DNA of 64,000 nucleotides from Halostella limicola (GTDB lineage Archaea > Halobacteriota > Halobacteria > Halobacteriales > Natronoarchaeaceae): contig NZ_RCDI01000002.1 of assembly GCF_003675875.1 (NCBI RefSeq), positions 498,786 to 562,785 of the forward strand. The letters run 5' to 3'. The notes beneath the pieces were generated by a model that was not told the DNA's origin, made no database searches, and worked only from the letters and a program-made list of their open reading frames with translations. A program made the translations under genes and the position numbers. Position 1 is the first letter of the stretch. Every line of letters begins with the position of its first letter. Positions 1-64,000 of this stretch are shown piece after piece.

Positions 1-627
1 GGCCTCGTCCAGCGGGCGCTCGTCGTGTTCGATCACGGTGAGCGAGGTCCCGGCCTCGGCGATGTACGGCACCAGCTCCAGTCCGACGTAGCCGAAGCCC
101 ATCACGACGCCGGAGTCGGGGAGCTCGGTCGCGTCCAGCACGTCCGCGCTGGTCGCGAAGTCGACCTCGTCGATCCCGTCGATGTCGGGCACGTTCACCG
201 TCGACCCCGTCGCGATCACGACGTAGTCGGGTTCGATGGTCCTGTCGGCGACGGCGATGACGCGGTCGTCGACGAACCGCGCCGTCTCGTGCAGGAACTC
301 CACGTTCTCGCGCTCGGCCATCTCGTGGACCGCCTCGCGTCGGTGCTCCGCGAACCCGAGGACGTGGTCGTCTTTCGTCTCGACCACGCGCTCCAGGTCG
401 ACCTCGGGTATCTCCCCCGTCAGGCGGTGGTCGTGACGCGCGCCGAAGCGGTGCGCGCCCGCCGAGAGGACCTCTTTCGAGGGCATACAGCCCCGCAGGA
501 TGCAGAGGCCGCCACCGGGCTCACCGTCGTCGATCAGGGTCAGTTCCACGTCGGGCTCGTCGACGAGCTCGCCCGCGACGGCGACGCCCGCGCTCCCGTA
601 CGCGCCGATGATGGCGACGTGTGGCAT
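1..627 (-). CDS. NAD(P)/FAD-dependent disulphide-type oxidoreductase, partial (C-terminus beyond left edge)
   Basis: The frame starts at ATG 627 and stays open for 209 codons to the window edge, so only the N-terminal half is visible. It has the fold order of dihydrolipoamide dehydrogenase/mercuric reductase relatives: an N-terminal nucleotide-binding strand, a redox-active Cys42-x4-Cys47 pair (GGGLCILRGCMPSKE), an ATGS strand, and a second nucleotide-binding motif (GFGYVGLE). The first FAD motif is unusual: it reads GAYGSAG, with Tyr10 where GxGxxG has its second glycine. The enzyme probably transfers electrons between NAD(P)H, FAD and a disulphide; the substrate is unknown. It lies upstream of, and in the same direction as, the KDG kinase region but is separated from it by 155 nt. 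Confidence 0.8.
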   Translation of the reverse strand, partial: MPHVAIIGAYGSAGVAVAGELVDEPDVELTLIDDGEPGGGLCILRGCMPSKEVLSAGAHRFGARHDHRLTGEIPEVDLERVVETKDDHVLGFAEHRREAVHEMAERENVEFLHETARFVDDRVIAVADRTIEPDYVVIATGSTVNVPDIDGIDEVDFATSADVLDATELPDSGVVMGFGYVGLELVPYIAEAGTSLTVIEHDERPLDEA

Positions 628-782
628 GCGTGAGAGTGCGTCGCCTCGACGGTTCAACGTTCGGGCGGCCGTGCGTCAGCCACGGGCGAGCGGCGCGCGA
701 CGATCGTCGCGAAGCAACCGCCCCGCTCGCGGCGAGAAAGAGGAGTTCGCGAACGAGACGCGCCGAGAGAAGCGGCGGACGG

Positions 783-1736
783 TTACCGCGAGATCTGGTT
801 CAGGTCGTCGCCGATGACCGACTCGACCTCCGCTTTCGTCACCGTCGCGACGTCGCCGGGGATGGTCCGCTTGAGCGCCGCCGTCGCGGAGGCGTACTCC
901 AGCGAGCGGGCCACGTCGTCGCCCGAGAGCCGCCGACCGAGGAACGCGCCGACGAAGGCGTCGCCCGTGCCGATGGCGTCGACCGTGTCCGCCTCGTAGA
1001 TGTCCTGCTCGTGCACGACGTTGTCGTGCCAGGCCAGCGAGCCGTGCTCGCCCTGCGTGACGACGACGGTCTCGAAGTCGTACTTCGAGGCGAGGTGGTG
1101 GGCGAGTTCGGGGGCGGACCCCTCGTAGCCGAGCACCGTCTCGGCGTCGCGGAAGGGGATGACCAGCACGTCGACGAGCTGGAACAGCTTCGTCACGGTC
1201 GCGCGGGCCTCGTCGGGCGACCAGAGCTTCGACCGGTAGTTCATGTCGAACGCCGTCGTCGTGTTGGCCTTCTTGGCGACCCGGAGCAGGTTCGCCGTCG
1301 CGTCGCGGAGCGAGTCCGACAGCGCGGGCGTGATGCCGCTGGTGAAGAACGCGCGGGCGTCGCGGATCGTACTCAGGTCGAACTCCTCCGCGCTGGCCGT
1401 CGTGACCGCCGCGTTCTCGCGGTCGTAGATGACGTTCGTCCCGCGCGGACTGCCGGCGTGTTCGAGGTAGTAGGTTCCCTGCCGGCCCTCCTCGGACCAG
1501 ACGATCTCGGTGTCGATTCCGTAGCCGCGCAGGCCGTTCTCCACGCGCCGACCCAGAGGGTTGTCGGGGAGCTTCGACAGCCACGTCGACACCGCGCCGA
1601 GGCGCTCGGCCGCGACGGCGACGTTGCTCTCCGCGCCCGCGGCGCGGAACTCCAGTTCCGGCGTCGTCTCCAGACGCTCGTTGCCCGGCGGGGAGAGCCG
1701 CAGCATCGTCTCGCCGAACGTGACGAGGTCGCTCAT
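783..1736 (-). CDS. kdgK: 2-keto-3-deoxygluconate (KDG) kinase, PfkB family
   Basis: This is a 317-residue PfkB/ribokinase-family sugar kinase. The N-terminus ([18 protein letters not shown], then [16 protein letters not shown]) is the form I know from haloarchaeal KDG kinases of the semi-phosphorylative Entner-Doudoroff pathway, which make KDPG from KDG and ATP in the cytoplasm. The catalytic GTGDAF motif is at about residues 256-261, with Asp259 as the base. I chose ATG 1736 over an upstream start because a GAGGTGG ribosome site lies 4 nt before it and a TATA-like box lies about 75 nt upstream. It supplies the lower route for sugar acids such as those expected from the 25-46 kb region. Confidence 0.9.
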
Positions 1737-1740
1737 GGGT

Positions 1741-1750
1741 CCACCTCGGA
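1741..1750 (-). promoter_or_regulatory. Ribosome binding site of kdgK
   Basis: On the minus strand the sequence reads TCCGAGGTGG, ending 4 nt before ATG 1736. It matches the anti-Shine-Dalgarno of haloarchaeal 16S rRNA and fixes the start. Confidence 0.7.
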
Positions 1751-1810
1751 CCTCTCGGTCGGTTCCTGTCGTGGGGACGGACGGTTCATACCCCCGCAAA
1801 TGAACGGGAT

Positions 1811-1820
1811 CGGTATAAGT
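1811..1820 (-). promoter_or_regulatory. TATA-like box upstream of kdgK
   Basis: The minus strand reads ACTTATACCG about 75 nt before the chosen start. Transcription would begin about 25 nt downstream, giving a short leader that holds the ribosome site. Confidence 0.5.
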
Positions 1821-1878
1821 TCCCCCGTTCGATGGCGGAGGCGGCCGCCGCGTTCTCGTCGCTCCCGGACCCGCCGCC

Positions 1879-4164
1879 TCAGGGCTCCCGCCGTCCGCCG
1901 TGGCCCGGGTAGTCCCGTTCGAACCGCTCGGCGAGTTCGTCCTCGTCGAGTTCGATCACGACGGGCCGCCCGTGCGGGCAGGCGTACGGGTTCTCGCACT
2001 CGTCGAGCGCCGCGAGCAGCTCCGTCACCGCGCCCTCCGTCAGCGACGTGTTGCCCGTCACCGACGGGTAGCAGGCGAGGTCGGCGATGAACTCGTCCGC
2101 CAGCGATTCGACCGTCTCCTCGCCGGCCGCCTCGTCCGCCGTCGAGACGAACGACGCGAGCACGTCGCGCAGGCGCTCGGGGTCGAGCGTCTCGTCGAAG
2201 ACGGCCGGCACCGTCGTCACCTCGACGGTCCGGTCGTCGGCGCGGTTCGCGTAGAATCCGAGGCCGGCGAGCGCGTCGGCGTAGTCCTCGAACAGCGCCG
2301 CCTCGCCCGCCGTCAGCTCCAGTTCGACCGACTCGGCCAGCGACTGCGCGGTCGTGTCGCCGGCGAACGCCTCTCGCAGGCGCTCGTAGTTCACCCGCTC
2401 GTCGGCGGCGTGCTGGTCAACCAGCGCCAGCCCAGCGTCCGTCTCGGCGACGACGTAGGTGTCGCTGAACTGGCCCAGCACGCGCATCGACGGGAGACTG
2501 TCGTACTCGCGCGTGCGGTCGACGGCGTCGCCGGCCAGCGTCCGCTGCTCGGTCGCGCCGGCGAACTTCGATGGAGCGGCCTCGTCGCGGCCGGCGTCCG
2601 TCGGGTCGTCGTCGGCCGCTTCCGGCGTGACGCGGTCCGTCGCTCGGATCTCTTGGTCTGCCTCGCCCGGTCCACCGCCCGCCGCGTCGGCGGTTCCGGT
2701 ACCCGACTCTGACGGCTCTGCAGTTTCCGGAGCCTCTTTGGGCGACGAACGTGCTTCGGCTCTCCGGGGGCTGCTTCCGGACTCTTCTCCAGTGGCGCTC
2801 GAACCATCCGTAGCTTCTACAGCATCTGCAGAGTCTTTGAAGCTGCTCTCCGCTGCGTCGGCAGACGTGTCGCCGTCGCCGCTCGAACCGCTCGCTGCCC
2901 CCGGCGAGTCGGTCGTCTCGTCCGCCGCGTCGGCCGATCCGTACGACGTGAGGTCCTCGCTTCTGGGGTCTGCAGTGGGGCCGGAGGCGCTCTCGCCGCC
3001 GGGCGCATCGTCGGGGTTCTCGCCGGTTCCCGCCTCGTCCCCGTCGTCCGCCGCGGACTCGGGCCGGACGGCGGCCTCGTCGGGCGCCGACCGCCCCCGC
3101 GGCGCGCCGGAGCGGATCAAGCCGTGGTCGAGCAGGGCGCTCTCGACGGCCGCCTCGACCTGTCGGCGCAGGCCCGCCTCGTCGTCGAAGCGCGCCTCCA
3201 TCTTCCGCGGGTGGACGTTCACGTCGACGGCGGCGGCGGGCACGTCGAGGAAGAGGACGACGAAGGGGTAGCGGTCCGCCGCGAGCTGGCCGCCGTAGGC
3301 CTCCAGCACGGCCTCGCGGACGGCGCCGGCCGTGACGTAGCGGCCGTTGATGAACGTCGAGACGTACTCGCGGCTGGAACGGTTCGTCTCGGGGTGGCTG
3401 ACGTAGCCCGAGACCTCGTCCAGCGGGCCGGGCGGCAGGTCCTCCTCGTCGACCGCGATCATCGACTCGGCCACTTCGCGGCCGTAGACCGAGAGCAGCG
3501 CGGAGCGCAGGTCGCCCCGGCCGGTCGTGGAGAACGTCTCGCGGCCGTCGTGTTCCAGCGACACCGCCACGTCCGGGTTCGCCAGCGCGTAGCGCGTAAC
3601 AATGCGGTTCACGTGGGCGAACTCCGTCGCCTCCGTCTTCAGGTACTTCTTCCGGGCGGGCGTGTTGTAGAACAGGTCCGTCACCTCGACGGTGGTGCCT
3701 GCCGGACGCCCCGCCGGCGAGACGTCGGTCACCTCGCCGCCCTCCAGGCGGAGTTCGGTCGCCGCGCCGTCCGCGCCGCGGGCCTTCGTCGTGACGGTCG
3801 TCCGCGAGACCGCGCCGATGGTGTGCAGGGCCTCGCCGCGGAAGCCGAGCGTCGTCAGCCCCGATTCGAGGTCGTCCAGGTCCCGGATCTTGCTCGTCGT
3901 GTGTTCGCGGACGGCGGTCCGCACGTCCTCCTCGCTCATCCCGACGCCGTCGTCGCTGACGCAGACCCGGTCGATCCCGCCGCTCTCGACCTCGACCTCG
4001 ATGCGGGAGGCGTCCGCGTCGATGCTGTTCTCGACCAGTTCCTTCACGACGCTGGCCGGGCGCTCGACCACCTCGCCGGCCGCGATGCGCCGGACCGTCG
4101 AGTCGTCGAGCGTCCGGATCTCGCCGTCGCCGGCGGTCTCACGGTCGCCGTCCGCGTCGCTCAC
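1879..4164 (-). CDS. mutL: DNA mismatch repair protein MutL with endonuclease motif
   Basis: This is a 761-residue MutL. The N-terminal GHKL ATPase domain shows the expected motifs ([23 protein letters not shown]). A long acidic, low-complexity linker follows (about residues 370-560), then the C-terminal dimerisation domain. That domain carries DQHA-x2-E-x4-E (about 583-594), an ACYPSV element and CPHGRP (about 729-734), the signature set of nicking-type MutL rather than the E. coli type. MutL couples MutS mismatch recognition to strand incision; two MutS paralogues are also in this window. I chose GTG 4164 because GGAGGTGG lies just before it; an open extension of 56 codons upstream lacks conserved sequence. 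Confidence 0.95.
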
Positions 4165-4170
4165 GTCCGT

Positions 4171-4180
4171 TCCACCTCCG
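4171..4180 (-). promoter_or_regulatory. Ribosome binding site of mutL
   Basis: On the minus strand CGGAGGTGGA precedes GTG 4164 by a few bases. It supports a GTG start and excludes the longer upstream reading. Confidence 0.65.
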
Positions 4181-4346
4181 ACCTGTCGCGCGTGGGAGTC
4201 ATCGACGGTAGTTCCGAGCGTCGCTACTTGAACGTGCGGGACGAGCCGCGGCGGGTCGCCGCGGCCGCCGCCGTTTCCAGATCCCGAGAACGGTGCCCCC
4301 GTTTTACCCTCGCTCCGGCGAGAGGTCCGCACGTGAGGTGACTCCT

Positions 4347-4523
4347 ATGACCACGACGAACGCGACGGACGCGGACGGCGACGCGAACGGGGCGATCGAC
4401 GGCGGGGAGACCGACGACCTGCTCGCCTACGAGACGGAGACGGGGATAGTCGTCTGTGACCCGGACGACCCGTCCGCGTGGATCGAGAGCGACGCCTTCG
4501 TCGACACGGCGCGGCGGCGGTGA
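4347..4523 (+). CDS. Small acidic haloarchaeal protein with DPDDPSAWIESD motif
   Basis: This 58-residue protein has a disordered acidic N-terminus, then a short beta-rich segment ending in DPDDPSAWIESDAFVDT. Small proteins with a D-x-x-N/D-P-x-AWI-x-SD tail recur in haloarchaea; I recall them as a DUF family (possibly DUF7331), but the number is from memory. The start at ATG 4347 has TGAGGTGA about 5 nt upstream. It is divergent from mutL and shares the 182-nt gap with it. Function unknown. Confidence 0.75.
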   Translation: MTTTNATDADGDANGAIDGGETDDLLAYETETGIVVCDPDDPSAWIESDAFVDTARRR

Positions 4524-4579
4524 GCACGAGCCCGCGGACGCCCCCGCCGCTCCCAGTTTCCGAGAACCATCGAGAGCCG

Positions 4580-4585
4580 TTTATG
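4580..4585 (+). promoter_or_regulatory. TATA box of the GNAT gene
   Basis: CGTTTATGCC is centred about 30 nt before ATG 4615, the spacing expected for a leaderless haloarchaeal transcript. Confidence 0.5.
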
Positions 4586-4614
4586 CCGTCCCGACCTAGG
4601 ACCGACCGAGAACA

Positions 4615-5214
4615 ATGGACCCCGACACTCGCGACGCTCGGCGGTCGCAGCCGGCCCTCCCGCCCGCGGACAGCACAGACCCGGCGACCGACGCGCTCGC
4701 GGGCGACGAGCGGGCGGACGGCGACGGGGACGGCCCCTACCGCCCGCCGCCGGTCGACGTCGACGACGAGGAGGACAGAGAGATAGCGGTCCGCGCCTAC
4801 GACGGCGGCGCGGACCCCCTCGTCGCGATGTACGAGCGGTTCGACCCGGAGGACCGCGCGCAGGGCATCCCGCCGTTGTCCGAGGAGCGCATCCGTTCCT
4901 GGCTGGGGCCGCTGCTCGACGACGGCCTCAACGTCGTCGCGCGACACGAGGACCGGATCGTCGGACACGCCGCGCTCCTGCCGATGAACGACGACAGACA
5001 CGAGCTCGCCGTCTTCGTCGACCCGTCCTACCAGTCCGCCGGCGTCGGGACGGCGGTGGTCCGGGGGCTGCTCGGGCACGGTCGCGAGAACGGCGTCGAC
5101 CGCGTCTGGCTCACGGTCTCCAGCCGGAACCGGATCGCGCGACGCCTGTACGAGTCGGTCGGATTCCGGACCCTGGAGGAGGGCCGCGAGCACGAGATGG
5201 AGCGCGACCTCTGA
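4615..5214 (+). CDS. GNAT family N-acetyltransferase
   Basis: This is a 199-residue protein. Residues 1-50 are low-complexity, acidic and probably disordered. The GNAT fold follows, with the acetyl-CoA pyrophosphate loop QSAGVG (140-145) after strand beta4 (LAVFVDPSY). Motif B is near RLYESVGFR (178-186). It should transfer an acetyl group from acetyl-CoA to an amine; the acceptor cannot be read from sequence. ATG 4615 fits a leaderless start. It precedes the PHA-related pair but is separated from it by an independent promoter. Confidence 0.85.
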   Translation: MDPDTRDARRSQPALPPADSTDPATDALAGDERADGDGDGPYRPPPVDVDDEEDREIAVRAYDGGADPLVAMYERFDPEDRAQGIPPLSEERIRSWLGPLLDDGLNVVARHEDRIVGHAALLPMNDDRHELAVFVDPSYQSAGVGTAVVRGLLGHGRENGVDRVWLTVSSRNRIARRLYESVGFRTLEEGREHEMERDL

Positions 5215-5253
5215 GCGGTGCCGGCGGCGTCGCGAGTGCGCCGGGGCCGCCCG

Positions 5254-5259
5254 TTATAT
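5254..5259 (+). promoter_or_regulatory. TATA box of the hydroxybutyrate dehydrogenase/patatin operon
   Basis: TTATAT lies about 38 nt before GTG 5295. Transcription would start near 5281, upstream of the GTG I selected but downstream of the alternative in-frame GTG at 5268. Confidence 0.5.
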
Positions 5260-5294
5260 CGCTCGGCGTGGTCAGTGCGCGTGGTGCTACTCGC

Positions 5295-6155
5295 GTGTCC
5301 ACGAACTTCGACCTGAGCGACCCCGAACTGACGCGGGACGACATTCTCGTCCTCGACGACCCCCGCTTCGGTCCCGACTCGGTCGCCGTCGTGACCGGAG
5401 CGGCGTCCGGCATCGGCCGGGCCCTGACGGTCGCCCTCGCCGCGAACGGCCTCACCGTCGTCGGCGCGGACGTCGACGCCGACGGCCTCGGCGAGACGGT
5501 CGCCCTCGCGGAGGACCTCGGCGCGCCGGGCGACGTGGCGACCGTCGAGACCGACCTCACCGACGACGGCGACGTCGCGGCGATGGTCGAGGCGGCGGCC
5601 GAGCGCGGCGACCTTCGGTACGTCGCCAACGTCGCCGGCCTCCAGCACATCGCGTCCATCCCGGAGTACCCGATGGAGCGGTACGACCTCCTGCTCGACG
5701 TGATGCTGCGAGCGCCGTTTCTCGTCGCGAAGCACGCGATGCCGCGCGTCCGCGAGACCGACGACGGCGTCGGTGCCATCGCCAACATGTCGTCGGTCCA
5801 CGGCCGCTACGCCACGAAGAACAAACCGGCGTACATCGTCGCGAAACACGGTATCAACGGGCTGACGCGGGCGATCGCCGCCGAGGGCGAGGGAACGCTC
5901 CGGGGATTCTCGGTGAGCGTCGGCTACGTGCTCACCCCCCTGATGGTGAACCAGATCGAGGCCACCGCCGCGGAACGCGGCATCCCCGAGCGCGAGGTGG
6001 TCGAGGACATCATGCTCGGTCAGGCCCGCACGAAGGATCTGATGACGCCCGCCGAGGTCGCCAACCTGTTCACGTTCGGCTTCTCCCGGCACGGCAAGCA
6101 CCTGAACGGGGCCGACATGCTCTGGGACGGCGGCTACACGCACACCTATGAGTGA
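5295..6155 (+). CDS. bdhA: SDR oxidoreductase, probable 3-hydroxybutyrate dehydrogenase
   Basis: This 286-residue classical short-chain dehydrogenase has TGAASGIG at 34-41 and the catalytic Ser...Tyr-x3-Lys as NMSSVHG...AYIVAKHGINGLT. The sequence GYVLTPLMVNQI followed by a C-terminal DGGYT resembles bacterial D-3-hydroxybutyrate dehydrogenases, where GYV-x-TPL is typical. It would oxidise (R)-3-hydroxybutyrate to acetoacetate with NAD. The last 8 nt overlap the patatin gene, so the two are translationally coupled. In Haloferax mediterranei a patatin-like PHA depolymerase (PhaZh1) works with a BdhA, which supports the assignment. An N-terminal extension of about 29 residues precedes the Rossmann fold. 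Confidence 0.8.
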   Translation: MSTNFDLSDPELTRDDILVLDDPRFGPDSVAVVTGAASGIGRALTVALAANGLTVVGADVDADGLGETVALAEDLGAPGDVATVETDLTDDGDVAAMVEAAAERGDLRYVANVAGLQHIASIPEYPMERYDLLLDVMLRAPFLVAKHAMPRVRETDDGVGAIANMSSVHGRYATKNKPAYIVAKHGINGLTRAIAAEGEGTLRGFSVSVGYVLTPLMVNQIEATAAERGIPEREVVEDIMLGQARTKDLMTPAEVANLFTFGFSRHGKHLNGADMLWDGGYTHTYE

Positions 6156-7146
6156 GCGCGACGCGGACGCCGCGGGCGAGAGCGACCCGGACAACGTCGC
6201 CATCGCCTGTCAGGGCGGCGGCAGCCACACGGCGTTCACGGCCGGCGTGCTGCGCGGCCTCCTCCGCGAGTGGGACCGCGACCGCCACCGGCTGGTCGGG
6301 ATCAGCGGCACCTCCGGCGGGGCCTTCAACGCGCTCGCGGCGTGGTACGGGCTGGTCGTCGACGACGAGGAGCGCGCGGCCGAACTCGTCACGTCGCTCT
6401 GGGCCGACATGGTCGCCGACGACGCCCTCGACCGGCTGGCCAACGAGTGGGTCGTCGGGAGCGCCCGCGCCCAGCACGCCGGGTTCCCCGTGTTTCAGGT
6501 CAGCCCCTACTTCACGGCCGGGTCGCGGCGGGGGCAAGAGCAGATCCGGCGGATCCTCGAGCGTCACATCGACTTCGACGCGGTGCCCGACCTCTGCGGC
6601 CGCGACGTCCCCGATCTCGTCGTCGGGACGGTCGACGTTCACGCGGGCGAGTTCGACACGTTCGTCAACGAGGAGGTCACCGCCGACGCCGTGCTCGCGT
6701 CCGCCGCCATCCCCACGCTGTTTCCCGGCGTCCACCTCCGCGGGAGCCTCCACTGGGACGGGCTGTTCTCGCAGAACCCGCCGGTGCAAGACCTCATGAC
6801 GGGGACGACCGGGGTGAAACCCGACGAGCTCTGGGTGGTCCAGATCAACCCGCAGTCGGTGGACGAGCGCCCGCGGACACTGGCCGAGATCGCCGACCGG
6901 CGCAACCAGCTGTCGGGGAACCTCTCGCTCAATCAGGAGCTCCGGTTCGTCGAACAGGTCAACGAGTGGATCGAGGCCGGGTGGCTCCCGGAGTCGGAGT
7001 TCACTCACACCGAGATCCGACGCATCCCGCTCGGGCGGCAGTACGACCTCGCCACCAAACTCGACCGGCGGCCCTCGTTCGTCGAGAGCCTCGTCGAACT
7101 CGGCGAAGAGCGGGCCGAGGCGTTCCTCGCCGACCTGGAACGGTGA
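6148..7146 (+). CDS. Patatin-like phospholipase / probable PHA depolymerase (PhaZh1-like)
   Basis: This is a 332-residue patatin. The oxyanion loop is CQGGGSHTAF (21-30), the nucleophile elbow is GTSGG (54-58, Ser56), and the catalytic Asp is Asp204 in HWDGLFSQNPP. Patatins use a Ser-Asp dyad for acyl ester hydrolysis. Coupling to a hydroxybutyrate dehydrogenase points to polyhydroxyalkanoate granule breakdown rather than membrane lipid turnover: the depolymerase would release 3-hydroxybutyrate, which the upstream enzyme oxidises. A plain phospholipase cannot be excluded. No signal peptide or membrane segment is visible, so it is probably cytoplasmic. Confidence 0.8.
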   Translation: MSERDADAAGESDPDNVAIACQGGGSHTAFTAGVLRGLLREWDRDRHRLVGISGTSGGAFNALAAWYGLVVDDEERAAELVTSLWADMVADDALDRLANEWVVGSARAQHAGFPVFQVSPYFTAGSRRGQEQIRRILERHIDFDAVPDLCGRDVPDLVVGTVDVHAGEFDTFVNEEVTADAVLASAAIPTLFPGVHLRGSLHWDGLFSQNPPVQDLMTGTTGVKPDELWVVQINPQSVDERPRTLAEIADRRNQLSGNLSLNQELRFVEQVNEWIEAGWLPESEFTHTEIRRIPLGRQYDLATKLDRRPSFVESLVELGEERAEAFLADLER

Positions 7147-7725
7147 CCGCCGGCGGGAGGCCGGAACGCCCTCGGGACCGTCGTTCGTAGCTGTCGCCGC
7201 GGTCGTCCGGTCGAAGACCTCCTCGGAGCGACTCGCCGGCGTCGCGACCGAACGGGGAAGCGGCTCCCGCTCCGTCGAACGCGGGGACGCGCTCCACGGC
7301 GTACACTGACCGGTCGGTATCGGTCGCGACGGGCGACTCGCGGCGTTCGAAGCGCCTCCGTTCGGACTTCCTTCGGCACCAGTAGTAACAATCTAGTGTA
7401 TAATAAACAATATAAGTAAAAAAACGTATATATTCGTCAGGCCCAGAGAAAAGAGGGAATACGGGAAAGAGAGAGCCTGAATGGCGGGTGCGAGATTAGA
7501 AAATATCTGGCCGTAACGGAGCCAGATACGCGTCTCAAAACGGTGTAGAAGTCATACAGGTGTCTGAATTCCCTTCATCCCTGAATTTCGAGCATTATCA
7601 CTTAATACTGATAGTATCGCCGTAATATCGGAAGGGAAGAGTTTCTTTTCGAGACGTGATCGCCCCTACCGGGAACAACTACCCCGTCCCGAGAAACTAA
7701 GGACGTGGTACGTGCAGACACCCCC
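7147..7725. other. Gene-free interval with an AT-rich half
   Basis: I see no convincing gene in these 579 nt. Bases 7147-7385 have the local GC-rich composition and no good codon pattern. Bases 7386-7640 are strikingly AT-rich, with runs such as GTATAATAAACAATATAAG and several TATA-like stretches. A perfect short palindrome sits at 7605-7617. The right end must hold the promoter of the acyl-CoA gene string; CTAAGG near 7696 is a weak TATA candidate about 27 nt before its start. Confidence 0.6.
7605..7617. promoter_or_regulatory. Perfect palindrome ATACT-GAT-AGTAT, possible operator
   Basis: Five-base arms are separated by 3 nt in the AT-rich region, about 110 nt before the fused acyl-CoA gene. 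It could bind a dimeric regulator of fatty-acid genes; this is inference from symmetry and position only. Confidence 0.35.
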
Positions 7726-9684
7726 ATGCCAGTCACAGCTATCGATCACGTCACGGTGATCGGTGCCGGCAACATGGGCCACGGCATCGCCGAGGTGACG
7801 GCGATGGCGGGGTACGACGTGACGCTCCGAGACATCGAGGAGGACCTCGTCGAGGACGGCTACGAGGACATCGAGTGGAGCCTGCGGAAGCTCGACGAGA
7901 AGGGGCGGCTGGACGAGTCGCCCGAGGAGATCCTCTCGCGCGTCGACACCGCGGTCGACCTGGAGGAGGCAGTGTCGAACGCGGACCTCGTCGTCGAGGC
8001 CGCGCCTGAGCAGATGAGCCTGAAGAAGGACCTGTTCGCGGACCTCGACGAGTACACTCACGAGGACGCCATCCTCGCGTCGAACACGTCGAGCCTCTCG
8101 ATCACGGAGATCGCGACGGCGACCGACCGGCCCGACCAGGTCGTCGGGACCCACTTCTTCAACCCGCCGGTGAAGATGGACCTCGTCGAGGTGATCTACG
8201 GCGAGGAGACCAGCGACGAGACGGCGGAGACGGCCCACGACTGGGTCGAGTCGATCGACAAGACGCCCATCTACGTCCGGAAAGACGTCAACGGCTTCGT
8301 GGTCAACTCCGTGCTCGGCCCCTTCGGCGACGAGGCCGCGTGGATGGTCTCGGAGGGCGAGGCGACGATCCGCGAGGCGGACGCCGCGATGGTCCACCGC
8401 CGGGGCTACCCGATGGGACCGTTCGAACTGGGCGACCTGACCGGGATCGACGTGGGCTATCACGTCCGGAAGGAGCGCGGCCAGCCGATCCCGCCGGTCG
8501 TCGAGGAGAAAGTCGAGGCCGAGGAGCTAGGTCGCAAGACCGGCAAGGGGTACTACGACTACGAAGAGGGAGACGGCCCCGACTACGAGGCCGGGCAGGG
8601 CGAGGACTTCGACACGCTCCGCGTCGAGGCGCGCATGATCAACGAGGCGGCGAAGCTCGTCGGCGACGACGTGGCGACGCCCGAGGCCATCGACACCGGG
8701 ATGCGCCTCGGCGCGGGCTTCCCTGAGGGCACCTGCCGCCGCGCCGACAAGATCGGCCTCGACCGCGTGCTGGAGAAGCTGGAGACGCTGTACGAGGAGA
8801 CCGGCGAGGAACGCTACGAGCCGGCGGACTACCTGCGCGAGCTCGTCGAGTCCGGCCGCACTGGCGAGGACGCGGGCGCGGGCTTTCACGACTACGGGAG
8901 CGGCGAGGGGCCGGGCGACTACCGCCTGCTGAACTACGGCCTGACCGACCGCGGCGTCCTCGAAGTGGAACTCGACCGACCGGACCGCATGAACGCGCTC
9001 TCGACGGACCTGCTCGGCGAGATAGACGACCTCCTGCGGAGCGTCGACGCCGACGACGTTCGCTGCGTCACGTTCGAGGGCGCGGGCGACCGGGCGTTCA
9101 GCGCCGGCGCGGACATCGGCGGCTTCGCCGACGTGGACCCCACGGACGCGATGGACGTGACGCCGGCGTTCGAGACGGTCAACGACTTCGAACGGCCCAC
9201 GCTCGCGAAGATCGACGGCTACTGTCTCGGCGCTGGCCTCGAACTCGCGCTGGCCTGCGACCTGCGGATCGCCACGGAGGAGTCGTCGTTCGGGTCGCCG
9301 GAGATCGGCCTCGGCCTGATCCCGGGCGGCGGCGGCACCCAGCGGCTCCTGCGGATCCTCGGCGAGACGCGGGCGAAGGAGCTCGTCTTCTGCGGGAACC
9401 GGATCGGCGCGGAGCGGGCGCAGGAGTGGGGGCTGATCAACCGCGCCGTCTCCGACGAGGAGTTCGACGAGACGGTCGAGGCGTTCGTGGACGACGTCGT
9501 GAAGGGGCCGCCGATCGGCCTCAAGGTCGCGAAGAAGGTGATGAACGAGGGACAGGACGCCAGCCTCGACGCCGCGCTCGCGCTGGAGAGCCAGGGCTTC
9601 GGCCTGCTGATGAGCACCGACGACGTGCTCGAAGGGACGGCCGCGTTCGCCGAGGACCGCGACCCCGAGTTCCGGGGTGAGTGA
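7726..9684 (+). CDS. 3-hydroxyacyl-CoA dehydrogenase / enoyl-CoA hydratase fusion
   Basis: This 652-residue two-enzyme protein performs the hydration and oxidation steps of beta-oxidation. Residues 1-185 form the NAD-binding 3HCDH domain with GAGNMG at 13-18. Residues about 188-390 contain two C-terminal 3HCDH repeats (one includes GYPMGPFELGDLTGID). Residues about 400-652 are an enoyl-CoA hydratase/crotonase domain with the oxyanion elements FSAGADIGGF and LGLIPGGGGTQRL. The order (dehydrogenase before hydratase) is the reverse of bacterial FadB and is common in archaea. ATG 7726 is preferred over an earlier in-frame start for homology. Its end overlaps the thioesterase gene by 8 nt. Confidence 0.93.
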   Translation: MPVTAIDHVTVIGAGNMGHGIAEVTAMAGYDVTLRDIEEDLVEDGYEDIEWSLRKLDEKGRLDESPEEILSRVDTAVDLEEAVSNADLVVEAAPEQMSLKKDLFADLDEYTHEDAILASNTSSLSITEIATATDRPDQVVGTHFFNPPVKMDLVEVIYGEETSDETAETAHDWVESIDKTPIYVRKDVNGFVVNSVLGPFGDEAAWMVSEGEATIREADAAMVHRRGYPMGPFELGDLTGIDVGYHVRKERGQPIPPVVEEKVEAEELGRKTGKGYYDYEEGDGPDYEAGQGEDFDTLRVEARMINEAAKLVGDDVATPEAIDTGMRLGAGFPEGTCRRADKIGLDRVLEKLETLYEETGEERYEPADYLRELVESGRTGEDAGAGFHDYGSGEGPGDYRLLNYGLTDRGVLEVELDRPDRMNALSTDLLGEIDDLLRSVDADDVRCVTFEGAGDRAFSAGADIGGFADVDPTDAMDVTPAFETVNDFERPTLAKIDGYCLGAGLELALACDLRIATEESSFGSPEIGLGLIPGGGGTQRLLRILGETRAKELVFCGNRIGAERAQEWGLINRAVSDEEFDETVEAFVDDVVKGPPIGLKVAKKVMNEGQDASLDAALALESQGFGLLMSTDDVLEGTAAFAEDRDPEFRGE

Positions 9685-10144
9685 CGTGGGGGGCGAACCG
9701 GCGACGGCCGACGCCGTCGACGCCGACGCGTTCCAGGAGTTCGTCGACCGCCACGGCTACCTGTCGTGGATCGGCCTCGCGGTCGAGCGCGCCGAGCGCG
9801 GGCGGGTGCGCATGCGCGTCCCGCACGACGAGAAGCTGTTGAACCCCTCGGAGGGGCAGGCGTCGGTCCACGGCGGGATCACGGCGACGCTGGTCGACAC
9901 CGCGAGCGGGTTCGCCCTGCGGACGACGTTCGACGACCCCGCGGCGGCCCGCCTCACGACGACCGACCTCGACGTGTCCTACCTCCGGCCGGCGACCGAC
10001 GACCTGACCGTCGAGGCCGAGGTGGAGCGCGCCGGCGACTCCGTCGGCGTCACGAGCGTCACCGTATCGAGCGAGAAGCCGAGCGGCGAGCCGGCGGACG
10101 TTGCCGTCGGGCGAGCCACCTACCGCCTCTTCCGGGAGTCATGA
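9677..10144 (+). CDS. PaaI-type hotdog thioesterase
   Basis: This 155-residue hotdog protein has the PaaI motif VHGGITATLVDTASG (about 73-87), where the His-Gly-Gly element and a following acidic residue act in acyl-CoA thioester hydrolysis. It starts with GTG 9677 inside the end of the hydratase gene and ends in ATGA with the MaoC gene, so the three genes form one coupled operon. The likely role is release of stalled acyl- or aryl-acyl-CoA during beta-oxidation. Substrate length cannot be read from sequence. Confidence 0.88.
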   Translation: MSDVGGEPATADAVDADAFQEFVDRHGYLSWIGLAVERAERGRVRMRVPHDEKLLNPSEGQASVHGGITATLVDTASGFALRTTFDDPAAARLTTTDLDVSYLRPATDDLTVEAEVERAGDSVGVTSVTVSSEKPSGEPADVAVGRATYRLFRES

Positions 10145-10578
10145 CACGAACGTTCGAGGACGTCGAGGTCGGCGACGAACTGACGACCGGCGGCCGCACC
10201 ATCACGGGGGCGGACATCTCGAACTTCGCGGGCGTCAGCGGCGACTTCAACCACCTCCACACGGACGCCGAGCGGATGGCCGACTCGGCGTTCGGCGAGC
10301 GCATCGCCCACGGCGCGCTCGTCTTCTCGGTCATGACCGGCCTGCTGTGGCAGGCCCGCGACGACGACACGCAGGTGGTCGCGTTCTACGGCGTCGACCG
10401 CCTGCGGTTCGTCGCCCCGGTGTTCGTCGGCGACACGGTTCACGTGGAGACGGAGGTCGTCGAGACGGAACCGCGGGACCACCGCGTCGCGAACGGGCTC
10501 GTGCGGTACGACGCGGACGTGGTGAATCAGGACGGCGAGGTCGTCCTCTCCTGCGAGATACTCTCGCTGCTGCGCTGA
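10141..10578 (+). CDS. MaoC family (R)-specific enoyl-CoA hydratase
   Basis: This is a 145-residue single-hotdog MaoC protein. The catalytic stretch FAGVSGDFNHLHTDAERM contains the Asp-x4-His hydratase motif, followed by RIAHGALVFSVMTGL. Such enzymes hydrate trans-2-enoyl-CoA to (R)-3-hydroxyacyl-CoA and often link beta-oxidation to PHA synthesis or breakdown. The ATG overlaps the stop of the thioesterase (ATGA at 10141-10144). With the PHA-type pair 4 kb upstream, a role in PHA mobilisation or precursor supply is plausible. Confidence 0.88.
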   Translation: MTRTFEDVEVGDELTTGGRTITGADISNFAGVSGDFNHLHTDAERMADSAFGERIAHGALVFSVMTGLLWQARDDDTQVVAFYGVDRLRFVAPVFVGDTVHVETEVVETEPRDHRVANGLVRYDADVVNQDGEVVLSCEILSLLR

Positions 10579-10694
10579 TCGGCCTCGCCGGGCCGGTCGC
10601 TGCGTCCCGCTCTATTCGCCGCTTGTAACTACGAGTGGTTTCGCGTTCGTTTCGACGCAACCTCTGGTGGAGATATGTGTTATCTTCCCACACA

Positions 10695-10700
10695 CTTATG
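10695..10700 (+). promoter_or_regulatory. TATA box of the liv operon
   Basis: CTTATG lies about 30 nt before ATG 10730, consistent with a leaderless or near-leaderless transcript of the five-gene importer operon. Confidence 0.5.
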
Positions 10701-10729
10701 TGGACCTGCGCGCAACTTCCCGCCGAACT

Positions 10730-12091
10730 ATGGGTAAAGATAATGGCGAATGCGGTGAGTCAGAGGCATCGACGCGCGACGACGCCGAACCGAGCGGCTC
10801 CGACCGGTACGTGGACCGGCGGCGGTTCCTCAAGACGACGGCCGCCGGGACGGCCGGCGTGTCCGTGGCCGGCTGTCTCGACGCGTTCGGTACCGGGGAC
10901 TCCGACGGCGGCGGCGACCTAGACTCGATCGATACGATCAAGATCGGCGTCCTGGCGCCGGAGCCGGAGAACAACCCGATCGGCGCCTCGCAGGCCCAGG
11001 CGGCCGAGCTCGCCGTTCAGGAGCTGAACGACGACGGCGGGATCGGAGGGAAAGACGTCGAGCTCATCGTCAAGAATACCCACGAGGACCCCGCCGAGGG
11101 GCAGCAGGCGTACCAGGAGCTCACGCTCGAAGAGGGCGTCCACGTGACGGCCGGCGTCTTCACGAGCGAGGTACTGCTGAACATCATGGGCGACATCGCG
11201 GAGCAGGGGACGCTCCACCTGACGACCGGCGCAGCCTCGACGGAGGCGAGTACCCGTGTCAAGGAGAACTACGAGGAGAACAAGTACCACTTCCGCGTCG
11301 GCCCGCTCAACGACCGCCAGCTGGGGGAGAACATGGTCGACTTCGCGGACGCGAACTTCAGCGACATGGGCTGGGACTCCGTCGGCGTGCTCGTCGAGGA
11401 CTACACGTGGACCGAACCCATCTCCGAGGTGCTCGAGAGCAACCTCGGCGGCACGGGCGTCGACGTTCCCGTGAACACGCGGTACGCGAGCGGCACGGAG
11501 AACTTCGGGCCGATCTACGACAACGTCGAGGGCGAGGACGTCGACGCCGCCTTCGTCGCGATGGCTCACACGGGCACGCAGGCGGTCGTCCAGTGGGCGT
11601 CCCAGCAGCGCGACTTCGCGTTCGGCGGCATCCACGTCCCGATGCAGCTCCCGGCGTACTACGGGATGGTCGACTCCGCGTGCCGCTGGGGGATCACCCA
11701 GACGAGCGCGACGGCCCAGAGCGAACTGACGGAGAAGACCCAGCCGTTCGTCGAGGCCTACCGCGGCGCGTACGACGGCCTCCCGGTGTACACCGGCTAC
11801 ATCACCTACGACGCGATCAAGCTCTACGCGCAGGCCGTCGAGGACGAGGAGACCGTCGACTCCGACGACCTCGTCGAGCCCATCGAGAACATGTCGTTCA
11901 CCGGGACGACCGGGACGATCGAGTTCTACCCGCCGGACCACGAGTTCGCCCACGACGTCGTCTACGGCGAGGACAAGGTGTTCCCCATCTACGCGCAGTG
12001 GCAGGAGAACGACGACGGCGAGGGCGTGCAGGAAGTCATCTGGCCCGACGAGCACGCGACCGCCGACTACGTCCCGCCCGCGTGGCTCTGA
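10730..12091 (+). CDS. Branched-chain amino acid-type ABC transporter, substrate-binding lipoprotein
   Basis: This 453-residue periplasmic-binding-protein type 1 receptor belongs to the LivK/AmiC class. A Tat signal (RRRFLK, 30-35) leads to a lipobox ending at Cys49 (VSVAGC), so the folded protein is exported and lipid-anchored outside the membrane. The mature part opens with the typical IKIGVLAPEPENNPIGASQAQAAELAVQELN. It heads a LivKHMGF set with two permeases and two ATPases. The ligand may be a branched-chain amino acid, urea, amide or a carboxylate; neighbouring acyl-CoA genes suggest an organic acid or amino acid destined for beta-oxidation. ATG 10730 was chosen over an upstream start lacking signal-peptide character. 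Confidence 0.9.
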   Translation: MGKDNGECGESEASTRDDAEPSGSDRYVDRRRFLKTTAAGTAGVSVAGCLDAFGTGDSDGGGDLDSIDTIKIGVLAPEPENNPIGASQAQAAELAVQELNDDGGIGGKDVELIVKNTHEDPAEGQQAYQELTLEEGVHVTAGVFTSEVLLNIMGDIAEQGTLHLTTGAASTEASTRVKENYEENKYHFRVGPLNDRQLGENMVDFADANFSDMGWDSVGVLVEDYTWTEPISEVLESNLGGTGVDVPVNTRYASGTENFGPIYDNVEGEDVDAAFVAMAHTGTQAVVQWASQQRDFAFGGIHVPMQLPAYYGMVDSACRWGITQTSATAQSELTEKTQPFVEAYRGAYDGLPVYTGYITYDAIKLYAQAVEDEETVDSDDLVEPIENMSFTGTTGTIEFYPPDHEFAHDVVYGEDKVFPIYAQWQENDDGEGVQEVIWPDEHATADYVPPAWL

Positions 12092-12094
12092 TCG

Positions 12095-12955
12095 ATGGTC
12101 GACCCAGTCAACCTGATCACTTCCTGGCTGATCATCAGCGCGCTGTACGCGCTGGTCGCGATCGGTTTCACGATGATCTTCGGCGTCGGGGGCGTCCTCA
12201 ACCTCGCTCACGGGGCCGTCGTCGCCGTCGGCGCGTTCGCGGCCTACGCCGTCTCGTTGCGGGGATTCGGCCCGTGGACGGGCGCGCTCGCAGCGCTCGC
12301 AGCCGGCGGCCTGTTCAGCGTGGGGCTCTACCTGCTGATGATCCGGAACGTGGCGGACGAGCCGATAATGGTGATGATACTCACCCTCGTCTCGTCGATC
12401 ATCGTCGAGGAGTTCCTCAGAACGGTCGTCGGGACCCAGCCCCGGGCGGTTCCGAGTCTGGCGACCGGCCAGGTGTCCGTCGCGGGCACCACCCTGCAGG
12501 CGAACATGCTCCTGATGTTCGTCGTCTCGTGGGTGCTGATCGGGGCGTTGCTCGTGTTCATCAACCGCACCGACACCGGGAAGGCGATCATCGCGACGAG
12601 CATGAGCGAGAAGGGCGCGGCGGTCGTCGGCATCGACAGCGACCGCATCCACCTGTACACGTGGCTGATCGCCGGCGTGCTCGCCGGGATCGCCGGCGTG
12701 TTCCTCGCGTCGTATCTCACCGCCAACTGGGCGATGGGCCGGCAACCGCTCATCCTGTCCTTTTCCATCGTCATCCTCGGCGGCCTCGGGTCGATCCGGG
12801 GCAGCGTCGTCGGCGCGTACCTGATCGGCTTCCTCGAGGTGTTCACGGTCAACGTCGTCAACCCGCGGCTGAGCGGGGTGGCGTCGCTGGTCGTCCTCGT
12901 GCTCGTCCTGCTGGTCAAACCCGAAGGCCTGTTCGGCCGGGAGCTCGCGGAGTGA
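12095..12955 (+). CDS. livH: LivH-type ABC transporter permease
   Basis: This is a 286-residue polytopic membrane protein with about eight hydrophobic segments. LivH signatures are present: GFTMIFGVGGVLNLAHGAVVAVGAF near the N-terminus and SIVILGGLGSIRGSVVGAYLIGFLE near the C-terminus. It forms half of the translocation path with the LivM homologue. It begins 3 nt after the receptor stop codon. No unusual feature. Confidence 0.92.
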   Translation: MVDPVNLITSWLIISALYALVAIGFTMIFGVGGVLNLAHGAVVAVGAFAAYAVSLRGFGPWTGALAALAAGGLFSVGLYLLMIRNVADEPIMVMILTLVSSIIVEEFLRTVVGTQPRAVPSLATGQVSVAGTTLQANMLLMFVVSWVLIGALLVFINRTDTGKAIIATSMSEKGAAVVGIDSDRIHLYTWLIAGVLAGIAGVFLASYLTANWAMGRQPLILSFSIVILGGLGSIRGSVVGAYLIGFLEVFTVNVVNPRLSGVASLVVLVLVLLVKPEGLFGRELAE

Positions 12956-12961
12956 TCGATC

Positions 12962-14149
12962 ATGTCTGAGGAAACACCGACTACCGACGACCCGACCGCC
13001 GACCGCGCCGCCGAGGACTCGCGCGCCGGCGAGGGGATCGCCGGGCTGCTCGACCCGCGGACGCTGCCGCTGCGGTACCACGTCGGCATCGTCGGGCTGG
13101 TCGCGCTCGCGCTGATCCCCTTCGGCGTCCCGGAGATCACGATGCTGAAGATCACCGGCGCGCTGTATCTCGGCATGTTCGCGATGAGCTGGGACGCCGT
13201 CTCCGGCTACACCGGCGAGATCAGCTTCGGCCACGCGCTGTTTTTCACCATCGGCGGCTACTCGTCCGCGCTGCTGAACCTGGAGATGGGCGTCGATCCG
13301 CTGCTGTCGATCCCGATCGGGATGGTGCTGGCGGCCGTCGCCGGCGTGCTCATCGGCGTGCCGGCGCTCCGACTGCACGGGCCGTACCTGTCGCTGATCA
13401 CGCTCATCGCGCCGCTGATCCTGATGCAGATATTCATCCTGTACAGCGACGTCTTCGGCGGGGAGATCGGCCTGCCGCGGCCGGACCCGCTGGTGACGGC
13501 CGACGAGTACCTCCTCGTCGTCGTCGCGAACTACTACGTCGCGCTCGCGCTGTTCGTGTTCATCCTCGCGGTGCTGCTCGCCGTGACCCGGTCGAACGCC
13601 GGCGCGGTGTTCACCGCGATCCGGGAGGACCCCGACGCCGTGTCGGCCTCGGGGATCAACCCCGCGAAGTTCAAGATCTTCGCGTTCGTGCTCTCGGGCG
13701 CGATCGGCGGGCTCGCGGGCGCGACGTTCGTCCACACCCCCGTCGGCGGCCCGCAGCCGAGCCAACTGCTCAACCTGGTGGTGAGCATCGAGGTCATCAT
13801 CGCCAGCATCCTCGGCGGGATGGGGACCATCGTCGGTGCGGCGATCGGCGGCATGTTCTTCTTCCTGTTCAGCGACTACCTGGACGGGATCGAGGCGACC
13901 ATCCCGTTCACCGACCTCGCGGTCGGCGACGCCAGCTTCCTCGTGTTCGCCGTCGTCACGCTCGTGATCCTCTACTTCGCGCCGGGCGGGATGCTCCGCT
14001 GGGCGCTGTTCGGCGGGCGGAAGGTCCGCGAGCGGCTCGGCGGCGACGAGGTCGCGGCCGACGGCGGTGAGACACCGCTCGAACGGACCGTCGAGAAGTA
14101 CCGGACGGCCGTCCGGTCGTTCGGCCCCGGAGGTGACGACGATGAGTGA
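12962..14149 (+). CDS. livM: LivM-type ABC transporter permease
   Basis: This 395-residue membrane protein has about ten hydrophobic segments. The LivM block SGYTGEISFGHALFFTIGGYSSALL and the coupling region near AIREDPDAVSASGINPAKFKIFAFVLSGAIGGLAG are clear. Hydrophilic tails extend at both ends (about 40 residues before the first helix and about 45 after the last), as is usual for haloarchaeal versions. Its stop overlaps the start of the LivG gene by 8 nt. Confidence 0.92.
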   Translation: MSEETPTTDDPTADRAAEDSRAGEGIAGLLDPRTLPLRYHVGIVGLVALALIPFGVPEITMLKITGALYLGMFAMSWDAVSGYTGEISFGHALFFTIGGYSSALLNLEMGVDPLLSIPIGMVLAAVAGVLIGVPALRLHGPYLSLITLIAPLILMQIFILYSDVFGGEIGLPRPDPLVTADEYLLVVVANYYVALALFVFILAVLLAVTRSNAGAVFTAIREDPDAVSASGINPAKFKIFAFVLSGAIGGLAGATFVHTPVGGPQPSQLLNLVVSIEVIIASILGGMGTIVGAAIGGMFFFLFSDYLDGIEATIPFTDLAVGDASFLVFAVVTLVILYFAPGGMLRWALFGGRKVRERLGGDEVAADGGETPLERTVEKYRTAVRSFGPGGDDDE

Positions 14150-14930
14150 GGCTACATCCGCGGACGCGACACGGGAGGCATCGCACGCGTCGACCGACGG
14201 CGTCCTGGTCGTCGACGACCTGACGAAGGAGTTCGGCGGTCTCGTGGCCGTCGACTCGCTGTCGTTCGCGGTGAACGAGGGCGAGATCCTCGGCTTCATC
14301 GGCCCGAACGGCGCCGGCAAGTCGACGACGTTCAACTGCGTCATCGGCGCGCTCACGCCGACCGACGGGACGGTGTACTACCACGGCGAGGACGTGACGG
14401 GTACCCCGACCCACGAGATGGTCAAGCAGGGGATGGCCCGCACGTTCCAGGACTTCAAGCCGCTGGAGGACCGCACCGTCGTCCAGAACGTCGCGCTGTC
14501 GCTGGCCCCGGACAAGCTGTTCTCGCTGTCCGGACTCAGCGGCGAGACGCGTCGCCGGGCCGCCGCGATCTGCGAGCGGGTCGGTCTCGGCGACCGGCTC
14601 GAACTGATGCCCGACGAGCTGCCCCACGCCGGCTTGCTCCGCCTCGAACTGGGGCGGGCGCTCGCGACCGACCCTGACCTGCTGCTGGTCGACGAGCCGT
14701 TCGCCGGCCTGTCCGGCCCGGAGGTCGAGGAGGTGTCGGCGCTGCTCGAATCGCTGCGCGACGACGGCGTGACGCTCGTCGTCGTCGACCACAACATGCG
14801 TGGCCTCCTCTCGCTGATCGACCGCGCCATCGTGATCCAGTTCGGCTCGAAGATCGCCGAGGGGCCGCCGGAGGCGATCAGAGACGATCCGAAGGTGCAG
14901 GAGGCGTACCTCGGGGGTGAGGGGCTGTGA
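14142..14930 (+). CDS. livG: LivG-type ABC transporter ATP-binding protein with degenerate signature
   Basis: This 262-residue ATPase has Walker A GPNGAGKS (54-61), a Q-loop in RTFQDFKPLEDRTV and Walker B LLLVDE (180-185). The ABC signature is atypical: the site reads LPHAGLLRLEL (about 160-170) in place of LSxGQ...RLEI, so the Ser-Gly-Gly-Gln residues that contact ATP across the dimer are lost. The paired LivF has a normal signature, so the heterodimer would hold one standard and one degenerate ATP site. It starts at ATG 14142 inside the livM end. Confidence 0.9.
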   Translation: MSEATSADATREASHASTDGVLVVDDLTKEFGGLVAVDSLSFAVNEGEILGFIGPNGAGKSTTFNCVIGALTPTDGTVYYHGEDVTGTPTHEMVKQGMARTFQDFKPLEDRTVVQNVALSLAPDKLFSLSGLSGETRRRAAAICERVGLGDRLELMPDELPHAGLLRLELGRALATDPDLLLVDEPFAGLSGPEVEEVSALLESLRDDGVTLVVVDHNMRGLLSLIDRAIVIQFGSKIAEGPPEAIRDDPKVQEAYLGGEGL

Positions 14931-15676
14931 CGACCCCCGCCAGCGGCGAGGCCGAGCGCGTCGAGGACCCCGCGGGGACGCTGCTCACCGCGGAGGACGT
15001 CACGGTCAACTACGGACGCGTGACCGCGCTCCGGGGGATCGACGTCAGCGTCGGCGAGGGCGAGGTCGTCTCGCTTATCGGCCCGAACGGCGCCGGCAAG
15101 TCGACGTTCGCCGACGCCGTCTCCGGGTTCGTCCCCTACGAGGGGAGCCTGCGGTACCGCGGCGAGGAGGTCGCTGGCCGCGAGACGAGCGCGCTCGTCG
15201 AGGACGGTCTCATCTACTGCACCGAGACGCGCGACCTGTTCGGCTACATGAGCGTCGAGGACAACCTGACGCTCGGCGCCTACCGCAAGTCGGGCGACAA
15301 CGGGGAGCGCCTCAACTTCGTCTACGACGTGTTCCCGGCGCTGGAGGAGCGCACCGACCAGCGCGCCCGGACGATGAGCGGCGGCGAGCAGCAGATGCTC
15401 GCCGTCGGGCGCTCGCTGATGGGCGACCCCGACCTGCTCGTCCTCGACGAGCCGACGCTCGGCCTCGCGCCGGTCGTCATCGAGAGCATCAGCGACGCCA
15501 TCGAGACGATCCGCAAGGAGGGCGTCTCGATCCTGCTGTGCGAGCAGAACGTTACCTTCGCGATGAAACACGCCGACCGGATCTACCTGTTGGAGAACGG
15601 GCAGGTCGAGCGGGAGGGGAGCCCGGACGACCTCCGCGGCGACGACTACATCCGCGACGCCTACCTCGGCGGCTAG
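14927..15676 (+). CDS. livF: LivF-type ABC transporter ATP-binding protein
   Basis: This is a 249-residue ATPase with Walker A GPNGAGKST (52-60), an intact signature MSGGEQQMLAVGR and Walker B LLVLDEPTLGL. It is the last gene of the importer operon and begins with GTG 14927, overlapping the stop of the preceding ATPase (GTGA). It pairs with the LivG homologue to drive uptake. The next gene is convergent, 55 nt away. Confidence 0.92.
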   Translation: MTTPASGEAERVEDPAGTLLTAEDVTVNYGRVTALRGIDVSVGEGEVVSLIGPNGAGKSTFADAVSGFVPYEGSLRYRGEEVAGRETSALVEDGLIYCTETRDLFGYMSVEDNLTLGAYRKSGDNGERLNFVYDVFPALEERTDQRARTMSGGEQQMLAVGRSLMGDPDLLVLDEPTLGLAPVVIESISDAIETIRKEGVSILLCEQNVTFAMKHADRIYLLENGQVEREGSPDDLRGDDYIRDAYLGG

Positions 15677-15731
15677 GCCGTCGGCGGGGTTCCCGACGCT
15701 TTCTCGGAAAGATACCGCGGTCAGCCGCGCC

Positions 15732-16586
15732 TCACTCGACCAGGAACGAGCGTAGCTCGTCGACGTAGGCGTCGGGGCGGTCCTCGACGACCCAGTGGTA
15801 CGCCCGGTCAAGTTCGACGACCTCGCCGCCAACGTCCTCGGCGAGGCGCTCGCCGTAGGAAAGCGGCTGGAACGTGTCGTCCGCGCCCCACAGACAGAGC
15901 AGGTCCGCCGATATCGCGTCGTACTCTATCTCCGTCGTGTGGTTGGTGTTCGTCGAAACGGCGTTCCGGGACAGCGACGTCTGGCCGCCCTCGCGCCGCC
16001 ACGGGGCGACCATCCCCTCGACGAACGCCTCGTCGGCCTCGTCGGCGTAGACGCCCTGGGCGAACGCGCCGCGGACCTGCCCGAGCACCTCGTCGGCCGG
16101 CGCGTCCGCGGTCTCCGGCAGGCCGAGGTTCGAGATGAACTCGACCGGCCACGAGTCGTAGCAGACGCCGTTCGAGACGACCAGACGCTCGACGGCGTCG
16201 GGGTCGTGGGCGGCGTACCGAAGCGCCGCGCCCGCGCCGATGTCGTGGCTGACGAGGTCGACCGCCTCGTGGCCCAGTTCGTCGAGCAGGCCGTCGAGCA
16301 TCGACTCCTGGGCGCGGATCGAGCGGTCGAACTCGTCGCGCATGTCCGAGTTGCCGTAGCCGAGGAGGTCCGGCGCGATCACGTGCCGGTCCTCGGCCAG
16401 CGCCGGCGCGACGTCCCGCCAGAGGAACGACCACGAGGGGATGCCGTGGACGAAGACGACCGGCGGGCCGTCGTTCTCCTCGCCCGCCTCGTAGTACGCG
16501 ACGATCAGTTCCTTCCCGTCGACGGTCACCGTCGTCTCGTCCTGCGCCGCTGTCCACTCGTCGTGGGTCGTCGGCGCGTCGCTCAT
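15732..16586 (-). CDS. Alpha/beta hydrolase of the haloalkane dehalogenase/epoxide hydrolase type
   Basis: This 284-residue alpha/beta hydrolase has the oxyanion loop HGIPSWSFLWR (48-58) and an Asp nucleophile in the elbow SHDIGAG (Asp115) instead of Ser. The catalytic His is in DRAYHWVVEDRP near the C-terminus. An Asp nucleophile is the hallmark of haloalkane or haloacetate dehalogenases and epoxide hydrolases, but members annotated this way have diverse substrates. Its ATG overlaps the acyl-CoA dehydrogenase stop (ATGA), so both are one operon, suggesting removal of an unusual acyl or epoxide intermediate. Confidence 0.85.
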   Translation of the reverse strand: MSDAPTTHDEWTAAQDETTVTVDGKELIVAYYEAGEENDGPPVVFVHGIPSWSFLWRDVAPALAEDRHVIAPDLLGYGNSDMRDEFDRSIRAQESMLDGLLDELGHEAVDLVSHDIGAGAALRYAAHDPDAVERLVVSNGVCYDSWPVEFISNLGLPETADAPADEVLGQVRGAFAQGVYADEADEAFVEGMVAPWRREGGQTSLSRNAVSTNTNHTTEIEYDAISADLLCLWGADDTFQPLSYGERLAEDVGGEVVELDRAYHWVVEDRPDAYVDELRSFLVE

Positions 16587-17722
16587 AGCAGCTTGTCGGC
16601 GATGATGTTCTTCTGGATCTCGCTGGTGCCTTCGTAGATCTTGGTGATGCGGGCGTCGCGGTAGTAGCGCTCGACCGGGTGGTCAGTGACGTAGCCCGCG
16701 CCGCCGTGGACCTGAATCGCCTCGTCCGCCACGTCGACGGCGTGCTCGCTGGCGAACAGCTTCGCCATGCTGGCGTACTTGGCCGCCACGTCGTCGTCGC
16801 CGTCCTCCACGTTCGCGGCGGCGCGGTAGGTCAGCGAGCGCGCGGCCTCGATGTCGGTAGCCATCTCCGCGAGCTTGTGCTGGATGGCCTGGAACTCGCC
16901 GATCTTCTGGCCGAACTGCTCGCGCTCGCCGGCGTAGTCAAGCGCGGCGTCGAACGCCCCTTGCGCCGCGCCGACGGCCTGCGCCGCGACGCTCGTCCGC
17001 CCGGAGGCGAAGAAGTCCATCAGCTGGTAGAACCCCTTGTTCACCTCGCCGATGACGTTCTCCTCGGGGACGCGCACGCCGTCCAGCACGACCTCGGCGA
17101 GGTCCGAAGCGCGGATGCCCAGCTTGTTGTCGATCTTCTCGGTCTTCACGCCGTCGGCGTCCATCGGCACGAGAAAGGCGGTGATCCCGCGGTGGCCCTC
17201 GCCGGGGTCGGTCTTGGTCATCGCGACGCCCACGTCGGCGACGGTGCCGTTCGTGATCCACATCTTGTTGCCGTCGATCACGTACTCGTCGCCGTCCTTC
17301 TCGGCGCGCGTCTCGATGCCCGCGACGTTCGACCCGTGTGCGGGCTCGGAGATCATCGAACAGGAGGCGGCGTCGCCGTTCGCGATGGGCGGCAGGTACT
17401 CCTCTTTCATCCACTCGTCGCCGTACTTGACGATCATGTCCGTCCCGAAGCCGGCCGACCCGACCGCGCTCCCGATGCCGGGGTCCGCGCGCCACAGCTC
17501 CTCGGTGACGAGGATGGACTCCTGCAGGCTCATCCCCGCGCCGCCGTACTCAAGCGGGATGTTCGGCGCGACGAAGTCGTACTCCGCGGCCTTGCGCCGG
17601 ATCTCCTCGGGGTATTTCTTCTCCTCGTCGTGCTCCCGCGCGACCGGTTGTATCTCCTCCTCCGCGAACTCGCGGACGGCCTTCTTGATCGCCTCTTGTT
17701 CGTCCGTCAGCTGGAAACTCAT
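16583..17722 (-). CDS. Acyl-CoA dehydrogenase
   Basis: This is a 379-residue FAD-dependent acyl-CoA dehydrogenase. It shows the FAD/substrate segment ACSMISEPAHGSNVAGIETRAEKDGDEYVIDGNKMWITNG (in parts), the flavin-binding REQFGQKIGEFQAIQHKLAEM region, and the catalytic Glu at about residue 364 in KIYEGTSEIQ, the position used by short/medium-chain and branched-chain enzymes. It performs the first oxidation of beta-oxidation and passes electrons to electron-transfer flavoprotein. It is the promoter-proximal gene of a pair with the hydrolase. Confidence 0.93.
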   Translation of the reverse strand: MSFQLTDEQEAIKKAVREFAEEEIQPVAREHDEEKKYPEEIRRKAAEYDFVAPNIPLEYGGAGMSLQESILVTEELWRADPGIGSAVGSAGFGTDMIVKYGDEWMKEEYLPPIANGDAASCSMISEPAHGSNVAGIETRAEKDGDEYVIDGNKMWITNGTVADVGVAMTKTDPGEGHRGITAFLVPMDADGVKTEKIDNKLGIRASDLAEVVLDGVRVPEENVIGEVNKGFYQLMDFFASGRTSVAAQAVGAAQGAFDAALDYAGEREQFGQKIGEFQAIQHKLAEMATDIEAARSLTYRAAANVEDGDDDVAAKYASMAKLFASEHAVDVADEAIQVHGGAGYVTDHPVERYYRDARITKIYEGTSEIQKNIIADKLL

Positions 17723-17812
17723 GTGTCGTGTGCTACCTCGTGACGCCAGGGTAAAGGATTATTCGTTGGGGTCAACGCTTCCGCGGCGTGAGAGAAAGTC
17801 CGCGAGCGAGAG

Positions 17813-17862
17813 ATCGCAGGAACGAGGGCCGACGGGCGCTCGTTCCCGGTCAATCGTCCGCC
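17813..17862. repeat. Hairpin repeat copy 1 (duplicated acyl-CoA ligase 3' end)
   Basis: Fifty bases beginning ATCGCAGGAACGAG and ending TCAATCGTCCGCC nearly repeat 17877-17927, 64 nt away. Each copy contains the inverted repeat GGAACGAG...CTCGTTCC. This copy lies in the gap between the ligase and the acyl-CoA dehydrogenase. Confidence 0.8.
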
Positions 17863-17876
17863 ACTACTCGGCGGAA

Positions 17877-17927
17877 ATCGCAGGAACGAGCCCCCTACAG
17901 GCGCTCGTTCCCGATCAATCGTCCGCC
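17877..17927. repeat. Hairpin repeat copy 2, overlapping the ligase stop; possible terminator
   Basis: This copy includes the last four codons and stop of the ligase gene (minus strand ...GCGGACGATTGA) and the hairpin GGAACGAGC...GCTCGTTCC just beyond the stop. Position and symmetry suggest a transcription terminator or 3' stabilising stem for the ligase mRNA; the tandem copy at 17813 would be a backup or a recent duplication. Confidence 0.6.
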
Positions 17928-19498
17928 TCGACTCCCTCCTTCTCCCGCTCCTCGAGCTTGAACTTCTGGACCTTGCCGGTGGTCGTCCGGGGGAGTTCGT
18001 CGACGAACTCGACCTCACGGGGGTGCTTGTACTCAGCGAGGTTGTTCAGGCAGTACTGCTTGATGTCGTCCTCGGTCACGTCCGCGTCCGGCGTCCTGAC
18101 CACGAACGCCTTCACCGTCTCGCCCCGGCGCTCGTCCGGGATCCCCACGACGGCCGCCTCCGCGACGGCGTCGTGCTCGAACAGCAACTCCTCGACTTCC
18201 CTCGGGTACACGTTGTACCCGCCGGTGACGATCATGTGCTTCTCGCGGTCGACGACGTAGAAGAACCCGTCCTCGTCGCGGTACCCGATGTCGCCGGTGT
18301 GGAACCAGCGCTTGCCGTCGCGCTCGGTGAACGCTTCCTCGTTCGCGTCGGGCAGGCCGTAGTACCCCTTCATCACGTTCGGCCCGCTGACGACGATCTC
18401 GCCGGTGATCTCGGTGAGGTCGACCTCGTCCTCGTCGACCGGTCCTTCCTCGACCGGTGGGACCTCCTCGAAGTTCTCGTCGACCACCATCGACTCCACG
18501 CCGGGGACGGTCTTGCCGATGCTACCGACGCGGCGGCCGCCGACGGGGCTGTTGAAGTGCGTCGTCGGGCTGGTCTCGGTGAGGCCGTACCCCTCGTAGA
18601 TCTCCGCGTCGTACAGCTCCTCGAACCGCCGGAGCACCTCGCGGGGGATGCCGGCGCCGCCGACGCCGCAGAGCCGCAGCGACGAGAGGTCGAACGACTC
18701 GGCGTCCGGCTGGTTGATGACGTCGTTGTACATCGCCGGCACGCCGTGGAACATCGTGATCCCCTCTTCCTCGATGACCGAGACGGCCTGCTGGGCGTCC
18801 CACTCCGGGAGCGGGTAGAAGGTCGCCCCGTGGAACAGCGAGGTGTTCATCACGACGGTCATCCCGTAGATGTGAAACAGCGGGAGGACGCCGAGTTGCC
18901 TGTCGTCCGACCGGATGCCGTCGGGCACGAGCTCGGCTGCGGAGGTGGCGTTCGACGCGAGGTTCTCGTGGGTCAGCTGGACGCCCTTCGGCTGACCGGT
19001 CGTTCCGCTTGTGTAGGGCTGGACTGCCACGTCGTCGTCGGCGCGGTCGACCGTATCGAGCCGCTCGTCGGCGAGGAACGCCTCAAACGGCGTCGCGCCG
19101 CCGGCGTCGCCGCCCACGGAGACGACGTGCTTGACCGCGGTGTCGTCGCGGACTTCCTCGACGAAGGGGACGAGGTCCGCGAGCGCGACGACGACCGACG
19201 CCTCGCTGTCGCCGAGCAGGTGCTCTATCTCCCTGGCCTTGTACTGCGGATTCATCGGCACGACGACGCCGCCGGCCCGGAGCGTCCCGTGGAACGCCGT
19301 CAGGAACTGCGGGAGGTTCGGCAGGTAGACCGCCACCCGGTCGCCCTCCTCGACGCCGCGCTCCCGCAGGGCGGCTGCGAACTGGCCGGTCCGCGCCCAG
19401 AACGCCTCGTAGCTCACCTCGGTCCCGTCGTACCGGATCGCCGCGTCGTCGGCGTGCGATTCCGCCGTTTCAGCGACGTTCGTGACAAGGTTTGTCAT
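17915..19498 (-). CDS. Acyl-CoA synthetase (AMP-forming, long-chain fatty acid-CoA ligase type)
   Basis: This 527-residue ANL-superfamily enzyme has the P-loop-like motif YTSGTTGQPKG (162-172), the YGLTETSP adenylate motif, HTGDIGYRDEDGFFYVVDREKHMIVTGGYNV (hinge region, shown in part) and the catalytic lysine in PRTTTGKVQK near the C-terminus. It activates a carboxylic acid to acyl-AMP and then acyl-CoA. Together with the nearby acyl-CoA dehydrogenase and the fused hydratase/dehydrogenase it could initiate catabolism of a fatty or aryl-alkyl acid. The 3' end is duplicated downstream as a hairpin repeat. Confidence 0.92.
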   Translation of the reverse strand: MTNLVTNVAETAESHADDAAIRYDGTEVSYEAFWARTGQFAAALRERGVEEGDRVAVYLPNLPQFLTAFHGTLRAGGVVVPMNPQYKAREIEHLLGDSEASVVVALADLVPFVEEVRDDTAVKHVVSVGGDAGGATPFEAFLADERLDTVDRADDDVAVQPYTSGTTGQPKGVQLTHENLASNATSAAELVPDGIRSDDRQLGVLPLFHIYGMTVVMNTSLFHGATFYPLPEWDAQQAVSVIEEEGITMFHGVPAMYNDVINQPDAESFDLSSLRLCGVGGAGIPREVLRRFEELYDAEIYEGYGLTETSPTTHFNSPVGGRRVGSIGKTVPGVESMVVDENFEEVPPVEEGPVDEDEVDLTEITGEIVVSGPNVMKGYYGLPDANEEAFTERDGKRWFHTGDIGYRDEDGFFYVVDREKHMIVTGGYNVYPREVEELLFEHDAVAEAAVVGIPDERRGETVKAFVVRTPDADVTEDDIKQYCLNNLAEYKHPREVEFVDELPRTTTGKVQKFKLEEREKEGVEADD

Positions 19499-19527
19499 GG
19501 TTCTATCCGAGAGGTCTTCGCGGAGCG

Positions 19528-19536
19528 TAAAATAAT
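19528..19536 (-). promoter_or_regulatory. TATA box of the acyl-CoA synthetase gene
   Basis: The minus strand reads TTATTTTAC about 30-38 nt before ATG 19498, in the 261-nt divergent gap shared with the GlcD-type gene. Confidence 0.5.
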
Positions 19537-19730
19537 TTCGGCCGGTAGCGCGTCACGCCGCGGCGGTTCGTTTCGCGGTTCGCGGCGTATGATAAACTCG
19601 TCGGTCGTGGTTCGGAGTTTACAGCCGTATTGCCGTCAACGCGGAGGCGGTTGCTAACAGTTTCGTCGTGCCGTCACCGATATGCGTATTCTGACTATTC
19701 CGGTTCCCAACTCCTGGTCGGTGGAGTACG

Positions 19731-19737
19731 CTTATGT
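19731..19737 (+). promoter_or_regulatory. TATA box of the GlcD-type gene
   Basis: CTTATGT is about 25 nt before ATG 19760. This makes that ATG a leaderless start and argues against the in-frame ATG at 19682, which would lie upstream of the promoter. Confidence 0.55.
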
Positions 19738-19759
19738 CGGAGGAGATGTCTGTTACCGT

Positions 19760-21181
19760 ATGGCACGGGACTGCTCGTTCCTCCGCGACACCCTTCCGGA
19801 GGAGCAGGTGTCGTTCGCGCGGTCGAACCGGGAAACGCACGCCGCCGACTGGGGCGCCGAACAGCGCGGCGAGGGCGTCGTCCCCGACGCCGTCGTCTGG
19901 CCGGAGTCGACCGAGGACGTGTCGAACGTGCTCGCGGCGGCGAACGAGCACGGCGTCCCTGTCACGCCGTACGCCGCCGGCACGAGTCTGGAGGGCAACG
20001 CCGTTCCCGCCCACCGTGGGATCAGCATGGACCTGACGCGGATGGACGCGGTCGTCGACTACCGTCCCGAGGACTTCCAGATCGACGTACAGCCGGGACT
20101 GCTCGGGAGCGCGGTCAACGACCACGTCGCGGACGACGGCCTGTTCTTCCCGCCGCTTCCCTCCTCCGGCGACATCTCGACCGTCGGCGGCATGATCGCC
20201 AACGACGCGAGCGGGATGCAGACCGTGAAGTACGGCGAGGTGGGCGACTGGGTGCTCGGCCTCGAAGCGGTGCTCGCCGACGGCACCGTCGTCACGACGG
20301 GGAGCGACGCCGCGAAGACGTCCGCCGGCTACAACCTGACCGACCTGCTGGTCGGGAGCGAGGGGACGCTGGCCGTCGTCACCGAGGCGACGCTGGAACT
20401 CGCCGGACTTCCCGACCAGAAGCGCGGCGGGCGCGCGGTGTTCGGGACGCTCGACGACGCCGCCGCGGCGGTGGCCGACGCGGTGCAGTCCGGCGTCGAC
20501 GTGGCCGCGATCGAACTGCTCGACCCCCTCTCGGCTCGCATCGCCAACGACTACCTCGACGCCGGCCTCCCCGACGCGCCGATGGTCTTCCTGGAGTTCC
20601 ACGCCGACCACGGGGTCGACCGGGAGATCGAGTTCTGCCGGTCGGTGTTCGAGGCCCACGGCGTCGAGTCGTTCGAGCTGGCCGACGAGGAGCGCATGGA
20701 CGACCTCTGGCGGGCGCGCAAGGAGCTCGCGCCGGCCGTCGAGGCGTACGACCCCGACCGGTCGTCGATCCACCCCGGCGACGTCACCGTCCCCATCTCG
20801 CGGTACGGCGAGATCGTCCGCCGGGTGAAAGAGCTCGCCGACGAGGAAGGGCTGCTCGCGCCCTGTTTCGGCCACGCGGGCGACGGCAACCTCCACTACA
20901 CGGTGCTGGTCGACCGCGACGACCCCGAGGAGGTGGCCGCGGGCGAGGCGATCTACGAGCGTGTCGTCCGGGAGGCGATCGATCTCGGCGGCACCGCGAC
21001 CGGCGAGCACGGCATCGGGCAGGGGAAACGGGAGTACCTCGAAGCCGAGCGCGGCGAGGGAGCGGTCGAGGCGATGCGCGCGGTCAAGCGATCGCTCGAT
21101 CCGAAGGACACGCTGAACCCGGGCAAGATCTTCCCGGAGACCGCCGAGGGCGAGCGAGTGCGTCGCGAGCCGTCGGAGTAG
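19760..21181 (+). CDS. FAD-binding oxidoreductase, glycolate/D-lactate dehydrogenase (GlcD) type
   Basis: This 473-residue VAO/PCMH-family flavoprotein has the FAD pyrophosphate loop VTPYAAGTSLEGNAVP (about 68-83) and further FAD contacts in TVGGMIANDASGMQTVKYGEVGDWV. The C-terminal cap holds the metal/substrate motifs FGHAGDGNLH and GEHGIGQGK, and the closing NPGKIFP. It oxidises a 2-hydroxy acid such as D-lactate or glycolate to the 2-oxo acid. The adjacent convergent ThDP enzyme could decarboxylate the 2-oxo product. Confidence 0.9.
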   Translation: MARDCSFLRDTLPEEQVSFARSNRETHAADWGAEQRGEGVVPDAVVWPESTEDVSNVLAAANEHGVPVTPYAAGTSLEGNAVPAHRGISMDLTRMDAVVDYRPEDFQIDVQPGLLGSAVNDHVADDGLFFPPLPSSGDISTVGGMIANDASGMQTVKYGEVGDWVLGLEAVLADGTVVTTGSDAAKTSAGYNLTDLLVGSEGTLAVVTEATLELAGLPDQKRGGRAVFGTLDDAAAAVADAVQSGVDVAAIELLDPLSARIANDYLDAGLPDAPMVFLEFHADHGVDREIEFCRSVFEAHGVESFELADEERMDDLWRARKELAPAVEAYDPDRSSIHPGDVTVPISRYGEIVRRVKELADEEGLLAPCFGHAGDGNLHYTVLVDRDDPEEVAAGEAIYERVVREAIDLGGTATGEHGIGQGKREYLEAERGEGAVEAMRAVKRSLDPKDTLNPGKIFPETAEGERVRREPSE

Positions 21182-21199
21182 AGCCCCCGACTCGCCCGC

Positions 21200-22891
21200 T
21201 CAGTCGTGGACGAGCACGTCGACTACCGACGGGCCGTCCGTCGCGAGTGCCGACTCGACTGCGGGCGCGATCCGGTCGGGGTCCTCGACGAGTTCGGCCG
21301 CCGCGCCGTGGCTCTCGGCGTTTTTCACGAGGTCGACCGGCGGGTCGAAGTCCATCCCGACGAAGTCGTGGTCCGCCTCCTCGCCGCCGAGCAGGTCGAG
21401 CGTGTTGTCCTTCAGGATGCGGTAGTTGCGGTTGTCCGGGACCACGACGGTCAGGTCGACGCCGTGGCGCGCCGCCGAGTAGAGCGTCTGCGGGTAGTAG
21501 AGGTACGACCCGTCGCCGACGAACCCGGCTACGTCGCGGGGGTCGGGCCGCATCTCCTCGGCGATGGCCGCGCCGACCGCCGCCGGGAGGCCGTAACCCA
21601 GCCCGCCGCCCTTGTTCGAGATCATCCCCTCCGCCTCGAACGGCCAGCGGGTGAGCATCGAGTACTTCGCCGTGACGCCCTCGTCGACGATGTACGCGTC
21701 CTCGGCGACGGAGCGGAGCTCGTCCACGAGTTCGGCCTTCGACGCCCGCGGGTCGTCGGGCGCGTCGTCCTCGCCCATCGACCGGATCGTCCCCGCGAGC
21801 GACTCCTTCGTCGCGCGGACCGCCTCGACGCGCTCCTCGCGAGTCGCGTCGTCCAGCCTGTCCGCCACGCGCTCTGCCAGGTCCGCCATCACGAGGCCCG
21901 GGTCGCCGACGACGGCGGCGTCGGCCGGCTGGTTCTTCCCGACCTGCCACGCGTCGTCGCTCACGTGGATACACGTCGTGTCCGACCCGACCAGCGGCCC
22001 GTCGTGGGCGGTGAGCGTCGTGTTCGTCGAACAGCCGACGAAGACCAGCGTGTCGGTGTCCATCAGCATCGACGCGAGCCCCTCGTTCGGCGGCACGAAC
22101 GTGATCCACTGGTCGTGCTCCGTCGGGAAGTCCACCTCGCAGGCGAGTATCTCGCCGTAGACGCGCAGGCCGGCCGCCTCGGCGAGGTCGACCGCGGCGT
22201 CGACGGCGTCGGTCCCCGACCGCGCGACGTGGTCGCCGACGACCATCGCGGGGCTGTCGGCCTCCGCCAGCAGGTCCGCCGCGCGGTCGATCTGCGCCGG
22301 ATCGCCGCGGCCGGCGTTCGGGATCGGCCCGAGGCGCTCCGGTTCGGCGTCGGTCTCGGCCATCGTCACGTCCAGCGGGAGGGCGAGAAACACCGGCCCC
22401 GTCGGCGGCGTGAGCGCGACGCGGAACGCCCGCCGGAGCATCGTCGGGAGCGCCTCGACGTCTAACACCTCGGCGCTCCACTTGGTGAACTGGTCGGTCA
22501 GGTCAACCAGGTCGCCGGAGAGGATCGGCTCCTCGTGCCGGAAGTCGGTGCTGTGGTTGCCCGCCGTCACGACCAGCGGCGTCCCCGCGACGCTCGCGGC
22601 GTAGAGGTTGCCGAGGCCGTGGGCGACGCCCGGCGCGATGTGGAGGTTCGCGACGCCGACCGGGTTCACGTTCGGATCGTGATGCGAGTGGTAACGCCGC
22701 GTACTCGCGTACCCCGACGCCATCCCGACCGCGACGTCCTCGTGCAGTCCGAGCACGTACTCCAGGTCGCTGTCGCCGATGGCGTCCAGCAGCGGCAGTT
22801 CCGTCGTTCCCGGGTTGCCGAACACGTGCTCGACGCCGTACCGCTCCAGCGCGTCGGCGAACAGGTCGGCCCCGGTGTACCCGTCTGTCAT
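21200..22891 (-). CDS. ThDP-dependent enzyme, benzoylformate decarboxylase-like
   Basis: This 563-residue three-domain ThDP enzyme has an N-terminal PYR domain with FGNPGTTELPLLDAIG and the cofactor-activating Glu in LHEDVAVGMASGYA, a central domain, and a C-terminal PP domain with GDGSYLYYPQTLYSAARHG...NRNY. GNPG(S/T)xELP is typical of the benzoylformate decarboxylase/mdlC branch, which cleaves aromatic 2-oxo acids, though acetolactate synthase-like enzymes can share it. It would accept a 2-oxo acid, perhaps from the adjacent 2-hydroxyacid dehydrogenase. ATG 22891 was chosen because the upstream ATG adds seven non-conserved residues. Confidence 0.82.
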   Translation of the reverse strand: MTDGYTGADLFADALERYGVEHVFGNPGTTELPLLDAIGDSDLEYVLGLHEDVAVGMASGYASTRRYHSHHDPNVNPVGVANLHIAPGVAHGLGNLYAASVAGTPLVVTAGNHSTDFRHEEPILSGDLVDLTDQFTKWSAEVLDVEALPTMLRRAFRVALTPPTGPVFLALPLDVTMAETDAEPERLGPIPNAGRGDPAQIDRAADLLAEADSPAMVVGDHVARSGTDAVDAAVDLAEAAGLRVYGEILACEVDFPTEHDQWITFVPPNEGLASMLMDTDTLVFVGCSTNTTLTAHDGPLVGSDTTCIHVSDDAWQVGKNQPADAAVVGDPGLVMADLAERVADRLDDATREERVEAVRATKESLAGTIRSMGEDDAPDDPRASKAELVDELRSVAEDAYIVDEGVTAKYSMLTRWPFEAEGMISNKGGGLGYGLPAAVGAAIAEEMRPDPRDVAGFVGDGSYLYYPQTLYSAARHGVDLTVVVPDNRNYRILKDNTLDLLGGEEADHDFVGMDFDPPVDLVKNAESHGAAAELVEDPDRIAPAVESALATDGPSVVDVLVHD

Positions 22892-22993
22892 GTGACACCG
22901 TGAGACGCCCACCGTGAAAATAGTTAACGCCCCGTCGGGCGCGCCCGCCGGTCGAGCCTCGGCTCGTCTCCCCCCGCGGAGAGCCGGCCACAG

Positions 22994-23000
22994 TTATAAG
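22994..23000 (+). promoter_or_regulatory. TATA box of the HAD hydrolase gene
   Basis: TTATAAG ends 25 nt before ATG 23025. It is one of the clearest TATA boxes in the window and supports a leaderless start. Confidence 0.6.
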
Positions 23001-23024
23001 CGTCGGGCACCAGCACGGAGACGA

Positions 23025-23834
23025 ATGACGGGAGACGACACCGGCGAAGCGGACGGAACGCGAGAGACGGCGAGCGACGCGGCGACCGCGGACGACGCGG
23101 GGGCGGACCCGGCCGGGAGCGCGGTCCCGCAGTGGGACGCCGTGTTCTGGGACATCGGCGGCGTCATCCTCGACGTCGACTCGGTGAAACGGGGCCACCG
23201 GCGGTACGTCGAGTACCTGGTCGACGAGTACGACCTCGACGTTCCGGTCGACGAGGCGGTCGACGCGTGGCGGACGGCCGTCGGCGAGCACTTCCGGGAA
23301 CGGGACGGCACCGAGTTCCGGTCCGCCCGCGACGGGTACGCGAAGGCCATCGATGCGATCGTCGGCGAGGCGGTGCCCGAGGACGAGTGGCTCCCCCGCT
23401 TCCGCGAGGTGACGGGCGAGACGCTCGAACCGAACCCCGGCGCGCGCGAGGCGCTGGCCGAACTCGCCGAGATGGACGTCCACGTCGGCGTTATCAGCGA
23501 CGTCGATACCGCGGAGGGCCGCCACATCCTCGGCGCCTTCGACGTGCGCGAGTACTTCGACTCGGTCACGACCTCGGAGGAGGTCGGACGCACGAAACCC
23601 GACCCCGCGATGTTCGAGTCGGCGCTCGGCGCCGCGGGCGTCCCGGCCGAGCGCTCGCTGATGATCGGCGACCGCTACCGGCACGACGCGGAGGGCGCCG
23701 CGGCGGTCGGGATGAGCGCTATCGCCTACGGCGCCGACGACGGCGAGGCCGTCGACTACCGCGTGACGGACCTCCGCGAGGTTCCCGCGATCGTTCGAAG
23801 GGGGCGGGTCCCACGGAATGATCTTCTTCTGTAA
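23025..23834 (+). CDS. HAD superfamily hydrolase
   Basis: This is a 269-residue HAD-like phosphatase. After a disordered acidic stretch of about 35 residues comes motif I as WDIGGVILDVD: the nucleophile Asp43 is present but the usual second Asp is Gly45, as in a subset of HAD proteins with the DxGGV form. Motif II is the VISDVD region, motif III the lysine of GRTKPDP, and motif IV MIGDRYRHD. A helical cap lies between I and II. The natural phosphate ester is unknown. It is followed by an AT-rich convergent gap before rdfA. Confidence 0.85.
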   Translation: MTGDDTGEADGTRETASDAATADDAGADPAGSAVPQWDAVFWDIGGVILDVDSVKRGHRRYVEYLVDEYDLDVPVDEAVDAWRTAVGEHFRERDGTEFRSARDGYAKAIDAIVGEAVPEDEWLPRFREVTGETLEPNPGAREALAELAEMDVHVGVISDVDTAEGRHILGAFDVREYFDSVTTSEEVGRTKPDPAMFESALGAAGVPAERSLMIGDRYRHDAEGAAAVGMSAIAYGADDGEAVDYRVTDLREVPAIVRRGRVPRNDLLL

Positions 23835-23883
23835 GTTTACATCGAATATCAGAAATTAGTGATTTAATAAAATATTATACTTA

Positions 23884-24492
23884 TCATTCGGTACAGTCGC
23901 ATCCTCCTCGTTCGAGGAGCTCCGCAACGCCGTACTGCTCGTCGCAGTCCTCACAGAGGACGGTGATCGAGACGAGCAGGCGGAACTCCCCGAGGGAGAA
24001 CCCGCCTGCGTCCCGGAGCCGCTCCAGATTGCTCTCGATCACCGACGTCGTTCGCGAACGCAACCGTCCGACGGTCTCCGCGAGGTTCTCCCGACGCTGT
24101 TCGTCGCTCGTCCCCTCGTACTCGGCGTCGCGGTACTCGGTGAGGTAGGAGCGCACGGCCTGATACGTGACGAAGTCCCGTTCCACCGCTTCGACGTCGA
24201 CGCCCGCCCGTTCGAGGCGCTGACGGGCTTCGGTCCGGCGCGCACCGCTGACGTCGTCGGTGAGCAGGCGGTACGCGTTCGCCGCTTCGCCGTCGATCAC
24301 CGGTCGGTCGGCGTCGCGCATCGCCGCCGCCAGGATCCGACGGTTGAACCTGTCCGCGAGGTCGCGGAGGCTCATCCGGTCTCCGTCGGTCCCCGTCCAG
24401 TCCGCTTCCAGCCGGTCGCCCACCTCCGAACCGAGGTCGTACTTCTCGATCAGCCGGGCGACCTTGCTTTGCGGGCGGTCGTCCTGCGCCAT
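23884..24492 (-). CDS. rdfA: Rod-determining factor RdfA
   Basis: This 202-residue protein matches the pattern I associate with haloarchaeal RdfA: SKVARLIEKYDL...W-T-G-x-G...MSLRDLADRFNRRIL in the N-terminal third, a helical middle part, and a C-terminal Cys-rich end (CEDC...CDC), which may bind zinc. RdfA is required for rod shape and influences rod/disk switching in Haloferax volcanii. No membrane segment is present. The CTAAGC element at 24515-24520 is a weak TATA candidate. The gene is convergent with the HAD hydrolase. Confidence 0.8.
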   Translation of the reverse strand: MAQDDRPQSKVARLIEKYDLGSEVGDRLEADWTGTDGDRMSLRDLADRFNRRILAAAMRDADRPVIDGEAANAYRLLTDDVSGARRTEARQRLERAGVDVEAVERDFVTYQAVRSYLTEYRDAEYEGTSDEQRRENLAETVGRLRSRTTSVIESNLERLRDAGGFSLGEFRLLVSITVLCEDCDEQYGVAELLERGGCDCTE

Positions 24493-24711
24493 ACCACCGG
24501 ATCGGACGCTCGCCCGCTTAGACCTGTTGACCCGTTCCTACCAGCACGTAGATAATACATTGTTAATCCGATAACCGGTGTATTTGGTAACAAAGTAAGG
24601 ATATTTCTCTCAGTGGTAGCTGGAGTACAGCGGAGAGCCGTACGGGTTACCAGTTATCCGTTCGGCCGCAGCCGAGTCGGTCTCCCGGCCGCGAAACTCC
24701 CGTGTTGAGGG

Positions 24712-24731
24712 TAACAGACGTACGTTTGTTA
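24712..24731. promoter_or_regulatory. 20-bp near-perfect palindrome TAACA-r-ACGTACGT-y-TGTTA
   Basis: The arms TAACA and TGTTA flank a central self-complementary ACGTACGT, with one mismatched pair. It sits 220 nt upstream of rdfA in a gene-free AT-rich gap. It is a good candidate for a dimeric repressor site; the regulator is unknown. Confidence 0.45.
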
Positions 24732-24846
24732 TTCAGCGCGAACGAGTGCCGAGCGCATCGAGGCTGGGACGATGACGGCAGAGCTGTCGTTCGGGAGGAG
24801 ACGAGGGAGAACTGCGGCGACCGTCGCGAACGGCCGGGCGACGAGC

Positions 24847-24863
24847 GTTCGGCAGGCCCGAAC
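24847..24863. promoter_or_regulatory. 17-bp palindrome GTTCGG-CAGGC-CCGAAC, putative IclR operator (site 1)
   Basis: The 6-bp arms are perfectly complementary, with a 5-nt spacer. It lies 6 nt beyond the 3' end of the IclR gene. The same architecture recurs at 25669, 25798, 30571, 30792 and 30960. Confidence 0.5.
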
Positions 24864-24869
24864 ACCCTC

Positions 24870-25637
24870 TCACGAGAACTTCGTGTTGATCTCGATGACG
24901 TTGGCCGACCGCATCACCTTGCTCGGGAGTTCCTCCTCGAAGCGCTCGCCGACCATCCGGCTGGAGGGGCCGGAGATGCTCACCGCGCCCAGCGCCCCGC
25001 TGCCGGTCGACTTGACGGGCGCGGCGACGCAGCGGAGCCCCTCGATCTTCTCCTCGTTGTCGACCGCGTAGCCGCGATCCCGGACGCGGTCGAGCGCCTC
25101 GTACAGTTCCTCTCGTGCGGTGATGGTCCGGTCCGTGTACCCCGGGAGGCCGTGCCGGTCGACGATCTCGTCGACCCGCTCGCGCGGGAGGTGAGCGAGC
25201 ATCGCCTTCCCGAGCGAGATGCAGTGGAGGTACTCCCGCTTGCCGACGGTGGAGGCGGTCTGGACGGCTTTCGGCCCGCCGGTCTTGTACAGGTACACCG
25301 CGCGCCCGTGCTCGATGGTCGCGAACTGGGCCAGTTCGCCGGTCTCGGCGGCCAGGTCGTCGAGTTCGTCCTTGACCGTCTCGAAGATGCCGAGGCGGTC
25401 CTTCACGGTCTCGCCGAGGTGGAGGTACCGCAGGCTGAGCCGGTACTCGTCGCCGTCCTTGATCACGTACTCGTTCTCGTGCAGGGTCGCGAGGTGGCTG
25501 TGAATCGTCCCCTTGGACCGGTCGAGTTCGTCCGCGAGTTCCGTCACGCGCGCGCCGCTGTTCGCCGCCAGGAAGTCGACGATGTCGAGGGCGGTCTGCA
25601 CGGACTGTACCGTTCGCGCGTCGTCGCTGTTGAGCAT
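24870..25637 (-). CDS. IclR family transcriptional regulator
   Basis: This 255-residue regulator has an N-terminal winged helix (about 8-70; VTELADELDRSKGTIHSHLATLHENEYV is the recognition region) and a C-terminal GAF-like effector domain (about 80-255). IclR proteins bind palindromic DNA as dimers and respond to small metabolites; haloarchaeal members control sugar catabolism (for example XacR). ATG 25637 is used because an in-frame upstream ATG would lie close to the promoter. Its promoter overlaps one copy of the GTTCGG-type palindrome, suggesting autoregulation, and it is divergent from the semialdehyde dehydrogenase gene. Confidence 0.9.
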   Translation of the reverse strand: MLNSDDARTVQSVQTALDIVDFLAANSGARVTELADELDRSKGTIHSHLATLHENEYVIKDGDEYRLSLRYLHLGETVKDRLGIFETVKDELDDLAAETGELAQFATIEHGRAVYLYKTGGPKAVQTASTVGKREYLHCISLGKAMLAHLPRERVDEIVDRHGLPGYTDRTITAREELYEALDRVRDRGYAVDNEEKIEGLRCVAAPVKSTGSGALGAVSISGPSSRMVGERFEEELPSKVMRSANVIEINTKFS

Positions 25638-25668
25638 ACGAAGTCGTGTGATGCGTTCCCACAAAAGT

Positions 25669-25685
25669 GTTTGGGAGCGCCGAAC
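25669..25685. promoter_or_regulatory. 17-bp palindrome GTTTGG-GAGCG-CCGAAC, putative IclR operator (site 2)
   Basis: It has one mismatched pair in the arms. It lies 32 nt upstream of the IclR start, right beside a TATA-like ACTTTTGTG on the minus strand, so binding could block or recruit transcription of iclR. Confidence 0.55.
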
Positions 25686-25797
25686 GACCGTTCCCGCCGG
25701 TCAGTGCCAGCGACGGGTCGCTCCGTGGACCGCCGAGCCGTCGCTCGTCGGAGCCACGAGCGTCCGTCCCCGTCGCACGGCATCTGTCCCTGTTCGC

Positions 25798-25814
25798 GTT
25801 CGGCCCTTCCGAAC
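25798..25814. promoter_or_regulatory. 17-bp palindrome GTTCGG-CCCTT-CCGAAC, putative IclR operator (site 3)
   Basis: Perfect arms; located about 83 nt before the semialdehyde dehydrogenase start, and identical in all 17 bases to the copy at 30960. Confidence 0.55.
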
Positions 25815-25896
25815 GGGTATGGTACGCGTCGGGCCGGCTACGGGGTCTCAGTGACCGTAACTTCTATGTGGATTTGCGTCAGGAGTACATGCAGGT

Positions 25897-27393
25897 ATGG
25901 CAAGCAAGCAAGAGCAGTCAGAGCAGACTGCAGTACCGACTCCCGTCGAGAACTACGTCGGCGGCGAGTGGACCCCAGCAGGCGCGAGCGACAGTGATCC
26001 AGTGATCAACCCGGCGACGGGGGAGGAGCTGGCGACGGTGCCGCTCTCGTCCGCCGAGGACGTTGACAGCGTGGTATCGACGGCGAACGACGCGTTCGAC
26101 GAGTGGCGGGACACGCCGCCGGTCGAGCGGGTGCAGTACCTCTTCGACCTGAAGGCGGAACTGGAGGACAGGATCGACGACCTCGCCGAGGCGCTCGTCC
26201 GGGAACACGGCAAGAACCTCGCGGAGGCGAGAGGCGAGATCCGGCGCGGCATCGAGAACGTCGAGGTGGCGGCGGGCATCCCCAACATGCTCCGCGAGGG
26301 AAGCGGCACCGTCGAGGACGTGGCCGTCGGCATGGACGAGTCCGCGGTCCGCCAGCCGCTCGGCGTGTTCGCGGCGGTCACGCCGTTCAACTTCCCGGCG
26401 ATGATCCCGCTGTGGTTCCTGCCGTACGCGGTCGCGACGGGCAACACCTTCGTGCTGAAGCCGAGCGAGAAGGTGCCGCTCTCCTCACAGATCATCTTCG
26501 AGGCGGTCGACGCGGTCGGGTTCCCCGACGGCGTCGTCAATCTGGTCAACGGCGGCAAGGAGTCCGTCAACGCGATCCTCGAACACCCGGACGTCGAGGG
26601 CGTCTCCTTCGTCGGCAGTTCGCCCGTCGCCAAGCACGTCTACGAGACGGCCGCCGAACACGGCAAGCGCGTGCAGGCGCAGGGCGGCGCGAAGAACTAC
26701 GCCGTCGTCGACGACACAGCCGTCCTTGACGACGCGGTGCCGAACGTCGTCGGGTCCGTCTACGGCAACGCCGGCCAGCGCTGCCTCGCGAACGACGTGG
26801 TCGTGGGCGTCGGCGACGCGTACGACGACCTCAGGGACGACCTCGTCGCGGCGACGGAGGACCTCACCGTGGGGAACGGCCTGGACGAGGACACCGACGT
26901 CGGGCCGGTCATCACTGAGGACTCCCGCCAGCGCATCCTCGGCATGATCGAGGACGCACTCGACGAGGGCGCGGAACTGGTCATCGACGGCCGCGACTAC
27001 GAGCACCCCGACCTCGACGGGAACTTCCTCGGCCCGACGCTGTTGGAGGGCGTCACGACCGACATGGCGATCGCGCAGGAGGAGATCTTCGGCCCCGTCC
27101 TCTGTCTGGCCGCGGCCGACGACGTCGACGAGGCCATCGAGATGGTCAACGGCACGCGCTACGGCAACGCCTCCAGCATCTACACGGAGCGCGGCGCGGC
27201 GGCGCGCAAGTACAAGCGCGAGGTCGAGGCCGGCAACATCGGCGTCAACGTCGGCGTCTGCGCGCCGATGGGCTTTTTCCACTTCGGCGGCCGGAAGGAG
27301 TCCTTCTTCGGCGACCTCCACGCCCAGGGCGAGGACGCGGTCAGCTTCTACACGGAGAAGACGATCACGATCGAGCGCTGGTACAGCGGCTGA
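25897..27393 (+). CDS. CoA-acylating (methyl)malonate-semialdehyde dehydrogenase
   Basis: This 498-residue aldehyde dehydrogenase has the catalytic Cys296 in NAGQRCLAN. The position normally held by the general-base Glu reads QGGAKNYAVV, and the tail reads FFHFGGRKESFFGDLHAQG; both features mark the MmsA/IolA branch, which converts malonate or methylmalonate semialdehyde to acetyl- or propionyl-CoA with NAD and CoA. In inositol pathways (IolA) and valine pathways (MmsA) this is the last step; here the sugar context favours an IolA-like or related aldehyde. It is divergent from the IclR gene and shares operator-like palindromes with it. Confidence 0.88.
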   Translation: MASKQEQSEQTAVPTPVENYVGGEWTPAGASDSDPVINPATGEELATVPLSSAEDVDSVVSTANDAFDEWRDTPPVERVQYLFDLKAELEDRIDDLAEALVREHGKNLAEARGEIRRGIENVEVAAGIPNMLREGSGTVEDVAVGMDESAVRQPLGVFAAVTPFNFPAMIPLWFLPYAVATGNTFVLKPSEKVPLSSQIIFEAVDAVGFPDGVVNLVNGGKESVNAILEHPDVEGVSFVGSSPVAKHVYETAAEHGKRVQAQGGAKNYAVVDDTAVLDDAVPNVVGSVYGNAGQRCLANDVVVGVGDAYDDLRDDLVAATEDLTVGNGLDEDTDVGPVITEDSRQRILGMIEDALDEGAELVIDGRDYEHPDLDGNFLGPTLLEGVTTDMAIAQEEIFGPVLCLAAADDVDEAIEMVNGTRYGNASSIYTERGAAARKYKREVEAGNIGVNVGVCAPMGFFHFGGRKESFFGDLHAQGEDAVSFYTEKTITIERWYSG

Positions 27394-27400
27394 CGACCCC

Positions 27401-27406
27401 TTTTTT
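27401..27406 (+). terminator. Oligo-T terminator after the semialdehyde dehydrogenase
   Basis: A T6 run follows the stop codon by 7 nt, in keeping with U-rich archaeal termination. Confidence 0.5.
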
Positions 27407-27478
27407 CGCCGCGAGTGCGACCGAGTCGGCCACCTGGCTCCCGGCCCCGACTCGGCGTTTCGAAAGCGAACTCGTTAG

Positions 27479-28288
27479 CTACAGGCTCCGCCAGTAGTCC
27501 AGGTTCTCCTTCGCGTGGACCAGCGGCTTCTCCGTCCGGTTCTCTATCTCGACGGTGTAGTGGCCGTCGTACCCGGCGTCGTCGAGCGCGTTCCGTACCG
27601 CGGCGAAATCGATCACCCCGTCGCCGAGGTCGGTGAACGAGCGGAAGTAGTTGATCACGTTGTCGAGGTGGAAGTCCCCGTCGGTGAGGCTGTCGCGGTG
27701 CTCGGCGAACTCCGTGGGCGGCGCGACGTCCTTGAGGTGGACGTAAGCGATGTCGTCGGCGAACGCCTCGATCCCGTCGGTGACGTCGCCCTCGGGGTAG
27801 TGCTCGCCGTACGGGTAGTAGTGTGCGGTGTCCCACACCAACTGCACGTTGTCCGGGGTCCGGTCCAGCCACTCGCGGATCTCGCCGGGCGACTCGACGT
27901 GGGTCGCGCCGTGGTGGTGAATGAGCGGCGTCACGCCCGCGTCGGCCGCCGCGTCGGCGATCCGCTCGAACCACGACTCGACGGTCTCGTCGTCGCGCCG
28001 GCCGCGCTGGGGCGGCAGCAGGCCGAGGAAGTCCGCGCCGAGGTCCGCCGCGACCTCGGCCCCGTCGGCGATCCGGTCGACCGCCGCGTCGTCGGTCATC
28101 CACTCGCCCATCACGAGGTAGCAGTCGAGGCCGTACTCGTCGACCCACTCGCGCACGTTCTCGACGCCGGCGTGGCGGACCTTTTCGAGGCCGATCTCGA
28201 TCCCGTCGTACCGGCAGGCCCCGACGTCGCTCACGCCCTCGTACAGCGATTCCCCGTCGTACATGATTGTCGTGTAACCGACTCCCAT
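27479..28288 (-). CDS. Sugar isomerase/epimerase-like TIM-barrel protein (xylose isomerase-like fold)
   Basis: This 269-residue protein shows AP-endonuclease-2/xylose isomerase-like TIM-barrel features: Glu in YDGIEIGLEKV, His pairs in TPLIHHHGATHVES, an Asp-x-x-His element in LVWDTAHYYPYGEH, HLKDV, and a C-terminal Glu in YTVEIEN, the usual divalent-metal ligands of this fold. Relatives include IolE/IolO-type inositol enzymes, hydroxypyruvate isomerase and tagatose epimerases. The exact reaction is uncertain. It follows the aldo-keto reductase on the same strand after 77 nt, probably in one transcript. Confidence 0.8.
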   Translation of the reverse strand: MGVGYTTIMYDGESLYEGVSDVGACRYDGIEIGLEKVRHAGVENVREWVDEYGLDCYLVMGEWMTDDAAVDRIADGAEVAADLGADFLGLLPPQRGRRDDETVESWFERIADAAADAGVTPLIHHHGATHVESPGEIREWLDRTPDNVQLVWDTAHYYPYGEHYPEGDVTDGIEAFADDIAYVHLKDVAPPTEFAEHRDSLTDGDFHLDNVINYFRSFTDLGDGVIDFAAVRNALDDAGYDGHYTVEIENRTEKPLVHAKENLDYWRSL

Positions 28289-28365
28289 ACATCTACGAGC
28301 GCCGGGCGGGAGCAAATAGGTTGGGGCTGCGGCGAGGCCACGGTCGCCGGGCAGTGCGCGGCCGG

Positions 28366-29166
28366 CTACCAGGACATCCAGTCGGGGTCCTCGCAGCGAT
28401 GCCTGCGATCGACGGCGTCGATGCGCTCGACGTCTTCGGCGTCGAGGTCGACGTCGAGCGCCCGGCGGTTGTCCCGGAGGTGGTCGACGGTGCTCGACCG
28501 CGGGATCGGCGCGACGCCCTTCTCCAGGAGCCACGCGAGGCTCGCGACCGCCGCGGAGACGCCGTGCTTCTCGGCGGTCTCGGTGATCGCGTCGACCTCG
28601 AACACTTCGCCCTGCGCCAGCGGCGAGTACGCGACCAGTTCCGTCTCGCGGTCAGCGAGATAGTCGCGGAGTTCGGTCTGCGGAAGCAGGGGATGCATCT
28701 CCACCTGATTGGCGGCGACCGGGGCGTCCACGAGGTCGCGAGCGAGTTCGAGGTCCGCGACGGTGTAGTTGCTGACGCCGAGGTTGGCGACAGCCCCGTC
28801 GTCGGCGTACTCCGCGAGGACGGGCAGTACCGTCTCAATGTCCTCCTGGCTCCGCGGCCAGTGGTGGTACAGCAGGTCGATGCGGTCCAGTCCGAGGCGG
28901 TCGAAGCTCTCCTCGACGGCCGTGCGGACGTACTCCTCGGTCTTCTCGGGCTCCTCGAAGTGGGCGACCTTGGTCGCGACGAAGAGGTCCTCGCGGTCGA
29001 CCTCCGCCGCGTCGATGGCGTCGCCGACCGCCGCCTCGTTCCCGTAGAGGCGGGCGGTGTCGACGTGACGGTAGCCGGCGTCGAGCGCCGCCTCGACGGT
29101 CGCTCTGCCCTCATCGCCGGTCAGACTGTACGTGCCGAAGCCGAGCCGGGTCTCTTGATCGAACAC
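28366..29166 (-). CDS. Aldo/keto reductase
   Basis: This is a 266-residue AKR barrel. The tetrad is visible: Asp in HVDTARLYGNE, Tyr in the same motif, Lys in ATKVAHF and His in LLYHHWPRS. Signatures GVSNYT, NQVEMHPLL and PIPRSS (NADP-binding) are in order. It would reduce an aldehyde or ketose with NADPH, or work in reverse. GTG 29166 is used as the start because conserved sequence begins directly after it (LGFGTYSL). It is divergent from the zinc dehydrogenase, with 99 nt between them. Confidence 0.88.
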   Translation of the reverse strand: MFDQETRLGFGTYSLTGDEGRATVEAALDAGYRHVDTARLYGNEAAVGDAIDAAEVDREDLFVATKVAHFEEPEKTEEYVRTAVEESFDRLGLDRIDLLYHHWPRSQEDIETVLPVLAEYADDGAVANLGVSNYTVADLELARDLVDAPVAANQVEMHPLLPQTELRDYLADRETELVAYSPLAQGEVFEVDAITETAEKHGVSAAVASLAWLLEKGVAPIPRSSTVDHLRDNRRALDVDLDAEDVERIDAVDRRHRCEDPDWMSW

Positions 29167-29236
29167 GCCGCGGACTTCTCCGTCGAGGGGGAAACCTGTA
29201 ACGGCTCCGGCGACGCGCGCGGCCCCACGACAACGA

Positions 29237-29244
29237 CTAAATAC
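29237..29244 (+). promoter_or_regulatory. TATA box of the IolM-like dehydrogenase
   Basis: CTAAATAC ends 21 nt before ATG 29266, matching a leaderless transcript. Confidence 0.5.
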
Positions 29245-29265
29245 GAGTGCGGTAACGTATCCCCC

Positions 29266-30420
29266 ATGAAAGCGCTCGTCATCGACGCGGAGTGGGCTCC
29301 GCGCGACGACTACGACCCGAGCGAAGCGGAGCGAGAACAGCGCCGTGCGACGGACAGTTCCGCCGTCTGGCAGCACCCGGAACTGCGCGTGGGAGAGCGC
29401 GACCGCCCCGAACCGGCCGACGACGAGGCCCTGGTCCGGGTGGAGTACGCCGGCGTCTGCGGCAGCGACGTCTCGATGGTCGAGACGGACGACGACGGCT
29501 ACGTCCACTACTCCGCGTACTCGTCGTTCCCGAACGTGCTGGGCCACGAGTTCTCCGGCGAGGTCGTCGAGACCGGCGACGACGCCCGCCTGTTCGAGCC
29601 GGGCGACCTCGTCACCGCTGAGGTGACCGACTACTGCGGGCGCTGCGACACGTGCCGCAGGGGGTCCGAGGGCCACTGCGAGAACTTCGAGCAGGTCGGC
29701 TTCACGATCCCCGGCGCGTTCGCGGAGTACGTCGCAGTCCCCGAGAAACTGCTCTGGGACGTCTCGCCGCTCGGGGAGGCATACGACTCCCGCGACGACC
29801 TGCTCAAGGCCGCCGCGACGGTCGAACCGAGCACCATCACCTACCACGGCCTGTTCGGGCGCGCCGAGGGGATCCGGCCGGGCGACTACTACGCGTTCCA
29901 CGGCGCCGGCCCCATCGGCCTCACGGGGATGAACGTCGCCCGCGCCGCCGGAGCGGGGAAGGTGTTCGCGTTCGAGCCGTCGGACGAACGCCGCGCCATC
30001 GCCGAGTACCTCGGCTTCGAACGCGTCTATGACCCGATCGAGACGTCTCCGGCAGAGGTCGTCGACGAGGTCACCGACGGCGAGGGCGTCGACGTCCACG
30101 TCGAGACCGCCGGCGCTGTCGGGGCGACCTACCCCGCCATCCAGGACACGCTCGCGGAGGGGGCGAACGTCGTCCACATCAGCAACGCCGCCGAACCGGC
30201 AGCGGTCGACACGCGGAAGTTTCAGGGCAACGCTGCCCAGCTCTACGGGGCAGAGGGCCACACCGGCGACCGCATCTACCCCGGCGTGATCCGCCTGATG
30301 GCGGCGGGCCACCTCGACAACCTCCCGATCGTCACGTCGACGTTCGACCTCTCGGAGGCGGACGCGGCGATCGAGCGGGCCGCCCAGCGCGTCGACGGGA
30401 AAGTGCTCATCGACGTCTGA
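29266..30420 (+). CDS. Zinc-dependent MDR dehydrogenase resembling scyllo-inosose 3-dehydrogenase (IolM)
   Basis: This 384-residue medium-chain dehydrogenase has catalytic-zinc ligands Cys65 and His94-Glu95 (VLGHEFSGEV) and structural-zinc cysteines 124, 127, 130 and 138. The Rossmann domain carries FHGAGPIGLTG. The stretches DDDGYVHYSAYSSFPNVLGH and YGAEGHTGDRIYPGVIRLMA closely recall the Thermotoga maritima inositol enzyme TM0412 as I remember it, a family longer than ordinary alcohol dehydrogenases. That supports oxidation of a cyclitol or sugar-acid hydroxyl, but substrate assignment is inference. It ends in a long convergent gap. Confidence 0.8.
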   Translation: MKALVIDAEWAPRDDYDPSEAEREQRRATDSSAVWQHPELRVGERDRPEPADDEALVRVEYAGVCGSDVSMVETDDDGYVHYSAYSSFPNVLGHEFSGEVVETGDDARLFEPGDLVTAEVTDYCGRCDTCRRGSEGHCENFEQVGFTIPGAFAEYVAVPEKLLWDVSPLGEAYDSRDDLLKAAATVEPSTITYHGLFGRAEGIRPGDYYAFHGAGPIGLTGMNVARAAGAGKVFAFEPSDERRAIAEYLGFERVYDPIETSPAEVVDEVTDGEGVDVHVETAGAVGATYPAIQDTLAEGANVVHISNAAEPAAVDTRKFQGNAAQLYGAEGHTGDRIYPGVIRLMAAGHLDNLPIVTSTFDLSEADAAIERAAQRVDGKVLIDV

Positions 30421-30570
30421 GCGGCAGCGGCGTCCCCGCGTTCAGGGTTCGAGTGCGGCGTCGCTGACGGGCGCCGATCCGGCCGCCGATCCGACTGTCA
30501 CCCCGGAAGTGCCATCGGTGCCCACCGGCGATCGACGTCGTTGCGCTCCTCGATCGCACCGCCCCGCCCT

Positions 30571-30587
30571 GTTCGGAAGCGCCGAAC
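30571..30587. promoter_or_regulatory. 17-bp palindrome GTTCGG-AAGCG-CCGAAC, putative IclR operator (site 4)
   Basis: Perfect 6-bp arms with a 5-nt spacer, matching the sites around the IclR gene 5 kb away. Confidence 0.5.
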
Positions 30588-30653
30588 GGAAATCCGGGCC
30601 GGGCTGGGCGTCGATCGGTATCGGACTGGCCCAGCCAGTCGGTGACGCAGGTG

Positions 30654-30675
30654 ATTACAGCACTACCTCTGTAAT
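30654..30675. promoter_or_regulatory. 22-bp palindrome ATTACAG-N8-CTGTAAT (copy 1)
   Basis: Perfect 7-bp arms; spacer CACTACCT. A second copy starts 75 bp further on. Confidence 0.5.
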
Positions 30676-30728
30676 AGTTGCCGCGAGTCGTCCGAAGGTC
30701 GAGTGAACCGGCGGCGGCCCCGGATACC

Positions 30729-30750
30729 ATTACAGAACTATGGCTGTAAG
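30729..30750. promoter_or_regulatory. 22-bp palindrome ATTACAG-N8-CTGTAA(g) (copy 2)
   Basis: Arms match in six of seven positions; spacer AACTATGG differs from copy 1, so the arms rather than the whole block are conserved. Confidence 0.5.
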
Positions 30751-30791
30751 AGACTCTTCGAGAGACCGCCATCGGTGGTCCTATGTCACCC

Positions 30792-30808
30792 GTTCGGGAG
30801 GACCAAAC
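30792..30808. promoter_or_regulatory. 17-bp palindrome GTTCGG-GAGGA-CCAAAC, putative IclR operator (site 5)
   Basis: One mismatched pair; the reverse complement of its arms equals those of site 2 at the IclR promoter. Confidence 0.45.
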
Positions 30809-30959
30809 GTGATATCCGGGACGGAACGGACGCGAGTTCGTCCAGCGTCGCGGCGGTGGGCCGGCCGGTTCGCGACCGAACGGGAGAGAAGCGTTTCGTG
30901 GGCGTGAACAAGGTGGCGCGTTCGGCGGCGGACGAATCCGACGAGAGGCGCCAGAACCC

Positions 30960-30976
30960 GTTCGGCCCTTCCGAAC
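30960..30976. promoter_or_regulatory. 17-bp palindrome GTTCGG-CCCTT-CCGAAC, putative IclR operator (site 6)
   Basis: Perfect arms, identical to site 3 upstream of the semialdehyde dehydrogenase, including the spacer. Confidence 0.5.
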
Positions 30977-31074
30977 GCGGTGGCCCGGTGGAAACGGAGA
31001 TGAAGGGACTCGCGACGGCACGTCCAGACACTGAGCGAACGCCGCGATCGGGCGATGTGAAAGAGCGCGGAACG

Positions 31075-31878
31075 TCAGTCGTCTTCGGAGGGGATCGAGG
31101 GCGAAAGCTCGCCGAGCGCCGACTCGTAGGTCTCCTTCGCGTCGGTCGCCGCGGCGGCGAACAGGGACATGTCCTTCCCCACGATGAGGAAGTCGAAGCC
31201 CTGGTCGACGCGCTCGGAGATGTCGGACTGGTCGACCGTCAGCGTCCCGACGGGCGTGTCCGTCTCCTCGGCCACCGCGACGACGCGCTCGATGGCGTCG
31301 GTCAGCTCGTCGGCCTCCCACTCGGCGAACACGTCGAGCGCGGCGGACATGTCCGCGGGCCCGACGAACAGGGCGTCGACGCCGTCGACGCGGGCGATCT
31401 CGCCGGCGTTCTGGATGCCGGCGCGGGTCTCTATCTGCGCGATGGTGACGACGCTGTCGTTCGCGTTCTCGACGTACTCCTGGAACTCGAGCCCGTAGCG
31501 GGAGGCGCGGCCGCCGGCGATGCCGCGGTTCCCGTCCGGCGGGTAGCGGACGGCCTCCGCGATCCGCTCCGCCTCGTCGGCCGATTCCACCATCGGCACC
31601 ATCACGCCCGCCGCGCCGGTGTCGAGGACGCGCTTGATGCGGATCGGGTCGTTGCTTGGGACGCGGATCACGGCGTCGGCCGGCCCGTCGGCGGCGTCGA
31701 CGGCGCGGACGTGGTTCTCGACCGTCTCGAGGCTCATCGTCGTGTGCTCCGTGTCGACGAGGACGAAGTCGAACCCCAGTTCCGTGCTGACCTCCGAGAG
31801 CGACGGATGGCCGATGGAGATCCAGTTTCCGGCGGGGCTGTCGCCGTCCGCGAGAGCGCGTTTCAGGTACCCGCTCAT
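31075..31878 (-). CDS. HpcH/HpaI-family class II aldolase (2-keto-3-deoxy-sugar-acid type)
   Basis: This 267-residue pyruvate-dependent aldolase has the key residues of HpaI: base His45 in VDTEHTTMS, Arg72 in IRVPSNDP, and metal ligands Glu150 (QIETRAG) and Asp176 (GPADMS). Such enzymes cleave 2-keto-3-deoxy acids to pyruvate plus an aldehyde (glyceraldehyde, lactaldehyde, tartronate or succinic semialdehyde). The enolase-superfamily dehydratase 1.3 kb away would make such a substrate. It is divergent from the Gfo/Idh operon and shares a 248-nt control region with it. Confidence 0.88.
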   Translation of the reverse strand: MSGYLKRALADGDSPAGNWISIGHPSLSEVSTELGFDFVLVDTEHTTMSLETVENHVRAVDAADGPADAVIRVPSNDPIRIKRVLDTGAAGVMVPMVESADEAERIAEAVRYPPDGNRGIAGGRASRYGLEFQEYVENANDSVVTIAQIETRAGIQNAGEIARVDGVDALFVGPADMSAALDVFAEWEADELTDAIERVVAVAEETDTPVGTLTVDQSDISERVDQGFDFLIVGKDMSLFAAAATDAKETYESALGELSPSIPSEDD

Positions 31879-31981
31879 GCTTGCCCCCGTCGTGCCACGC
31901 GGCCCGGCGCGAACCGCGACTCGATCACGGCAGCGCGCCGATGCGTCTGCTGTCTCCGGGGAGGACGAACTCTACGCATGT

Positions 31982-31998
31982 GATACTGATACAGATAC
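31982..31998. repeat. Triple GATAC repeat in the divergent control region
   Basis: GATAC occurs three times with a 6-bp period, directly before the TATA element at 32006-32015 and between the aldolase and Gfo/Idh genes. It may be part of an operator; ATACAG and CTGTAT also form an inverted pair across 31989-32011. Confidence 0.35.
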
Positions 31999-32005
31999 GG
32001 AGTAC

Positions 32006-32015
32006 CTGTATAAAT
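32006..32015. promoter_or_regulatory. TATA element CTGTATAAAT in the divergent control region
   Basis: A strong TATA sequence readable on either strand (ATTTATACAG on minus). It could serve the aldolase with a roughly 100-nt leader or an upstream start for the Gfo/Idh operon. Confidence 0.5.
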
Positions 32016-32093
32016 CCTTGGGCGGAGTTCAATTCGAAAACAGGACCGTGCGAGGAACCGCGCCCCGGCGCCGCGAGGCCCCGGCACCGGAAG

Positions 32094-32100
32094 CTATAAC
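32094..32100 (+). promoter_or_regulatory. TATA box of the Gfo/Idh-dehydratase-glucose dehydrogenase operon
   Basis: CTATAAC ends 26 nt before ATG 32127, which fits a leaderless first gene. Confidence 0.55.
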
Positions 32101-32126
32101 ACCGATTCCCGGCGATCGTTTGCGTG

Positions 32127-33209
32127 ATGCGTTTCGGAATCATCGGGTGCGGTACCATCGCCCAGATAATGCACATCCCGTACGTCGCCGAGTTGCCCGA
32201 CGCCGAGTTACACGCGCTCGTCGACCCCGCGATCGACCGCGCGGAGGCGCTCGGCGACAGGTACGGCGTCCCCAACGCGTACGAGACGACGGAGGACCTG
32301 GTCGCGGACGTCGGCGACGAACTCGACGCCGCGGTCGTCCTGACGCCGCCGCACACGCACGTCGACGCGGTGGCCCAGACGGTCGAGGCGGACGTCCACA
32401 CGCTCGTCGAGAAGCCGCTGGCCGTCTCGCCGGCGGACGCCGACCGGATGGTCGAGATCGCCGAGGAGGGCGACGTGACCACGATGGTCGCGTACATGAA
32501 GCGCTACGACCCCGCGTACGAGCGGGCGAAGGAGGAACTCGCCGACGTCGGCGAGATCGATCAGATCACGGCGTACGACGTGGACCCCGACCACTTCCGC
32601 ATCATCGAGGAGGTGTACGACCTCGTGCCCGGCGACCTGCCGGAGTCGTTCATCGAGGAGAGCGCGGCGGCGCGCCACGAGGACGACCTCGCGGCGATCG
32701 GGACGGACGACGACGACCTCGCCGAGGACTACGACTGGCACCTCGAACACGTCTGTCACGACGTGAACGCCCTGCGGGGTCTGTTCGGCGACGTCGAGCG
32801 CATCGACCACGTCGACGTGTACGCCGACGGGCGGTACGCGACCGCCCACCTCGTCTACGAGGGGGGCCACCGCTGCACGCTCGACTCCGGCCTCTCCGAG
32901 CGCAAGTGGTTCGAGGAGTTCGTCCGCGTCGACACGCCCGAGAGCGCGGTCACCGTCGACTTCACCAACCCGTTCATCAGGAACTCGCCGACCGAACTGA
33001 CGGTCAAGGAGGGGATCGAGGAGCTGACTGAGACGACGTACACGCCGTCGAACGCCGAACCGTTCAAGCGCGAACTGGAGCACTTCGTCGACTGCGTCCG
33101 CGGCGAAGCCGAGGTCCGCACCACGTTCGCCGAAGCGCGCGACGACGTCCACCTCATCGCGGACCTGTTCCGCGAGTACAGCGGCGTCGAACCCATCGGA
33201 GGACACTGA
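32127..33209 (+). CDS. Gfo/Idh/MocA family oxidoreductase
   Basis: This 360-residue NAD(P)-dependent dehydrogenase has the N-terminal Rossmann motif GIIGCGTIA and the catalytic Glu-Lys-Pro at 95-97 (VEKPLAV). The family oxidises sugars and cyclitols (for example IolG on myo-inositol, glucose-fructose oxidoreductase, xylose dehydrogenase). The C-terminal sheet domain includes DYDWHLEHVCHDVNALRGLFG, where the His-x3-Asp type residues of the active site are expected. The dehydratase follows after 2 nt and the glucose dehydrogenase after that, so it is part of a sugar-oxidation operon. A GTG immediately before the ATG is an alternative start. Confidence 0.88.
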   Translation: MRFGIIGCGTIAQIMHIPYVAELPDAELHALVDPAIDRAEALGDRYGVPNAYETTEDLVADVGDELDAAVVLTPPHTHVDAVAQTVEADVHTLVEKPLAVSPADADRMVEIAEEGDVTTMVAYMKRYDPAYERAKEELADVGEIDQITAYDVDPDHFRIIEEVYDLVPGDLPESFIEESAAARHEDDLAAIGTDDDDLAEDYDWHLEHVCHDVNALRGLFGDVERIDHVDVYADGRYATAHLVYEGGHRCTLDSGLSERKWFEEFVRVDTPESAVTVDFTNPFIRNSPTELTVKEGIEELTETTYTPSNAEPFKRELEHFVDCVRGEAEVRTTFAEARDDVHLIADLFREYSGVEPIGGH

Positions 33210-33211
33210 CA

Positions 33212-34441
33212 ATGTACGAGGACTTCGCGTCGAAGCTCGCGGCCACCATGTGGGCCGACTTCGACGAGCAACCCGACAGAGACGAACAGCCCGCCGAGAT
33301 CACCGACCTCGACACCGTCGTCGTCGACGGGAACTTCCCGTGGACGATCGTCACGGTGGAGACCGACGAGGGCGTCACGGGCATCGGCGAAGCGTACCCG
33401 TCGCCCGGCGTCCACGAGGTGATCACCGACTACCTCCGGCCCGTGCTGGTCGGCGAGAACCCGACCGACGTCGAGCGGCTGTACTACCTGATGCGCGAGA
33501 GCCTCTCCGGCCGCGGCTCCCAGGAGGGGATCGGCACCATCGCCATCAGCGGCGTCGAGATCGCCCTCTGGGACGCGACCGGGAAGCTCCTCGACCAGCC
33601 GGTCCACCAGCTGCTCGGCGGGAAGATGCGCGACTCCGTGCAGGTGTACGCCGACTGCCACGCCGGCGAGGCGATGGTCGCCTCCGCCGAGGAGGGCCAG
33701 GAGGAGGCGACGTACGAACCGGAGGCGTACGCGCGGGCCGCCCGCATGGCCGTCGACGACGGGTTCGACATGGTGAAGTTCGACCTCGACGTGCCGTCCG
33801 GCCGCGACCTGAACCGGAAGTCCCGGCACTTCGACCCGCCGGAGATCGAGCACAAGCGCCGCATCGTCGAGGCCGTCACCGAGGAGATCGGCGACGACGC
33901 AGAGGTCGCGGTCGACCTGCACTGGAACTTCTCGCCGGAGACGGCGTCCCGGCTCTGCGACGCCGTCGCGCCGTACGACCTCGCGTGGGTGGAGGACCCG
34001 CTCCCGCCCGAGAACACGAAGGCGATGCGCGAGCTGAAACGGTCGACCGACGCGACGCTGCTCACCGGCGAGAACCGTTACGGCCGCCACGGCTTCCGCG
34101 ACCTGATCGAGGAGCAGGCGGTCGACTTCCTCGCGCCCGACGTGCCGAAGACGGGCGGCATCGCCGAGACGAAGAAGATCGCCGACATGGCGGAGACGTA
34201 CTACCAGGCGCTCGTGCCGCACAACATCGGCAGCCCCGTCGCGACGATGGCGACGGCCCACGTCGGCGCGACCGTGCCGAACTTCGTCGCGCTGGAGTAC
34301 CACGCCCGCGAGGTGTCGTGGTGGGAGGACCTCGTCGTCGGCGACGACCTCATCGCGGACGGGCGCATCTCCGTGCCCGACGCGCCGGGCCTCGGCATCG
34401 AACTCGACTGGGACGTCGTCGAGCAGCACCGGAAAGAGTAG
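33212..34441 (+). CDS. Enolase-superfamily sugar acid dehydratase (galactonate/mannonate dehydratase-like)
   Basis: This 409-residue mandelate racemase/muconate lactonizing enzyme-type barrel has metal ligands Asp235, Glu261 and Glu287, with His237 directly after the first ligand (VDLHWNF) and His337 in LVPHNIGSP. D-x-H at the first metal site and PENT/TGENRYGRHGFR are typical of D-galactonate or D-mannonate dehydratases, which convert an aldonate to a 2-keto-3-deoxyaldonate. KDG kinase and the HpcH/HpaI aldolase could use the product. An N-terminal segment of about 30 residues precedes the capping domain. The substrate stereochemistry is not determined by these motifs. Confidence 0.88.
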   Translation: MYEDFASKLAATMWADFDEQPDRDEQPAEITDLDTVVVDGNFPWTIVTVETDEGVTGIGEAYPSPGVHEVITDYLRPVLVGENPTDVERLYYLMRESLSGRGSQEGIGTIAISGVEIALWDATGKLLDQPVHQLLGGKMRDSVQVYADCHAGEAMVASAEEGQEEATYEPEAYARAARMAVDDGFDMVKFDLDVPSGRDLNRKSRHFDPPEIEHKRRIVEAVTEEIGDDAEVAVDLHWNFSPETASRLCDAVAPYDLAWVEDPLPPENTKAMRELKRSTDATLLTGENRYGRHGFRDLIEEQAVDFLAPDVPKTGGIAETKKIADMAETYYQALVPHNIGSPVATMATAHVGATVPNFVALEYHAREVSWWEDLVVGDDLIADGRISVPDAPGLGIELDWDVVEQHRKE

Positions 34442-34446
34442 CTCCG

Positions 34447-35502
34447 ATGCAGGCAGTCGCCGTCTTTCGAGACGGGAGCGTCCGCACCGTCGAGAAGCCG
34501 CGGCCGGACCCGGCCCCCGGCGAGGCGCTCGTGCGGACGCTCCGCGTCGGCGTCGACGGCACCGACCGCCGCATCGCCGCCGGAGAACTGGGCGAGTTCC
34601 CCGACGGGGAGGATCACCTCGTGCTGGGTCACGAAGCGGTCGGCGTCGTCGAGGACCCGAACGGCACCGCCCTGTCGGCGGGCGACGTCGTCGTGCCGAC
34701 CGTCCGCCGGCCGCCCGCGGACGGTACGAACGAGTACTTCGAGCGCGGCGAACCGGACTACGCCCCGCCCGGGGAGTTCGTCGAGCGGGGCATCTTCGGC
34801 GCGCACGGCGTCATGGCGGAGTACTTCACCGACGCAGAGGAGTACCTCGTTCCCGTGCCCGACGCGCTCGCGGAGTACGGCTTCCTGGTCGAACCGGCGA
34901 GCGTCGCGGAGAAGGCGCTGGAGGCGGCGTTCGCGTCGCGGTCCGCGTTCGAGTGGCGGCGGGAGTCGGCGCTCGTGCTCGGCACCGGCAGCCTCGGGCT
35001 GACGGCGCTCGCTCGCCTCGCGTTCGGCGACGAGTTCGACCGGACCTACTGCCTCGGTCGGCGCGACCGCTCCGACCCCGCAGTCGAGTTCGTCGAGCGC
35101 GTCGGCGCGACGTACGTCGACTCGCGGGAGGTCCCGCTTCCCGACGTGCCCGACGCGCACGAACCGGTCGACCTCGTCTACGAGTCGACCGGCCACGTCC
35201 CCCACGCCGTCGAGACGGTCGAGGCGCTCGCGCCGAACGGGGTCGGTGCGCTCCAGGGCGTTCCCGGGTCCGACGCGTTCGAGATCGACGGCGGGCGTCT
35301 GCACGAGGACCTCGTCCTCGGCAACAGGGCGCTCGTCGGCAACGTCAACTCCCGACCGGAGCACTTCGCCGCGGCCGCCGAGGCGTTCCAGTCGTACCCC
35401 GAGTGGACGTTCGAGGCGCTCGTCTCCGGTACCTACCGGCCGTCCGAGGCGAGCGACGCCCTCGCCGACGACGGCCCGAAAGCGGTCGTGTCGTTCGAGT
35501 AG
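34447..35502 (+). CDS. gdh: Haloarchaeal glucose/galactose 1-dehydrogenase
   Basis: This 351-residue zinc MDR enzyme aligns in recognisable blocks with the Haloferax mediterranei glucose dehydrogenase: VEKPRPDPAPGEALVRTLRVGVDGTDR, DHLVLGHEAVGVV, VPTVRRPP...GTNEYFERGEPD, GAHGVMAEYF, and YCLGRRDRSDP (NADP-ribose recognition). It oxidises an aldose at C1 to the lactone/aldonate. As in haloarchaeal enzymes the catalytic Cys of other MDRs is Asp in GVDGTD. Following the aldonate dehydratase by 5 nt, it fits the start of a non- or semi-phosphorylative Entner-Doudoroff route, and could prefer a sugar other than glucose. Confidence 0.9.
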   Translation: MQAVAVFRDGSVRTVEKPRPDPAPGEALVRTLRVGVDGTDRRIAAGELGEFPDGEDHLVLGHEAVGVVEDPNGTALSAGDVVVPTVRRPPADGTNEYFERGEPDYAPPGEFVERGIFGAHGVMAEYFTDAEEYLVPVPDALAEYGFLVEPASVAEKALEAAFASRSAFEWRRESALVLGTGSLGLTALARLAFGDEFDRTYCLGRRDRSDPAVEFVERVGATYVDSREVPLPDVPDAHEPVDLVYESTGHVPHAVETVEALAPNGVGALQGVPGSDAFEIDGGRLHEDLVLGNRALVGNVNSRPEHFAAAAEAFQSYPEWTFEALVSGTYRPSEASDALADDGPKAVVSFE

Positions 35503-35561
35503 CGGCCGCACGACCGCAGGCCTCCCAGACCCGGGTCCACGTGTCACACAATTATCAAACT

Positions 35562-35570
35562 CATTATAGG
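35562..35570 (+). promoter_or_regulatory. Upstream TATA candidate of the sugar ABC operon
   Basis: CATTATAGG would give a leaderless ATG at 35587; TTTATTA at 35581-35587 would instead give one at 35611. Either promoter is plausible. Confidence 0.4.
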
Positions 35571-35610
35571 ATCAGTATCATTTATTATGGTCGGCCGAAA
35601 TTGGTTCGGT

Positions 35611-36978
35611 ATGCCACCTCAAGGCAGTGCTAGCGGCTCCAGCAGTGGGAGCCGTCGGACGCACAGTAGTACCACTCGGCGTCGGTTCCTGGCCGCAGGA
35701 ACTGCTGCGGCCGCCGCGGGGTCGGCCGGATGTCTGAGTTCGATCGTCGGCGGCGGCGGGTCGTCGGCGGACACGGTGACCGTCGCCGCCGTCGAGGGGT
35801 CCGGACGGCTCTTCCAGCGGCTCGTCGACGACTACGTCTCGGAGCAGGTCAACTTCGAGGTCGACGTGTCGCTGTTCCCGTACGCCAACCTCTTCGAGAA
35901 GACGTCCAGCGTGCTCACGACCGAGGGCACCGCGTACGACATCGTGTTCATGGACGACCCGTGGTTCCCGCAGTTCGCACAGCACTGCGCGCCGCTCCGG
36001 GACCACCTGCCGGGCGAGCTCCCGACGGACCAGCTCATCGAGACGACCGTCGACATCGCGACGTGGCCGGCGCCGAAGGGGCCGGTCGTCCCCTCCGCGC
36101 AGGACATGGAGGAGCAGATCCGCGGACAGGTCGTCGTCGGCAACACGCAGCTGTTCGCCTACAACCAGGCGTACTACGAGGAGGTCGGCATGAGCGAGCC
36201 GCAGACCTGGGAGGACGTCTACGAGGCCGGCAGCGCCATCTCCGAGCAGATAGACGGCGCGAACGGCTACATCATCCGCGGGAAGCGCGGCAACCCGATC
36301 AACGCCAACTTCTTCGGCCTCGGTAACTCCCGCATCGGGGACATGTTCGACGAGGACTGGCGCTACCAGTGGAACAGCGACGACGGCGTCGACACGCTCG
36401 ACTTCTACGTCAACGACCTCGCGGGCATCAGTCCGGACGGCGTCTCGTCGTTCGACAGCGACCGCGTGCTCAACAGCTTAGGCGACGGCACCGCCGCCCA
36501 GTCTCCGGCGTGGCCGTCCGCCGCCTCGCTCCTCCTCGACCCAGAGGAGGCGGAGGAGGCCGACAACATCAAGTTCACCGTCCTGCCCGAGGGGATCCGC
36601 CGCGCGCCCCAGCAGGGGAACTGGATCGCGGCCATCAACTCCTACGTCTCCGACGACAAGAAGGCGGCCGCGGGCGAGGTCATCCAGGAGGCCATCTCCA
36701 AGGAGGCCCAGAACCGCTACGTCGAACTCGGCGGCGTCCCGTTCCGGCACGACACGTTCGAGGACAACATGGACGCCCAGCCGTGGTTCCCGGCGCTGTA
36801 CGAGTCGCTCCAGACCGCCAAGTGGCGGCCGCGGACGCCGCTGTGGAGCGAGGTGGCGGTCACGCAGGGAGAGAACTTCAACAGCGCGCTCACCGGCGAG
36901 ATCTCGCCGTCGGAAGCGCTCGCGAATATCCAGGAGGACGTCGAAAGCATCATGGACGACGCCGGCTACTACGACTGA
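35611..36978 (+). CDS. Sugar ABC transporter, extracellular solute-binding lipoprotein
   Basis: This 455-residue cluster-B/type-1 family binding protein begins with a Tat signal (TTRRRFLAAG) and a lipobox (GSAGC), so it is exported folded and lipid-anchored. The mature protein shows the MalE-like layout: VTVAAVEGSGRLF, AYDIVFMDDPWFPQFA, and QNRYVELGGVPFR near the end. It is followed by two permeases and an ATPase, forming a complete CUT1-type importer for an oligosaccharide, sugar acid or polyol. An in-frame ATG at 35587 is an alternative start adding eight residues. Confidence 0.9.
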   Translation: MPPQGSASGSSSGSRRTHSSTTRRRFLAAGTAAAAAGSAGCLSSIVGGGGSSADTVTVAAVEGSGRLFQRLVDDYVSEQVNFEVDVSLFPYANLFEKTSSVLTTEGTAYDIVFMDDPWFPQFAQHCAPLRDHLPGELPTDQLIETTVDIATWPAPKGPVVPSAQDMEEQIRGQVVVGNTQLFAYNQAYYEEVGMSEPQTWEDVYEAGSAISEQIDGANGYIIRGKRGNPINANFFGLGNSRIGDMFDEDWRYQWNSDDGVDTLDFYVNDLAGISPDGVSSFDSDRVLNSLGDGTAAQSPAWPSAASLLLDPEEAEEADNIKFTVLPEGIRRAPQQGNWIAAINSYVSDDKKAAAGEVIQEAISKEAQNRYVELGGVPFRHDTFEDNMDAQPWFPALYESLQTAKWRPRTPLWSEVAVTQGENFNSALTGEISPSEALANIQEDVESIMDDAGYYD

Positions 36979-36993
36979 GAGAACTACAACACA

Positions 36994-37935
36994 ATGGCAA
37001 CAGACAGTTCGGACGCGCTCACGTCGGGCGGCGGTGCGGACGCGGTCGTCAGCGAGGACGACGGCCTCGCGGCACGGGTCCTGCTGTGGGCCGACGACCG
37101 CCTCCGCTGGCTGCTGACGCTCCCGGCGGTGCTCATCCTGTTCGCGCTCACGTTCTACCCGCTCCTGCGGGCCATCGAGATGTCGATGCACAACTACGTC
37201 CCGTCCGGGCGAGAGTTCGTCGGCGCGTCGAACTTCGTCAACCTCGCCAGCAACGAGGCGTTCCTCAACTCGCTGACGGTGACCGGGAAGTTCATCGGCC
37301 TCGCGGTGGGGATCGAGTTCCTGCTCGGCTTCGGGATCGCCTTGCTACTGAACAAGAAGATCAAGCTTCGGGGCCTCTGGCAGACGCTCATACTGGTCCC
37401 GATGATCCTCTCGCCGACGGTCGTCGGCCTCATCTGGCGATTGATGTACGCGCCGAACGGGCTGCTCGACTACATCTTCGCGCCGCTGGCCGGCGGCAAC
37501 GTCGGTTGGATATCCGAACCGAACGTCGCGCTGTACTCGGTGATCCTGACCGACGTGTGGCAGTGGACGCCGCTCGTCGTGCTAGTGATGTTCGCGGGGC
37601 TGCAGTCGGTCCCGGACCACCTCCGCGAGGCGGCCATCATGGACGGGGCGTCGCGGCGGCAGCGGTTCGTCGACATCACGCTCCCGTACCTCAAGTCGCT
37701 CATCGTGCTGATACTGATCATCCGGCTGGTCGACGCCCTGCGCGTCTTCGCGAAGGTGTACATCCTCACGCGTGGCGGCCCGGGCAGCGCGACCAACGTG
37801 GTGTCGATGGAGATGTACCGCACCGCGTTCCGGTTCAGCAACTTCGGCGAGGCGGCCGCGATGGCCCTCTCGCTGCTGGTCATCGTGATCCTGCTCGCGA
37901 TGACGTTCGTCAAGACTGCGGGGGTGGAGTTCTGA
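36994..37935 (+). CDS. Sugar ABC transporter permease, MalF/UgpA type
   Basis: This is a 313-residue permease with six hydrophobic segments after an acidic N-terminus. The cytoplasmic EAA loop reads EAAIMDGASRRQRFVDITLPYLKS, the ATPase contact site. It lies 15 nt after the binding protein and 1 nt before the second permease. Confidence 0.92.
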   Translation: MATDSSDALTSGGGADAVVSEDDGLAARVLLWADDRLRWLLTLPAVLILFALTFYPLLRAIEMSMHNYVPSGREFVGASNFVNLASNEAFLNSLTVTGKFIGLAVGIEFLLGFGIALLLNKKIKLRGLWQTLILVPMILSPTVVGLIWRLMYAPNGLLDYIFAPLAGGNVGWISEPNVALYSVILTDVWQWTPLVVLVMFAGLQSVPDHLREAAIMDGASRRQRFVDITLPYLKSLIVLILIIRLVDALRVFAKVYILTRGGPGSATNVVSMEMYRTAFRFSNFGEAAAMALSLLVIVILLAMTFVKTAGVEF

Positions 37936-37936
37936 C

Positions 37937-38842
37937 ATGGCGACCGAAGACTCCCCCGCTCCGTACAGCGAACCGTCGACGGTCGAGCGGTGGAACGACC
38001 GCGTCACGGAACTGGGACTGGGGAAGGTGCTCGTCTACGGCGGCATCGGGACGTTCCTCGTCTGGACGCTGTTCCCGGTGTACTGGCTGGTGACGGCCAC
38101 GCTGAAGACCCGGGACACGCTCCTCTCGTTCCCGCCGCACTGGCTCCCCTACGAGATGGAGGTGGGCAACTTCGCGCAGCTGTTCGCGCAGCGCCCCGAG
38201 TTCACCCAGTTCATCGTCAACAGCATCACCGTGACGATCCTGACGACGATCATCGCGACGTTCGTCGGCGCCTGCGCCGCGTACGGGTTCGTCACGTTCG
38301 ACTACCCGTACAACCTGGACTTCCACCTGCCCTTCTACATCCTCTCGACGCGGTTCATGCCGCCGATCGCGACGATCATCCCGCTGTTCGTGATCTTCCG
38401 CGATTTCGGTCTGGTGAACACGCTTGAGGGGCTCGTCCTCGTGTACGTGATGTTCAACATCCCGTTCGCGGTGTGGATGATGAAGGGCTTCTTCGAGGAG
38501 GTGCCGAACAGCCTCGTCGAGTCGGCGATGCTCGACGGCCACACGCACATGGGGGCGTTCGTCAAGATCGTCCTCCCGCTGGTGAAACCCGGCCTCCTCG
38601 CGTCGGCGATCTTCACCGTCATCATCACGTGGAACGAGCTGCTGTTCGCGATCATCCTCGCGCAGAACTCGAAGGCGATGACGGTGCCGGTCGGGCTCGC
38701 GTCGTTCATCACGAAGTTCTCCGTCCAGTGGGTGAACATGAGCGTCGCCGCGACGATCGCGCTGGCGCCGGTGCTCGTGTTCGCCTTCATCGCGCGCGAC
38801 CAGCTGGTGCAGGGGTTCAGCATGGGGGCGGTCGAGAAATGA
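37937..38842 (+). CDS. Sugar ABC transporter permease, MalG/UgpE type
   Basis: This 301-residue permease with six hydrophobic segments has the EAA loop ESAMLDGHTHMGAFVKIVLPLVKPG. It pairs with the preceding MalF-type subunit. Its stop overlaps the start of a 30-codon frame that leads to the ATPase gene. Confidence 0.92.
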   Translation: MATEDSPAPYSEPSTVERWNDRVTELGLGKVLVYGGIGTFLVWTLFPVYWLVTATLKTRDTLLSFPPHWLPYEMEVGNFAQLFAQRPEFTQFIVNSITVTILTTIIATFVGACAAYGFVTFDYPYNLDFHLPFYILSTRFMPPIATIIPLFVIFRDFGLVNTLEGLVLVYVMFNIPFAVWMMKGFFEEVPNSLVESAMLDGHTHMGAFVKIVLPLVKPGLLASAIFTVIITWNELLFAIILAQNSKAMTVPVGLASFITKFSVQWVNMSVAATIALAPVLVFAFIARDQLVQGFSMGAVEK

Positions 38843-38931
38843 GCATAGATTTAATCCGTTGCAGTGCGTGGGGTGCGATAACGCAAATCAGCATGAGCTA
38901 CGAGAGCACGACTACCGAGGTGATCACGTAA
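38839..38931 (+). CDS. Possible 30-residue coupling peptide between permease and ATPase
   Basis: The frame begins with ATG overlapping the permease stop (ATGA, 38839-38842) and ends with TAA whose last base is the A of the ATPase ATG (TAATG, 38929-38933). It exactly fills the gap, so ribosomes could pass from gene to gene. The codons (ATA, TTA, CGT, GCA) are unlike the GC-rich neighbours and the peptide has no recognisable domain. It may be a leader that couples translation rather than a functional protein. An inner ATG (38893) is also in frame. Confidence 0.35.
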   Translation: MSIDLIRCSAWGAITQISMSYESTTTEVIT

Positions 38932-40097
38932 TGGTTCGCGTCGAGTACGACTCCGTGAAGAAGCACTACGGCGACACCGTCGCCGTCGAGAACATCGACG
39001 TCGAGGTCGAGGACGGCGAGTTCGCCGTCCTGCTCGGCCCGAGCGGCTGCGGCAAGACGACGACCCTTCGCTGTCTCGCCGGACTGACCGAGCCGACGTC
39101 GGGCACCATCACGCTCGACGACCACGACGTGACCGACGTCCACCCGAAGAACCGCAACATCGCGATGGTGTTCCAGAACTTCGCGCTGTACCCGCACATG
39201 AACGTGCGGGAGAACATGGGCTACCCGCTCAAGGTCGCCGGCGTCGACGACGACGAGCGCGAGCGGCGCGTGCAGGAGGTCGCGGAGATGCTGGAGATCC
39301 CGGAGCTGCTCGACCGGGACATCGCCAACCTCTCAGGCGGTCAGCGCCAGCGCGTCGCGCTGGGCCGCGCGATCATCCGCCGCCCGGCCGTGTTCCTGAT
39401 GGACGAGCCGCTGGCGAACTTAGACGCCAAGCTGAAGATCAGCATGCGCAGCCGGATCAAGGTGCTCCAGCGCGAGATGGGGATCACGACGCTGTACGTG
39501 ACCCACGACCAGGAGGAGGCGATGACGCTCGGCGACAAGCTGATCATCATGGACGACGGCAACGTCCAGCAGATCGGGTCGCCCGACGAGGTGTACCACG
39601 AGCCGAAAAACCGGTTCGTCGCCGGCTTCATCGGCAGTCCGTCGATGAACTTCGTGGAGGTGCGAAACGACGACGGGGTCATCCGCCACGCCGGCGGCGT
39701 CGACGACTTCCGGCTGGAACTGGAGCCCGACGTCGCCTCCCGCTACGAGGGCCACGACCGGTTCGAACTCGGCGTCCGCCCGGGGTACTTCGACGCCCAC
39801 GCGACGCCCGTCGACAACGCCGTCCGCGGCACCGTGAAGGTGACCGAACCGCTCGGCGACGAGCAGATCGTCGACGTCGTCGTCGGCGACCCGGACGGCG
39901 AACACCTGGAGTTCACCGTGATGGCCCCGAGCACGCTCGACCTGGAGCGCAACGGCGACGTGTGGCTCACCGTCGAGGACCACCTCGTCCACGGCTTCGA
40001 CGTCACCACCGGCGAGCGCATCGTCCGTGACGCGGAGACGGAGCAGGTGGACCACCGCGTCGCGGGGTCGACCGAAGCGGAACGCCCGCAGCGGTAG
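38931..40097 (+). CDS. Sugar ABC transporter ATP-binding protein, MalK/UgpC type
   Basis: This 388-residue ATPase has Walker A GPSGCGKTT (36-44), Q-loop MVFQNFALYPHM, signature LSGGQRQRVALGRA, Walker B VFLMDEPLANLDAKL and the H-loop in YVTHDQEEAM. Residues about 240-388 form the OB-fold TOBE/regulatory domain typical of CUT1 transporters. ATG 38931 is preceded by GAGGTGA. It energises the two permeases just upstream. Confidence 0.93.
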   Translation: MVRVEYDSVKKHYGDTVAVENIDVEVEDGEFAVLLGPSGCGKTTTLRCLAGLTEPTSGTITLDDHDVTDVHPKNRNIAMVFQNFALYPHMNVRENMGYPLKVAGVDDDERERRVQEVAEMLEIPELLDRDIANLSGGQRQRVALGRAIIRRPAVFLMDEPLANLDAKLKISMRSRIKVLQREMGITTLYVTHDQEEAMTLGDKLIIMDDGNVQQIGSPDEVYHEPKNRFVAGFIGSPSMNFVEVRNDDGVIRHAGGVDDFRLELEPDVASRYEGHDRFELGVRPGYFDAHATPVDNAVRGTVKVTEPLGDEQIVDVVVGDPDGEHLEFTVMAPSTLDLERNGDVWLTVEDHLVHGFDVTTGERIVRDAETEQVDHRVAGSTEAERPQR

Positions 40098-40168
40098 CGG
40101 CTCGATTTTCGCCCCCTCGCGCTCGGGGGAAAACGGTAAGGCGGTGCCGGACGTGCGTATCGACACCA

Positions 40169-41146
40169 ATGGTCAGTGTCGACTACATGGCACACCAGGA
40201 GCAGTACAGCCCCAGCAGACTCCTCGACTTCGCCGAGCTCGCGGAGGGGGCCGGTTTCGACCTCGTCTGGACCTCAGACCACTTCCACCCGTGGTTCCAC
40301 ACTGACGCCGAGGCCGGGCACGCGTGGTCGTGGATGGGCGCGGCGGGCGAGCGCGTCGACGTCGATCTCGGCACCTGCGTGACGCCCGCGACGGGACACT
40401 ACCACCCGGGCGTGATGGCGCAGGCGTTCGCGACGCTGCAGGAGATGAACGACGACCGCGTGGTCCTCGGGCTCTCCACCGGCGAGGCGATGAACGAGAC
40501 GCCGCTGGGCTACGACTGGCCGGAGTACGAGGAGCGCCGCGACCGGCTGGAGGAGACGCTGGAGATCGTCCGCGCGCTGTGGGAGGAGGACGGCTTCGTC
40601 AGTTACGACGGCGACCGCTTCCAGCTGAACGACGCGAAGCTGTACACCGAGCCCGACCGGGACCCGGAGATCCACGTCGCCGCGAACGGCCCGAGCACCG
40701 CCCGGCTCGCCGCCCGCCACGCGGACGGGTTCATCACCGTGAAGAAGGGCGAGGAGTACACCGACCGACTGTACCCGGCGGTGCGGCGCTACGCCGAGGA
40801 GGAGGGCAACGACCCCGACGCCATCGAGACGACGCTGCTGGTCATCGCCTCCTACGACGAGGACTACGAGCGCGCCGTCGAGAGCACGCGCCCCTGGTGG
40901 GCGACCACACAGGACGTGTTCGACCGCGCGCTGGCGAACCCGATGGAGATAGAGCAGGAGGGCGAGAAGGCCACCCGCGAGCAGGTCGAGGAGAAGTTCC
41001 TCATCGCCGACTCGCCGGCGGACCTCGCCGCGGAGCTGGAGCGGTTCGCCGAGATGGGGTTCGACCGCATCGCCGTCGCCAACACCAGCCCCGACCCCGA
41101 GCGGTTCTTCGAGGTGATGGGCGACGAGGTCGTCCCGACGCTGTGA
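40169..41146 (+). CDS. F420-dependent LLM-class oxidoreductase, glucose-6-phosphate dehydrogenase (FGD)-like
   Basis: This 325-residue luciferase-like TIM barrel has the FGD-type N-terminus: EQYSPSRLLDFAELAEGAGFDLVWTSDHFHPW, with the conserved Asp-His pair and Trp, then GHAWSWMGAA. F420-dependent members transfer hydride from an alcohol or hemiacetal to F420. The haloarchaeal context and the sugar importer directly upstream suggest that a sugar or sugar-derived alcohol is oxidised with F420. The mycobacterial enzyme uses glucose-6-phosphate, but phosphate-binding residues cannot be judged here. It is followed by the ThDP enzyme after an independent TATA box. Confidence 0.85.
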   Translation: MVSVDYMAHQEQYSPSRLLDFAELAEGAGFDLVWTSDHFHPWFHTDAEAGHAWSWMGAAGERVDVDLGTCVTPATGHYHPGVMAQAFATLQEMNDDRVVLGLSTGEAMNETPLGYDWPEYEERRDRLEETLEIVRALWEEDGFVSYDGDRFQLNDAKLYTEPDRDPEIHVAANGPSTARLAARHADGFITVKKGEEYTDRLYPAVRRYAEEEGNDPDAIETTLLVIASYDEDYERAVESTRPWWATTQDVFDRALANPMEIEQEGEKATREQVEEKFLIADSPADLAAELERFAEMGFDRIAVANTSPDPERFFEVMGDEVVPTL

Positions 41147-41194
41147 GCCGGCCCGAGCGCGGCGCTCGCCGCTCCCGAGTCCGTTCGTCCGAAT

Positions 41195-41201
41195 CTTTAT
41201 G
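41195..41201 (+). promoter_or_regulatory. TATA box of the acetolactate synthase-like gene
   Basis: CTTTATG lies 32-38 nt before ATG 41233, implying a short leader. Confidence 0.45.
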
Positions 41202-41232
41202 AGACATCACGAGAAACCGTCCCAACCGAGAG

Positions 41233-42969
41233 ATGCCTGAACTCACCGGTGGCGAGATCATCGCCAGATACCTCGAAAAGGAGGGCGTAGAGTACCTCGT
41301 GGGCATTCCGGGCCACGGGAGCACGAACCTGTTGGACGCGTTCAACGACTCCGAGGTCGACGTGATCCAGCCCCGCCACGAGCAGGGCGCGGCCCACCTC
41401 GCGGACGGCTATGCCCGCGCCAGCGGCGACCCGCTCGCGGTGTTCACGTCGATCGGGCCGGGCGCGACCAACACCGTCACGGGCGTGGCGACGGCGTACG
41501 TCGACTCCATCCCGATGGTCGTGTTCACGGGCGCGCCACAGACCCACGAGTACGGCGAGGGGATCCTCCAGGAGATCGACCGGCAGAAGCCGGGCGACTT
41601 CCCCAGCGTGATGGAGCCGATCACGAAGCAGTCGTTCGTCGTCGACGACGTCGAGCGCCTGCCGCGGATCCTCCGCCGGGCGTTCCAGATGGCGCTGGAG
41701 GGCCGTCCGGGCCCCGTCCACGTCGACGTGCCGATGGACGTGCAGGGCAACGCCGCGGACGTCGAACTCCCGGACCCGACCACCTCGCGCTCGCACAGCC
41801 GCCCCGGTGGCGACCCCGAACACGTGGAGGAGGCCGCCGACCTGATCGCCGACGCAGAGCGCCCCGTGATCGTCCCCGGCGGCGGGACGATGCTCTCGGA
41901 GGCCTGGGACGAGGTACAGGAGCTCGCGGAGCACCTGAAAGCGCCCGTCATCCCGACGTTCCAGGCGAAGGGGATCATCCCGGAGGACCACGACCTGTTC
42001 GTCGGCTACGCGGGCTGGATCGGCTCCTCGGCGGGCAACGAACTCGCCAGCAACGCGGACGTGGTGCTGGCGATCGGCTGTCGGTTCTCCGACCTGCACA
42101 CCTCCTCGTTCGAGCCCGGCGTGAGCTTCGAGATCCCGCCGTCGAAGCTCGTCCACGTCGACATCGACCCGAGCGAGATCGGGAAGAACTACCCCGTCGA
42201 GGTCGGCATCCAGGGCGACGCGAAGGTCGTCACGCGCCAGATCCGCGACGCCGTCGCCGACCGCGTCGACGAGGTGTCGACCGAGGACAACGAGTACTAC
42301 GACGAGATCCAGCGCCTCTGGGCCGAGTGGGAGGAGCGCGTCGAGGCGCGCCACACCGACGACGTGCCGATGTCCATCTCGCGGGTGCTCGCCGGGCTCC
42401 GGGACGTGATGGACCGCGACGGGATGGTCGTCTCGTCGGCGGGCCAGCCCCAGGAGACGACCAACCCCGAGTTCCCGGTGTACGAGCCGCGGACGAACAT
42501 CTCCTGTGGCGGCTTCTCGACGATGGGCTTCGGCGTCTCGGCCGCCATCGGCGCGAAGCTCGCCGAACCCGACCGGCAGGTCGTCGACGTCGAGGGCGAC
42601 GGGAGCTTCATGATGAACAACCAGGAGGTCGCCTGCGCCGTCGAGCACGACGTCGACGTCACCTACCTGATCGTCAACAACCACGGCTGGAAGTCCATCC
42701 GTAACCTCCAGTGGGACAAGTACGGCGAGGACCGCATCCTCAACACGGAGTTCGACGAGGAGACGGACGTCGACTTCATGGCGCTGGCCGACGCGTTCAA
42801 CCTCGGCTACGCCGAGCGCGTCGTCAAGCCGGAGAACCTGAGCGGCGCGCTGCAGGGCGCGCTCGACCACGACGGCCCCGCAATGGTGGAGGCGATCGTC
42901 GAGCCTGACAACCCCGACTCCGGCGCGATCATCACCGGCGAGTGGGACCTCGCCGACCTCGAGAAGTAA
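41233..42969 (+). CDS. ThDP-dependent enzyme, acetolactate synthase-like
   Basis: This 578-residue enzyme has the ThDP-activating Glu50 in PRHEQGAAHLADGYARASG, a central Rossmann domain, and the C-terminal ThDP/Mg motif GDGSFMMNNQEVACAVEHDVDVTYLIVNN (first part quoted for its GDG and NN). Glu50 separates it from glyoxylate carboligase, which has Val there. It is shorter than IolD (about 640). The family joins or cleaves 2-oxo acids (acetolactate, sulfoacetaldehyde, diketones). In a sugar/cyclitol catabolic region, ring or C-C cleavage of a dioxo intermediate is possible; biosynthetic acetolactate synthase is less likely because no small subunit gene adjoins. Confidence 0.82.
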   Translation: MPELTGGEIIARYLEKEGVEYLVGIPGHGSTNLLDAFNDSEVDVIQPRHEQGAAHLADGYARASGDPLAVFTSIGPGATNTVTGVATAYVDSIPMVVFTGAPQTHEYGEGILQEIDRQKPGDFPSVMEPITKQSFVVDDVERLPRILRRAFQMALEGRPGPVHVDVPMDVQGNAADVELPDPTTSRSHSRPGGDPEHVEEAADLIADAERPVIVPGGGTMLSEAWDEVQELAEHLKAPVIPTFQAKGIIPEDHDLFVGYAGWIGSSAGNELASNADVVLAIGCRFSDLHTSSFEPGVSFEIPPSKLVHVDIDPSEIGKNYPVEVGIQGDAKVVTRQIRDAVADRVDEVSTEDNEYYDEIQRLWAEWEERVEARHTDDVPMSISRVLAGLRDVMDRDGMVVSSAGQPQETTNPEFPVYEPRTNISCGGFSTMGFGVSAAIGAKLAEPDRQVVDVEGDGSFMMNNQEVACAVEHDVDVTYLIVNNHGWKSIRNLQWDKYGEDRILNTEFDEETDVDFMALADAFNLGYAERVVKPENLSGALQGALDHDGPAMVEAIVEPDNPDSGAIITGEWDLADLEK

Positions 42970-43125
42970 TCGCACCGTCGCGAAGTCCGCGCCGCCGCCC
43001 GTCCCGAGCGGCCCGCTCAGAGTCGCTCATCGGCCGGGACTGACCGCTCCGCCCGGAATCGGCCGTCGGCCTCTGTCAGCCGCCTGCCTTCGAACGTCAT
43101 CCCATGGTTCTCCCGGGCGGGGCGG

Positions 43126-44172
43126 TCACCGGTCGACTTCGGCGGCGTCGACCGGATCGTTCACCCCGTTTTGCGGCGACTCGCCGGCCAGCACGCGGCG
43201 GACGTCGCGCGCCGCGGTCCGCCGTCGCTCCGCGTCGGCTTCTTCCGAGTACCACGCGACGTGCGGCGTCAGCACTACGTCCTCGCGCTCGGCCAGCGGG
43301 TGGTCGAACGCCGCCGCGCCCGCGTCCTGATCGGCGGGTTCGTCGGCGAACACGTCGAGCCCGGCGCCCGCTATCTCTCCCGACTCCAACGCCGCCAGCA
43401 GGTCGTCCTCGACGACGAGGCCGCCCCGGGCGACGTTGAGGAAGTGAGCGTCCGACCGCATGCGGGCGAAGGCGTCCGCGTCGAACGTCCCCCGCGTCTC
43501 ATCGGTGAGCGGCGCGTGCGCCGAGACCGCGTCGCTGCGCGCCAGCGCGTCGTTCAGGCCGACCTTCTCGACCCCCGCGTCGGCCATCTCCTCGCGGTCC
43601 ACGTAGGGATCGCTGGCGACGATGTCCATCCCGAACGCCCGGGCGCGCTCGGCCACCCGGCGGGCGATGGCGCCGAAGCCGACGAGGCCGAGCGTCGACC
43701 CGCGCAGGCGGTGCAGTTCGACTGGGCGGCGCTCCCACCGACCCCGCTTCATCGCCGCGTCGTAGCCGTGGATGTTCCGCCGCAGCGCGAGCAGCAGCGC
43801 GAGCGCGTGGTCCGCGACCTCGTCGAGGCAGTAGTCGGGGACGTTGACGACGTGGATCCCTCGACTCGCGGCGTACTCGTGGGCGACGCCGTCGACCCCG
43901 ATGCCGCAGCGCGCGATCACCCGACACCGCTCCAGTTCGTCGATCACCTCGGGGGTGTAGGGCGCGACGTGCAGGCGGTCGATGACGGCGTCGACGTCGC
44001 GAAAGGCGTCCGCGAGGTCGTCGCTCGTCGCCACGTCGACCGCCCGGAGGTCGACGTCCGTCCCGTCGAAGACCTCGCGCTCGACGGCGAGGTCGTAGTC
44101 GCTCGCGGCCGTCAGGCCGACCACGCGCGGTTCGCTGGCGTCGGTGCTATCGCTCGCGCTCTCGCCGCTCAT
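43126..44172 (-). CDS. D-isomer-specific 2-hydroxyacid dehydrogenase, CtBP-like
   Basis: This 348-residue NAD(P)-dependent dehydrogenase has the Rossmann motif GLVGFGAIARRVAERA and the catalytic triad Arg (NVARGG), Glu (VFADEP) and His (LTPHVAWYSEEA). The His-x-AWYSE form is the CtBP branch. It interconverts a 2-hydroxy acid and a 2-oxo acid, such as glycerate/hydroxypyruvate or glyoxylate/glycolate, and could clear a C2-C3 product of aldol cleavage. ATG 44172 gives a normal length. It is divergent from the MFS transporter. Confidence 0.88.
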   Translation of the reverse strand: MSGESASDSTDASEPRVVGLTAASDYDLAVEREVFDGTDVDLRAVDVATSDDLADAFRDVDAVIDRLHVAPYTPEVIDELERCRVIARCGIGVDGVAHEYAASRGIHVVNVPDYCLDEVADHALALLLALRRNIHGYDAAMKRGRWERRPVELHRLRGSTLGLVGFGAIARRVAERARAFGMDIVASDPYVDREEMADAGVEKVGLNDALARSDAVSAHAPLTDETRGTFDADAFARMRSDAHFLNVARGGLVVEDDLLAALESGEIAGAGLDVFADEPADQDAGAAAFDHPLAEREDVVLTPHVAWYSEEADAERRRTAARDVRRVLAGESPQNGVNDPVDAAEVDR

Positions 44173-44286
44173 ACCGGACCTTCGCGCGCATCGGACTTCA
44201 ACGTACCCCGGTGAGCGGGTCCGGTGGCCGCCGGCGCCGCGGCGCGGATGGAAAAGCAAAACACTGTCCGCGCGAGAGGGGAGACC

Positions 44287-45492
44287 GTGACAGCTGACGA
44301 CGCGAACGCGGGGGGAGCGCGCGGAACCAGGCTGTGGTGGACGCTCGTCATCTTCCTGTTCGTCGGGATCGACGGCGTAGGGTTCCAGATGCGCGGCGCC
44401 TTGCTGCCGAGCCTCGAGGAGAGCTTTCGGGTGTCGCCGGGGCTGCTCGGCCTCGTCGCCACCGCGGGCACCGTCGGGTTCGTCGCGGCCGTGCTGACGA
44501 CCGGCGCGGCGGCCGGCCGCGTGGACGTCCGGAAGGCGATGCTCGCGAGCGCCGCGCTCGTCGGGGTATGCGTGTTCGCGATGGGGCTCGCGCCCGCCTT
44601 CGTCGCCTACCTCGGCGCGCTGCTCGTCCGCGGCATCGCCACCGGCCCGTTCCGGACGCTGGACCGGGCCGCACTGAGCCACCTCTACCCCGCCGACCGT
44701 GCGAAGGCGTTCAACCGCTACGCGCTCGTGTGGGCCGTCGGCGCGACGCTCGGGCCGGTGCTGGTCTCCGGCGCGGTCGCGCTCGGCAACTGGCGGTACG
44801 CCTACTTCGGACTGGCGTTCGCCTTCCTCCCCGTCGTGGCGATCCTGTGGCGGCTCGAACTCCCGGACTCGGTCGAGACCGAGCGCCCGCTCACGCTGGC
44901 GGACGTGCGCTCAGTGCTGCACCGGCCAGCGGTCGCCGGGATGTGTGCCGCGCTCGTCATCACCGGCGGCATCGAGGGGAGCCTGTTCACGTGGCTCCCG
45001 TACTTCGCGGCCCGGCGACTCGACGACGGGACGGCGTCGCTCGTCCTCTCGGCGTTCCTCCTCGCGTACGTCCCCGCCCGCCTGTTCTACAGCGTGGTCG
45101 TCGACCGCCTGCGCTCCATCGACCTCGTCCTCGCGCTGGGCGTCCTCTCGCTCCCGACGCTGTACGCGACGGTGTACCTCGCGTCGGGGCGGTGGCTGTT
45201 CGTCGCCGTCTTCGCGCTCGGCTTTCTGATCTCCGGCATCTTCCCGACGCTGTCGGCGTTCGCCGTCGACGCCGCGCCGGAGTTCAGCGGCCCCATTAAC
45301 GCGCTCGCCACCAGCGCCTCCTACGGCGGCATCGCGACGGTGCCCGCGCTCGTCGGTCTCTACGCCGACCGGTACGACATCCGCGCCGCGCTCGGTCTGC
45401 TCCTCCTCGGTCTGGTCGCGTTCGTCGGCGTGACGGCGGCGACCCGCCGCTCGACCGGCCCCGACCCCGCTCCCGCCGCGGCGGGCGACTGA
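44287..45492 (+). CDS. Major facilitator superfamily transporter
   Basis: This 401-residue transporter has about twelve hydrophobic segments. A loop after helix 2 reads GAAAGRVDVRKAML, a degenerate form of the MFS GxLaDrxGrk motif. It resembles organic-anion or sugar-acid permeases but no substrate motif stands out. GTG 44287 is preferred because a purine-rich site precedes it; in-frame ATG 44248 would add 13 residues. It lies among carbohydrate genes and may provide a second uptake or an export route. Confidence 0.82.
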   Translation: MTADDANAGGARGTRLWWTLVIFLFVGIDGVGFQMRGALLPSLEESFRVSPGLLGLVATAGTVGFVAAVLTTGAAAGRVDVRKAMLASAALVGVCVFAMGLAPAFVAYLGALLVRGIATGPFRTLDRAALSHLYPADRAKAFNRYALVWAVGATLGPVLVSGAVALGNWRYAYFGLAFAFLPVVAILWRLELPDSVETERPLTLADVRSVLHRPAVAGMCAALVITGGIEGSLFTWLPYFAARRLDDGTASLVLSAFLLAYVPARLFYSVVVDRLRSIDLVLALGVLSLPTLYATVYLASGRWLFVAVFALGFLISGIFPTLSAFAVDAAPEFSGPINALATSASYGGIATVPALVGLYADRYDIRAALGLLLLGLVAFVGVTAATRRSTGPDPAPAAAGD

Positions 45493-45504
45493 TCCGCCCG
45501 CGCC

Positions 45505-46290
45505 TCAGAACGCCTGCCACCCGCCGTCGACGTACAGCAGTTCGCCCGTCACGTAGTCGGCCTCCTCGCTGGCGAGAAACAGCACCGCGCCCGCGATGTC
45601 CTCCGGGACGCCCGCGCGCCCGAGCGGCACGGGCTTCGTCAGGTCGCCGGCCTTCACGGCCACCTTCTTGCGCTCCGCGCCCGACCCGAACTCGGTCGCG
45701 ATGTGACCCGGCGCGACGGCGTTGACCCGGACGTCGTCGCCGGCGAGTTCGAGCGCCGCGCCGCGAGTGATCATCTTGATCGCCCCCTTCGTCGCGTCGT
45801 AGGGGATCTGGTCCTCCTGCGCGTGCGTCGAACTGATCGAGGCGGTGTTGACTATCACGCCGCCCTCCCCTCGCTCTCGCATGGCCTCGGCGGCCGCCTG
45901 ACATCCGAAGAAGACGCCGCCCGCGTTCACGTCGTGGAGCCGATCGAACGACTCCCGCGTCACCGCCTCCAGCGGCGCGCGCTCGAACAGGCCGGCGTTG
46001 TTCACCATCACGTCGACGCCCCCGAAGTCGCGGGCGCGGTCGACGGCCGCGCGGACGGCGTCGGTGTCCGTCACGTCGCACTCGACGAACGCCGCCTCCC
46101 CGCCCTCGTCCCGGATCTTCTCGTGCGTCGGTTCCTCCGTCCCCTCGTCTTTCGGGGCCGCCCGCAGGTCGGCGTTGACGACGGCCGCGCCCGCCGCGCC
46201 GAACCGGAGCGCGATCGCTCTCCCGATGCCGGAACTGCCGCCGGTGACGACGACCGTCTCCCCGCCGAAGTCGTAGCTAACGCTGCCCAT
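45505..46290 (-). CDS. Short-chain dehydrogenase/reductase
   Basis: This 261-residue classical SDR has TGGSSGIG near residues 15-22, NNAG, a catalytic Ser in NTASISS, and Tyr-x3-Lys as YDATK. The end GELLYVDGGW is typical. It is an NAD(P)-dependent polyol/sugar or 3-oxoacyl dehydrogenase. It is convergent with the MFS gene (12 nt apart) and marks the right border of the carbohydrate region. ATG 46290 is used; 14 further residues in frame upstream are not SDR-like. Confidence 0.88.
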   Translation of the reverse strand: MGSVSYDFGGETVVVTGGSSGIGRAIALRFGAAGAAVVNADLRAAPKDEGTEEPTHEKIRDEGGEAAFVECDVTDTDAVRAAVDRARDFGGVDVMVNNAGLFERAPLEAVTRESFDRLHDVNAGGVFFGCQAAAEAMRERGEGGVIVNTASISSTHAQEDQIPYDATKGAIKMITRGAALELAGDDVRVNAVAPGHIATEFGSGAERKKVAVKAGDLTKPVPLGRAGVPEDIAGAVLFLASEEADYVTGELLYVDGGWQAF

Positions 46291-46714
46291 GACGGTTCCA
46301 CCTTGGGCTATCGAAGCCTTAGTTCTAGGCACCGCGACGAAACCAACCGCGATCGTTCCGAGTGATACGCTCCGCTATCTCGGCACCCTATTATGAAACC
46401 GCTTTGGTAGGAATATGGTAGCATCATGAGTTAGTAAATAACGAGTCCGTCTCGTTCCCCCGTCAGGTGGAATGTGATATTTCGCCATCTAGAAGCCACT
46501 AGGGCCGGAATAGGAGGGAATTACGTTCCCCATTCGGCTGTTCGAGATTCTAGAGCGCAGACTCCGATAGAAAAACACTGAATTGCCCCTTCAGGCAGTA
46601 TCTGCCGCCTCATGAGGAGAATTCGGCGCCCTCATACGTAGCACATATATTAGGAAGCGGCTTCCAATAGGTAAGATAAAGATAATACATCGGAAAATTA
46701 TATTTCTTCGGAAC
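46291..46714. other. AT-rich gene-free interval at the right border of the carbohydrate region
   Basis: No gene seen in 424 nt. Bases 46375-46700 are markedly AT-rich and have stops in all frames. A perfect short inverted repeat (GGAAGC-G-GCTTCC) is at 46653-46665. The left end must carry the SDR promoter. It could be a remnant of a lost insertion, but no terminal repeats or transposase fragment were found. Confidence 0.55.
46653..46665. repeat. Perfect 13-bp inverted repeat GGAAGC-G-GCTTCC
   Basis: It lies about 50 nt beyond the stop of the site-2 protease gene, reading on the minus strand, so a 3' stem or an operator is possible. Confidence 0.3.
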
Positions 46715-47863
46715 TCACTGCGCGTGTCGGGTCAGCACCGCGGGGCCGACTTCCCGGCGGAGCGCGAGCACGCGGCCGTAGTCCTCGCGCGTGAGGACGC
46801 CGACGACGGACCCGTGTTCCTCGACGAGCGCGTGCCCCTCGCGGCTCCGGTCGAACGACGCCAGCGCCTCGAAGGCGTCGGCGTTCGCGTCGACGCGCGG
46901 CACCTCGCGCGCCACGGAGCCGACGGTCGTCGACTCGCGGTCGCCCTCGGCGACGGAGCGGAGGTCGCCCAGCGTCACGACGCCGACGACCGTTCCGCCG
47001 TCGCTCACGGGGTAGACGGTCCGGCGGTCCCGGAACATGCGACCGGTCAGGTCCGCGACGGACGACCCGGCCGAAATCGGTTCCTGGTCGCCGGACATCA
47101 CGTCGCGCACCGCGAGGCCGTCGAGCAGTTCGTCCATCATCACCGACCGCGACTCGGTCGTCGCGGCGCCGTAGATGAAGAAGGCCAGCAGCAGCATGAT
47201 CACGTCGAACGCCAGCACGCCGACGACGGCGAACAGGACGGCGAAGACGACCCCGATGCGCGCGGCGATGCGCGTCGCGCTCAGGTACGGGCGGTTGCGG
47301 GCCAGCAGGGCCCGGAGGATGCGGCCGCCGTCCATCGGGAACGCCGGCAGCATGTTGAAGACGGCGAGCGCGACGTTCGTGATCGCGAGCCACCCGAAGA
47401 CGAACCTGACGACCGGCAGCGACGACGGCGTCGCGAACAGGGCAGCATAGCTCGCACCGGCGACGAGGACGCTCGTGATCGGGCCGGCGATGGCGATCCG
47501 GAACTCGCGGTCCCACTCGCGCGGGATCTCGCTGAGTGCGGCCAGGCCTCCGAGGATCCACAGCGTGATCGACTCGATGGAGAGGCCGTACCGCAGCGCC
47601 ACCCACGAGTGACCGAGTTCGTGCAGCAGGACGCTCACGAACAGGCCGACCCCCGCCGCGACGCCGATGATCCAGGGGTTCGACCCCGCTTCGAGGACGC
47701 CGGGGTCGAACCCGACGCCGGTCAGTCCCTCGATGAACCCCTCGTAGGCGGATATCTGCCCGCCGCTCCCGATGAGCCACGCCAGCACGGGGAGAAAGAC
47801 GAGCAGCGACACGTTGATCCGGATCGGGATCCCCCAGATCCGAGCGACGGTGAAGTTTCGCAT
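46715..47863 (-). CDS. Site-2 protease family membrane metalloprotease with two CBS domains
   Basis: This 382-residue protein has an intramembrane zinc site HELGH (81-85) and the third ligand Asp178 in FNMLPAFPMDGGR. About six membrane segments span residues 15-265. The C-terminal part (about 270-382) has two CBS repeats (VRDVMSGDQEPI...VYPVSDGGTVVGVVTLGDL; VEEHGSVVGVLTRED). S2P enzymes with CBS domains cleave membrane-bound regulators, and CBS pairs sense adenine nucleotides. A TATA box at 47886-47892 gives it its own promoter downstream of mutS. Confidence 0.92.
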   Translation of the reverse strand: MRNFTVARIWGIPIRINVSLLVFLPVLAWLIGSGGQISAYEGFIEGLTGVGFDPGVLEAGSNPWIIGVAAGVGLFVSVLLHELGHSWVALRYGLSIESITLWILGGLAALSEIPREWDREFRIAIAGPITSVLVAGASYAALFATPSSLPVVRFVFGWLAITNVALAVFNMLPAFPMDGGRILRALLARNRPYLSATRIAARIGVVFAVLFAVVGVLAFDVIMLLLAFFIYGAATTESRSVMMDELLDGLAVRDVMSGDQEPISAGSSVADLTGRMFRDRRTVYPVSDGGTVVGVVTLGDLRSVAEGDRESTTVGSVAREVPRVDANADAFEALASFDRSREGHALVEEHGSVVGVLTREDYGRVLALRREVGPAVLTRHAQ

Positions 47864-47885
47864 ACCCGTAGAAGGGTCGAGATGC

Positions 47886-47892
47886 GGATAAG
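47886..47892 (-). promoter_or_regulatory. TATA box of the site-2 protease gene
   Basis: The minus strand reads CTTATCC about 23-29 nt before ATG 47863, giving a leaderless transcript. Confidence 0.55.
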
Positions 47893-47910
47893 TCGTCCGC
47901 TCCCGGACCG

Positions 47911-50589
47911 TCAGTCGTCCAGTCGCTCCTGCCACTTCTGGACCTTCGCCAGCAGTTCGACGGGCGGCGTCTCGTCGACGTCGACGTCCGCGAGGTCGTC
48001 GAGCACGGCTTCGGTTTCGGGGTCGAGCGCGTCGCCGGTATCGCCGCCGTCGGCGCCCGCACCCGAAGCGTCGGCGCCCGCCGCCCCGCCGTCGGCCGTC
48101 GCCGTCTTCATCTGCCCGCTGCCGACGTCGAAGACGACCTGCTTCGGTTCGCTGTCGCCGCTCGCGTCGCCTTTCGCCTCGATGGCTTTCTCCTCGCGGA
48201 GGCGTTCGAGCACGTCCCGCGAGCGGTCGACGACGGGGTCCGGCACGCCGGCGAGGTCCGCGACGTGGATGCCGTAGGAGCGGTCGGTCGGGCCGTCACG
48301 GATCGTCCGCAGGAAGGTAACGTCGCCGTCGGTCTCGTCAGCGGCGACGTGGACGTTGGCGACGCGGTCGAGGTGGTCCGCGAGCGTCGTCAGCTCGTGG
48401 TAGTGGGTCGCGAACAGGGTCTTCGCCCGCACCTCGTTGTGCAGGTACTCCGTCGCGGCCCACGCGATGGAGATGCCGTCGTACGTCGCCGTCCCGCGGC
48501 CGACCTCGTCCAGGATCACCAGCGAGTCCTCGGTGGCGGAGTGGAGGATGTTCGAGAGCTCCTGCATCTCGACCATGAACGTCGAGCGGCCCTGCGCGAG
48601 TTCGTCGAGCGCGCCGACGCGGGTGTAGATGCCGTCGACGAGTCCGATCTCGGCCTCGCGGGCGGGGACGAAGCTCCCGATCTGCGCGAGCAGGGTGATC
48701 AGCGCCACCTGCCGCATGTACGTCGACTTCCCGCTCATGTTCGGCCCGGTCACGACCAGGAAGCCGCGGTCGTCGTCGAGTTCGGCGTCGTTGGGGACGA
48801 ACTCGGTGGTCTGCTCGACGACGGGGTGGCGGCCCTGCTCGATCCGCAGGGCGTCGCCCCTGTGGAGCGTCGGGCGCGTCCAGTCGTTGTTGACTGCGTG
48901 GGTCGCGAGGCTCGCCAGCGCGTCCACCGTCGCCACCGTCCGGCCGACGTCCTGCAGGAGTTCGGCGCGGTCGGCGACCTCGCGGCGGAGCTGCTTGAAC
49001 AGCTCGTACTCCAGTTCGCCGCGCCGTTCCTCCAGCCGGAGGATCTCGCGCTCCTTCTCCTCCAGTTCGTCGGTGACGAACCGCTCCGAGTTCTTCAGCG
49101 TCTTCACGTTCTCGAAGCCCTCCGGCACCTGGTCGGCCTCGCTCTTGCCGACCTGCACGTAGTAGCCGTCGGTCTTATTCCGGTCGACGGTGACGTGGGT
49201 GAGGCCGTGCTTCGACTTCACGCGGCCCTCGAGCGTGTCGAACCACTCCTGTAGCTCCTCGTGGCGGGCGATCACCTCGTCGAGCTCCTCGTCGTACCCG
49301 CGGGTGAGGAGGCCGCCCTGCGTGACGGTCGACGGCGGGTCCTCGGCGAGCGCCTCGTCAAGCGTGTTCCGGAGGTCGGCCGCCGCCGCGCGGTCCGGGC
49401 GCGTGACGATCTCGGTCAGCGGCGACTCGGCCAGTTCGGGGTCGTTCTGGACGGCGTCGACCAGATCGGGGAGCATCCCCAGCGTGTCCCGGACCCGGAG
49501 CAGGTCGGTCGCGTCGGCCGTCTCCGAACTCGCCTTCGACGCGAGGCGTTCGAGGTCGTACGCGTCGCCGAGCGTCTCGCGGAGCGCCTCGCGGGCCATC
49601 ACGGCGCGGGTCAGCGCGGCGACGCTCTCCTGCCGGCGCTCCAGCACCTCGATCGCCCGCCGGGGGCGCTGGATCCACTCCTTCAGCAGGCGGCCGCCGG
49701 GACTCGTCACCGTGTGGTCGACCGTGGCGAACAGCGACCCCGATCGGCCGCCCTGCATCGTCTCCGTGAGTTCGAGGTTGCGCTGGGTCGTCGCGTCGAG
49801 TTCGACGTGGTCGTCGCCGTGGTACGGCTGCAGGCGCGTCATCGACGCCATCACGCCCGTCCCCGTCTCCTCGACGTACGAGAGGACGGCCCCGGCGGCG
49901 CGCACGGCCGGGCTCTCCTCCTCGACGCCGACGCTGTCGAGCGTCTCAGCGCCGAACTGCTCGCGGGTCGCGTGGCGCGCCCGCCCCGGCGCGAACGCGG
50001 CGGCGTCGTGGAGCGTCACCGCGGCGTCGACCCGCTCGCGGACGGCCGCGAGGAAGTCGTCGTCGTTGCGCACGTTGGGGCCGGGCAGGACCTCCGCCGG
50101 GTCGAACCGGTACAGCTCCGTCAGCGCCTGCCCGGTCGCGTCGTCGCCGTCGACGGCGGTGACGAGGAAGCGGCCGGTCGTCACGTCGGCGAACGCGAGG
50201 CCGTAGCCGTCGCCCTCGGCGACGACGGCCGCGAGGTACTGGGCGTCGGCCGAGGTCGTCTCCAGCAGCGTCCCGGGGGTGACGACCCGCGTGATCTCGC
50301 GGGCGTGGCCGTCGTCGGTCTCGTACTGGTCGGCGACGGCGACGCGGTAGCCGCGCTCGACCAGCGCCTTCAGGTACGGCGTCAGGTCGTCGAGGGGGAC
50401 GCCGGCCATCGGGTACGACGACCCGTGGGAGGACTTCTGGGACACCTTCAGGTCGAGTTCGTCGCTGACCGTCTCGGCGTCCTCCGCGAAGAACTCGTAG
50501 AAGTCCCCGCACTGCATCGCCAGCAGGTCGGCGTCGGTCCCCTCCTTCAGGGAGAGGAACTCGCCGACGATCCCCGTCGCCTCTGTCAT
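47911..50589 (-). CDS. mutS: DNA mismatch repair protein MutS (paralogue 1)
   Basis: This 892-residue MutS1-type protein has the mismatch-probing Phe-x-Glu (Phe30-Tyr31-Glu32, GDFYEFF), connector, lever and clamp domains, and a C-terminal ATPase with Walker [19 protein letters not shown], Walker [12 protein letters not shown] and the H-loop FATHYHEL. It recognises mismatches and recruits MutL. A roughly 60-residue Gly/Ala/Asp-rich linker precedes the C-terminal dimerisation helix. A second full-length MutS1-type gene lies 6.7 kb away. It follows thiDN after 81 nt on the same strand. Confidence 0.95.
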   Translation of the reverse strand: MTEATGIVGEFLSLKEGTDADLLAMQCGDFYEFFAEDAETVSDELDLKVSQKSSHGSSYPMAGVPLDDLTPYLKALVERGYRVAVADQYETDDGHAREITRVVTPGTLLETTSADAQYLAAVVAEGDGYGLAFADVTTGRFLVTAVDGDDATGQALTELYRFDPAEVLPGPNVRNDDDFLAAVRERVDAAVTLHDAAAFAPGRARHATREQFGAETLDSVGVEEESPAVRAAGAVLSYVEETGTGVMASMTRLQPYHGDDHVELDATTQRNLELTETMQGGRSGSLFATVDHTVTSPGGRLLKEWIQRPRRAIEVLERRQESVAALTRAVMAREALRETLGDAYDLERLASKASSETADATDLLRVRDTLGMLPDLVDAVQNDPELAESPLTEIVTRPDRAAAADLRNTLDEALAEDPPSTVTQGGLLTRGYDEELDEVIARHEELQEWFDTLEGRVKSKHGLTHVTVDRNKTDGYYVQVGKSEADQVPEGFENVKTLKNSERFVTDELEEKEREILRLEERRGELEYELFKQLRREVADRAELLQDVGRTVATVDALASLATHAVNNDWTRPTLHRGDALRIEQGRHPVVEQTTEFVPNDAELDDDRGFLVVTGPNMSGKSTYMRQVALITLLAQIGSFVPAREAEIGLVDGIYTRVGALDELAQGRSTFMVEMQELSNILHSATEDSLVILDEVGRGTATYDGISIAWAATEYLHNEVRAKTLFATHYHELTTLADHLDRVANVHVAADETDGDVTFLRTIRDGPTDRSYGIHVADLAGVPDPVVDRSRDVLERLREEKAIEAKGDASGDSEPKQVVFDVGSGQMKTATADGGAAGADASGAGADGGDTGDALDPETEAVLDDLADVDVDETPPVELLAKVQKWQERLDD

Positions 50590-50670
50590 ATATCCTCCCA
50601 GGTGCGACGGCGGCTAAAACCCTGCGGGTTCCGCGTCCGCGGTCGGACCGGCTCCGGCTCGACGCCGGGC

Positions 50671-52041
50671 TTACCTCTCCCCGACGGCCTCGTCCAGCGT
50701 CAGCGCCCGGTCGACCAGCGTCTCGGCGTTCGGCGCGAGCAGCTTCACGATGGCCTCCTTGCCGACCTCGCCGCGGTCGATCACGGCGGCGGGCGTGCCC
50801 TCGACGGACTCGAACGCGCGCCGGGCGCCCCAGCCCATCGTGCTGCCCTCCGTCGCCTTCACGTCCTCGGGCTCGGCGTCGCGGTCGTACTCCGCGACCG
50901 CCCAGTCCAGATCGCTGAGCGCCGCCTCCACGTCGTCGTCGAACCGGCAGTTGACGGCGAACCGGAGGTCGGGATCGTACTCGCGGGCCGACAGCAGGAA
51001 GCGTGCGACGTGGCTCGACGCGCCGAAGCGCACGCCGCGGTTCGGCTGGACGCCCCGCATCGTCCGGGTGATCCGCCCCTCGACGGCGGCGGTCTCGCCG
51101 ACGCGCTCGGCGTACGGCGTCGCGCCGACGACGTTCATCCCGACCTCGGGCACCAGCGCGCTCACGTCGGCGTCGACGAACGCGTCGAGGACCGCCTCGA
51201 CGGCCTCGGCGGTCGGCTGGCGGTCCGCGCGTTCGCGCAGCCCCGCGAGGTGGTGGACCGACCCCGGTCCCTCGCCCACGTCGTGGTGGTAGCGGATCGC
51301 CCGCTCCATGAACGCCGTGGCGTCTTCGACGGCGTCGCTGAGCGGCTCGCCGCTGGCGAGGCCGGCGGCGATGGCCGACGAGAGCGTGCAACCGGAGCCG
51401 TGCGTCGCCGCGCCCTCGACTCGTGGATGTTCGAACGTCTCGACCCCGTCCGCCGTGACGAGCACGTCCCGGACGACGCCGTCGTCCGCGGCGACGTGGC
51501 CGCCCTTCACCAGCGCCGCGTCCGCACCCATCGAGACGATCGCCTCGCCGGCCTCGCGGGCGCTCGCGGCGTCGACAGGCTCTATCCCCGTCAGCACGGC
51601 CCCCTCGTCGGCGTTCGGCGTCACGAGCGTCGCCTCGGCGACCAGGTCCTCGTAGGCGCTCTCGGCCTCGCGTTCGAGCAGTCGGTCGCCCGACGCCGCG
51701 ACCATCACCGGGTCGACGACCGCCGGCACGTCCTCGGCCGCCACGCGCTCTGTCACCGACTCGATCACCGGCGCGGTGGCGAGCATCCCCGTCTTCACCG
51801 CCCGCACGTCGAAATCCTCGCGGACGGCGTCGTACTGCGCCGCCACCTCCTCGACGGGCAGGACGTGCGTGCTCTCGACGCCGGTCGTGTTCTGCGCGGT
51901 GACGCTCGTCACGACGCTCGTCCCGAACGCGCCGCGGGCCTCCATCGTCTTCAGGTCGGCCTGGATCCCCGCGCCGCCGCCCGAGTCGCTCCCCGCGACC
52001 GTGAGCGCGACCGGGCGGTCGACTGGTGCTGGCTGTCGCAT
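50671..52041 (-). CDS. thiDN: Bifunctional hydroxymethylpyrimidine phosphate kinase / thiamine-phosphate synthase (ThiD-ThiN)
   Basis: This is a 456-residue fusion. Residues 1-265 are ThiD, a ribokinase-fold kinase with [16 protein letters not shown] (15-30), [12 protein letters not shown] and the anion hole [14 protein letters not shown]; it phosphorylates HMP and HMP-P. Residues about 285-456 are ThiN, the archaeal thiamine-phosphate synthase domain ([27 protein letters not shown]), which joins HMP-PP and the thiazole phosphate. It uses ATG 52041. The AIR-synthase-like gene lies 54 nt upstream. Confidence 0.93.
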
Positions 52042-52095
52042 ACGCGGTTGTATTCTCCGGTGATACAAATCAGTAATGGGTCGGCGTTCGGTCCC

Positions 52096-53103
52096 TCACT
52101 CCGTCGCCAACCGGTCGTACACCGGCCACGACGAGTCGCCCTCCGGCTTCGGCACGTCCTCTCCGTCGGCGGCGACGCCCTTCCCCTCCAGAACCTCGCC
52201 GACTGCGGCGGCCGCCAGTCCCTCGTCTCGCAGCGCCGCCAGCACGCGGTCGGTGGCCTCGGGCGGCGCGGTCACCAGCAGCGTCCCCGAACTCGTCGCG
52301 CGCCACGGGTCGAAGTCGAGGGCGGCGGCGACGGCGCGGGTGTCGTCTGGCAGCGGGACCGCGTCGCGGTCGAACTCGATCCGAACGCCCGCTCCGCTGG
52401 CGAGTTCGTGGAGCGCGCCGTGGAGGCCGCCCTCCGTCGCGTCGTGCATCGCGGTGACGGGGCCGGCCGCCGCGGCCGCGACCGCGCCGCGGACGTGGTC
52501 GACGCCCGGAAGCCGGGCGGCCGCGTCGTCCAGCGTCTCCTCGTCCGCGGGGATCTGCTCGGGGTACAGCGACGCGAACAACGACGCCGCCTCGACGCCC
52601 GCGCCGGTCGTAACGATCAGGCGGTCGCCGGGGCGTGCGCCGTCCGGCCGCACCACGTCGTCGTGGTCGCCCACGGCCATCGCCGTCGCGCCGCCGACCC
52701 ACGGGAACGCACAGCCGGAGTACCGCGCGGTGTGGCCGGTGACGACCGCCGTCCCCAGGTCCGTCAGCGTCTCGTCCATCGCCGTCCAGACGGCGGCGAA
52801 CGCCTCGTCGTCCATCTCCGGCGGCAGGTGGAACGAGACCGAGAGGTGAGAGGGTGCGAGCCCCGACACCGCGACGTCTGCGAGCACGACGCCGAGCGCG
52901 AAGCGGGCCGCCCGCTCCCACCCGAGGCCGGGGAGGATCGAGACGGGGTCGGTCGCGGTCACGAGCGCAGTCCCGTCGACGTCGACGACGCCGAAGTCGA
53001 CGCCGTGACGGGGGCCGACGGCCACGTCGTCGCAGTCCGCCCCGAGGTTCGGGTAGATGTACTCCTCGAAGAACGCGCGGTCTACCTTCCCGAGATCGCT
53101 CAT
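52096..53103 (-). CDS. AIR synthase-related protein (HypE/PurM/ThiL superfamily)
   Basis: This 335-residue protein has the two-domain PurM/ThiL/HypE/SelD fold: an N-terminal ATP-binding half (GADCDDVAVG; TATDPVSILPGLGWERAARFALGVVLADVAVSGLAPSHLSVSFHLP in parts) and a C-terminal half with GDRLIVTTGAGVEAASL and HDATEGGLHGALHELA. Members use ATP to activate a carbonyl or phosphate. It is transcribed toward thiDN, so a thiamine-phosphate kinase-like role is possible, but the Glu-Gly-Gly motif is closer to HypE-like proteins. No hydrogenase genes are nearby. Substrate unresolved. Confidence 0.8.
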   Translation of the reverse strand: MSDLGKVDRAFFEEYIYPNLGADCDDVAVGPRHGVDFGVVDVDGTALVTATDPVSILPGLGWERAARFALGVVLADVAVSGLAPSHLSVSFHLPPEMDDEAFAAVWTAMDETLTDLGTAVVTGHTARYSGCAFPWVGGATAMAVGDHDDVVRPDGARPGDRLIVTTGAGVEAASLFASLYPEQIPADEETLDDAAARLPGVDHVRGAVAAAAAGPVTAMHDATEGGLHGALHELASGAGVRIEFDRDAVPLPDDTRAVAAALDFDPWRATSSGTLLVTAPPEATDRVLAALRDEGLAAAAVGEVLEGKGVAADGEDVPKPEGDSSWPVYDRLATE

Positions 53104-53246
53104 ACGCCGACTCCGGTCGGGGTCGGGAAAGTCGTGGTGGTCGCCGCCGCACCGGCCGATGCCGAACGCCTCTCGCCCCGCTACCCCGACGCCCGCGCAA
53201 GGTTTTAGTTCGAAGGCGGGTCAGTTATCGACTGGAGGTGAGACCC

Positions 53247-53498
53247 ATGGCCGGTAGCGCTAGCTATCGCCGTGGCATCGGCTCGGAAGCGCCGCTTCCG
53301 ACCGGCGCCCTCACCTCGCCGTCTCGGTACGACGTCGTCCTCGTGCTCGTCCCGGTCGCGTTCCTGGCCGCGCTGCTGGTCGGGGAGGCGGTCGACGCGC
53401 CGCTTCGGGTCCGCCTCGCGACGGCGGCCCTCGCGTGCCTGCCGTGGCTCGTCGACTGCCTGTTCCTGAATCCACCGACCGAGGGCGCGACCGGCTGA
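53247..53498 (+). CDS. Small membrane protein
   Basis: This 83-residue protein has two hydrophobic segments (VVLVLVPVAFLAALLV and LATAALACLPWLVDCLFL). ATG 53247 has a strong ribosome site GGAGGTGA 5 nt upstream, which argues that it is real. It opens a plus-strand row of small haloarchaeal genes ending at 57275. Function unknown. Confidence 0.75.
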   Translation: MAGSASYRRGIGSEAPLPTGALTSPSRYDVVLVLVPVAFLAALLVGEAVDAPLRVRLATAALACLPWLVDCLFLNPPTEGATG

Positions 53499-53541
53499 GA
53501 CCGGGACGGCCGCTTTTGCTCCTTGCCGTAGTACGACGCGT

Positions 53542-53874
53542 ATGCCGACCGACGACACCACGGAACGCAGAGTGCTGCTCGCCGCCGCCGAGAACGCGGA
53601 CGCGTCGCCAGACGATCTCGCCGCGTCCGTCGACGACGCCGACGCCGAGACGGTCCGCGACGTCCTCGACCGCCGCGAGGTCGGCGAGGAGGTCGAGGCC
53701 GTCGCTGAGACGGACTGGGACGACCCGGACCGGTGTCCCTTCTGCGGGGCGGCGCTCGCGGACGGCGGAGCGGGGTTCATGGACCACGTCGAGGGGAACG
53801 ACGACTGCCGGCAGCGGTTCGGGGAGTGGCGCGACGCGATCAGCGGCGACGTAGGGGGCGAGTGGGGCGGCTGA
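53542..53874 (+). CDS. Small zinc-finger haloarchaeal protein
   Basis: This 110-residue protein has an N-terminal helical part resembling a winged-helix-like pair of helices and a zinc site Cys65-x2-Cys68...His82...Cys89 (CPFCGAAL...FMDHVEGNDDC). Single CxxC...H...C proteins of this size are common haloarchaeal hypothetical proteins and often act in regulation or protein contact. A T5 run (53877-53881) follows the stop and may terminate it. Function unknown. Confidence 0.78.
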   Translation: MPTDDTTERRVLLAAAENADASPDDLAASVDDADAETVRDVLDRREVGEEVEAVAETDWDDPDRCPFCGAALADGGAGFMDHVEGNDDCRQRFGEWRDAISGDVGGEWGG

Positions 53875-53910
53875 CCTTTTTGTACCATCCCGCGGCCACC
53901 TCGCGGTCCC

Positions 53911-54453
53911 GTGGCCCACAGAGCCCTCGTCGCCTACGAGCGCCCGGACGGCGACTACGACCTGCACGACTCCCGCTGGGGCGGCACCGACCTCTCGCTG
54001 GCCAGTCGGATCACGGCCGAGACGCCGTTCGGCGGCCCCGGCGGCGCGCGCGTCCGGCGCGGCCCGTCGCCGGGGTTCGGTCCCCGCCCCGTGGAGCGCC
54101 GCCCGTCCGCCGTCGGTCTGGACTTCGACGGCGTCCTCGACGCGGTCGACCTCCGACGACACGAAGCGGTCTTCGTCGTCGACGAGGGGTACGACGTGAC
54201 CGCCTACCTGCCGCTGTGGTTCGGCCTGCCCGGCGTCGCCCCCGACGTGACCGCGGGCGCGCTGGTCGCCGTCGACCCGGACGGCGGCCCCTACGGCGGG
54301 CCGCGGACCCGCCGCTGGTTCCGGGCGACGAAGGGCGTCGTCGCCGACGCGGTCGACTGCAGCGCGCTCACCCGCGACGAGGCCGTCGCCTACCTCGCCG
54401 CGCGGGTCGAGGAGCGCGCGGGCGACCGGGAGGTGATCGTCCTGACCGAGTAG
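53911..54453 (+). CDS. Conserved haloarchaeal protein (DUF6735-like)
   Basis: This 180-residue protein starts with GTG 53911 and the motif MAHRALVAYERPDGDYDLHDSRWGG, which I associate with a haloarchaeal family recorded as DUF6735 (from memory). No signal or membrane segment. A Gly/Arg/Pro-rich patch at about 35-65 is disordered. It sits between the zinc-finger protein and nucS on the same strand. Function unknown. Confidence 0.78.
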   Translation: MAHRALVAYERPDGDYDLHDSRWGGTDLSLASRITAETPFGGPGGARVRRGPSPGFGPRPVERRPSAVGLDFDGVLDAVDLRRHEAVFVVDEGYDVTAYLPLWFGLPGVAPDVTAGALVAVDPDGGPYGGPRTRRWFRATKGVVADAVDCSALTRDEAVAYLAARVEERAGDREVIVLTE

Positions 54454-54521
54454 GGGGCGACCCTCGCGGCCGTCCGGCCGACGCGGTCCGCTTTTGTCCG
54501 CTCGTCCCGTACGTGGTTCCA

Positions 54522-55262
54522 GTGACTACGAGCGGGCGACGGTCGGCGGGCGTGACGCTGCGAGCCCCGACCCACGAGGAGGCGCTGGCCACGGTCGAGG
54601 ACGGCATCGACCGCGGCGCACTGGTGACGCTGCTCGGCCGCTGCACCGTCGACTACGACGGCCGCGCGTCGAGCGAACTCGGCCCCGGCGACCGCCACGT
54701 GATGCTCAAGCCCGACGGGACCATCCTCGTCCACACCGACGAGGGCCAACAGCCCGTCAACTGGCAGCCGCCGGGCTGTACGCACGAGCCGTCGCTGACC
54801 GACGACGGCCGGTTCCGCGTCCGGAGCCTCCGGTCCTCGCCGGACGAGCAACTGCTCGTCGCGTTCGAGCGCGTCGACCAGGTGTCCGCCTTCGACCTCA
54901 CAGACGGGAGCGACCTCGCGCTCGAAGGGACCGAGGAGGACCTCCGCCAGCGGATCCTCGACGACCCCGGCCTGATCGAGCCCGGGTTCGCCCCGTTAGC
55001 GACCGAGCGCGACACCCCCGCCGGTGCGGTCGACATATACGGCGAGGACGCCGACGGCCGCACCGTCGTCGTCGAACTGAAGCGCCGGCGCGTCGGCCCC
55101 GACGCCGTCGGCCAGCTCGGCCGCTACGTCGACGCGCTGGAGCGGTCGCTCCACGCCGATGCGAGCGTCCGGGGGATCCTCGTCGCGCCCTCGGTCACCG
55201 ACCGGGCCCGGCGACTGCTCAACGAGAAGGGCCTGGAGTTCGTCGCCCTGTCGCCGCCGTGA
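54522..55262 (+). CDS. nucS: Endonuclease NucS (EndoMS)
   Basis: This 246-residue nuclease has an N-terminal DNA-binding/dimerisation half (CTVDYDGRASSELGPGDRHVMLKPDGTILVH in parts) and a C-terminal RecB-like nuclease with Asp171 and Glu185-x-Lys187 (VDIYGED...VVVELKRRR), ending RGILVAPSVTDRARRLL. NucS cuts both strands at mismatches in some archaea and actinobacteria lacking MutS-MutL, and also acts on branched DNA. Here it coexists with two MutS paralogues and MutL within one window. GTG 54522 gives the family length. Confidence 0.93.
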   Translation: MTTSGRRSAGVTLRAPTHEEALATVEDGIDRGALVTLLGRCTVDYDGRASSELGPGDRHVMLKPDGTILVHTDEGQQPVNWQPPGCTHEPSLTDDGRFRVRSLRSSPDEQLLVAFERVDQVSAFDLTDGSDLALEGTEEDLRQRILDDPGLIEPGFAPLATERDTPAGAVDIYGEDADGRTVVVELKRRRVGPDAVGQLGRYVDALERSLHADASVRGILVAPSVTDRARRLLNEKGLEFVALSPP

Positions 55263-55326
55263 CGCGGCGAACGGGGTCGGCGTCGGCGGCCCGCCGCCTT
55301 TGTGCCTTCGGCGCGTACTGCGACCG

Positions 55327-56259
55327 ATGACCAGCGACGCCTCGGTCGCGGACGCGGGTGAGCGTCGACTGATACTGAACCCGACGAGCGGCACGGCCGA
55401 CCACGTCGACCGGATCCGCGACCTCGCCGCGGAGCGGGGGTTCGCCGTCGTCGAGACGGAACGCGCCGGGCACGCCGTCGACCTCGCCGTCGAGGCCGCG
55501 GCCGACGGGGTCGCCCTTCTCGGCGTCGCCGGCGGCGACGGCACCGTTCACGAAGTCGTTCAGGGACTGGTCTCGGCCGACGCGCTGGACGACGTGACGC
55601 TCGCGGTCGTCCCCGCGGGGACGGCGAACATCGTCGCGTCCGACCTCGGGATCCGCGACGCCGAGCACGGGTTCGAGGTGGCCGACGACGGCGAGACCCG
55701 GCGGATCGACCTCGGGATGGCCGGCGACGAGCCGTTCGTGATGTCGGCCATCGCGGGCCTGCCGGCGGACGTGAGCGCCGCGGCGACCCACGACCTCAAG
55801 CGCCGCTTCGGGCCGCTCGCGTTCGTCGTCGGCGCGGTCCGAGAGGCGCTGGAGTTCGACGGCCTGCGGGTGGACGTCGCGGCCGACACGTCGGAGGGTG
55901 GCGTCGAGTGGCGCGGCGAGGCGCTGGCGGTGCTAGTCGGTAACGTCCGGCAGTTCGCGAAGACCGGCGGCCAGGCGAACGCCGAGGACGGGCTGTTGCG
56001 GGTGACCATCGTCGAGGAGATGCCGCCGAGCGACGCCCTCGTCGAGGCGGTCGAACAGCGCGTGCTCCACGAGGAGACGCCCCACGTGACGGACCTCCGG
56101 GCGTCCGAACTCGACGTCGCCTGCCTCGGCGGCGACGTGCAGTTCAGCCTCGACGGGGAGATACGGCCGTTCGAGGACGTGCGGATCGCCGTCCACCCGC
56201 GCGCACTCCGGGTGAAAGTCGGCGAGGGGTACAGCGTGGCCGCGGACGACGCGTCGTAG
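55327..56259 (+). CDS. Diacylglycerol kinase-family lipid kinase (YegS/DagK-like)
   Basis: This 310-residue protein has the DAGK catalytic motif GGDGT (69-73) after ILNPTSG, and the second-domain features PAGTANIVASDLGI and a C-terminal beta sandwich ending DGE. These kinases phosphorylate lipid alcohols (diacylglycerol, sphingosine or, in archaea, possibly archaeol-type or prenol lipids) on the cytoplasmic face. ATG 55327 is chosen; the frame is open further upstream but overlaps nucS in sequence without homology. It follows nucS after 64 nt. Confidence 0.88.
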   Translation: MTSDASVADAGERRLILNPTSGTADHVDRIRDLAAERGFAVVETERAGHAVDLAVEAAADGVALLGVAGGDGTVHEVVQGLVSADALDDVTLAVVPAGTANIVASDLGIRDAEHGFEVADDGETRRIDLGMAGDEPFVMSAIAGLPADVSAAATHDLKRRFGPLAFVVGAVREALEFDGLRVDVAADTSEGGVEWRGEALAVLVGNVRQFAKTGGQANAEDGLLRVTIVEEMPPSDALVEAVEQRVLHEETPHVTDLRASELDVACLGGDVQFSLDGEIRPFEDVRIAVHPRALRVKVGEGYSVAADDAS

Positions 56260-56329
56260 TTCGGACCCCCGGCACCGCCTCTCGGATACCCGAAAGCTTT
56301 CACGCCGAGGTGTTCTTTTCCCGTCGGTG

Positions 56330-56812
56330 ATGCTCGAGACGATCGCGGTCGTCGGGGACCTCCTGGCCCTCGGCGTCCTCGCCCTCCTCGCCGTCCTCCC
56401 CGGTGCGGTCGCGGGACTGCTCTGGAGTCCGCTTCTCCTGTCCGACCGCCTCAGCGAGCTGTTCCGCCGGCTCCCGCCGACGGGGTCGACCGCCGCGAAC
56501 TACTCGCTCGTCGCCGTCGCGCTCTCGCTCCCGTGGGTCTTCGGCGCTATCGCCGCGATAGCCGGCGCGCCCTCCGACCCCGCCGGGACGTCGAACGCGC
56601 TCCTGAACCTGACCGTCCCGCTCGCAGCGGCGTACGTGGTCGGCCTCCCTCTGGTCGCGGGCGTCGGACTGCCGCGGCTCGGCGTCGACTGGGACCCGAC
56701 CGGCTACGGTCCGGGGACGTGGCTCCTGCTCGTCGTCGGCGCTGCGTGGTACGCGGCCGTCTTCGCGCTTCCGCTGTTCGCGTTCGCTCTGGTCGCTGCG
56801 CTGCCGACGTGA
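56330..56812 (+). CDS. Four-helix membrane protein
   Basis: This 160-residue hydrophobic protein has four predicted membrane spans (about 5-30, 55-78, 92-115, 130-158). No catalytic motif is visible. A GTG directly before the ATG is an alternative start. It lies between the lipid kinase and the hotdog protein on the same strand and may be cotranscribed. Function unknown. Confidence 0.7.
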   Translation: MLETIAVVGDLLALGVLALLAVLPGAVAGLLWSPLLLSDRLSELFRRLPPTGSTAANYSLVAVALSLPWVFGAIAAIAGAPSDPAGTSNALLNLTVPLAAAYVVGLPLVAGVGLPRLGVDWDPTGYGPGTWLLLVVGAAWYAAVFALPLFAFALVAALPT

Positions 56813-56861
56813 GGGAGCCGGTACTCACCAACTAAGGGACCGGCCGCCGACGTGCCGACCG

Positions 56862-57275
56862 ATGACCGAGAACGTCCCGACGGAGGGCGAAACGCACGCG
56901 TTCGAGCGGACGTTCACGACCGAGGACGTCCGCACGTTCGCCGACGTCTCCGGCGACGACCAGTCGCGCCACACGGAGCCGGGCGAGGAGGGCCGCCTGC
57001 TGGTCCACGGCCTGCTGACCGCGACGCTCCCGACCAAGATCGGCGGCGACCTCGACGTGCTCGCCCGGACGATGGAGTTCGAGTTCGTCGCGCCCGTCTA
57101 CACGGGCCAGCGGATCGCCTGCACGTGGACCACCGAGAGCGTCGAGGAGCGCGCGGACCGCTACGACCTGACGGTGGACGTGGTCTGCGAGAACGACGAC
57201 GGCGAGGTCGTGCTGACCGGGACGGTCACGGGCCTCGTCTGGAAGGAAGGAAAGGAGACGGAGTCCTCAGTCTAG
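56862..57275 (+). CDS. MaoC-like hotdog protein
   Basis: This 137-residue hotdog domain contains [14 protein letters not shown], the position of the hydratase motif. The usual Asn of SGDxNxxH is replaced (SGDDQSRH) but Asp and His remain, and [17 protein letters not shown] matches the conserved HG segment. It may hydrate an enoyl-CoA or act as a thioesterase-like binding protein. It converges on the second mutS and overlaps it by 9 nt at the 3' end. Confidence 0.82.
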
Positions 57276-59954
57276 CTCGCGCTTCAGCTCGTCGAGCAGT
57301 TCCAGCGCCTCCAGCGGCGTCGTGTCGGCGATGCTGGTCGAGCGGAGGCGTTCGGCGACCGAGAGCGGCACGTCCGGGTCGCCGTCGGCGGCCACGGCGG
57401 GCGAGTCGTCTGCTTCGGTCCGAGCGCGCGCGGCGGGCGATGCTTCGGCGGCGCCGCCGCCCGCAGCGGCCTCCTCGTCCGCACCCTCGTGCCCGTCCAG
57501 CAGCGCCCGCGCCCGGTCGACGACGGGGTCGGGGACGCCGGCCATGCTCGCCACCTCGACGCCGTAAGACGCGGTCGCCGGGCCGGGGCGGATCTCGTGG
57601 CTGAACGTCACGTCGCCGTCTTCCGCCTCCCGGTCCGCCGCGAAGTGGCGGTTGAACGCGCCCGGGAGGTCGTCCGCGACCGCGGTGAGGTCGTGGTGGT
57701 GGGTAGCGAACAGGGTCGTCGCGCCGACCCGGTCGTGGACGTACTCGGTGACGGCCCGCGCGATGGCGAAGCCGTCGGTCGTGCTCGTGCCGCGGCCCAC
57801 CTCGTCTAACAGGACGAGCGAGTCCTCGGTGGCGGCCCGCAGGATCTCCGAGAGCTCGGTCATCTCGACCATGAACGTCGACTGGCCGCCGGCGATGTCG
57901 TCGCTCGCGCCGACGCGGGTGAACACGCGGTCGACGATCCGGAGTTCGGCGGCGTCGGCGGGGACGAAGCTACCGACCTGCGCGAGGACGCAGATCAGCG
58001 CGACCTGCCGCATGTACGTCGACTTCCCGCTCATGTTGGGGCCGGTGATGACGGCGACGAACGAGTCGTCGTCGAACGCGGCGTCGTTGGGGACGAACGA
58101 CTCCTGCGTGCGCTCGACGACGGGGTGGCGGCCGCCCTCGATCCGGACGCCGTCCTCGACCATCTCGGGGCGCGCGTAGTCGTGTTTCGCCGCTACCTCG
58201 GCGAGCGACACGAGCGCGTCGAGTTCGGCGACGGTGTCCGCGAGCCGCTGGATGCGCTCGGACTCGGCGCCGACTCGCGAGCGCACCTCGCGGAACAGCT
58301 CGTACTCTAGGTCGTCGGCGCGCTGCTCGGCGCTGATGATCTCGTCCTCGCGCTCCTTGAGTTCGGGCGTGTAGTAGCGCTCGGAGTTCTTCAGCGTCTG
58401 CCGGCGCGTGTAGTCGTCGGGCACGCGGTCGAGGTTGGCGTCGGTCACCTCGATGTAGTAGCCGTGGACCGAGTTGTGGCCCACCTTCAGCGAGTCGATG
58501 CCGGTGCGCTCGCGCTCCTGCGCCTGGAGGTCGTCTATCCACGCCTTGCCGGAGCGCTCGGTCTCGCGCAGGTCGTCGAGCTCCTCGTCGTACCCCTCCC
58601 TGATGAGGTCGCCCTCCGTGATCTCGGCGGGCGGGTTCTCCCGTATCGCCTCGCCGATCAGGTCGCGGACGTCTTCGAGGTCGTCGAGGCTCTCGCGGAT
58701 CTCGCGGAGCTTCTCGGTCTCAGCGTCCGCGAGGTGCGCTTTCAGGTCCGGCACCACGTCCAGCGTCTCCTTGAGCGAGCGGAGGTCCCGCGCGTTCGCC
58801 CGGCCGCGGGAGACGCGGGCGATGAGCCGCTCGACGTCGTACACGTCCCGCAGGCGGTCGTGGACCGCCTCGCGCGTCCGGACGCGCTCGGTCCACTCCT
58901 CGACGGCGGCGTGGCGGGCCTCGATGCGCTCGCGGTCGACCAGCGGGCGGCGAAGCCAGTCCTTCAGCTTCCGGCTCCCGATCGCGCTCGCGGTCTCGTC
59001 GACCACCTCGACGAGCGTCGCGCCGCCCGCGCCGTGGACGCCCCGGCGCTCGAACAGTTCGAGGCTCCGGAGCGCCACCGCGTCCATGAGCATGTACTCC
59101 CGCGGGTCGTACCGCGTCAGGTGGTTGAGGTAGTCGAGGTATCCGTCCTGCCCGCCGCGGGTGTACTCGGCGTAGGCGAGCAGCGCGCCGCAGGCCCGGA
59201 TCTCGGCGTCGGAGGCGAGCAGGCGGTCCGGCGACCCGAAGTACGCCGCGACCGTCTCGCGAGCGCGGTCGCTCTCGAACGCCGCCTCGTCGTACGGCGT
59301 CACCATGCAGTCCGCGTCGAACGCCTCCTCCGCGCCGACGCGCACCCCCGGGCCGACGATGGCCTCCGGTGGCGCGAACCGGCCCACTTCGTCGGCGACC
59401 GTCGACAGCGAGTCCGTCCCCGTCACGTAGAAGTCGCCGGTGGAGACGTCGAGCAGCGCGAGGCCGTACTCGGCGTCCGCGCCCGGGCTGTCGCTCTCGT
59501 CGGCGTCGCCGGTCGACTCGGTGAGGCAGGCGACGAAGTTGTTGTCGTCGGTCTCCAGCAGCTCGTCTTCGGTGAGCGTGCCGGGCGTGACGATGCGGGT
59601 CACCGCCCGGTCGACGACGCCCGAGGCCTCCTCGGGCTCTTGCACCTGGTCAGCGACGGCGACGCGGTAGCCGGCGTCGAGCAGGGTCTCGACGTACGAC
59701 TCGGCGTTGTCCATCGGGATGCCAGCCATCGGGTACGTGCCCGTGCTGTCCTCGCGCTTCGTCAGCGTGATCTCCAGCAGCCGGGAGACGGTCTCGGCGG
59801 CCTCGCAGAACGTCTCGTAGAAGTCGCCGACCTGAAAGAGCACGAGCGAGTCGTCGTAGCGCTCGCAGAGGTCGTGGTACTGACTCATCATCGGCGTCAG
59901 GTCCTCGCTCCGCTCCGCCATCTTCTCGGGCGGTCCCAGCGCCGGGTCGTCCAT
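57267..59954 (-). CDS. mutS: DNA mismatch repair protein MutS (paralogue 2)
   Basis: This 895-residue MutS1-type protein again carries the mismatch probe Phe45-Tyr46-Glu47 (GDFYETF) and a complete ATPase ([39 protein letters not shown]). It differs from paralogue 1 across the middle domains. A low-complexity Ala/Gly stretch precedes the C-terminal helix. Two FYE-bearing MutS1 proteins in one genome is the haloarchaeal pattern (MutS1a/MutS1b); which is dominant is not evident. Confidence 0.95.
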
Positions 59955-60102
59955 GTGCAGTCACCGTTCCCCCGACCGGATATACCTCTCGAAACCCGCC
60001 GCGGCGGGCGGTCGGCTCGCGGCGACGCGCTCGCGGCGCGCCGGTGCGGGCCGCCCGCATTCCCCCGAAAGTCGAAAGAGCGCCCGCCGCCTATCACCGG
60101 TG

Positions 60103-60456
60103 ATGACCGACACCGCAACGACGACGGACGACCGCTTCGACACGCCCGTCCACGTCGACACCGGGGACGAACTCGACGCGCTCGTCGCCGAGCACGAGGT
60201 CGTCCTCGTGGACTTCTACACGAAGGGCTGCACGCTCTGTCAGGCCGTCGAACCCGTCGTCGGTAACGTCGCCCGCGCCACCGACGCGGTCGTCGCGATG
60301 TGCAACCCCCGCACCGACCTCGACCTCGTCGACGAGTACGACGTGCGGAGCGTCCCGACGCTCGTCCTGTTCGCCGACGGCGAGGAGGTCGACCGCCGCG
60401 CCGACGGCTTCGTCGACACCGACGAACTCGTCTCGATGGTCGAGCGCTACGTCTGA
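60103..60456 (+). CDS. Thioredoxin family protein
   Basis: This 117-residue thioredoxin fold has the redox pair Cys43-Thr-Leu-Cys46 in VVLVDFYTKGCTLCQAVEP and the conserved cis-Pro in VRSVPTLVLF. CTLC differs from the standard CGPC, so its redox potential and partners may differ. A GTGATG context places the ATG at 60103. It is divergent from the second mutS and convergent with the surface protein. Confidence 0.9.
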   Translation: MTDTATTTDDRFDTPVHVDTGDELDALVAEHEVVLVDFYTKGCTLCQAVEPVVGNVARATDAVVAMCNPRTDLDLVDEYDVRSVPTLVLFADGEEVDRRADGFVDTDELVSMVERYV

Positions 60457-60580
60457 GGCGCTCGGGTTTCCCCGTCCACCGCGGCGCTTGCCGACCGTAC
60501 TCCGTCCGCGAGCGCTGCCGCTACGCCTGCTGACGGTATCGCCGAAGAAATACCTGCGAAGAGGTTCTCGCCGGAGCGGC

Positions 60581-62953
60581 TTACCGTCGCCGCCGAAGGG
60601 CGACCAGCGCCGCGGCGACGAGCGCGACCAGCGCGGCCGAGAGGCCGAAGCCGGGCTGCCCGGTCGTCGACGCCTCCTCGGCGTCGCCGCTCTCCTCGTC
60701 GGTCGTCGTCGCGTCCGCGGTCGTCTCCGTCGCGGTCTCTCGCTCCTCGACGGTCACGGTCGCCGTCGCGTCGCCGACGGAGAGGGTGCGCTCGCCCGAC
60801 TTCTCGAACTGCGGGCTGAACGTGACGACGACGGTGCCGTTCGCGGGCACCGTCACCTCGCGGTCGAACCGCGCCTCGCCGTCGACCTGCAGGGTCGCGG
60901 TCGTCGTCCCCTCGACCGCGCCGTCGTTCGCGAGCGTCGCCTGAACGGTGACTTCGTCACCGGTCTCGACGCTCGACTCGCTCGCGTCCAGGGCCGTCAC
61001 TCCGACGGCCGGCCGGTCGATGCCGACCGAGAACACGGAGAAGCCGTCGGCGTCGACGCTGTAGGTCCGCTCGCCGTCGGTCTCGGAGACGTTGGTCTCG
61101 ACCGACCGCCACTCGCCGTCGCGGTACACCTGCACCGTCACGTGCTCGGCGTCGGCGTCGATCCGGCTCTCGTTCAGCGAGAAGCTGAACGTGCCGTTTT
61201 CGAGCGCCCCGTCGCCGAGGTCGTCCGTGATGGAGAGATACGACACCGGCTCGTAGCCGTCAGTGGCTGCGTCGTCGGACAGCGGCGACGCTTCGGTCGC
61301 GTCGACCGACAGGTTCCCGTCGGCGTCGGCGGCGAGCGTCGTCGACAGGTTCTCGAACGCGACCGCGGACGTGTTGACGCCGTGCTCGGCGAGGTCGACG
61401 GCGATCGTCTCGCCGTTCTCGCCGTTCTCGACGGTCGCGGTGACGCCGCCGTCGTCGCTCTCGACGTCGACGGTCATCTCGTCGTCGCCGTCGTCGGACG
61501 GTGCGGGAGCGGAGCCGCCGCTCGGAGCGGGGGCGACGCCGCCGGTGCTTCCGCCAGTGTCGCCGTCGTCGCTACCGTCGCTTCCGTCGCTTCCGCCACT
61601 GCCGTCGTTCCCGCCGTCCGAGTCGGTCACCGCGACGGTGGTCGCCGCGGCGTCCTCGCGGCCGTCGTCGACCACCGTTACCGTCGCCTCGTACTCGCCG
61701 CTCTCCGCGTACGCGTGCGTCGTCGTCGCGTTCGCGGTGGTCTCGTCGACCGACCCGTCGCCGTCGACGTCCCACTCGTACGCGGCGTCGTCGCCGGCGG
61801 TCGACCCGCTGGCGTCGAGCGTCACCGTCTCGTTCACTGCGGCCTCGGCGGGGTCGGCGTCGAGCGACGCGTTCGGATCGACGCCCTCGCTCTCCTCGCC
61901 GAGCGGCGCGACGACGACCGAGCCGTCGTTCACGTCGCTCGTGACGATCCCCTCCGCGGTGACGGCGTTCGCCGCCGGGTCCGCGGCGTTCGGGTCGTCG
62001 AACTCGGTCCACGACGCGCCGTCGTGCTGCCACAGCGTCAGGGTGGACTCGTCGACGCCCGTCGCGTTCGCGTAGCGGACGGTGAACGCGTCGAGCGACG
62101 TGCCGCCGCCGGCGGTCATGCTGAGCTCGACGTGCGCGCCGGCGTCGGTCATGTTACCGGGTGCGGCCGGCGGGCTCTCGGTCGGCCGGAAGGCGGTGCT
62201 TCGGCCGCCCTCGAAGTCGACGGAGACGCGCGCGTCGCCCTCGCCCATCGTGAGGTTCTCGACCGCGTAGTTCGCCGGCTCCTCGACGTAGTTGGTGTAG
62301 AACGAGTACTTGCTGTTGCCCGCGGCGTAGTTGTCCGTGAGCGCGTGGCCCGTGCTGTTGCCCTCGAAGTGGTACCCCCACTTGTTCTCGACGGCCGAGT
62401 TGTTCCGGAACGTCAGGTTCTCTGACCGGCGGTCGGTGAAGCCGAGCGAGTTGTACCGGGCCTCGGAGTCCGCGACGGTCAGGCCCTCGGCGTAGAGCGT
62501 CCGGACGCCGTAGAGGTTCCCGAGCGACCGCACGTCGCTGACGGTGCCCCCGGAGGTGCGCTCGTAGTAGACGCCGAGCCGCCAGTTCTCGACGGTCATG
62601 TTCTCCACCGTCACGTTCGTCAGGGAGCGGTCCGTCCCGTTGACGTACACGCCGTCGGTCGTCGAGTTCTCGGGGTACGGCCCCGTCTGGCTGAGGAAGT
62701 AGCCGTTCCCGTCGATCGAGACGTCGCTGGTCCGGATCTCGATACACGGGCCGCTCTCGTTGGTCTCGACGTCGCCGGTGAACTCGTAGGAGCCGGGCTC
62801 GTCGATGACGGTGCATCCCTCGATCTCCCCCTCGTTCGCGGCGGGGGGCGCGGTCGCCAGCGCCCCGCCGACGCCCGCCGTCGTCGCCGAGAGGAGAAGC
62901 ATCGCGGCGGCGCAGAGCGCCCCGAGCCGTCGCGCGCTCGTCACGCGCACCAC
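60581..62953 (-). CDS. PGF-CTERM surface protein with beta-helix, PKD and CARDB-like domains
   Basis: This is a 790-residue secreted protein. It has a Sec signal peptide (residues 1-33), a parallel beta-helix region of NosD type (about 45-240) with many N-x-S/T sites, a PKD domain (about 361-444), a Gly/Ser/Asp linker (about 445-490), a PGF-pre-PGF-like domain (about 500-640), a CARDB-like domain (about 645-725), a Thr-rich stalk, and a C-terminal PGFG-hydrophobic helix-RRRR signal. The tail is the archaeosortase A substrate type, so the protein should be processed, lipid-attached and displayed on the cell surface. The start is one of three clustered GTG codons (62953, 62950, 62944). Confidence 0.9.
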   Translation of the reverse strand: MVRVTSARRLGALCAAAMLLLSATTAGVGGALATAPPAANEGEIEGCTVIDEPGSYEFTGDVETNESGPCIEIRTSDVSIDGNGYFLSQTGPYPENSTTDGVYVNGTDRSLTNVTVENMTVENWRLGVYYERTSGGTVSDVRSLGNLYGVRTLYAEGLTVADSEARYNSLGFTDRRSENLTFRNNSAVENKWGYHFEGNSTGHALTDNYAAGNSKYSFYTNYVEEPANYAVENLTMGEGDARVSVDFEGGRSTAFRPTESPPAAPGNMTDAGAHVELSMTAGGGTSLDAFTVRYANATGVDESTLTLWQHDGASWTEFDDPNAADPAANAVTAEGIVTSDVNDGSVVVAPLGEESEGVDPNASLDADPAEAAVNETVTLDASGSTAGDDAAYEWDVDGDGSVDETTANATTTHAYAESGEYEATVTVVDDGREDAAATTVAVTDSDGGNDGSGGSDGSDGSDDGDTGGSTGGVAPAPSGGSAPAPSDDGDDEMTVDVESDDGGVTATVENGENGETIAVDLAEHGVNTSAVAFENLSTTLAADADGNLSVDATEASPLSDDAATDGYEPVSYLSITDDLGDGALENGTFSFSLNESRIDADAEHVTVQVYRDGEWRSVETNVSETDGERTYSVDADGFSVFSVGIDRPAVGVTALDASESSVETGDEVTVQATLANDGAVEGTTTATLQVDGEARFDREVTVPANGTVVVTFSPQFEKSGERTLSVGDATATVTVEERETATETTADATTTDEESGDAEEASTTGQPGFGLSAALVALVAAALVALRRRR

Positions 62954-63242
62954 CCTCGTCTCGCGCCGGTCCCGGGCGGGGAGCGCCCCCGTTTGCCGGT
63001 CCGGCGGGTCCGTTCAGTCGATACTGCGTCGCGATACGATTCCATCGTGACCGATTCGTGGTCGGACACGTCCGCCCTTTGTTACGTCCGGCATTCCGGT
63101 CAGTCAGTCGGCACCTTCCGCGCCGGCGCGTCCGTCAGCCGCCCCCTACGCCGTCGAAGGCGGCGTTTACGGCACGGTTCTTGGTTCTCATCTGACACGT
63201 CGTCAGGTTCATAGGTGGCCTCGTCGAACCGACCAGTGAACG

Positions 63243-64000
63243 ATGTCAGCATCCGACACGGAATCGGCGGACGCGATCCGGCGGCTCTTCGACCGGCACC
63301 TCGAAGCAGGCCTGCACCACGGCGGACAGCTCGCGGTGTACAGCGACGGCGAACTCGTCGTCGACGCGGCCGGCGGCGAGACCGGTCCCGACGGCGGCGA
63401 GACGACGGCGGAGCAGCGCCACCTCCTGTTCTCCTGCACCAAGCCGTTCGCCGGCGTCTGCCTCCACCAGCTCATCGAGGACGGCGACCTCGACTACGAC
63501 GACCCGGTCGTCGAGCACTGGCCGGAGTTCGCCGACGACGGGACGGCGAAGGCCGGGATCACCGTCCGGCAGGTGCTCAGCCACCAGTCGGGGCTCAACG
63601 AGAGCGCGTTCGACGACCGGCCGGACCTGTGGGGGGACTTGGACGCCGCGGCCGCGGCAATGGAGGACGCCGAACCGCCGCTCGATCCCGGCACGCCGGC
63701 GTACCAGACGCTTACCTACGGCTGGCTGGTCGGCGAACTCGTCCGCCGGGTCTCCGGGACGCCCATCGACGAGTACGCCGAGGAGAATCTGTTCGGCCCG
63801 CTCGGGATGGACCGCACGTCCATCGGCGCGGACGACCCCGAGGAGATCGCGACGCTCGTCGGCTTCGACGAGTTCGACCGCTGTCGCGACCCCGGCGAGG
63901 GCCTCGAAGACATGACGGAGAAGGAGGCCGCGGCGGCGTTCAACGAACCGGGCGTGCAGCGGGCCGCCGTCCCCGCCGCGACCGGCGTCGGCACCGCCCG
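63243..64000 (+). CDS. Serine hydrolase, beta-lactamase/esterase family, partial
   Basis: The frame starts at ATG 63243 and is open for 252 codons to the edge. The Ser-x-x-Lys motif is SCTK (64-67), with the nucleophile Ser64. The Tyr-containing second motif is near YGWLVGELV, and QVLSHQSGL is the family's conserved loop. The family includes class C beta-lactamase-like esterases and peptidases; in haloarchaea most are esterases or amidases of unknown substrate. No signal peptide is visible. The C-terminal part is outside the window. Confidence 0.88.
   Translation, partial: MSASDTESADAIRRLFDRHLEAGLHHGGQLAVYSDGELVVDAAGGETGPDGGETTAEQRHLLFSCTKPFAGVCLHQLIEDGDLDYDDPVVEHWPEFADDGTAKAGITVRQVLSHQSGLNESAFDDRPDLWGDLDAAAAAMEDAEPPLDPGTPAYQTLTYGWLVGELVRRVSGTPIDEYAEENLFGPLGMDRTSIGADDPEEIATLVGFDEFDRCRDPGEGLEDMTEKEAAAAFNEPGVQRAAVPAATGVGTA

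Follow-up and report, generated by a model that had tools for sequence, protein, structure and literature searches.

Operators of IclR regulators and related haloarchaeal sites

The closest described systems are the operators of bacterial IclR regulators, which fall into two groups with the consensus GTNCG-N5-6-CGNAC (group 1) and TGRAACA-N1-2-TGTTYCA (group 2), and which sit mostly at -20 to -80 from the gene start (PMC8222616, available part). The palindrome analysed here, TWACR-N10-YGTWA, is likewise linked to IclR genes, but it fits neither consensus as given in the available part of that paper. Furthermore, most palindromes adjacent to an IclR gene fall outside this range of -20 to -80, and the 3' side of the gene carries them more often than the 5' side. 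A second site of the same locus, GTTCG-N7-CGAAC, resembles the group 1 half-sites and is found in front of the IclR gene in most of the orthologous loci, although its spacer is 7 nt long compared to the published 5-6 nt (PMC8222616).

The haloarchaeal IclR activators XacR, GacR, RhcR and MscR belong to sugar-type catabolic clusters (PMC11519228), as does the IclR regulator of the locus analysed here. XacR is also treated in PMC6995148 and in PMC6085418, the latter with a citation for a semi-palindrome in the promoter of xacR. The operator sequences of these four activators were not found in the available parts of the three papers. Several haloarchaeal sugar pathways are activated by IclR proteins (PMC11519228). 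Another semi-palindromic haloarchaeal site is the promoter-proximal CsmR operator, TATCA-N4-TGATA; both rdfA and sph3 respond to CsmR (PMC13286277). Its half-site and spacing, as described in the available part of that source, differ from those of the palindrome, which was rejected as a CsmR site because TATCA-N4-TGATA is not matched. The pairing of rdfA with sph is known, and a DNA-binding role of RdfA was not found in the available part of PMC10869688. Of 30 RdfA loci taken by profile score, 13 have an exact palindrome within 700 bp. In the open-licence literature searched, as far as its texts are available, neither such a palindrome nor a 3'-end mode of control for archaeal regulators was found.

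The palindrome pair and its gap

The window is the whole stretch of DNA analysed, 64,000 nt of Halostella limicola (NZ_RCDI01000002.1, 498,786-562,785, forward strand). A preliminary description had reported two copies of ATTACAG-N8-CTGTAAT in it, and both were recovered, at 30654-30675 with 0 mismatches and at 30729-30750 with 1, their starts being 75 bp apart. The number of matches expected in the window is 0.04 at up to 3 mismatches, and two matches were found in 0 of 100 shuffles; both palindromes are real and exceed chance. The pair sits between the 3' ends of an alcohol dehydrogenase gene (+) and an aldolase gene (-), and GTTCG-type sites flank it on either side, as had been reported:

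29269..30420, + strand: zinc-type alcohol dehydrogenase, one flank of the gap (PF08240, 2.9e-28)
30421..31074, 654 bp, no strand: tail-to-tail gap with the pair and three GTTCG sites, without Rfam match or credible ORF
30571..30587, no strand: GTTCG-N7-CGAAC, exact, candidate cluster-specific IclR operator
30654..30675, no strand: palindrome copy 1 (core 30655-30674, TTACAGCACTACCTCTGTAA), exact match to TTACRNNNNTANNNNYGTAA
30729..30750, no strand: palindrome copy 2 (core 30730-30749, TTACAGAACTATGGCTGTAA), 1 mismatch to ATTACAG-N8-CTGTAAT
30792..30808, no strand: GTTCG-N7-CGAAC, 1 mismatch
30960..30976, no strand: GTTCG-N7-CGAAC, exact
31075..31878, - strand: HpcH/HpaI-type aldolase, convergent, opposite flank of the gap (PF03328, 4.6e-39)

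The preliminary description suggested that selection acts on the arms. Selection on the arms is upheld, but the centre of the spacer is fixed as well, being TA in both copies. An ATACAG-N11-CTGTAT pair at 31989-32011, put forward as a relative, has 6-bp arms and spans 23 bp; it was rejected as the same element, since its odd-length 11-nt spacer leaves no two-base TA centre.

A known RNA in the gap (30421-31074) is unsupported, as a search of 30300-31200 against Rfam gave no match. The ORFs within the gap are poor in acidic residues (D+E 0.04-0.14), whereas haloarchaeal proteins are richer in them, and a hidden protein gene was rejected because the D+E content of these ORFs is too low.

Consensus and conservation

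A genome search, as suggested in the preliminary description, brought up further copies both elsewhere in H. limicola and in its relatives. In the H. limicola genome, ATTACAG-N8-CTGTAAT matches 36 times when up to 3 mismatches are allowed, compared to 10 times for the reversed pattern, and all 10 sites at up to 2 mismatches have a central TA, although the pattern leaves the spacer free. For TTACRNNNNTANNNNYGTAA, 22 exact TTACR copies are present in this 4.12 Mb genome (reversed control 0), increasing to 30 at up to 1 mismatch (2 reversed). TTAC-type copies are present in 92 of 146 genomes of the order and total 612 (control 14), while the TAAC type (TAACR..YGTTA) totals 209 (control 33) and the mixed type (TTAC..GTTA) is at background with 38 places vs 57 in the control, these three control totals being column sums made by eye. 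Since the mixed form occurs only at background, both arms switch together, as would be expected for a dimer. To judge from these counts, the element is a conserved, symmetric, TA-centred palindrome, TWACR-N4-TA-N4-YGTWA, and it is probably bound by a protein. A relation of the motif to TATA boxes, also proposed for checking, was not borne out: no TATA-like element lies at a constant offset from the sites in their flanks, and a role as promoter element is unsupported on that account.

The preliminary description had looked to orthologous places in relatives for conserved copies. The orthologous gap was sought in 58 relatives besides the H. limicola genome itself, and one of them (G002) retains part of it (30431-30781, 78% identity). 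In this single relative, copy 2 is kept with its arms and central TA intact and three spacer bases altered, whereas copy 1 has decayed, with one arm base and the TA lost. Past the second site, the G002 sequence (L017, 1501-1849 and beyond) enters the aldolase gene directly; the DNA from the second palindrome to mid-aldolase is missing and the aldolase appears truncated.

Association with IclR genes

The neighbours of the H. limicola sites are often IclR-like, both as read by eye and by profile. Over the 146 genomes, 821 sites (612 TTAC and 209 TAAC) were counted alongside 717 IclR genes (rho 0.87), and the 33 genomes without IclR contain 8 sites; by this census, the number of sites follows that of IclR genes about one to one. 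Within 15 genomes, 48 of 97 sites (including 14 of the 18 sites of one genome, G107) are no more than 1.5 kb from an IclR_C match, compared to an expected 0.87.

A first count of positions favoured the 3' side of IclR genes by 33 to 15. It came from motif-chosen sites, and was therefore repeated on sets chosen by IclR alone; among the loci used in the analysis, L038-L057 and L090-L129 are motif-chosen. Set 1 (L134-L253) comprises 120 stretches with 129 IclR genes, picked by IclR score with the motif disregarded. Set 2 (L254-L333) consists of public records picked for their resemblance to seven IclR proteins, that of the window among them, and adds 82 new IclR genes after 6 already-seen ones were left out. 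Among TA-centred palindromes with 5-bp arms within 800 bp of an IclR gene, TWACR arms occur in 52 of 64 in set 1 (21/27 in front, 31/37 behind; inside genes 0/1), and no set 1 palindrome centred on AT, GC or CG has such arms. This was replicated in set 2 with 38 of 45 (7/12 in front, 31/33 behind; inside genes 0/5). The palindrome is accordingly found associated with IclR genes, and a single element present about once per IclR gene over 146 genomes would offer a handle for mapping IclR regulons.

Position relative to genes

When gaps are counted instead of palindromes, a site with up to 1 mismatch is found behind IclR in 40 of 95 gaps and in front in 18 of 96 in set 1, and in 36 of 69 and 9 of 69, respectively, in set 2. 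Pooled, this amounts to 76/164 behind vs 27/165 in front, with p = 4e-9, a value that is overstated because some of the genes counted are orthologues of one another; the reversed-pattern control occurs in 2 of 329 gaps in both sets together. Tail-to-tail gaps contain a site in 20/42 (set 1) and 26/40 (set 2), pooled 46/82, compared to 20/53 and 10/29 of the codirectional 3' gaps (pooled p = 0.02, again with partly orthologous genes). An earlier, partly motif-chosen pool had sites in 22/80 convergent gaps vs 41/389 others. Gene orientation was taken from our own composition-based gene caller, which miscalled the alcohol dehydrogenase of the window (corrected by hand) and whose partner genes include at least one, in L254, that appears spurious; the tail-to-tail layout is also visible with public annotation in L130 and L133. 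As counted with these gene models, the palindrome follows IclR genes more often than it precedes them, most markedly where the gap is tail-to-tail.

In the IclR-adjacent pool, which includes the motif-chosen loci, the nearest called start codon is 71 bp away, 3 sites lie closer than 80 bp and most are at least 150 bp distant. Because of this distance from starts, and because a TATA element at fixed offset is absent, most IclR-linked copies are not placed like promoter operators. Sites away from IclR genes can adjoin starts, at 28 bp (L110), 55 bp (L127) and 60 bp (L108). In the aligned 3' gaps of IclR genes in Haloferax (L293, L295, L298, L312 and L302), reading by eye shows three conserved features besides the palindrome: a repeat resembling AATTTGTAAAAATTGTAGAAATTGTA, a patch resembling TTGACTAAATAAGAACAC and an inverted repeat resembling GGTTCACAAACGGAGAACC.

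The catabolic cluster and its GTTCG sites

The IclR gene of the cluster and the sites around it are:

23884..24492, - strand: RdfA-family gene adjoining the 24712 site (PF21811, 8.5e-76 at G000:C3:522675-523253)
24712..24731, no strand: TAAC-type palindrome copy behind the IclR gene, starting 139 bp after the last IclR base
24847..24863, no strand: GTTCG-N7-CGAAC, exact, 7 bp behind the IclR stop codon
24870..25664, - strand: IclR-family regulator of the cluster (PF01614, 1.1e-39; PF09339, 4.2e-10)
25669..25685, no strand: GTTCG-N7-CGAAC, 1 mismatch, IclR promoter region (-48)
25798..25814, no strand: GTTCG-N7-CGAAC, exact, IclR/MMSDH divergent region

The palindrome at 24712 is the one exact TAAC-type site in the H. 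limicola genome. Orthologous clusters are found on plasmids of Haladaptatus, Salinigranum, Haloterrigena and Haloarcula, with varying sets of genes annotated as MMSDH, Gfo/Idh, mandelate-racemase-like, aldolase, sugar-phosphate-isomerase-like and sugar ABC genes. The cluster may serve an inositol-type catabolism, since pHTUR01 has a gene annotated iolM. Orthologues of the window IclR share about 62-74% identity with it. Across 17 loci (window and 16 orthologues), GTTCG-N7-CGAAC with up to 1 mismatch is found in front of 15 IclRs, mostly at -48 of the taken start, a second such site 4-28 bp behind the stop codon in 11, and a TWAC palindrome at +84 to +312 behind the gene in 12. When the 3' region of the window IclR was compared by blastn with L130-L133 and L058, the best among the matches listed spanned 28 bp (29 bits), a similarity so slight that position and motif appear to be what is kept.

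GTTCG-N7-CGAAC is unspecific when taken alone, with 55 exact sites in the H. limicola genome. The longer form GTTCGG-N5-CCGAAC occurs, among 50 listed of these 55 sites, at four places, all in the cluster; two of them lie in the gap of the pair, one on each side of it. Between aldolase and MMSDH, which face each other tail to tail, a gap of 81-85 bp holds an exact GTTCG site in Haladaptatus salinisoli and Haladaptatus halobius; the corresponding gap of Haloarcula JP-L23 holds none. In the clusters examined, GTTCG-N7-CGAAC is present in 3 of 11 tail-to-tail gaps and, IclR/MMSDH set aside, in 0 of 11 divergent gaps. The site is a candidate operator of the cluster's own IclR; if so, it would act mostly on IclR, MMSDH and gene ends, and not on every cluster promoter.

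Half-site type

Whether the half-site is TTAC or TAAC depends largely on the genome: among 59 genomes with at least 6 sites, 37 have fewer than 2 of the minor type, while 22 have at least 2 of both. This is the reason for proposing one shared protein. Genomes such as G040, G104, G048 and G069 (families f6 and f4) have many IclR genes and no TTAC sites, TAAC being used instead.

If each IclR were to read the palindrome, the type should follow the IclR sequence. None of the residues of the IclR HTH separates the TTAC from the TAAC type, and in a scan of the whole IclR some columns reach z 4-8, again none of them separating the two classes. The nearest relative of a TAAC-typed IclR is TTAC-typed in 13 of 33 cases and TAAC-typed in 20 of 33, the latter being so in 18 of 23 at 60% identity or more; this test is two-edged, because type runs with IclR relatedness too and genome and lineage are not cleanly separated. 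Orthologues of the window IclR have the TTAC type in Haladaptatus, Salinigranum and Haloterrigena, and the TAAC type in Haloarcula and Halomicroarcula, two genera that are also among the named TAAC loci. The distribution of types leans toward a factor shared within a genome. Against such a factor count the 22 mixed genomes and the window's own IclR, which has a TAAC-type site inside a TTAC genome.

Proposed role of the pair and alternatives

The reading preferred here, tentatively and as possible rather than probable, is that the pair represents two copies of a haloarchaeal palindrome which a shared dimer occupies at IclR-run catabolic loci, forming a bridge or road-block with IclR. In this scheme, a dimer would bind TWACR-N4-TA-N4-YGTWA and, less firmly, would be one protein common to the IclR loci of a genome, while the cluster's IclR would have a separate promoter-proximal candidate operator, GTTCG-N7-CGAAC, that also flanks the pair. 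In the most conjectural step, the dimer and IclR on adjoining GTTCG sites might form a protein bridge or road-block from promoter to 3' end, which would separate or couple the convergent dehydrogenase and aldolase units; looping or road-blocking is perhaps at work, to judge from position alone. The placement on the 3' side may point to an unusual way of gene control. Together with the half-site switch, it would be unlike the usual promoter repressor or activator and is directly testable in Haloferax.

Several observations count against the shared-dimer reading. The pair lies 5 kb from the cluster's IclR gene, 49 of the 97 sites are away from IclR genes, and 5 of the 17 IclR loci are without a palindrome behind the gene. 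The same holds for the single relative retaining the gap, where one of the two copies has decayed, for the low specificity of GTTCG-N7-CGAAC and for its absence from other examined cluster promoters. The start-near sites in L110, L127 and L108 are as would be expected for a plain operator.

Nearly as likely as a shared DNA-binding protein is a direct operator: every IclR would recognise a half-site common to the family in haloarchaea and bind the palindrome next to its own gene, a reading for which a real though lesser chance is seen. It would account for the one-to-one counts, the near absence from IclR-free genomes and the adjacency, and it agrees with a recognition helix that is near-invariant among IclRs with sites and with the partial concordance of type with IclR relatedness (20/33). 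However, a different promoter site, of the group 1 kind, is conserved for the window IclR and its orthologues, the TTAC/TAAC types are separated by no IclR residue and the IclR-adjacent sites are mostly outside the promoter zone. A further possibility is an unannotated small or antisense RNA gene in the gap, its promoter controlled by the five sites. Many sites are crowded into this long non-coding tail-to-tail stretch, and site-bearing tail-to-tail gaps elsewhere are often long as well. Such an RNA gene is unlikely, as the gap has no Rfam match or credible ORF, the sites have no TATA at a fixed offset, and the Haloferax gaps have other conserved patches, with a conserved reading frame not found in them by eye. 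That the sites are functionless relics, rearranged from behind an IclR gene, appears distinctly unlikely. Their place between two 3' ends, the decay of copy 1 in G002 and the single-base difference between this copy and the second of the sites following IclR in Haladaptatus salinisoli would fit such an origin, but copy 2 is retained in G002 within a stretch of 78% identity, and the short aldolase/MMSDH gap has an exact GTTCG site in two Haladaptatus species, though not in Haloarcula JP-L23.

The palindrome might instead be where the RdfA/Sph (SMC-like) system binds or is loaded, an architectural sign at IclR loci. The 13 RdfA loci with a nearby exact site, the known rdfA-sph pairing (PMC10869688, available part) and Halalkalicoccus sp. 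FCH27, in which an SMC-related gene and rdfA come after the IclR gene, speak for it. Some palindromes lie about 60-300 bp in front of RdfA genes, which may, however, be mere regulated targets. Moreover, the 5 genomes with RdfA and without IclR have 1 site in total, and a linear fit gives 1.07 sites per IclR compared to 0.44 per RdfA; this explanation is considered improbable. At L052 (4264-4872), an RdfA-family gene (rod-determining factor) stands beside a palindrome, and in other genomes, too, RdfA genes often have a palindrome next to them.

A broader version of the shared-dimer reading, rather unlikely as a whole, is that of a genome-wide mark, in which one protein per genome with a lineage-switched half-site sits at IclR loci and many rdfA loci, the latter often SMC-paired, and serves as loop or insulator. 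If true, a palindrome placed mainly behind regulator genes would mark IclR-controlled catabolic loci and many rdfA loci, and the local IclR, bound at both gene ends, would create a regulated gene loop or an insulator between convergent units.

Two further copies may be recorded. A one-mismatch copy, TTACAGCCGTATTGCCGTCA, is found in the window at 19619-19638 between the divergent called genes 17915-19498 (-) and 19760-21181 (+), and a palindrome at L053 4873-4892 (contig C6) precedes an Orc1/Cdc6-type gene by about 1 kb.
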